A stretch of DNA of 24,957 bases from a virus, in IMG/VR virus record IMGVR_UViG_3300030943_000160, positions 1 to 24,957 of that record; one strand, given 5' to 3'. The position numbers and the translations under genes were made by a program. Shown here piece after piece: positions 1 to 24,957 of this stretch. The notes beneath the pieces are model-generated. The model was not told the origin of the DNA. It worked only from the letters and a program-made list of their open reading frames with translations, and made no database searches. Each line of letters begins with the position of its first letter. Position 1 is the stretch's first letter.

Positions 1-1
1 A

Positions 2-1318
2 GCCGACTGTGGTGATGAAGACGGTATCGTCCTCGACATCAGCAACCCTGGATTTGTGGGCCGCGTACTCGCTCACCCCATTCGGAACAATGCTGGGGAA
101 GTAATATTCCGCAGAGGCGTGATTGTTACTACTGCGGTTAGAGACGAGATCAAACACAAGACCAAGTCCACTGTTGCTAACGTGAGATCGACAATGAGAT
201 GTAAAGCAACGAAGGGTATCTGTCAGAAGTGTTATGGACTAATCCCCGGCACCAGCTCGTTACCAGATGTAGGCGAACCTGTTGGTATCATCTCCTCTCA
301 GGCAATTGGTGAACCTACTGCACAGAATATCATGAAGACTTTCCACGGCGGTGGTGTTAACCTCCATAAGGCCGAGACGTCGTCAGTAATTCCACGTGTT
401 GTCGAGCTCTTTAATATGTCAGAGAAACCTGATAACAACTCAGTAATTTCACCTATTACCGGTCGGGTAGTATCTGTGCAAAAGGATATTGTTACCAAAA
501 CAGTAAATATCGAAACATTAATTAACGGTCGTAAGGTCATCCGCCCAATTAAATTACAGATTAATGACGACGTAATCGTCAAACCAGGAGACTACGTAGA
601 CGTAGGTGATCGTATCACCCGCGCAGGTGGGTCTATTAACCCTCAGGAGCTCTTAAAGCACAGGGGAATACATGCAACACAGGAATACGTCGTCGATGCC
701 TTAGACGGGCTTTTAAACGATGGTAAGGTAACAACCGATAGAAAGCATTTGGAGTTAGCTGTTGGTAAACTTACTGACAAAGTTGTTATCGACGAGAACG
801 CAGCCAGCCCGTGGGAAATCGGCCAGATCGTTCCCCGGAACCAGGCTGATGCATGGAATAAGCAGTATGCCGGGACCAAGATGCAAGTTGATATTGACGA
901 GATCACCAAGTTAATTAACAACACTGCCGGAAAGACGTACAAGAGTAAAACCGGGGCGATAGTAATCCGTGAGGGCGACGTCATCCGCGCTGACACAGTA
1001 GACAGTCTAAAGGGTATGGGTATCAAGAAGGTTGATATCTACGCTAAGAAGATCGACTACGCGGATGCTGTGTACGGAGTCAGTAGCAATCCATTTAAAG
1101 GAAATGAGAACTGGTTCTCACAACTTGGATTCATGAACATTAAACAACCATTAGCAACCGCAGCATTGTTTGGACAGACTGATATGCTCGATGAACCAAG
1201 ATCCCGATCCATGGCCGGTAAGAAACTCAACATCGGCGGCGGATACAGCGACTGGCACAAAGAGTACGAAGGTCAGAAGAAGAAACTAGACAGTGGCCAT
1301 ATCGGAAATCTATTTTAA
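2..1318 (+). CDS. Phage-encoded RNA polymerase beta-prime subunit, C-terminal part (5' end outside window)
   Basis: The frame is open from the left edge, so the gene is 5'-truncated by the window; a GTG at 56 is not its start. It encodes the C-terminal part of a bacterial-type multisubunit RNA polymerase beta-prime subunit, which makes RNA from DNA. The second zinc site of beta-prime is complete: a DCG motif near base 8, then RCKATKGICQKCYG with cysteines at 200, 221 and 230, matching the C-x(n)-C-x6-C-x2-C pattern of bacterial subunits. It is followed directly by the bridge-helix/trigger-loop signature GEPVGIISSQAIGEP and MKTFHGGG (bases 270-355). The C-terminal end (ALFGQTDMLDEP, then GGGYSDW) is only loosely like bacterial beta-prime. 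This is much closer to cellular polymerases than the highly diverged phiKZ-type subunits. The rest of the polymerase would lie upstream. A strong terminator follows 7 nt after the stop. Confidence 0.93.
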   Translation, partial: ADCGDEDGIVLDISNPGFVGRVLAHPIRNNAGEVIFRRGVIVTTAVRDEIKHKTKSTVANVRSTMRCKATKGICQKCYGLIPGTSSLPDVGEPVGIISSQAIGEPTAQNIMKTFHGGGVNLHKAETSSVIPRVVELFNMSEKPDNNSVISPITGRVVSVQKDIVTKTVNIETLINGRKVIRPIKLQINDDVIVKPGDYVDVGDRITRAGGSINPQELLKHRGIHATQEYVVDALDGLLNDGKVTTDRKHLELAVGKLTDKVVIDENAASPWEIGQIVPRNQADAWNKQYAGTKMQVDIDEITKLINNTAGKTYKSKTGAIVIREGDVIRADTVDSLKGMGIKKVDIYAKKIDYADAVYGVSSNPFKGNENWFSQLGFMNIKQPLATAALFGQTDMLDEPRSRSMAGKKLNIGGGYSDWHKEYEGQKKKLDSGHIGNLF

Positions 1319-1324
1319 AGTCAA

Positions 1325-1353
1325 AAAAGAGGCATACAATGTATGCCTCTTTT
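1325..1353. terminator. Bidirectional intrinsic terminator between convergent genes
   Basis: A 13-bp perfect stem, AAAAGAGGCATAC / GTATGCCTCTTTT, with an AAT loop. T residues on the plus side and A residues on the other serve both strands. It separates the RNA polymerase gene (+) from the SGNH gene (-). Confidence 0.9.
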
Positions 1354-1388
1354 CTTATATGGTCATTGCGTAAACTCACACCTTTACG

Positions 1389-2501
1389 CTATGATTTTAA
1401 AATTAAATTAATCTCATTTGCAATTCTAACACCTAGATATTCATGCCCTGCTGGCGAAGGATGAGATCCGTCGGCACTTGTAAATAAATCAGCGTTACCG
1501 TCTCCTGCTGTTGTTCCAACTTTGCCTGTTCCTGCAATAAAAGATGAACCACAATTCGACAAGACGTTTCCGTTTTTGTCGTATGTTTTACCTACCAAAA
1601 TATCTATGTATGGTATTTTTAAACTTAAACATAGGTTACGCAACCCTGTATTTATATCTAAAATTGTTACCCAAGGGTTAATTGGATAAAATGAACTAAT
1701 AACAATCAGATTGATTTTTGCATTTATTATTTTATTATACAGTTCGGTTGCATTTGCAACTATCTCAGCAACGGTATATTCTTGGTCATTCAATCCACCT
1801 GCGATAAGGCATAAATCAGGATTAAAATATATAACGTCACCATCAACTCTGCTGACAAATTTAACACTATTTTGATAATTTTTAACATACCCTGTTCCAC
1901 TTGCTCCACTATTTAACACATTCGCGTTTAATTTTCTAGCGATTTTCTGACAGTAATTATTCATGTTTGAACTGCCGGTTCCTTCGGTTATGCTATCGCC
2001 CATTATAATTATTTTTGGCTTGTCATCAATAGTGGTAGACTTGTATACTGTGCTTGTAGCGGGTCTGACAATTCCACCAAACCCATATATATTGTCAAAT
2101 TCAATCCTTACCAGATAATTCCCAACAGATGCCAACACCAATTTACGCCATTGTTTACTTCCAACAGTTAATAAGTCCGTTGCTGTTTGTGATACGTACT
2201 CAAATCCCGAACCACTATCAATCATTATTTTGTGTTTTGATATTTTTTGGAATTCGAGAATTTCAAATGTATCTCCATAAAATCCAAACTCAACCGAGTT
2301 ATAGCCGAATCCCGCATTAGATATAATGGCATTACTCCTAACGAAAGCATCGTCTGGAAACGATGCACTATATCTAATGATTTTATCAAAGGCATATGTA
2401 TATAAGTCAGATATCGTAAAGTCACCATTCAAAGACGACTTCAATACACCGCCAGATATTTGTGATGATGCTGCGGTAGTTATAGTCGGAGGAGTAGCCA
2501 T
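1389..2501 (-). CDS. SGNH/GDSL-family hydrolase (probable tail-associated esterase), with N-terminal jelly-roll-like domain
   Basis: 370 aa. All four SGNH blocks are visible: GDSITEG with Ser170, the block II Gly199 in NSGASGTGY, GGLND with Asn238, and DGSHPSPAGH giving Asp344 and His347 of the catalytic triad. Residues 50-150 are beta-rich and resemble the jelly-roll domain that precedes SGNH in carbohydrate-esterase 2-like proteins. Family members deacetylate polysaccharides; in a phage this suggests action on capsule, O-antigen or peptidoglycan during adsorption (inference). The ATG has no recognisable Shine-Dalgarno site, lies within the end of the upstream gene (22-nt overlap), and a -1 shift in an A5 run upstream would fuse the two. 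Most of the gene is AT-rich (about one third G+C in the lines I counted) compared with both neighbours, suggesting separate acquisition. Confidence 0.88.
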   Translation of the reverse strand: MATPPTITTAASSQISGGVLKSSLNGDFTISDLYTYAFDKIIRYSASFPDDAFVRSNAIISNAGFGYNSVEFGFYGDTFEILEFQKISKHKIMIDSGSGFEYVSQTATDLLTVGSKQWRKLVLASVGNYLVRIEFDNIYGFGGIVRPATSTVYKSTTIDDKPKIIIMGDSITEGTGSSNMNNYCQKIARKLNANVLNSGASGTGYVKNYQNSVKFVSRVDGDVIYFNPDLCLIAGGLNDQEYTVAEIVANATELYNKIINAKINLIVISSFYPINPWVTILDINTGLRNLCLSLKIPYIDILVGKTYDKNGNVLSNCGSSFIAGTGKVGTTAGDGNADLFTSADGSHPSPAGHEYLGVRIANEINLILKS

Positions 2502-2818
2502 TGTTGGGATATCTTTTTATAATTTGAGTTTGTAAGTTCTCTTGACGCAATCTGTGACGTTTGCGCTAACGCAGTATTGGAGTTATTGAGTGCTTGAACT
2601 GCAATGTCGTCAACAACAGCCAGCTCACTCCCATTAACAGCCACGGCGTCCGTGAGGTCTTCGACAACAACAAGCGCCCCTGATGTAATCAATGCCAACA
2701 ACCCAGTGACCTCGCTATCCTGTAAATACACCACATAAGGTGCAGAGCGTTTCTCTAATGTTACACCGCCGGCAGCAAGCGATGCCACCCCGGTGACAGT
2801 AACTAAATATTTCTTCAT
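2480..2818 (-). CDS. Small protein, probable N-terminal module of the SGNH tail protein
   Basis: 112 aa from ATG at 2818, chosen because AAAGGAG precedes it at good spacing; a longer upstream start is possible but has no ribosome site. Residues 1-60 form a compact beta-type module ending in the pattern SEVTGLLALITSGALVVVED, reminiscent of small phage domains that end in a helix plus strand (family not identified). Residues 65-100 are helical and Gln/Asn/Ala-rich. The last ten residues (ISQQWLLLRL) look like out-of-frame sequence. At the A5 run 2514-2518, a -1 shift would replace them with DIPT followed by the SGNH protein, giving about 476 aa. It may therefore be the attachment domain of a receptor-binding protein. 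Confidence 0.7.
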   Translation of the reverse strand: MKKYLVTVTGVASLAAGGVTLEKRSAPYVVYLQDSEVTGLLALITSGALVVVEDLTDAVAVNGSELAVVDDIAVQALNNSNTALAQTSQIASRELTNSNYKKISQQWLLLRL

Positions 2819-2868
2819 TAACAAATCTCCTTTTATATAAAATACTTCGTGCATTATCCCAGTGATAC

Positions 2869-2877
2869 TGTTATAAT
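2869..2877 (+). promoter_or_regulatory. Extended -10 promoter
   Basis: TGTTATAAT is a perfect extended -10 element (TGnTATAAT), about 50 nt before the ATG at 2927; no good -35 box is visible. It looks like a host sigma70/sigmaA promoter and differs from the GTATAAGTA class found elsewhere in the window. Confidence 0.55.
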
Positions 2878-2926
2878 CTAGATGTACTAATTGTAACATC
2901 AAATAAACATTTATAAGGAGAATACA

Positions 2927-3688
2927 ATGTCAGCTAATTATAATCACAAAGACGAGTACGCAATCTACATGGAGATGTTTCCTAATAAGATTAAGTTAAT
3001 GGTTCCTACTGCCGGAGTCCTTAATGCCGACGTAATTCACTATATAGCCAAGGCAATTGAAAACAGCGGTCTATGTACGTCGACGACGTACGCGACGCAG
3101 ACGACGCAGATCGCGGGTATCGGCCCGTCCTTAGTATGCATCGCCATGCTACCAGAGACAATGTCTGGTGACGCTGATAACGCAAACAAGATGGCCAAGG
3201 CCGCACAGCAGGGTATATTGGAGTTCTTTGCCGACTACCCTGCACTGACTCGGATCAAATTAGCACCGACAACTACGACATCAACATCGAGCCCGATTCC
3301 ACATAATACCTTTGTGGACTTAGGATCTATTAACAAACCTACTAAGGTCACAGACCCAAAGCAGAGGACTTACAGTGCCAACGCCGAGGACTATTACCGG
3401 GATATGAACCTAGAGTTCTCTAAAATTGGTATTTGCCCTGTTATTGCCCGGTTGTTCTATGCCGAAGCGTTTATGGACACACAACGCGATTTAGTTCGGG
3501 CTTACACCAAGAAGGAATCGGGATTGATTACTGTTGACGAATATAATAGGAACCTAAAGGCAGCAAAGATCTCCTTTGATATCATCGAATCCTGTGGCGC
3601 ATACGACGGACGCGCCGCCTGCGACAGCTGTCAAAAGGACGGCGGCTGCAGTATGCAGGACTTCCTAGACCAGACCCTAGGCGGTTAA
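2927..3688 (+). CDS. Protein of unknown function with cysteine-rich C-terminus
   Basis: 253 aa. The start is supported by AAGGAG 8 nt upstream. I recognise no family. Residues 1-120 look like a mixed alpha/beta domain. Residues 110-130 are a Thr/Ser-rich linker, and the remainder is mostly helical. The C-terminus carries five cysteines in the pattern C-x8-C-x2-C-x5-C plus one earlier, in the segment CDSCQKDGGC, which could bind a metal. It stands alone between the divergent SGNH unit and the putative small RNA, with its own extended -10 promoter. It lacks the K-x-A tripeptides of the virion block, so it is more likely non-structural (inference). Confidence 0.8.
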   Translation: MSANYNHKDEYAIYMEMFPNKIKLMVPTAGVLNADVIHYIAKAIENSGLCTSTTYATQTTQIAGIGPSLVCIAMLPETMSGDADNANKMAKAAQQGILEFFADYPALTRIKLAPTTTTSTSSPIPHNTFVDLGSINKPTKVTDPKQRTYSANAEDYYRDMNLEFSKIGICPVIARLFYAEAFMDTQRDLVRAYTKKESGLITVDEYNRNLKAAKISFDIIESCGAYDGRAACDSCQKDGGCSMQDFLDQTLGG

Positions 3689-3696
3689 AATAGTTG

Positions 3697-3726
3697 TTGA
3701 CAGCAGCTGGTACATTGCTATACAAT
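3697..3726 (+). promoter_or_regulatory. Sigma70-like promoter upstream of putative small RNA
   Basis: Perfect TTGACA at 3697-3702, followed by TATACA (16-nt spacer) or TACAAT (18-nt spacer) at 3719-3726. It starts just after the stop of the preceding gene, and a transcript would begin near 3732. Confidence 0.45.
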
Positions 3727-3731
3727 ATAGT

Positions 3732-3846
3732 TACCGGATAGTTCGCTATCCACGCTGGCACCTCCCCAGCGACTTCCTCCTTATTTGTTTTCTTCATAGT
3801 TTCCTCCTTCTTCTTTTAGGTATCCTGCTTCGGCAGGGTACCTTTT
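3732..3846 (+). ncRNA. Putative structured small RNA with CCUCC motifs
   Basis: The interval between the promoter at 3697 and the terminator at 3818-3846 would give an RNA of about 115 nt. It contains a UUCG-capped hairpin GGATAG/CTATCC (3736-3751), a second hairpin GCTGG/CCAGC (3754-3770), a pyrimidine-rich unpaired stretch, and the UUCG-capped terminator stem. CCTCC occurs at 3761, 3776 and 3803, the last two in the unpaired stretch; these are complementary to GGAGG ribosome sites. Alternative: the minus strand carries an ORF from ATG 3797 with a strong GGAGG site, whose 36 codons before it enters the neighbouring gene look protein-like. The two readings cannot be separated from sequence alone. 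Confidence 0.35.
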
Positions 3847-3850
3847 CTTT
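3818..3850 (+). terminator. Intrinsic terminator with UUCG tetraloop
   Basis: Stem AGGTATCCTGC / GCAGGGTACCT (11 bp, one G-U pair) closed by TTCG and followed by TTTTCTTTT. The T-run is on the plus strand only. It ends the 2927 gene transcript and any small RNA before the next promoter. Confidence 0.87.
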
Positions 3851-3876
3851 TGGTCTCGTATGTTATCAAGCTGGCA

Positions 3877-3885
3877 GTATAAGTA
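3877..3885 (+). promoter_or_regulatory. GTATAAGTA phage promoter-like motif (copy 1)
   Basis: One of five identical 9-mers. It ends 48 nt before the ATG at 3934 and is preceded by AAGCTGGCA, similar to the AGCTG before copies 2 and 4. No -35 box. An inverted repeat lies just downstream. Confidence 0.65.
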
Positions 3886-3889
3886 CTTT

Positions 3890-3908
3890 ATACAAGCACC
3901 GCTTGTAT
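3890..3908. repeat. Perfect inverted repeat, possible operator or 5' mRNA hairpin
   Basis: ATACAAGC / GCTTGTAT, 8-bp arms around ACC, starting 4 nt after the promoter motif. It sits where a transcript would start, so it may be an operator for autoregulation or a stabilising 5' stem. Confidence 0.5.
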
Positions 3909-3933
3909 TTTAAATATATCTCAGGAGGCGTGA

Positions 3934-5112
3934 ATGAAATCTACCGGTCTAAAAGTATTTACAGATCCAGCAAACAAACTCCCACTCAAGGTATTCTTTA
4001 CCGACGACAATATCAAGTACTTGAACTTAGCTGACATTGCTTTTGGCCTAGGCTATGTGAAGACAGCCAAGGGAAAGAACTACATTCGCAAAGACCTAGT
4101 TGCTGCACTCATAAAATCATTGGCCATTAAGGCCGTTGATTCCACATCAGGTTCTGACCGTATCCAGGCGACTGCGGATGTTACCAAAGCCTCTGATTTT
4201 AAACATCTCTGGGTAGAGCAAGGTGACTTTTTTGACATCGCCCTGGAAGCCCGCACGGATGGTGCCAGGGCATTTAGGAAATGGGTTACACACGAAGTCC
4301 TCCCGGCTATTGCCAATAACGGCGTCTACATTGCCGACAATGCAACTGAGGAACAAATTAATCAGGCCAAGGTTTACCACATCGGCAATATCCGCAAACA
4401 CTTCGCCGACGTTCCATACGAGAACTTCAATATGGTCTATGAAGACGTACTCGGATACTACGCTAATAAGCCCGGCGCCTTTAGAAGAGAGCTGGCAACA
4501 CAAATTTCCCACGGCCTTGAAGACAAGAAGGCGGCAACATCAGACTTCATCATCCGTGCATCAGTAGACTCCCTGCTGGTTAGACTACGTGGGGAGCAGC
4601 TGAAGCTAAACAACCACGTCCACGGCGGGATCAAGGCCTACAAAACTAAGTTATTAAAAATCAAGGACAAAGTCATTGCCGAGAAAGATACTGTAATCCG
4701 CGCTCAGGTACTACAGATCACAGAGTTACAGGCTTGTGTACACCTTCCCGCTAGATCCAAGTTTAAAATGCTTCCAATTCATGGTTTCTCCCATAACCAC
4801 ATGTACTATGACATAGGAGCCCAGACGGTTAAGTCAACCGCTTACAAAGAGTGGTTGTACAGGTTTCCGTACACGTTATTGCCCTCGGCAGCTTTACTGG
4901 GATTAAAACCAGACTCCAAACTCGTTATCCACTGTGGTTTTGTTTGTATTCCCAAGTTCGACTGTCAGAACTTCTTGAAATCGATCATCGACGTCTGCGC
5001 CGAGTACTATGGTATTAATGACAACAACGTGACACTTTGTTCTGCAGAAAGATGGGGAGACTGTGCAACCTACTCTGGTGGGAAGATATACATTCATATA
5101 ACAAAAAGGTAG
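3934..5112 (+). CDS. BRO-N domain protein with RusA-like C-terminal domain
   Basis: 392 aa, start supported by AGGAGG. The N-terminal 130 residues are a BRO-N (phage antirepressor-type) DNA-binding domain; the diagnostic segment is ARAFRKWVTHEVLPAI at 111-126. Residues 140-280 are helical. The C-terminus (about 285-392) resembles RusA Holliday-junction resolvases, in which D-x-D-N-x2-K-x3-D carries the metal ligands: here FDCQNFLKSIID places Asp343, Asn346, Lys349 and Asp353, with Gln345 replacing the second Asp, and NDNN at 362 replacing the usual DD. The changes suggest a weakened or lost nuclease, or a structure-specific DNA binder. It has its own promoter motif and operator-like repeat and ends at a shared terminator. 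BRO-N is secure; the RusA assignment rests on motif order only. Confidence 0.8.
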   Translation: MKSTGLKVFTDPANKLPLKVFFTDDNIKYLNLADIAFGLGYVKTAKGKNYIRKDLVAALIKSLAIKAVDSTSGSDRIQATADVTKASDFKHLWVEQGDFFDIALEARTDGARAFRKWVTHEVLPAIANNGVYIADNATEEQINQAKVYHIGNIRKHFADVPYENFNMVYEDVLGYYANKPGAFRRELATQISHGLEDKKAATSDFIIRASVDSLLVRLRGEQLKLNNHVHGGIKAYKTKLLKIKDKVIAEKDTVIRAQVLQITELQACVHLPARSKFKMLPIHGFSHNHMYYDIGAQTVKSTAYKEWLYRFPYTLLPSAALLGLKPDSKLVIHCGFVCIPKFDCQNFLKSIIDVCAEYYGINDNNVTLCSAERWGDCATYSGGKIYIHITKR

Positions 5113-5119
5113 GAAAACA

Positions 5120-5150
5120 AAAGGTGGTACTCATTGCGAGTACCACCTTT
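5120..5150. terminator. Bidirectional intrinsic terminator
   Basis: 13-bp perfect stem AAAGGTGGTACTC / GAGTACCACCTTT with a 5-nt loop, between the convergent BRO gene and the last gene of the virion block. T-rich on the plus side, A-rich on the other. Confidence 0.9.
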
Positions 5151-5173
5151 ATAATAATTACTTTTTATAACAC

Positions 5174-5572
5174 TTATTCATCTACGGTAATTGCCGCCTT
5201 AACAGCTTTTAACTGTACCCTCAAATCTTTTTTTGTTTCCATAACCGCCTGAATAGTTTCGGGGATAGTAACTATAAACTCTGTGGGATATTTCTTATCC
5301 AGGAATTTATATACATCCTCAACACATCGAGGTAACTTGGCGTCCGTTGCTGCCAGTGCGTTAAGTATTGCAAGGCGTTGGACTTCCGCCGGGTCGACGT
5401 CGCGCACCAGGCTGGCAGCGAGTTTGTTGGCAATCTCTACTTTAACTGCTGCAGCAGTTACCTTTAGTTGTGCTTGTGTGAGTACACGGTCGGCCCTGTG
5501 TTTTTCCATGTCAGCCGCACGCAGTCTGATTCGTGCATTGGCCGCCTCTTTATTAGATATAATATTAGCCAT
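5174..5572 (-). CDS. Small helical protein at the end of the virion gene block, unknown
   Basis: 132 aa. The start follows TAGGTGA and lies 10 nt after the portal stop, so it is probably co-transcribed. Residues 5-55 are a charged, Ala-rich helix or coiled coil; the middle is acidic (DVDPAE); the C-terminal 50 residues are again helical and Lys-rich. Position next to portal in the last slot of the block suggests an accessory morphogenesis or head protein, but I recognise no family. Confidence 0.8.
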   Translation of the reverse strand: MANIISNKEAANARIRLRAADMEKHRADRVLTQAQLKVTAAAVKVEIANKLAASLVRDVDPAEVQRLAILNALAATDAKLPRCVEDVYKFLDKKYPTEFIVTIPETIQAVMETKKDLRVQLKAVKAAITVDE

Positions 5573-5582
5573 CGTCGTTCAC

Positions 5583-7823
5583 CTACACAGCTGTGCTGCG
5601 CCTTTCAGGTCGTAATTGTGAATGCGGCATCATTGCGTTATCTATATTGGCAGCGTAAGAGTCCCTTACAGACTTCTCTATCAGGTTCTTTCCAGCATCC
5701 ATCTTCTCAAGTTCAGTCATTTCACTGAGTGCAACGTTCCTTGATGCCGATGCAGACATTGCCTGAGGATTCAATCCAGCAAGCTTCTCTGTTAATAGTT
5801 CTCTGATAGCCGGCGTGGTTCCGGTCAAGAAGTTCTTTACTTCAGTTGATGACAACTTCGTCATCGCCGTAACTATCTTATCCACCATTGCCTCGGTACC
5901 TTGCTTGTAGATAGTGTCGTAGACGTCGTCTTCGTCATCAGCCTTCTTTTTCAACGTACTCTTGGGGGCGTCCTTCTTTTCCTTTTCAGGCTTCTTCTCC
6001 GGTTTGGTCGCAGGCTTCTTTGTCTCTGTCTTTGCTCCGGCGGCATCTACCTTGATGGTGATGTTACTATTACCTGCCTTAGCTGGTGTTGCGGCAGCAA
6101 CTTGTGCTTGCTGATCAGCTGCTTGTGCCTGTTGATCAGCTGCTTGTTGTTGCTGTTCTTGAGCTGCAGCCGATCCCTCTTCCGCGGTAGGCATGAGCCC
6201 AAGTTGTTGTTGCTGGGCAACAATGTTAGCCTGATAACTAGCCTGATTTTGTTGTACCATAAATTGGGTTTCGAGATTGTATAGTTGCATTCTCCGTTCA
6301 CGTTCCATGCGCTCAAATACTTCCATCTCAATTTGGACCTTCATCTTCTGTGGGTCCATTCCCAGCATTCCGTACATATAGTCATCAGATACCTTACCTG
6401 TAGCGTTCATGTTGATTATCATCTGCTTTTGCTGGATATCATCCTGCATTTTCAGATCAGCCATTTTGATGATAATCAAGTTACCTTTATCAGCTGTTGT
6501 TCTATACTCTCCACGGACAGTAGCTAATTTTTTAATCAAGAAGTTGTTCATGAAGTCAGCGAGCAACAGCCTGTAGTTAATAAATTGGTTCTCCAACGTC
6601 CTAAGGGAGATTGATGCTGCAGAGTAGCTTACTCCACCGAAAATGAATTCACGTGGTACACCTAGCCCAGCAAGGATCTCTGATTGTAATTGCTCGATTT
6701 CAGCAGTAAGCATTAACGCCCGGCCTTGTCCGCCTACGTCGATCTTGTTAACAGGAACAGGGCTGACAATCTTGTAGTTAGGGTCTTTAGCAGCCTTCTG
6801 AAGCTGCCCGGCGAGGTCAGCGGCTGTCTTATTCCACGTAGCATTTGGGTCAACAGAGTTTGTTGGTGTCAGGTAGTATACGCGCATGGGTACAATGTGC
6901 TCACGGGCAATGGCTTCCTGCGCCTGTCTCAACAGGTTTCTGTATGCTAATTGCTTCATGACATTGAGGATAAGTGGTGTACCCCAGATACTACCGTCAC
7001 CGGATTCTCCCTCACGAGAGAAGTGATAGATATTATCCTGGTTGAGAATGAGTGGTTTATTCTTCTCAGCAGCCTGACGGATCATTGCAGGAATTGCTGC
7101 ATAATCTTTAGCTGGTTTCTTGGTCTTACAGAGCTCAATAATCTTATCGGGAACAAGCCATTGATAGATGGTCTCTTGGGTAAGGGGGTTGAATTCAATA
7201 ACCATCTTGGCCGGATCCATGCGGTAGAGCTTGGACCAGCGGATGTCAGTACCATCCTTGAGGTCAGAGAAGTCTTCGTATTCACCGAAGACAAAGCAGT
7301 TGCCGTATAGCCAGTAGTCGATACCGATCTTGACCAGGAATTCGTTAATATCAAGGTAATCGAATTGGTCTTTGTAGAATGACAAAGTCGGTGAATCATC
7401 CGAATTATACGGACCGTTGTCCATGTTAGTGGCTTCTTCAAAGAGGATATCTGATACAGGGAACCTGGACATGGTATTAACAGCAGCGCCAATAAGGGAG
7501 TCGAACTTATAGAAGTAACGACACCACTTGAATATCTCAGTCATTGACTTAGGTAGTTGGTAGTCACTCAAATTCAAATACGGACTTGGATAAGGGTCTT
7601 GATCTCTGGCGTATGCTGATGCAGTCTTATGGAGAGCATCTTCCTTAGCCTCTTTTAAGAACTTGGCCTTCGCGTCGTCCACGGAGCCGAGACCGAGTAA
7701 TTGGTTTGCAACGTCAGCGTCGTCTGGGTCGTTAAACACATGAGGAAAGTCTACCTCAAAATGCTGTGATATCTCTTGTGCGGGGATTGTCACATCTTCC
7801 CCGAGGTTTATTTTTTCATCCAT
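5583..7823 (-). CDS. Portal protein
   Basis: 746 aa. Portals form the dodecameric ring at one capsid vertex through which DNA enters and leaves. Supporting segments in portal-like order: DYWLYGNCFVFGEY (169-182), a helix-rich stem region around 285-315, then GGQGRALMLTAEIEQL (364-379), AGLGVPREFIFGG (385-397) and SYSAASISLRTLENQF (399-414), which match the wing/crown region of large myophage portals. Residues about 535-640 are an unusual low-complexity extension, first Gln/Ala-rich with an AADQQAQ tandem repeat, then Lys/Glu/Pro-rich; the final 110 residues are helical. HKTAS near residue 66 fits the K-x-A pattern seen across this block and might be a processing site. The preceding small gene ends in TAATG overlap with its start; GAAGGGAAG is the ribosome site. 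Confidence 0.88.
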   Translation of the reverse strand: MDEKINLGEDVTIPAQEISQHFEVDFPHVFNDPDDADVANQLLGLGSVDDAKAKFLKEAKEDALHKTASAYARDQDPYPSPYLNLSDYQLPKSMTEIFKWCRYFYKFDSLIGAAVNTMSRFPVSDILFEEATNMDNGPYNSDDSPTLSFYKDQFDYLDINEFLVKIGIDYWLYGNCFVFGEYEDFSDLKDGTDIRWSKLYRMDPAKMVIEFNPLTQETIYQWLVPDKIIELCKTKKPAKDYAAIPAMIRQAAEKNKPLILNQDNIYHFSREGESGDGSIWGTPLILNVMKQLAYRNLLRQAQEAIAREHIVPMRVYYLTPTNSVDPNATWNKTAADLAGQLQKAAKDPNYKIVSPVPVNKIDVGGQGRALMLTAEIEQLQSEILAGLGVPREFIFGGVSYSAASISLRTLENQFINYRLLLADFMNNFLIKKLATVRGEYRTTADKGNLIIIKMADLKMQDDIQQKQMIINMNATGKVSDDYMYGMLGMDPQKMKVQIEMEVFERMERERRMQLYNLETQFMVQQNQASYQANIVAQQQQLGLMPTAEEGSAAAQEQQQQAADQQAQAADQQAQVAAATPAKAGNSNITIKVDAAGAKTETKKPATKPEKKPEKEKKDAPKSTLKKKADDEDDVYDTIYKQGTEAMVDKIVTAMTKLSSTEVKNFLTGTTPAIRELLTEKLAGLNPQAMSASASRNVALSEMTELEKMDAGKNLIEKSVRDSYAANIDNAMMPHSQLRPERRSTAV
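6101..6142 (-). repeat. 21-bp tandem repeat inside portal gene
   Basis: Two nearly identical 21-bp units (three differences or fewer by eye) encode the AADQQAQ heptapeptide twice in the low-complexity extension, a likely length-variable site. Confidence 0.7.
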
Positions 7824-7999
7824 TATTTCTTCCCTTCTACTACGGGCTTTTCTTTGGTCTCAGGTGGTTTATTTGCATTTGCTTGATTGACTATTCTGTA
7901 GGCGTCGTCAGTGTACTCAGTTAATTCCCGGAAGATTTTCATAACCGTGTTCTTATCCGCCTCGGAGATGTCAGCAAGTTTTTGTAATCTACTATCCAT
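7823..7999 (-). CDS. 58-aa protein between virion genes, unknown
   Basis: ATG at 7999 is preceded by AAGGAG at 8 nt; the TAA overlaps the portal ATG by one base (TAATG), so translation is coupled to portal. The peptide starts MDSRLQKLADISEADK and is hydrophilic and helical, ending in a Lys/Glu/Pro tail (KPPETKEKPVVEGKK). It contains a K-x-A tripeptide (QKLAD) near the N-terminus. A portal-associated or scaffold-like role is possible; no family is recognised. Confidence 0.8.
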   Translation of the reverse strand: MDSRLQKLADISEADKNTVMKIFRELTEYTDDAYRIVNQANANKPPETKEKPVVEGKK

Positions 8000-8011
8000 T
8001 ATCTATTCTCC

Positions 8012-9988
8012 TTAACCCAAGTAGGTTTTAATCTGTTCGGTTCTCGTTGCCAACATGTGCTTGCAGTAGCTATCCACACCAAGGTTAGTCGCTACGTTCG
8101 CAGCGACGATGTCTACAATTGCCTGCTCGGGACTATTAGCGGACTTTAAGATGGTCCGGATATCTTCCATTGCGTTGTCAGCGAGGTCGACGACGTCGGC
8201 GTCGAGGTCAAGGCCTCTGTATTTATCTACAACCGCGGCAACTACCCTGGAGATGATACTGTTCTCTACCGGTCCCAGTTTGGATTTATTAAATAATCCA
8301 TTAGGCAATGCTTTGTTCCATTGATCGTGAACCTCTGATGCCAGTAGTTTCCAGAACACTTCCTCTGTCTTCGACTGGTACTGAGGGCAGATACAGCGAC
8401 AATTACTATCCACGAGTACTTCGAGCATGTAGCCGAAGACGTGTTCGGACATGTTATCGTAGATGTTGTCATCAACCGCAGACGCTACCGCAGACATTGT
8501 CCTGAGACCCCACACGAATTCGTGAAGCTCTATATTAGATTCCCTGAGGTCAAAGTCTATATCTCGGTTATTAAATGATCTGATAATCTTCTCGAAAGTG
8601 TGGTACCCCGTATAGGGACTGTTACTATTCAGGATCATCACCAAGAAAGCGAGTTTGTCGGCGACAATCCCGTTAACAACTATCCCCGTAAGGTCTGCGA
8701 TCATTGACGACATTGTCTCAACATCCCAAGAGAACCAATCGGTTCCAAACTGCCGGGTAAGCCAAAGGTAATAAACCTTGGGGTCAATATTTTCTTCTAT
8801 AAACAGCGACTCCGATAGCTCTGCAATCTTATCTAATTCTTCTTCATCTGCCATTCCTACTTTGTATTCGTCTAATATCGACTGCTCAGGTTCTAATACA
8901 GGTGCGGGGGTGACGACGTCGACGACGTGCGCAGGGATCTCCTGTGTACCATCAGCTAAGTTCAAGTCCGCTGCTTCCTTCGTCAACTCAGAAGATGCCG
9001 TTTTGGACATCGACACTACCTTGGACTTAAAGTACTTACCATCTCTTTTAACGAACTTGCTATAATCTTCCTCGGACATGTCATATGTATTGGTCTGTGT
9101 GATTACGATGTTATCGACGATGTACAATACCCTATCGGGGAGAAATACTACCTTCACGCCCTTGGAAATATCCTTTGGGGTGATGGTATTGGCGTTATTG
9201 CCTATACCGAATATTGCCAATTTCTCTGTTCCGATGTCATAGTCCTCATCAGCAGCCATCTTGAATGCACCTAGGTCAAAGTCCAAGACTTCTTCTACGG
9301 CGTTGGTGACAACGGCATCAACAACTGTGGCGGCGTATTTATCCATTAACGGCGATGTGGACGATGCCTGGAAGATTGATGATAACATTGCCATCTTCTC
9401 TAACATCTCGACAATGCCGACGTCGTGTGTTGCGGCAGTCTTTGTTGAAAACGTTCCGGCTCTTAATCCGGATTCAGAGTCGATGAGTTTGCGAATGAAC
9501 ATCTGCTCACTTGCTTGGGCATCGAGATAGACTTTATTAACTAATAAGTTCTTAAAGTAAGTGTGATCCTTATTTCTCCATGCTGATTTCTGAGCCGAGG
9601 TCATCTTGTCGACATTGATCGCGTCGACAACAGTATTCCTGAGCATGTACACTGCCGTGAACGGGGTGAACATTACCTTAAGATCTTTGGAAAGGTTTTC
9701 TATTTGTGTATAGTGGTCAGCAGAGACCTCACCGAGTTTACGGTTACTTTCATTTAGGATCTTGGCAACAGCGTTACCATATTGCTTCTTGTATTCTGCA
9801 TCCTTCTTTGCCGACATTGACGCAGCATAAAGTCCTGCGCCAGCCATTCCCAAGAGGGTTGCCGCCGATGACATCTGTACTTCTGTATTAGCTTTCTTGT
9901 ATACGGGCTCTTTATCTCCGTCAATAGCTGTCAACGTCTTACGTACTGCGTCCACAGCCCAATCTTCGTTCTCATCGTACCAAGCCAT
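8012..9988 (-). CDS. Large virion-block protein, unknown, rich in K-x-A motifs
   Basis: 658 aa; GTGAGGT before ATG 9988. No family recognised. A short Ala/Gly-rich hydrophobic stretch (residues 40-60, SSAATLLGMAGAGLYAAS) is followed by a long mainly helical body with no cysteine until three near residues 530-535 and one near the C-terminus. K-x-A tripeptides are unusually frequent: STKTAA, LEKMA, DKYAA, FKMAA, TEKLA, SKTAS, TKEAA, DKIAE and DKLAF. It lies just upstream of portal and is preceded by its own terminator and a possible -10 element, so it heads a portal transcription unit. An internal head or neck protein is plausible but unproven. Confidence 0.82.
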   Translation of the reverse strand: MAWYDENEDWAVDAVRKTLTAIDGDKEPVYKKANTEVQMSSAATLLGMAGAGLYAASMSAKKDAEYKKQYGNAVAKILNESNRKLGEVSADHYTQIENLSKDLKVMFTPFTAVYMLRNTVVDAINVDKMTSAQKSAWRNKDHTYFKNLLVNKVYLDAQASEQMFIRKLIDSESGLRAGTFSTKTAATHDVGIVEMLEKMAMLSSIFQASSTSPLMDKYAATVVDAVVTNAVEEVLDFDLGAFKMAADEDYDIGTEKLAIFGIGNNANTITPKDISKGVKVVFLPDRVLYIVDNIVITQTNTYDMSEEDYSKFVKRDGKYFKSKVVSMSKTASSELTKEAADLNLADGTQEIPAHVVDVVTPAPVLEPEQSILDEYKVGMADEEELDKIAELSESLFIEENIDPKVYYLWLTRQFGTDWFSWDVETMSSMIADLTGIVVNGIVADKLAFLVMILNSNSPYTGYHTFEKIIRSFNNRDIDFDLRESNIELHEFVWGLRTMSAVASAVDDNIYDNMSEHVFGYMLEVLVDSNCRCICPQYQSKTEEVFWKLLASEVHDQWNKALPNGLFNKSKLGPVENSIISRVVAAVVDKYRGLDLDADVVDLADNAMEDIRTILKSANSPEQAIVDIVAANVATNLGVDSYCKHMLATRTEQIKTYLG

Positions 9989-10038
9989 TAATTTACCTCA
10001 CTTATTTTTATGTACCAAGCTGTTATTAACTATTTCCT

Positions 10039-10044
10039 ATTATA
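10039..10044 (-). promoter_or_regulatory. Possible -10 element for the portal unit
   Basis: TATAAT on the minus strand, preceded by ACACTG, about 50 nt before ATG 9988 and just after the terminator of the previous gene. No convincing -35 box. Confidence 0.35.
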
Positions 10045-10061
10045 CAGTGTCTGCTGGGTAT

Positions 10062-10099
10062 TATAAAGAAAAAAGAATACCTCCGTAGAAGTATTCTTT
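10062..10099 (-). terminator. Intrinsic terminator (minus strand)
   Basis: Minus-strand stem AAAGAATAC / GTATTCTTT (9 bp, 10-nt loop) followed by TTTTTCTTT. It closes the 10121-16578 transcription unit and separates it from the portal unit. Confidence 0.8.
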
Positions 10100-10120
10100 A
10101 GTTCAATATAACTGGGAGTA

Positions 10121-11953
10121 TTATCTCCTATTGTCTGATGCTAAATATCCTGCTCCGGCTGCGATTCCGACGGCGCCGACAGGGTGTGCAACGGCCCAGT
10201 TCTTAGCATCACCGTACATGTCATTTGCAGCGCCTTTGGCTCCGGCAACGGCTGTGTCTTTTACGTCGTTGATGTTTGACTTCTTGTATTTATAACGCTT
10301 TCTCAGTTTAGGTTCTTCTTTCGTGTCTGGTGTTTTTATATCCGGCTTATTAGGGCCTTCCACATCATTAATAGGTTTCATTTTAGGATCTACCTTAGCA
10401 GTATTAGCATTAGAGGGATTTGCTTTGGCAATTTCTGCCTGCCTAGCAGCATGTCTTTCCTTTAAACTTGCGTTAAGTTTTCCTGCTGTTTCAGGATCAT
10501 ATGATGATCCATCCCTACTCATAACCTGGGGTTTATTTTCTGTCGGTACACTTTTTGGATCTGGCGTCTTTGGTAAACCATTGTTTAAATACGCTTTAGA
10601 TGCGGCAGTGTCTGCTTCTCCGAATGCTTTAGATACTGATTTGGTTCCTGCATTTAAGTTTGTGAAACTCCCCATCGGTTTTACTTCAGGTTTGTTTAAT
10701 GTAAAAGGTGTTTTAAAATTCTTTCCTGATGCTTGTGCAGTATCACCGGTATTTCTGAGTATTTGGTTTGATTTTGAAATTGCTTTGGCTTCTGCCAGGT
10801 TATTACCAACTGTCTTGAATGCGTTGCCCACCCCAGTAGTAGCCATGGAACCCACATTACCTACAGTCTTTGCTGCATTACCAAGTCCGGTACCGACGTT
10901 CTTTGCTAAATTTGATCCCACGGTTTTTACGTTGCCGCCAATAGTTTTACCTGTGGCCCCGAGGGCTTTGAATGACATTGCCTCTTTCATAATCTCGTCA
11001 CCATACTCGGCTGCAAGGCGTTCGCAGTCTCCGTTGTAGAGCTCGTAAGCAACTAACAACTCACTGTAAGATGCTGACTTGTTGATGTTAACATCCATAT
11101 TATGAATAGGGTAATCCAGTACGCCAAGTTCCTGACGTTCACTAGCATCCAACTTGGAGGCCATCTTCTCTAAGGTTTCAATGGCGGCGGCGTAGACTTC
11201 GAGGTCAGCCACCAAGGCGTTATACTCTGCGTGGTAGTCGGATACCCCAGCAGCCTTCTTGAGGTTCTTGGCGACATCAACTAGTAAGTCTGCTTTTGGT
11301 TTAATTTTGCTGGCAACATGAGATCCGGCAGCTAGTCCAGTGAGTGCCACGGTTACAGGCAATGCGCTGTCTTCTGCTTCGGCTTTCTTAAGTAAGTGTG
11401 ACCCAGTAGCGGCACCGAGGATAGCTGCTAACGGCGTGGTAACAACAGCGGCTCTTGCCAATTCTTCGTCACCTGTTTTGTCAGCAGCGCCGGCGATGCC
11501 TGCAACGGCTCCACCGCCTGCAAGGGCACCAAGAACAGCACCGGCTTTACTGCCAGCGATCTTCTCTTGTTCAAATTGCTCCTCTAAGGTCTCAGCCCTT
11601 TTGATTAGTTTCTTTATGTTTACTGCAGCCCGCATTAACGGTTCGTTCATAATCTTTTTCTCCTTCTTGGCTTTACGTAGTAGACTGAGTCCGACGGCGC
11701 CGGCGGTGAGTCCTGTGGCTCCGAGGAGTACCTTGTTTGCAACATCGGCTTCGTATGCGCTGTTGTCGCCGTATCCTGGTCCCGAGTCTAGTAGGCTCAT
11801 TCTCGCTGCCCGGTCATTAACTAGAGCATATAGGCTATCATCCCCAGCGGATTTTGTTATCGACAATAACAATTCAGCCGCTAATACTTCCATATCAGCG
11901 GCTGAGTTCACGCTGCCGATGGATTCGAATTCATCCAGCAGTTTTGTATACAT
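10121..11953 (-). CDS. Membrane-active virion-block protein with MYxxLLxEF leader, 11-mer repeats and DUF883-like C-terminal anchor
   Basis: 610 aa; AAAGGAG before ATG 11953. Domains in order: an N-terminal leader MYTKLLDEFE...DMEVLAAE (1-28) shared with two neighbours; Gly/Ala-rich membrane-like segments at about 75-93, 135-157 and 168-215; a helical part with LEKMA; a run of degenerate 11-residue units built on KTVGxNL (332-390), similar in style to amphipathic lipid-binding repeats; a disordered Pro/Lys-rich region (410-560); and a C-terminal segment KNWAVAHPVGAVGIAAGAG (584-602) plus YLASDNRR that resembles the membrane anchor of ElaB/YqjD/DUF883 proteins. Together these suggest a protein that inserts into host membrane, for instance an ejected internal virion protein (inference). 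Confidence 0.82.
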   Translation of the reverse strand: MYTKLLDEFESIGSVNSAADMEVLAAELLLSITKSAGDDSLYALVNDRAARMSLLDSGPGYGDNSAYEADVANKVLLGATGLTAGAVGLSLLRKAKKEKKIMNEPLMRAAVNIKKLIKRAETLEEQFEQEKIAGSKAGAVLGALAGGGAVAGIAGAADKTGDEELARAAVVTTPLAAILGAATGSHLLKKAEAEDSALPVTVALTGLAAGSHVASKIKPKADLLVDVAKNLKKAAGVSDYHAEYNALVADLEVYAAAIETLEKMASKLDASERQELGVLDYPIHNMDVNINKSASYSELLVAYELYNGDCERLAAEYGDEIMKEAMSFKALGATGKTIGGNVKTVGSNLAKNVGTGLGNAAKTVGNVGSMATTGVGNAFKTVGNNLAEAKAISKSNQILRNTGDTAQASGKNFKTPFTLNKPEVKPMGSFTNLNAGTKSVSKAFGEADTAASKAYLNNGLPKTPDPKSVPTENKPQVMSRDGSSYDPETAGKLNASLKERHAARQAEIAKANPSNANTAKVDPKMKPINDVEGPNKPDIKTPDTKEEPKLRKRYKYKKSNINDVKDTAVAGAKGAANDMYGDAKNWAVAHPVGAVGIAAGAGYLASDNRR

Positions 11954-11974
11954 TATAAATTCTCCTTTATTTGT

Positions 11975-12733
11975 TTATCGACGACCTGTGGCCCCACGAA
12001 GTTCTGCGTCTCTGTTGGAATTCTTAGCTGCGTTGTTAGCAACTAATGCGGTTCCGCCTACACCAGCAAGGGTAGCAAGGTGAGTGCCTTTTACACGGCT
12101 CACTTCAGCCATTGCCGCGTCTTTATTACTGCCCTTAAGTTTAGCAGGGTCGCCATTCCACCAATTATTCACAGCATCAATCCTACCCAAGTTCTTAGCG
12201 TCCTTAGTCGTCTGTGCGAAGTTAGGATTATCTGGGTTGATTCTATGTTCGAGTTTATGTGATTCATACATTTCAATAGGTTTCCTAGTTGCTGCCGCGG
12301 GCTTAACACCATCACCAAGCAAACCGGGATCTCCACCACCTGCTTTGAGAGACTCTTCAGCATCTTTTGATTTTGCTAATGCGCGTTCACGCTTTTTAGA
12401 TATAGTAACTAATTTGCCTTCTGCTTTAGCGGCTTTGTTTGCTAAGCGGTCGGCTCTCCATCCTGGCATAGCGGCTTTCAATCTCTTGACACCGAATGCG
12501 GCGCCAGCGAGGCCAAGTGCGCCTGCAGCGAGTCCGGGAGCAACATAGTCACCTTCAGCAGCCTGCTTCTCCAATGCGACTTCATATTCATCAGCAAATT
12601 TCTCGAGGTTATCCATTTCGATATCAGCAAGTTTATCGAGACCGTTGATTACGTCCTCGGCAATGATTTCCATTTCGTCAGCGGTCATGACCTCTGCAAG
12701 TTTATTGAATTCACTCAGTAATTGTTTATACAT
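11975..12733 (-). CDS. Virion-block protein with MYxxLLxEF leader and membrane-like segments
   Basis: 252 aa; GGAG before ATG 12733. The leader MYKQLLSEFNKLAEV...DEMEIIAED is followed by closely spaced LDKLADIE, LEKFADE and LEKQAAE. A Gly/Ala-rich hydrophobic segment (about 65-85, GLAAGALGLAGAAFG) leads into a strongly basic region, then a hydrophilic middle. A second hydrophobic stretch near the end (HLATLAGVGGTALVANNAA) is followed by a basic tail ending GRR, like the 610-aa neighbour. It is probably a shorter relative of that protein in architecture; sequence identity is limited to the leader and general composition. Confidence 0.8.
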   Translation of the reverse strand: MYKQLLSEFNKLAEVMTADEMEIIAEDVINGLDKLADIEMDNLEKFADEYEVALEKQAAEGDYVAPGLAAGALGLAGAAFGVKRLKAAMPGWRADRLANKAAKAEGKLVTISKKRERALAKSKDAEESLKAGGGDPGLLGDGVKPAAATRKPIEMYESHKLEHRINPDNPNFAQTTKDAKNLGRIDAVNNWWNGDPAKLKGSNKDAAMAEVSRVKGTHLATLAGVGGTALVANNAAKNSNRDAELRGATGRR

Positions 12734-12751
12734 CTGTATCTCCTCTGTTAA

Positions 12752-13051
12752 CTATATTTGAATTGGCCATCTTGGGGTAAATACTCTTCCTGTGGGCATT
12801 GCACTGACTATTGAGCCAAAGGTGAATTGTCTTACACCTTGGCGCACTAGGCAATATGCCCAGAGTTTATCTTCTTTGAATTCATATGGTTCAACTTCCC
12901 TGGCAGTTATTACCCCTTTGGTATCAGCATAGGCAATAATTACTGTCTGGGAAGCTCTAGCACATTTGGTTATGGTGTCTAGGATAATAGGTGAGACACC
13001 ACCGGAATTGGTACTTCGTTTCAAAAAAGCTCGTAGTTCTGTTCTATTCAT
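12752..13051 (-). CDS. Small WYL-like domain protein
   Basis: 99 aa from ATG 13051, with AGGATGG at 8 nt; an ATG at 13063 in the same frame is an alternative start. The C-terminal 65 residues follow the WYL-domain pattern: VIIAYADTKGVITAREVEPY, then KLWAYC, then RQFTFGSI, with a final FTPRWP. WYL domains are ligand-sensing, nucleic-acid-binding modules usually attached to helix-turn-helix regulators; here only a short N-terminal helix (MNRTELRAFLKR) precedes it. A regulator-like gene inside a virion operon is unusual. The WYL assignment is from pattern only. Confidence 0.75.
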   Translation of the reverse strand: MNRTELRAFLKRSTNSGGVSPIILDTITKCARASQTVIIAYADTKGVITAREVEPYEFKEDKLWAYCLVRQGVRQFTFGSIVSAMPTGRVFTPRWPIQI

Positions 13052-13078
13052 AATTATAACCATCCTGTGGAAGAAAGT

Positions 13079-14962
13079 CTATTTAATTTGCAGCTGTGAT
13101 TGCTTTAAATTGTTTGTTATATACGGACTTACTACAGGTTTCTTTTCCTTCCTACGAAGTAACTCGGCTTCTACGTCGTCGGCTTCGTCCACGTACTCGG
13201 AAATGCCTGTTTCGGGGTTATCAACTTGCCTTGCGAACTTAGCTATTTCCAGTAGGCTGGATGTTGCCTTCTTTTCCTTTTCCTTTTCATCATGTTCTTC
13301 TATTGTTATCCTCGTCATTCCCTTGGGAACGGCAACGTTAGGATCGGTGATGATAGGTTCAAATGATTTCTTCATATTCCTTCCGGTAGCAATAGCCACT
13401 GCAGTCATGGGCGCGGCGTATGCGAGGCCTTCTAGCGCACGGAATGGAATCTCTTCTGTTGCCCAGTGTGCTAATCCGGTCTTGCCTTTGTACTTAACCG
13501 CTTCTTCTTCAGAAAGGAGCTTGTCGAGTTTGTGAACCCAAGGTGACCGGCTGTCGGTGATCTTCTTATCCAATGCAGCCTTCACGCCCTCTAATGATGC
13601 AGACTTGACCAATGCGGTTTTGGATTTAGCATCAGCAGTGGGGATATCAATCACCAACCTACCTGTATTTTTAACTTCTTCGTCTTTTCTGACCTTCTCC
13701 ATGCCACCATATAAGTTGCGACCAAGCATTCTAGATAAGGTGGCTAGGGTAAAAAGCGTGACACCTGTGGTAACCGCCGGGCGGATACCTCGGGTTAAAA
13801 GCATTCTCTTCTGGGTATCTGTCATTGCCGTTTTCTCGAGGTCTTCTGCGCCTACAGAGGCGACAGCTTCCAATGCGGATATCGGTTCTGTTCTGTTGAC
13901 TCTGTTTGCAGTGTAGTCTCTCTGTGGCCTATTCGAACTAAAATCTCTATTGGGTCTTTGGTTATTATAATCTCTTCGATTACCAGCATAGTCTCTGGGT
14001 TTGCGGTTGTATGTGCGGTCACCTACTACAATGTCGACGCCGTCTGATCCTACTGCAGGTTCTATATCGGCGGGGTTGTCATTCTTTTTGTTCAAGTTAA
14101 TTGCTGAATTCACTCGTTCAGTGAGGTAATCTTCAGCCATTCCGACACCAAGCATTCCACCCATGTACATACCCATGGTCCCAAGGATCTTTTTCTTTGA
14201 AGGCAACCCGGATACTGAGTCCCAGTTGCGCTTATCTTTTCCGAACATGCTGTCGCCAAGCTTACTGGCACCAACAACAGCGGAGGAAACTACATCTGTA
14301 ACTGGACGGTATTTAGTAAACGCCTGTAACGACTTACGGGCAACACCTTGTGTACCACCCAGTGCAGCGTCGAAGCCTTTTGACATCGAGGGTAACAGGT
14401 TGGGGTTGTGGTTTACAACAGCACCAAGTATCTTGGCACCACCGAATCCTGCGCCTGCAAGGCCTGCGAGCATGAGCATGTTAGCAAAGGGATGGTTCTC
14501 GCTGTTAAAGTGTTCCGCAACTTCAGTCTTGTCGACGCCGCTTTCGTCAGCAGCAGCTTTAGGAAAACCGCCAATACCTTTAGGACGGAACATTTCTGAG
14601 GGCAGTTGATTCTGTTGTTTTAACGCCTTCATTTCCGATCCGAACTGCTTTGCCTCACCTAGTCCTGGGACCACCGCGTCGGCGATGGCTCCAAGCGGTT
14701 TCTGACCACTGAGCATACCAACACCAGCACTAAGACCTAAGCCCAATGCGCCCTGTTGCTTGATATTCTTACCAATTAAACCAGTTGCTTTGGGAGCAAG
14801 TTTAGCGGCTTTGCCAAAGAGACCCTTGCCAAGTGACATTGTCGCTTTTCCCAAGGCAGCAAGCAATGCTTCCTTCTCTAGTACTTCGGAAGCGAATTTT
14901 TCCATATCCATCTCGCCTTTGGCGGCGAGCACATCGTATTCAGTCAGTAATTCTCTATACAT
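13079..14962 (-). CDS. Large virion-block protein with MYxxLLxEF leader, Gly-rich membrane-like segments and Arg-Asp-Tyr repeats
   Basis: 627 aa from ATG 14962, chosen because GGAGG lies 6 nt upstream; a TTG six bases earlier has no such support. Leader MYRELLTEYDVLAAK...DMEKFASEVLEKEA. Then Gly/Ala-rich hydrophobic stretches at about 68-85, 160-182 and 262-277, a tandem Arg-Asp-Tyr repeat region (319-357), LEKTAM, another hydrophobic stretch (TTGVTLFTLATLSRM) near 390-410, and a charged C-terminus. It overlaps the end of the preceding gene by 8 nt, so translation is coupled. The composition suits a membrane-interacting virion protein; no family recognised. Confidence 0.82.
   Translation of the reverse strand: MYRELLTEYDVLAAKGEMDMEKFASEVLEKEALLAALGKATMSLGKGLFGKAAKLAPKATGLIGKNIKQQGALGLGLSAGVGMLSGQKPLGAIADAVVPGLGEAKQFGSEMKALKQQNQLPSEMFRPKGIGGFPKAAADESGVDKTEVAEHFNSENHPFANMLMLAGLAGAGFGGAKILGAVVNHNPNLLPSMSKGFDAALGGTQGVARKSLQAFTKYRPVTDVVSSAVVGASKLGDSMFGKDKRNWDSVSGLPSKKKILGTMGMYMGGMLGVGMAEDYLTERVNSAINLNKKNDNPADIEPAVGSDGVDIVVGDRTYNRKPRDYAGNRRDYNNQRPNRDFSSNRPQRDYTANRVNRTEPISALEAVASVGAEDLEKTAMTDTQKRMLLTRGIRPAVTTGVTLFTLATLSRMLGRNLYGGMEKVRKDEEVKNTGRLVIDIPTADAKSKTALVKSASLEGVKAALDKKITDSRSPWVHKLDKLLSEEEAVKYKGKTGLAHWATEEIPFRALEGLAYAAPMTAVAIATGRNMKKSFEPIITDPNVAVPKGMTRITIEEHDEKEKEKKATSSLLEIAKFARQVDNPETGISEYVDEADDVEAELLRRKEKKPVVSPYITNNLKQSQLQIK
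13897..13996 (-). repeat. Degenerate tandem repeat encoding RDYxxNRPx units
   Basis: Four successive units of about 9 residues (RDYAGNR, RDYNNQRPN, RDFSSNRPQ, RDYTANRVN) make a basic, aromatic, low-complexity segment. Confidence 0.75.
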
Positions 14963-15605
14963 TGCCAACCTCCGAGGAGTTGATTATCGTAGCCAGTATC
15001 GACGCTGTCTTTTCTAAGAACTCTGTTTCAGCAACATCGTCTGCTGCAGCTTTTTTGATATTATCAGCTAATTGCTTTTGATCTCGCTCACCCATTTTTG
15101 CAGCCAGATACATTATCGCCGCCGGGATTGCGATACCACCTGCAGCCACTGCGAATGCCTTTAGTGCAGGTTTTCCATAATTCGATAACGCCTCAAGCAA
15201 TTTTTCCTTAGCCGGAGCTGATTTTAGGCCCTCTAACACATCTTTAGCAACTAACGCTCTGTTAGGGGAAATTGACGTTACATCGAGTGCGTCAGATGTC
15301 CCACCTATACTGAGAAGTTTCATAAACCTATCACGAACCTCTGAGTCACCTGGTTGATAGTGATTAATTATTCTCTCGTCAATGTTATCTGGCCGTATTT
15401 GTGGTTGTCCTATCCCGTCTTTAATTGCGGCAGCAACAGCGGTAGGCATTGTGAAAGTATGTGATTCAATAATCTCGTTAATGAGATCGTTTGCATGTTT
15501 ATTCTTGGCATTAAAATATTCCATTCCACCGGATACACCACCAAACAGTCCACTAAGTGCCAGTTCGGTCTTGAGGTCTTTTTCAGGGTTTCTCTCTTTT
15601 GACAT
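14955..15605 (-). CDS. Virion-block protein with one hydrophobic helix, unknown
   Basis: 216 aa; starts 1 nt after the preceding stop and overlaps the next start, so it is translationally coupled on both sides. The N-terminus has a Gly-rich hydrophobic patch (ALSGLFGGVSGGMEYF). The middle is hydrophilic with many Pro and Asp. Residues about 150-170 form a possible transmembrane helix (AFAVAAGGIAIPAAIMYLAA), followed by a Lys-rich stretch with KKAAADD and LEKTASI. No family recognised. Confidence 0.82.
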   Translation of the reverse strand: MSKERNPEKDLKTELALSGLFGGVSGGMEYFNAKNKHANDLINEIIESHTFTMPTAVAAAIKDGIGQPQIRPDNIDERIINHYQPGDSEVRDRFMKLLSIGGTSDALDVTSISPNRALVAKDVLEGLKSAPAKEKLLEALSNYGKPALKAFAVAAGGIAIPAAIMYLAAKMGERDQKQLADNIKKAAADDVAETEFLEKTASILATIINSSEVGNV

Positions 15606-15606
15606 A

Positions 15607-16578
15607 TTACTTCACCCGTACTTTAACTGGACCACCATTATGGTTTTCATCTATTTCCTGTTTAAGTTGTCTAGCGAGTACAACTAATTTCTCATAGCTC
15701 ATTCTATCTGGTAACGACTTGGTGCTGACAGTATATTCTTCAGCAGCGGTCTTGATAAGACTATGGGATCCGAGTGTGAATGCCTTCTTGGCAACGGGCG
15801 CAGCGAGTACGACATCAAAGTTGCTTGGTACGCGACCAAAGTGTTTCATATCCTCAACCATCATGGCTGTTTTGTTAATTACAGCGGTGCTGACGTTGAC
15901 GTCACCGTCGACAGCAGCAATTAGTCCATTAAATAGATCTTGACCGCCACCCTCAGCGCGCTCGCTGTAGATAATCGCGTTGGCGAGGTTAGCAACCTTC
16001 TCGAGGATAGAGCCGATCTGAGCGCTCTTTTCGCGATTAGCGGCTGCAATCTTTTCAGAGAGCTTATGCTTAATTGCTACAGATGCTGTTTTAGTCATTG
16101 CCTCATTGGCCCAGAGGCCAGCGGGTTTGTCGGCGCCTACAAAGAGGGAGTTGTCATCGCCAGTATAACTAGCGACCTTCTCGAGGATGTCAAAGGCTGA
16201 TGCTGACATTGCATAACCAGTTGGCGCTGTCAGCGCCGTGGACGCCGTCGACGCCGTCTTTACGACCGGGGCAATCTTCTGCGCATCCGCGAGTTCGAAT
16301 TCTACTCTGCGTACTTTTTGGCCCTTAGTGGCTGCGTATTTATTGAGATAAATCTCTACATTAGTTTCTTCTACAAGGCGTTGGATCTGATCGCCATTGA
16401 GTTTATTTACTTCAGCAATCTTGGAGATAGTTTCATTTGGCGAGATGTTGTACTTAGTACAACCCTCAGAGGCTTCCTTTACCCACGTGGTCTTGGACTT
16501 CAGGAATGTGGAGTTCATACTATCTTCAATCCCTGCGCTGCCTCCCATGGACAGGAGTTCATCTATCAAATTAGGCAT
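15607..16578 (-). CDS. First gene of the virion block: helical protein with about twelve K-x-A motifs
   Basis: 323 aa; GAGGG at 7 nt before ATG 16578. It is the first minus-strand gene after the divergent promoter region. K-x-A tripeptides occur about twelve times (WVKEA, SKIAE, NKYAA, QKIAP, VKTAS, EKVAS, TKTAS, EKIAA, EKSAQ, EKVAN, NKTAM, IKTAA), roughly three times what its Lys and Ala content would give. The body is helical and Ala-rich with few aromatic residues; no cysteine beyond one near residue 40. If K-x-A marks a protease site, this protein would be cut many times, as expected of a scaffold or internal core protein (inference). Confidence 0.83.
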   Translation of the reverse strand: MPNLIDELLSMGGSAGIEDSMNSTFLKSKTTWVKEASEGCTKYNISPNETISKIAEVNKLNGDQIQRLVEETNVEIYLNKYAATKGQKVRRVEFELADAQKIAPVVKTASTASTALTAPTGYAMSASAFDILEKVASYTGDDNSLFVGADKPAGLWANEAMTKTASVAIKHKLSEKIAAANREKSAQIGSILEKVANLANAIIYSERAEGGGQDLFNGLIAAVDGDVNVSTAVINKTAMMVEDMKHFGRVPSNFDVVLAAPVAKKAFTLGSHSLIKTAAEEYTVSTKSLPDRMSYEKLVVLARQLKQEIDENHNGGPVKVRVK

Positions 16579-16651
16579 TTTACGCCCTCACTTTCTTTAT
16601 ATAAATATTAATTTCCAAGTAGTTTTAGGTTGACTTCGGTGTCTACAATCA

Positions 16652-16657
16652 ATTATA
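16652..16657 (-). promoter_or_regulatory. Possible -10 element for the virion block
   Basis: TATAAT on the minus strand, about 75 nt upstream of ATG 16578, with no clear -35 box. The divergent region 16579-16737 holds no gene on either strand. Confidence 0.35.
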
Positions 16658-16680
16658 TCCTATCTTCCGAATAATAGCTG

Positions 16681-16689
16681 GTATAAGTA
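16681..16689 (+). promoter_or_regulatory. GTATAAGTA phage promoter-like motif (copy 2)
   Basis: Preceded by TAGCTG and ending 48 nt before the ATG at 16738. It would drive the seven-gene operon up to the terminator at 19435. Confidence 0.65.
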
Positions 16690-16697
16690 ATATAGAC

Positions 16698-16711
16698 AAC
16701 AACTAGTTGTT
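16698..16711. repeat. 14-bp perfect palindrome, possible operator
   Basis: AACAACTAGTTGTT starts 8 nt after promoter motif copy 2. It is comparable in position to the inverted repeat at 3890 but has a different sequence. Confidence 0.45.
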
Positions 16712-16737
16712 TTATTTTTATTTACGGAGGATGGTAG

Positions 16738-17138
16738 ATGATTACTAATATTGGAGAGACAACTTATGAATGTGAAACTGCGTGGAAGAGTTTACAGACA
16801 GTACAAAGATCTGGAAATGTAAATACTGCGGTGAGGAAAAATGTGAAGAATGTGGTAACGAGGTCGTCTGTGAAACATGTGTAACAAACAATATGAAACC
16901 TATTAGAGATGGTATTATCACAAGCTTCAGTTTGGTTATGATAACAAAGTATCCACTTGTTGACGGTGTCCGTGTCATCGACGCTGTGAAAGTATTTGTA
17001 AATGGACTAGATCTCGAAGGCGATGTTGGAGAATGTTACCGAAAACTTAATAGACTTCAAGCTGATGCAGTAAAAACCGAGAAGAAGCGGGGTTGTCCAC
17101 CACCGCCATTGAAAGGATTGAAGGTGACGAAGAAATGA
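16738..17138 (+). CDS. Cysteine-rich zinc-ribbon protein with a disrupted reading frame (paralog of the next gene)
   Basis: The best-supported start is ATG 16738 (GGAGG at 7 nt), but that frame stops after 48 codons. The conserved sequence continues from GTG 16782 in the frame one base back, which lacks a ribosome site. Reading ACT then TGC across base 16779 gives YECETCVEEFTDST, which aligns with YTCESCGEEYTEST of the next protein and restores its first CxxC pair. Downstream are three more pairs: CKYC, CEEC, CETC. The C-terminal 60 residues (TKYPLVDG, then GDVGECYRKLNRL) also match the paralog. Either a lost base (real or sequencing) or a -1 frameshift explains it. The zinc-ribbon pairs imply a structural metal site for protein or nucleic-acid contacts; no enzyme signature is visible. 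Confidence 0.7.
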
Positions 17139-17476
17139 AAGAAAGAACTATTTACACCTGTGAAAGTTGTGGCGAAGAATACACCGAATCAACGGACATA
17201 ACCAAGTGTCCTGATTGTGGTAAAGATCAATGTGAGTGTTGTCATCAGCCAGGATTCTGTAGAGAGTGTGTGAAAATTAAGATTTCGGTACCAGTTACCA
17301 CCTTTACTGTAGGTATCCGTGAGGTTCTTAAAGCAGAGTACCCGACAATACCAGATGATACTCTCGACATCGAAGTTGCAAGGTTAGTAGACGACCTCAA
17401 CTTCGTTGGCAACGTCTACGAGTCATACGACAACCTAGATGGAATAGAGAGGTATATTAAAAATAACGGAGGGTGA
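17135..17476 (+). CDS. Cysteine-rich zinc-ribbon protein
   Basis: 113 aa. ATG 17135 overlaps the previous stop (ATGA) and has AAGGTGA at 8 nt; a longer upstream reading only overlaps the previous gene. Four cysteine pairs: CESC, CPDC, CECC and CREC, in residues 8-45, could hold two zinc ions. The C-terminal half is helical and follows the pattern LKAEYPTIPDDTL...LVDDLNFVGNV, shared with the upstream paralog and, loosely, with the 60-aa protein at 21556. Function unknown; small phage zinc-ribbon proteins often bind host transcription or replication proteins, which is only an analogy here. Confidence 0.85.
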   Translation: MKERTIYTCESCGEEYTESTDITKCPDCGKDQCECCHQPGFCRECVKIKISVPVTTFTVGIREVLKAEYPTIPDDTLDIEVARLVDDLNFVGNVYESYDNLDGIERYIKNNGG

Positions 17477-17479
17477 GGT

Positions 17480-17695
17480 ATGTTAATTATGCTTGTTGTA
17501 TTGTGTTTGATAGGTGTGTTGGTCACATTATTCATGTCCACAGTCATTGGATCCCTTGTGGAAATGGCACTCTTTGGTTTAGTTCCCCGAGCTGTCTTTG
17601 AGATGTCAACGGGATCTACAATAGGTCTGGTTGTCGGTATAATTTTCTGTGTCTTCATTGTCTACGAGGCCGTAGTAGAAGGGAGACGAAAATGA
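17480..17695 (+). CDS. Small membrane protein, two transmembrane helices
   Basis: 71 aa; GGAGGGTGAGGT precedes ATG 17480. Two hydrophobic helices, about 2-22 (LIMLVVLCLIGVLVTLFMS) and 45-63 (STIGLVVGIIFCVFIVYEA), are joined by a short loop with Pro-Arg. The tail is basic (EGRRK). It overlaps the next gene by ATGA. It has no holin signature beyond size and topology; a partner for the neighbouring membrane protein is likely. Confidence 0.82.
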   Translation: MLIMLVVLCLIGVLVTLFMSTVIGSLVEMALFGLVPRAVFEMSTGSTIGLVVGIIFCVFIVYEAVVEGRRK

Positions 17696-18027
17696 TATTT
17701 AATTTCCTACTTTACACAGGTGTGTACTCAGCCATTTACCTGGTATTCTACTTGGTCGTGAAAATCACTTTGAAGTATGAATTCGCGAAAGATAAGAAAC
17801 GACGTGAGCATTGGTCACTTCGATACCTTGTAAGCTGCAACGACCTGGAGATGAAGAATCTCCGGCTTCAGGCAGAGGTGGATGAGTACAGATTCCAGAT
17901 TGGCATGTACCGTGAAAAGTTAGGGTTACCACCACAACAAATACTCCCGTTAATGGATCTAGAGACTTACAACGAGATCTTCGGCGCGTATTTGGAATCC
18001 AGAGAGGTGGTTGTAGAACCTGTGTAG
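17692..18027 (+). CDS. Membrane-anchored coiled-coil protein (spanin- or Rz-like topology)
   Basis: 111 aa, coupled to the previous gene by ATGA overlap. An N-terminal transmembrane helix (residues 3-25) is followed by a basic stretch KDKKRREH and a probable coiled coil (50-80, NDLEMKNLRLQAEVDEYR), then a Pro-rich turn and an acidic end. Topology resembles inner-membrane spanins, but the basic residues just after the helix argue for a cytoplasmic rather than periplasmic domain. No family recognised. Confidence 0.82.
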   Translation: MIFNFLLYTGVYSAIYLVFYLVVKITLKYEFAKDKKRREHWSLRYLVSCNDLEMKNLRLQAEVDEYRFQIGMYREKLGLPPQQILPLMDLETYNEIFGAYLESREVVVEPV

Positions 18028-18034
18028 GTCGCAG

Positions 18035-18334
18035 ATGGTTAATGAGGGATTTGCACTTAATGATGAATACGCACTTTACGACGAACTGCGTGAGCAAGAT
18101 CTTTATCTATGTTCTAAGTTGTTACGTGTAACCAGTATCCGTACGAAGACAAGGGCTAAGTTCTTTGGAAAATTAAAAGTAGGTGATGTGATTATAATCA
18201 AACACAAGATAATCTATTCACGTTATCAGCCAGAAGTAGATGTATTTTTACTTAATTCTACTGAGCACACTACATTGTTATTAATATCATTAAAATCAAG
18301 ATTGTCATGCTTTGCGCTGACGGAAATGGAGTAG
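18035..18334 (+). CDS. Unknown 99-aa protein
   Basis: Begins 7 nt after the previous stop with a weak site (GTAGGT). The N-terminus is acidic and helical; the middle (SIRTKTRAKFFGKLKVGDVIIIKHKI) suggests a small beta-barrel with the K-V-G-D-V turn common in SH3/OB-like folds. It keeps tight operon spacing and is followed 3 nt later by the von Willebrand A gene. No family recognised. Confidence 0.78.
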   Translation: MVNEGFALNDEYALYDELREQDLYLCSKLLRVTSIRTKTRAKFFGKLKVGDVIIIKHKIIYSRYQPEVDVFLLNSTEHTTLLLISLKSRLSCFALTEME

Positions 18335-18337
18335 AAA

Positions 18338-18967
18338 ATGAAAGCAGGATTAGTAAGTATTTGTGGTATTCTCGATGGTTCAGGGAGCATGAGCTCAGTA
18401 GCAGACGAGGTGGTACGCGGCTGGAACAAATTCATCAACGACCAACGTGAGCAAGCTGGTGAATGTGATGTCTCACTTTACGCATTTTCGACCGAGATCA
18501 AAAAGGTGCTGTTTAGGCGTGATCTATCGCGTGTTCAAGATCTACGCCGTGGTGAGTATTACATGGGAAATTCCACCGCACTTTATGATGCGATCGGTAC
18601 TGCGGTAACACAGTTGGATAAATCATTGTCGTATGACACTGACGACAATAAACCCGAGAAGATAATTGTGTATATTCAAACTGACGGTGAGGAAAATGCC
18701 AGCGGAAGGTTCTCGTTACTGCAGTTAAAGAGAATGATTGCTGAATACGAAGCCCGAGGTAATTGGGAATTCCTGTTCATTGGAATGGGTATTGATGCCA
18801 AACGTGAAGGCGCCAAGTTCGGTATCCGCGCTGATAACATCCTGGAAGTATCCCGGAACGGCGAAGGTAATCAGACGATGTACGCTGCTGTTGGTAGCTA
18901 CACATCCGCAATCCGTAGTGGTGACTATACTCGTAAGTTTGGTAGTGTGATCGGGTTAAATCAATGA
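18338..18967 (+). CDS. von Willebrand factor A (VWA) domain protein
   Basis: 209 aa; GGAG at 6 nt. The metal-ion-dependent adhesion site is complete: DGSGS (Asp13, Ser15, Ser17), Thr80 in GNSTALYDAIG, and Asp116 in IQTDGEEN. The domain fills the whole protein (about 5-200), with no signal peptide or transmembrane segment, so it acts in the cytoplasm. VWA domains bind protein partners through the metal; in bacteria and phages they often work with AAA ATPases, kinases or phosphatases. Here the partner may be the adjacent metallophosphoesterase, whose start overlaps this stop (ATGA). Confidence 0.9.
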   Translation: MKAGLVSICGILDGSGSMSSVADEVVRGWNKFINDQREQAGECDVSLYAFSTEIKKVLFRRDLSRVQDLRRGEYYMGNSTALYDAIGTAVTQLDKSLSYDTDDNKPEKIIVYIQTDGEENASGRFSLLQLKRMIAEYEARGNWEFLFIGMGIDAKREGAKFGIRADNILEVSRNGEGNQTMYAAVGSYTSAIRSGDYTRKFGSVIGLNQ

Positions 18968-19431
18968 GTGATTTCTTTATTTCAGACACTCATTTTGGCG
19001 ACTCGGATATCATTATATACGAAAATAGACCTTTCTCCTGCGTAGGCGAAATGGACACCGTGCTCATCTCCAATTGGAACAGCGTTGTTGGTAAGGATGA
19101 TCGCGTATTCTTTCTAGGTTATTTCAGTATGTATGGCTTTGAGCGGACTGTAGAAATAGTTCACAAGTTGAATGGTTTAATTGTATTTATAAAAGGTAAT
19201 CACGATGTTAACGAATACTTCGATGATGTCAATGGGTTCCCTATTATCTACAATGACTTCTTCATGTGTTCTCATAAGCCAATGTATGTTAACTCCCAGA
19301 TGCCTTATGTTAATATTCACGGTCATCTGCATGGTAATAAGTACGCTGACAATAAACATGTTAATGTCAGCTGTGAGCAGATTAACTACACGCCTATTAA
19401 GTTTGAAGAGATCTTGAAGTTATTGAAGTAA
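18964..19431 (+). CDS. Calcineurin-like metallophosphoesterase with altered second metal motif
   Basis: 155 aa. Metallophosphoesterase motifs in order: SDTHFGD (Asp8, His10), FFLGYFS (residues 49-55), KGNHD (Asn79, His80), CSHKP (His104) and GHLHG (His121, His123). The second motif is normally G-D, where the Asp bridges the two metals; here it is Gly52-Tyr53, one base from Asp (GAT to TAT). The protein may be inactive, bind one metal, or use another ligand. Short phage and bacterial relatives act as phosphodiesterases or phosphatases on nucleotides or RNA ends. Last gene of the operon; a terminator follows. Confidence 0.88.
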   Translation: MSDFFISDTHFGDSDIIIYENRPFSCVGEMDTVLISNWNSVVGKDDRVFFLGYFSMYGFERTVEIVHKLNGLIVFIKGNHDVNEYFDDVNGFPIIYNDFFMCSHKPMYVNSQMPYVNIHGHLHGNKYADNKHVNVSCEQINYTPIKFEEILKLLK

Positions 19432-19434
19432 ATA

Positions 19435-19479
19435 AAAGACACTGCTTACGCAGTGTCTTTATATCTCTTATTTTTTTTA
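19435..19479. terminator. Bidirectional intrinsic terminator
   Basis: Stem AAAGACACTGC / GCAGTGTCTTT (11 bp, TTAC loop, 19435-19460), with a T-run from 19470 on the plus strand. It ends the plus operon and faces the terminase stop at 19477. Confidence 0.88.
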
Positions 19480-21120
19480 TCCACCCTCAGCCATGTAGAA
19501 CTCAATGTCCTCGTGGTAAGATCTGTTCACATTGCGGACGACGTCGAGACCGCCTACTGAGAGTAAGTATGCCATATACGCGTACACGCAGCTATGTAGA
19601 CCATCATCAGGGTAGTCTTGTGGATGTGTCAAAAATAACTCCTCGGATCTACCGTTATTAGATGTCCTATACTCTGCCTGCTCCGCAAGATGGTGATCAC
19701 GCATGAATCCCAGTTTAGCGTAGTCTGCGCCGGCCCACTCGGCCTTACGTTTATGAATCATCTGGGTAACGTAGTCCATCATTATATCTGTTCTACGTGT
19801 TTTATAAAACTGCTTGTCGTCAGCATAAACTACCTTGTCACGTTGTTGATGGGTGTAGTAGTTTACAGCAATCCTCAGACCAAAGCGCTGTCTTAATTTC
19901 TGAGCCTGTGCGTATCCAAAACCCCAATCAACTACTCCGAGATCAACATGGAATAGATCCATTAACTGACAAATGTGCTCGAGTTGCTTTTCCTGGTCGA
20001 GTTCGTTACCTGTTTCATAGCGTTTACAGTAAATCATTCTCAGCTTGTTCTCGTCAGTTAAATAGAAGATTGTTGCTACAGTGTAGGATTTACCACCAGT
20101 ACCCCAGTCGACGCCCATGTAGATCTTGGATTGAGCCAGGTGGTCTGGTGCACGATCGTATAAACAGAAGTCATTAGCCATTAACGCATCTAAGTCTGTG
20201 TCTGAAACCAACTTGTCGGCGTATTCATAACTTAATCCTAAGACCTCATTATAGAATTTAGCCATTGAGTAGGTTTGCATTTTCTGGTAAATACCTTTAC
20301 CATCCCTTGAAGTCATCTTTGCCCTTGGGGACATCATCTGGCTAATATGGAATCCCTTAAGGTCTTTACCCGGTTGGGTCTCAATCCAAACTCCCCGGCC
20401 AATGTCTGCTGTGGTTATCTCACAACCACACTTGCGACATGCCAGGAATTTTGGGGTAATATTCTTCATCCCAATAATCTGTTGGGTGTTGCAGTGGCTG
20501 CATTTCACAACCCATTCGTTTTTGGTACTGATATTCCACTTTGCTTCTATTGTATTTGATAATGTCTTAGGCGTTCCTGTAAGCCATGTCACCGGTCTCG
20601 ACGACGCGAACTGCGTCTCCTGAATTACCGGGAGCGCATCGGTGTTAATATCCTGACACTCGTCAATGTAGAGATTATCTATAGAGAGTCCGCGGATGTT
20701 ATCGCCCCGGTCAAAACAGTGGCGGAGCCATATTGTCGACCCGTTAGTATACTCGCGCATAAACACCTGGTCGGATAATGACGTATTCATAAAGAATCTG
20801 CGGACAATGTTTTCTTTGGAGTACCGCAGGAGCTTTGCCAACCTCTCTTTCGAGAAAGTCTTTACCTGCTCATTCTGTGGGGCAACATACAGTGATCTAT
20901 TAAATGGCGTCAGCAGCACGTCATTAGCCATCTTAATAGACAGCGTTGTCGACTTCTCTACCTGTCTACCAGTTTTCATTAACCCAAAGGCAATGTCGGT
21001 ATCGTAAATGGTTTTAAGATACTCACGGCCTTCAAATGAAAATGGTTTACCTTCTATTAAATATACTGCTTCGGTAAACACCGAAGGGATAATTTTATGT
21101 TCTGTTTGATTTATTGTCAT
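19477..21120 (-). CDS. terL: Terminase large subunit (ATPase-nuclease, zinc-ribbon type)
   Basis: 547 aa from ATG 21120, chosen for the AAAGG site 7 nt before it; longer starts at 21165 and 21147 lack one, and a -10 element lies within that extension. It powers DNA packaging and cuts concatemers. ATPase: Walker A KTGRQVEKST (49-58, with Glu where Gly is usual), Walker B LYIDECQD (150-157), and TGTPKT as the coupling motif. A zinc ribbon (Cys207, 210, 228, 231) separates ATPase and nuclease, as in lambda gpA-type terminases. RNase H-like nuclease: MGVDWGTGG (Asp338) and VVDWGFG (Asp398), with a late acidic DYPDDG. It stands apart from the portal block in its own unit. Confidence 0.94.
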   Translation of the reverse strand: MTINQTEHKIIPSVFTEAVYLIEGKPFSFEGREYLKTIYDTDIAFGLMKTGRQVEKSTTLSIKMANDVLLTPFNRSLYVAPQNEQVKTFSKERLAKLLRYSKENIVRRFFMNTSLSDQVFMREYTNGSTIWLRHCFDRGDNIRGLSIDNLYIDECQDINTDALPVIQETQFASSRPVTWLTGTPKTLSNTIEAKWNISTKNEWVVKCSHCNTQQIIGMKNITPKFLACRKCGCEITTADIGRGVWIETQPGKDLKGFHISQMMSPRAKMTSRDGKGIYQKMQTYSMAKFYNEVLGLSYEYADKLVSDTDLDALMANDFCLYDRAPDHLAQSKIYMGVDWGTGGKSYTVATIFYLTDENKLRMIYCKRYETGNELDQEKQLEHICQLMDLFHVDLGVVDWGFGYAQAQKLRQRFGLRIAVNYYTHQQRDKVVYADDKQFYKTRRTDIMMDYVTQMIHKRKAEWAGADYAKLGFMRDHHLAEQAEYRTSNNGRSEELFLTHPQDYPDDGLHSCVYAYMAYLLSVGGLDVVRNVNRSYHEDIEFYMAEGG

Positions 21121-21153
21121 ATGCAGCCTTTCTGTAAAAGAGTCCATATAGAC

Positions 21154-21159
21154 ATTATA
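21154..21159 (-). promoter_or_regulatory. Probable -10 element for terL
   Basis: TATAAT on the minus strand, 34 nt upstream of ATG 21120; a second TATAAT sits at 21175-21180. It lies divergent from promoter motif copy 3. Confidence 0.4.
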
Positions 21160-21201
21160 AACCATTTACACGTGATTATAGTACTAGATTGCATTTAAAC
21201 A

Positions 21202-21210
21202 GTATAAGTA
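21202..21210 (+). promoter_or_regulatory. GTATAAGTA phage promoter-like motif (copy 3)
   Basis: Preceded by TTTAAACA and ending 33 nt before ATG 21244; it drives the two-gene unit ending at the terminator at 21737. Confidence 0.65.
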
Positions 21211-21243
21211 ATCAAACAATATTAAAAGAAAGAAGGTAGGACA

Positions 21244-21537
21244 ATGAATAATCAAATGTCAAAAGAAGAAGCAGAGCAAGCTAGGAAAGAACTAGAAAAA
21301 GCAGTGAAAGCATTTAAGTTGCTAATAAAATTAGGAATGAAACCAGTAGCAAAGGAGGTAGCATTGGAGTTAATAAACACAATGGACGAGATGGTTAAAA
21401 TGACCACAGACGTAGAGCATAAAAAGGAAATTTACGGAGACTACGAAGTGAATGAAGAATTCACAGAAAAAGCAGAAAAACTATTAGCCCGGGTACAAGA
21501 ACTATCCGAGGAATTAAAAACAGCGTTATCAAAATAA
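21244..21537 (+). CDS. Small coiled-coil protein, unknown
   Basis: 97 aa; AAGGTAGG before the ATG. Almost entirely helical, charged (Lys/Glu-rich), with heptad-like spacing at 5-30 and 70-95 and no cysteine or aromatic core apart from Tyr. The codons are A-rich, as in the other genes of this region. The fold would be a dimeric helical hairpin. First gene of a short unit with the 60-aa protein. Function unknown. Confidence 0.82.
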   Translation: MNNQMSKEEAEQARKELEKAVKAFKLLIKLGMKPVAKEVALELINTMDEMVKMTTDVEHKKEIYGDYEVNEEFTEKAEKLLARVQELSEELKTALSK

Positions 21538-21555
21538 ATACAAAGGAGTGTAAGG

Positions 21556-21738
21556 ATGGCCGAAGATTTAATCGCGAAATTAAAAAGCGGTAAATTCAGA
21601 AACAGGATAGACAGTCCATATGTTCCCAGCACGGGACACATAGTAGAGATAATTAAAAGTGAATGCCCAGGCATTTCACACGACGAGTTATGGGAGAAAG
21701 TGGAAGCACTTAACCTATATTTCAACAGGGTAATATAA
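21556..21738 (+). CDS. 60-aa protein, unknown
   Basis: AAAGGAG precedes ATG 21556. The N-terminal half is basic (KLKSGKFRNR); the C-terminal half, VEIIKSECPGISHDEL...EALNLYFN, is similar in pattern to the C-terminal helices of the zinc-ribbon protein at 17135 (EVLKAEYPTIPDDTL...DDLNFVGN), so the two may share a small interaction module. The stop overlaps the start of the terminator stem. Confidence 0.75.
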   Translation: MAEDLIAKLKSGKFRNRIDSPYVPSTGHIVEIIKSECPGISHDELWEKVEALNLYFNRVI

Positions 21739-21763
21739 GTGAGACTTCGGTCTTACTTTTTTT
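21737..21763 (+). terminator. Intrinsic terminator with UUCG tetraloop
   Basis: AAGTGAGAC / GTCTTACTT stem (one G-U pair), TTCG loop, seven T. Confidence 0.87.
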
Positions 21764-21878
21764 CGGACAGACGCCGTATACGCGGTATATGAGATGTATA
21801 TACATGATTGTATATAGCGCGAAAGCGTATTTTATAAACTGGCAATAGCCAGAGAAGGGAGTTAGTTTATGACTAACT
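21764..21878 (+). promoter_or_regulatory. Structured leader of cassette 1, with start codon in a hairpin loop
   Basis: A conserved CGGACAGA block is followed by an AT-rich palindromic stretch with the 12-bp palindrome ATGTATATACAT (21794-21805), hairpin A CGC-GAAA-GCG (21818-21827), hairpin B CTGGC-AATA-GCCAG (21839-21852), a GGGAG ribosome site, and hairpin C AGTTAGT-TTATG-ACTAACT (21860-21878), whose loop holds the ATG. The same parts in the same order precede the gene at 22311. Confidence 0.7.
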
Positions 21879-22153
21879 TACAGAAAGCACGCATCATACA
21901 AGATGTCGTGAACCACTATGTGGAGGGAGCATCGAAGCTTCTTTCATACACAGATCACCGTTACACAACGGTGGAACACGCGGACGTCGGATATGACGTA
22001 ACCGCAAGCGTTGTCGCAAAGGGCAACGAATTCATTACAACGGTCGAATCAACATTCGGCTGCGGTACAGGTAGCCCCAACAGAAAACAATCTGTTGATG
22101 GTGAGATTGAAACAGCAATTGGAATGCTGTTCCAATTAGTAGAAAACGCTTAG
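21869..22153 (+). CDS. Cassette 1 protein, paralog of the 98-aa protein downstream, unknown
   Basis: 94 aa. It shares with the protein at 22311 the start MTN, the core YDVT, a Cys pair in FGCGTGS (CGCQPG in the other) and the ending LF-x4-NA; overall identity is low, about a quarter by eye. The fold is probably alpha-beta4-alpha. The GCG pair of cysteines is a single CxC-type site. Codons 2-4 (ACT AAC) pair with the ribosome-site flank, and the stop TAG lies in the loop of AACGC-TTAG-GCGTT. A terminator follows at once, so it is a one-gene unit. Confidence 0.82.
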   Translation: MTNLQKARIIQDVVNHYVEGASKLLSYTDHRYTTVEHADVGYDVTASVVAKGNEFITTVESTFGCGTGSPNRKQSVDGEIETAIGMLFQLVENA

Positions 22154-22161
22154 GCGTTATA

Positions 22162-22198
22162 GAAGATAAGGGTTACACCTTAGCTTCTTTTTTTTTTT
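22162..22198 (+). terminator. Intrinsic terminator
   Basis: GAAGATAAGG / CCTTAGCTTC stem (10 positions, one mismatch) followed by eleven T. Confidence 0.88.
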
Positions 22199-22320
22199 CG
22201 GACAGAGGCTGAATATACACTATATGCATTGTATATACATATAGTGTATATAACGCGAAAGCGTATTTATAGCGCCAATAGGCGTACCCGAGAGGGAGAA
22301 AGGAGTTAGTATGACTAACT
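22199..22320 (+). promoter_or_regulatory. Structured leader of cassette 2, with start codon in a hairpin loop
   Basis: Same order of parts as cassette 1: CGGACAGA, AT-rich inverted repeat (22213-22251), hairpin A ACGC-GAAA-GCGT (22253-22264), hairpin B CGCC-AATA-GGCG (22273-22284), an AAAGGAG ribosome site, and hairpin C AGTTAGT-ATG-ACTAACT (22304-22320), in which the ATG is the whole loop. Hairpin B has changed bases on both arms relative to cassette 1 but keeps pairing and the AATA loop. Confidence 0.7.
22213..22251. repeat. Perfect 14-bp inverted repeat, AT-rich
   Basis: ATATACACTATATG and CATATAGTGTATAT around an 11-nt loop that itself contains TGTATATA. It may be an operator or a promoter element for cassette 2, or could extrude as a cruciform. 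Confidence 0.8.
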
Positions 22321-22607
22321 CAATTAAGAAAGAAATCGTTAGCGAAATTATCGCTAATGCAAGTGACGGAAGTCACAATACACAATACGGCACAAATGTG
22401 CTGTATGCAACGTCCTTCAAAAGAGAGGATGGACAAGGTGACTACGATGTCACCGTGAAGTTCATCATCCACAGTGATGATGAGTTCGAGATTGAAACCA
22501 CAACATGTGGTTGTCAACCAGGATACATACCCATGACAAAGTCATGGACAGAAACAGATATCATGAGAGCAGTTCAAATACTGTTTTCACAGATCGATAA
22601 CGCGTAA
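22311..22607 (+). CDS. Cassette 2 protein, paralog of the 94-aa protein upstream, unknown
   Basis: 98 aa; AAAGGAG at 5 nt. It aligns with the 94-aa protein through MTN, YDVT, TTTCGCQPG and LFSQIDNA. It has a similar length and predicted alternation of helix, four strands, helix. The stop TAA is within the GNRA-type loop of ACGC-GTAA-GCGT (22600-22611). The regulatory shell is better conserved between the two copies than the proteins, implying that control matters more than exact sequence or that the proteins evolve fast against host targets (inference). Confidence 0.82.
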   Translation: MTNSIKKEIVSEIIANASDGSHNTQYGTNVLYATSFKREDGQGDYDVTVKFIIHSDDEFEIETTTCGCQPGYIPMTKSWTETDIMRAVQILFSQIDNA

Positions 22608-22612
22608 GCGTA

Positions 22613-22642
22613 AAAGGTGATGCTTAGGCATTATCTTTTTTT
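22613..22642 (+). terminator. Intrinsic terminator
   Basis: AGGTGATGC / GCATTATCT stem with two G-U pairs and a TTAG loop, followed by seven T. Confidence 0.82.
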
Positions 22643-22661
22643 CCTACCCTGACAATAAGCT

Positions 22662-22670
22662 GTATAAGTA
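22662..22670 (+). promoter_or_regulatory. GTATAAGTA phage promoter-like motif (copy 4)
   Basis: Preceded by AATAAGCT; it ends 45 nt before the 9-codon leader ORF at 22716. Confidence 0.65.
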
Positions 22671-22715
22671 ATATACCAAGAAGAAATCTATCCGTCGAAA
22701 GGATGTAAGGAAAAT

Positions 22716-22745
22716 ATGAAAGAAGAAAGAGGTGAAGAGATATGA
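22716..22745 (+). CDS. Possible 9-aa leader peptide
   Basis: ATG with AAGGA upstream encodes MKEERGEEI and stops in TGA overlapping the next ATG (ATGA). It may couple or tune translation of the 72-aa gene, or simply be the stretch carrying its GAGGTGA ribosome site. Confidence 0.35.
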   Translation: MKEERGEEI

Positions 22746-22960
22746 CGACAACAACAGTCATGGACATAACTAAGCTACTTAAAGAAGTAGTGTGTAATGA
22801 AATAAACACAGCACTGAGAGTGAAACTACTCAGTAAGGAAAATCAAGAAAAGATTGTAGGAATGACACGCGAAGAAGCGTACACATTCATACTAACGTTA
22901 ATGAGAGACACAATTGACACTGACCTGAGAATGATGGCAGTCAAAAACCGTGTAAATTAA
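22742..22960 (+). CDS. Unknown 72-aa protein
   Basis: GAGGTGA precedes ATG 22742. A helical, charged protein with no domain I recognise; the middle reads EKIVGMTREEAYTFILTLMRDT. Codons are A-rich, like those of the nearby accessory genes. It is the only full-size gene of a unit bounded by promoter motif copy 4 and the terminator at 22962. Confidence 0.78.
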   Translation: MTTTTVMDITKLLKEVVCNEINTALRVKLLSKENQEKIVGMTREEAYTFILTLMRDTIDTDLRMMAVKNRVN

Positions 22961-22961
22961 A

Positions 22962-22988
22962 AGAGAGGTTTTTACCCTCTCCTTTTTT
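22962..22988. terminator. Intrinsic terminator between convergent genes
   Basis: GAGAGG / CCTCTC stem followed by CTTTTTT on the plus strand; it faces the minus-strand gene ending at 22990. Confidence 0.78.
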
Positions 22989-22989
22989 A

Positions 22990-23598
22990 TTAATCCCTAT
23001 CAAATCTTCCTCGTGGTTCCTTAGGTGTCCACTTTCTGATTAGTGAATCAAGTGCTTCTACAGGAAGGTCTACGTTTCCTTTTAAGGACTGTAGGTGTTT
23101 GTAAACCTGTTCTTTTACTTCCGGGCTAGAACTTGTCACACCTTTAGTTAAACCATCTAGGTCTCTGTACGTGTTCATGACAATATTCTGTTTTACCTTA
23201 TCACCTTTGAACATCACATGGTCCAAGGGGAACATCGCCTCGAATGCATCCCGCTTTGATTTCTTGTCGACATCAATAAACTCTTGAACTGTTTTTCCAA
23301 GGCCACGAAGATTTGCAGTCTCCGCAGCGTACGACTTCTGCTTTGCCAGGAAGTTACGGATTACACCGTTCTTACCACCCAGGCCAAGTGCGAGTCCTCC
23401 ACCAACAGCGAGGGTACCAAGGAGCATATTCGCTGTCCTTCGTGATTCGCCTTCATCTTTCTTTTCGCCAATATAAACCTCTGCAAAGCGCTCCATGTCG
23501 GCGTTGTCAACGGCTGACAACTTTTCAGCCCAGGCATCAGCAAGTGAGTTTATAGGGTCGTTATCGTAATTGCCTATCAAGGCTAATTTTTCTATCAT
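22990..23598 (-). CDS. Virion-type protein with DMExxAE leader, isolated among accessory genes
   Basis: 202 aa from ATG 23598, chosen because a GGAG/GGAAG site precedes it and the longer frame would run through the promoter on the other strand. N-terminus MIEKLALIGNYDNDP...NADMERFAEVY resembles the leaders of the virion-block proteins (DMEKFASEV, DMEVLAAEL) and includes EKLA. A Gly/Leu-rich hydrophobic helix follows (about 61-77, MLLGTLAVGGGLALGLGG), then a basic helical domain ending FDRD. It is probably a virion protein displaced from the block. Confidence 0.78.
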   Translation of the reverse strand: MIEKLALIGNYDNDPINSLADAWAEKLSAVDNADMERFAEVYIGEKKDEGESRRTANMLLGTLAVGGGLALGLGGKNGVIRNFLAKQKSYAAETANLRGLGKTVQEFIDVDKKSKRDAFEAMFPLDHVMFKGDKVKQNIVMNTYRDLDGLTKGVTSSSPEVKEQVYKHLQSLKGNVDLPVEALDSLIRKWTPKEPRGRFDRD

Positions 23599-23626
23599 CT
23601 TCCACACTCCAATCTCAGTATCTACG

Positions 23627-23635
23627 GTATAAGTA
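23627..23635 (+). promoter_or_regulatory. GTATAAGTA phage promoter-like motif (copy 5)
   Basis: Preceded by TATCTACG; it ends 33 nt before ATG 23669. Confidence 0.62.
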
Positions 23636-23668
23636 TAGTATACAACAAACCAAGGAGGAATATCGTAT

Positions 23669-24169
23669 ATGGAGACAACTGAGTTAACGATCGAGGCAGT
23701 ATTCACGAACGAAATTATTATGTGTATGGAAAGAGAGGTAACAAATGTAACAACTGACTTTTACTTAGGTAAAATCACACAGAAACAAATGAACGAATCT
23801 TACAATGAGCAGTTAGTGGTAACACTAATACCAAAATTGAGCACAGAAACAATATCTGATGAAACAAGGAACAAAATCAGAAAAATGAACATGACAGACG
23901 GGTTTGAAATTGAAAAGTCACAACAGGCACATTTCAGGATCAATAACGTAAAAATAGATGTAGTCATCTCTGAAGAGAGCGGACTAAATATAAGTACATT
24001 AAAGACACTAGGAAAGTTGGCAACAGATTATAAAGCCGACAACTTAGAATTCCTAAAGAAGTTATTCGAACAATACGTCATCAAACATGACGCAATGACA
24101 GCATTAATCAATGACATGCATGCGCGTGGACAACGCAAATGTGGACTGATTATATCCGGTGGCGCTTAG
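23669..24169 (+). CDS. Unknown 166-aa protein
   Basis: AAGGAGG precedes ATG 23669. It has a helical N-terminus (1-45), a central section with alternating strands (HFRINNVKIDVVISEESG), and a helical C-terminus rich in Lys/Asp. No family recognised. The coding strand is strongly A-rich, unlike the virion block. The stop TAG lies in the loop of CGCT-TAGT-AGCG (24163-24174), as in the two cassette genes. Single-gene unit with its own promoter motif and terminator. Confidence 0.82.
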   Translation: METTELTIEAVFTNEIIMCMEREVTNVTTDFYLGKITQKQMNESYNEQLVVTLIPKLSTETISDETRNKIRKMNMTDGFEIEKSQQAHFRINNVKIDVVISEESGLNISTLKTLGKLATDYKADNLEFLKKLFEQYVIKHDAMTALINDMHARGQRKCGLIISGGA

Positions 24170-24190
24170 TAGCGACACAGAATAAAGGAG

Positions 24191-24214
24191 GAAGCTTAAC
24201 AGCTTCTTTTTTTT
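24191..24214 (+). terminator. Intrinsic terminator
   Basis: GAAGCT-TAAC-AGCTTC with eight or more T following. Confidence 0.85.
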
Positions 24215-24956
24215 ATATTTCATCGAGTCCAAGTATCTGGGCATCAATACCCATGCTGTCATCGTCTTCATCTAGTTTCACTGCGTATGCGTCGGCGTGT
24301 GTGATTGCCAATTGTTCTTGGTATTTCTCGTAAGACGTCTGATACAGAGTCAATATTACCTCAGAGCTACTGCGGTCACGATCTGCCATTGTCCTAGCAG
24401 TTCTTTCGCGATCTGCGTCGAGTGCGCGGGACTTGTCGATACCTGAGAATATAATTTTGCTAACATCGCCAAGCGGTTTGACTACGTCTCTGTCCTTGAA
24501 TCTATCCAATTGGACGTAGCGTTCGTAGCCTCGTTGGACTATATCCTTGACCATGTCTTCCATGGAAAGCTTCTCAGATATCCCCTGCCTGTATGTTACG
24601 TCGGAGTACTGGGCATTGAGTCCGCGGATGCATTCACCTAAGAACTTAATCTTCTCCTCAAACTGTGCTACGATGCCCATCTTGTCGCCAAGTGAGTACT
24701 CGGCGTTGGTCTCAACTAATATTAAGTCGGCTTTGAGACTATTCTGTTCGGAAACAAGGCTGTCAATTAATTCCTCAATACCACGGCGTTCGAAGTTAAA
24801 GAAGTGTTTGGCATAAGTATACAGCGCGCCCTGATCAATTTTAATCTGATACTTGTCGACCATGTGCTTAGAGATCCTTGACGGCGAGACGTTCTCGAGG
24901 AGTAATTGGTCGATAACGTGTTTACGAGTACACGTCAGCACCGATGCCACTGACCG
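24213..24956 (-). CDS. Helix-turn-helix protein, possible terminase small subunit (start may be outside the window)
   Basis: At least 245 aa. The frame is open to the right edge, so the GTG at 24950 may not be the start. Residues 8-50 look like a helix-turn-helix (RKHVIDQLLLENVSPSRISKH), followed by long helices with a coiled-coil look (55-110), a middle helical region with SEKLSMEDMVKDIV, a charged part rich in Arg/Asp, and an acidic end (DEDDDSMG). This layout (N-terminal DNA binding, central oligomerisation helices, acidic tail) fits small terminase subunits, and terL lies 3 kb away on the same strand. The assignment is by architecture only; a virion or regulatory protein remains possible. 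Confidence 0.75.
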   Translation of the reverse strand, partial: RSVASVLTCTRKHVIDQLLLENVSPSRISKHMVDKYQIKIDQGALYTYAKHFFNFERRGIEELIDSLVSEQNSLKADLILVETNAEYSLGDKMGIVAQFEEKIKFLGECIRGLNAQYSDVTYRQGISEKLSMEDMVKDIVQRGYERYVQLDRFKDRDVVKPLGDVSKIIFSGIDKSRALDADRERTARTMADRDRSSSEVILTLYQTSYEKYQEQLAITHADAYAVKLDEDDDSMGIDAQILGLDEI

Positions 24957-24957
24957 C

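Follow-up and report, generated by a model that had tools for sequence, protein, structure and literature searches.

Why should two neighbouring small genes of a DNA phage each place the start codon in the loop of a perfect hairpin? The question is raised by a single virus record of 24,957 bases, analysed over its whole length and referred to here as the window. Its gene content includes a tailed-phage terminase, a portal, a fragment of the beta' subunit of a multisubunit DNA-dependent RNA polymerase and an antirepressor-like protein. The two genes, U1 (21869-22153, + strand, 94 aa) and U2 (22311-22607, + strand, 98 aa), are tandem paralogues flanked by minus-strand genes and are 28% identical in protein sequence (E 2e-5) and 46% identical in nucleotide sequence. 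A first-pass annotation interpreted the two hairpins as translational control through sequestration of the start codon by a protein, an RNA or temperature. From the analysis presented here, the start-codon hairpin is one link among about 15 in each transcript, and the earlier observation was right but too small.

The U1 and U2 genes

U1 and U2 are best explained as monocistronic phage genes. Homologues were found neither in viral contigs, phage records and genome contigs nor in 49 related contigs. The 18 viral-contig stretches with a tighter form of the start-hairpin pattern contained no U1 or U2 homologue (tblastn, E 1), and a looser exact pattern, also searched in viral contigs, produced no relatives among the matches listed. 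Dense local hairpins throughout the coding RNA are a trait of RNA phage genomes and are present in both genes. The proteins expected of an RNA phage (Leviviricetes) genome or remnant were not found: U1, U2 and their small neighbours have no Pfam or PHROGs match to an RNA-dependent RNA polymerase, maturation or coat protein, and the window contains the DNA-phage terminase, portal and beta' fragment named above.

Start-codon hairpins

Both start-codon stems are perfect: AGTTAGT-TTATG-ACTAACT in U1 (21860-21878, + strand) and (G)AGTTAGT-ATG-ACTAACT(C) in U2 (22303-22321, + strand), where the loop is exactly ATG. From shuffles of the window, 0.01 such sites are expected by chance. As first described, the stem overlaps codons 2 and 3 as well as the 3'-terminal bases of the ribosome site, and the element is kept intact between proteins that share about a quarter of their residues. 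The start hairpins are probably under selection.

With flanks included, the calculated energies are -8.1 kcal/mol for U1 and -8.7 kcal/mol for U2, compared to -9.5 kcal/mol for the MS2 coat initiator hairpin in the same program at 37 C. Translation from the MS2 coat hairpin is saturated, such that a weaker hairpin does not yield more protein (PMC9894550), and in the RNA phage M the lysis start codon is located atop a weak stem (PMC3561173). Since the U1 and U2 hairpins are less stable than the MS2 coat hairpin, which is itself fully translated, they are predicted to be permissive. From the sequence and the computed energy, both genes have the features of a coat-type initiator, with the AUG in the loop, the Shine-Dalgarno sequence at the base and a stability predicted to be permissive. 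The sequestration proposal was correct with respect to the stems, which are real, but its off-switch is unsupported at a stability below that of a fully translated hairpin. As the start hairpins are also part of an end-to-end array, there is a simpler reading than a switch confined to the start codon.

No evidence was obtained for temperature control. An Rfam search of positions 20900-23300 returned three weak matches, all far below gathering scores, with no thermometers (ROSE, FourU and relatives) and no other credible family among them. Control of the start hairpin by a protein ligand is possible; the conserved sequences of the 5' hairpin, the start stem and the stop stem would accommodate a specific ligand.

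Hairpins with a GTTAGTNNNNACTAAC stem and varying loops repeat between genes in four unrelated virus contigs (L004, L024, L106 and L224). These were considered as relatives and rejected, being intergenic and unrelated to U1 and U2; that their stem is also the stem of the start hairpins is probably a coincidence.

An end-to-end array of hairpins

The whole U1 and U2 transcripts are a run of hairpins, with z-scores of -10.2 and -12.8, respectively, against dinucleotide shuffles. Approximately 15 short hairpins per transcript occupy the 5' end, leader, start, coding sequence, stop codon and terminator, and about 60% of the coding bases are paired in the predicted folds of the two units. In U1, a hairpin with a GAAA loop (21817-21828, + strand, -4.5 kcal/mol) is placed, putatively, at the 5' terminus of the message or close to it. 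The leader hairpin that follows, CTGGC-AATA-GCCAG (21839-21852, + strand), has a U2 counterpart, GCGCC-AATA-GGCGT (22272-22285, + strand), that keeps the loop and replaces the stem. U2 also has an AT-rich inverted repeat of 17 bp (22213-22251, + strand) upstream of the element that it shares with U1.

The coding sequences contain about 10 hairpins in U1 (codon-shuffle z about -6) and about 11 in U2 (z -4.8 to -6.4, depending on the null). Examples with perfect 7-bp stems are found in U1 at 21956-21973 and 22078-22097 (both + strand), the second of which matches the place of a perfect 7-bp hairpin in U2 (22531-22547, + strand) with a different stem. The stop codons are also within hairpin loops, TAG in AACGC-TTAG-GCGTT for U1 (22145-22158, + strand) and TAA in the GTAA loop of ACGC-GTAA-GCGT for U2 (22600-22611, + strand). 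Each unit ends in a terminator hairpin with a T run (22161-22198 and 22612-22645, + strand).

Structure beyond protein and codon needs

The array exceeds what the protein sequence and codon usage require. When synonymous codons were shuffled within each gene, z-scores of -5.9 to -7.2 were obtained for U1 and -5.0 to -6.4 for U2, the ranges representing the spread over shuffle samples and span limits. Shuffles that keep both the codons and the dinucleotide counts gave -8.2 and -4.8, respectively. By the same computation, segments of MS2 range from -1.8 to -5.9 and those of Qbeta from -2.7 to -5.5, while 80 windows of T7 have a mean of -0.36 and a minimum of -3.1. In codon-shuffle z and in perfect 7-bp stems, U1 and U2, along with a gene of contig L219 described below, are above almost every segment of MS2 and Qbeta. 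When 194 ORFs from the U1/U2 phage and two related phages were surveyed, U1 was ranked first and U2 fourth, and the ranks between them belong to the array of contig G001. Arrays were separated from GC-rich background by the density of perfect stems and by the GC-corrected local folding energy; a count of hairpins of at least 5 bp in predicted folds did not separate the two.

The neighbouring small genes of the window (21244-21738 and 22742-22960) are mildly structured, with codon z-scores of -3.9 for p60, -3.1 for p72 and -2.9 for p97. Given these mild values, any general pressure from RNases would need to single out certain messages.

Conserved hairpin positions and wobble pairs

The positions of the hairpins are kept between the paralogues. 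In the codon alignment, the hairpin centres are no more than 3 nt apart in 7 of 10 cases (p 0.0015), with stems that are mostly different. When only internal hairpins are considered, 5 of 8 centres agree to the same tolerance (p 0.013), a test that weakens with wider tolerance (p 0.08 within 6 nt). The comparison is a limited form of a covariation test, covering two paralogues. One extra U2 hairpin falls at the point where U1 is shorter by three codons. A U2 hairpin (22437-22454, + strand) covers the codons of a conserved YDVT sequence, and U1 has a hairpin in the same place; the amino acids are identical, the synonymous codons differ, and each set of codons pairs with its own diverged partner arm. 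Sequence, and not place alone, is kept in three elements, namely the 5' hairpin, the start stem and the stop stem.

The strand on which the structure acts was approached by counting G-T versus A-C oppositions in stems found without strand preference. The GT:AC count is 9:2 in U1 and U2, 20:5 over three arrays (p 0.004) and 25:6 with L277 included, a sense-strand G-U bias that is weak in each array taken singly. Neither MS2 (14:19) nor Qbeta (22:17), in which both strands are used, is biased; a slight GT excess of the same sign is present in T7 (48:31) and in the rest of the window (44:38). The bias favours a function of the sense RNA, and the difference between U1/U2 and the two RNA phages suggests that the sense strand alone is selected.

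Upstream elements and transcript starts

Both U1 and U2 are preceded by TTTTTTTCGGACAGA and by TGTATATARCGCGAAAGCG. The shared upstream element reads TGTATATA-GCGCGAAAGCG at U1 (21809-21827, + strand), where it is a possible promoter that runs into the first hairpin, and TGTATATA-ACGCGAAAGCG at U2 (22245-22263, + strand). Within the window it matches only twice, once upstream of each gene (0.02 expected). The RNAs of U1 and U2 are predicted to start within a few bases of GCGAAAGC.

Another motif, GTATAAGTA, occurs five times in the window, always on the + strand (3877, 16681, 21202, 22662 and 23627; 0.14 expected), and every copy is shortly upstream of a + strand gene. It is likely a phage promoter class; U1 and U2 are without it and share the different element given above. 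In contig L277 (IMGVR_UViG_3300035181_001203), four identical promoter-like copies of TGTTATAATATATATG (0.01 expected) are each directly followed by a hairpin, as expected if the mRNAs begin with a stem. The four TGTTATAATATATATG units extend over 5648-7960, and two of them carry hairpin-rich genes. In a search for an antisense RNA gene, promoter-like sites were no commoner than in shuffles.

Hairpin-rich genes in other contigs

Because homologues of U1 and U2 were not found, relatives of the phage were collected by means of terminase and RNA polymerase and scanned for local structure. The survey is non-random, with relatives picked by kinship and other contigs by hairpin pattern. Comparable arrays were identified in at least three other RNA-polymerase-related phage contigs (G001, L219 and L277) and in one contig outside this group (L108). 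Within the searches made, the proteins of the hairpin-rich genes are unrelated to each other.

G001 (IMGVR_UViG_3300000227_000004) has a strong coding-sequence array at the contig end. In L219 (IMGVR_UViG_3300025687_000237), a 144-aa gene with a codon z of -8.8 has thirteen stems of 7-17 bp, all perfect or almost so, over about 530 bases, leader and terminator hairpins included, and its start region is unpaired despite the strong array. A + strand ORF of L219 was rejected as the antisense of this gene. L277 contains hairpin-rich genes of 63 and 96 aa (z -6.2 and -5.3, respectively). L108, from the pattern-selected contigs, has a hairpin-rich 109-aa gene (3751-4080, + strand, z -5.6); since it is outside the group, the trait extends beyond phages that carry the polymerase. 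The L108 gene sits upstream of a 490-aa gene that resembles a large terminase by eye.

On contig IMGVR_UViG_3300000227_000004, the hairpin-rich stretch L158 1-1420 (- strand) contains a sigma-region-2-like gene of 114 aa and a gene ending in AP repeats. Ribosome sites in this stretch are inside CCCTTAA(A)GGAGGG hairpins, and an ATG is paired in GCGCAT...ATGCGC. A gene of L193 (8286-8678, - strand) is moderately hairpin-rich (z -4.1), whereas its apparent homologue by eye in L277 (6910-7314) is not (z -1.3), so that a gene family may acquire or shed such structure. First-pass structure matches in L125, L124 and L123 proved to be isolated terminators or extended inverted repeats rather than arrays.

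Encoded proteins

AlphaFold models of both U1 and U2 have an alpha-beta-beta-beta-alpha order, which is that of dsRNA-binding domains (dsRBDs). The models were calculated from two-sequence alignments with low confidence (pLDDT = 53 and 57) and are not independent of each other. Among the top matches in fold searches were the dsRBD of plant DRB7.2 and chains of the ribosome-hibernation factor HPF; no match reached E 0.01. By sequence, no Pfam family, dsRBDs included, matched up to E 1, and the best match in a PDB profile search had an E of 0.06, to unrelated molecules. The modelled topology is a weak, low-confidence hint of a dsRBD-like protein. On inspection, the L219 and G001 proteins had no such topology; one G001 protein resembles sigma region 2 (E 0.001, below the Pfam cut-off).

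Explanations of the array

The reading that we favour, with a little less than even confidence, is that U1 and U2 encode selected, nuclease-shielded mRNAs built as a chain of hairpins with a permissive start hairpin. The whole mRNA would be selected as a series of short local hairpins, from a probable hairpin at the 5' end to the terminator, which would leave ribonucleases almost no single-stranded entry site. The message would then be compact and would persist in the presence of active RNases of host or phage. In bacterial mRNA, a 5' hairpin can be stabilising and terminators protect 3' ends (PMC3997798). Like that of the MS2 coat gene, the start hairpin may have its stability set at a permissive level, such that it fits the chain and translation stays on. 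The mild structure of the neighbouring genes and the unstructured L277 homologue of the L193 gene count against this reading. Binding of the hairpins by the U1 and U2 proteins may occur as well.

Such binding could instead be the main role of the hairpins. In an autogenous RNA-protein complex, which we regard as rather improbable though the main rival, the U1 and U2 proteins would bind the hairpins of their own messages, either as feedback at the start hairpin or in coating or packaging of the RNA. The dsRBD order of both models, the presence of DRB7.2 and HPF among the top fold matches and the three elements kept in sequence as well as in place are consistent with such a complex, but model confidence is low, the models are not independent and no fold match attains E 0.01. 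Furthermore, the internal loops have no common motif, and the proteins of L219 and G001 are without the topology, one of the latter being sigma-region-2-like. The regulated switch of the first-pass annotation, with the start codon sequestered under control of a protein, small RNA or temperature, is unlikely. It would account for a perfect conserved stem whose loop contains the ATG and whose base holds the ribosome site; however, the stability is the same as or below that of the fully translated MS2 coat hairpin, the start hairpin is 1 of about 15, the L219 array is strong though its start region is unpaired, and Rfam gave no match above chance.

Local folding might keep sense and antisense RNA apart, if late minus-strand transcripts cross U1 and U2 or if the RNA is copied as in RNA phages. 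The location of the two + strand genes between minus-strand genes agrees with this, and RNA phage replication requires that the RNA be strongly structured throughout, so that no duplex forms (PMC5362092). We nevertheless consider it very unlikely because of the wobble bias, present in U1 and U2 and absent from MS2 and Qbeta. In addition, the other + strand genes so placed do not form arrays, the L219 gene belongs to a run of same-strand genes, and no RNA replicase was seen. The least likely origin is mutational. Template switching during replication is a known mutagenic mechanism that perfects quasi-palindromes, and it could produce the many perfect stems with no RNA function; yet the arrays are confined to a few small genes per genome and have the G-U wobble bias, and this origin is disfavoured because positions are conserved with changed stems.

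Relation to known systems and significance

The MS2 coat initiator hairpin resembles those of U1 and U2 in the GGAG at the base of the 5' arm, the AUG loop and a similar stability, and may be compared as GAGUU.GAAGC-AUG-GCUUC.AACUU in MS2 versus GAGUUAGU-AUG-ACUAACUC here. MS2, however, is a member of the Leviviricetes with an RNA genome and a replicase, whereas U1 and U2 belong to a double-stranded DNA tailed phage and are unrelated to coat protein in family searches. The MS2 and Qbeta genomes likewise have coding sequence chosen for local folding with comparable hairpin coverage; in U1, U2 and L219, by contrast, the trait is limited to single small genes and has a sense-strand wobble bias. 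The leader stabilisers of ompA, papA and aprE share a hairpin at or near the 5' end, in the position predicted for U1 and U2, but consist of one leader hairpin rather than a structured coding sequence. Type I toxin mRNAs are also small tandem genes with structured mRNA and a paired start region. Unlike these toxins, the U1 and U2 products are 94-98 aa and not hydrophobic, and the structure spans the whole coding sequence; no antisense antitoxin gene was seen. No description of such hairpin-chain genes was found in open-access papers.

We tentatively suggest, as a possibility that is still doubtful, that DNA phages carry a recurring class of hairpin-chain genes, in which a small orphan gene has its entire mRNA, the coding part as well, selected for RNA structure. 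If so, the message would be an RNA object that still codes: it could form a particle coated with protein, divert host RNA sensors or nucleases as a decoy, or be an ultra-stable message. In RNA viruses, coding RNA selected for structure throughout is well known and is said to be required for replication. Stronger structure in single small genes of DNA phages raises the question of what else selects for such RNA. As duplicates with strongly diverged sequences and a largely common hairpin layout, U1 and U2 provide a clean test system, and local structure offers a homology-free route to genes of this kind among the small genes of phages, most of which are without a known function.
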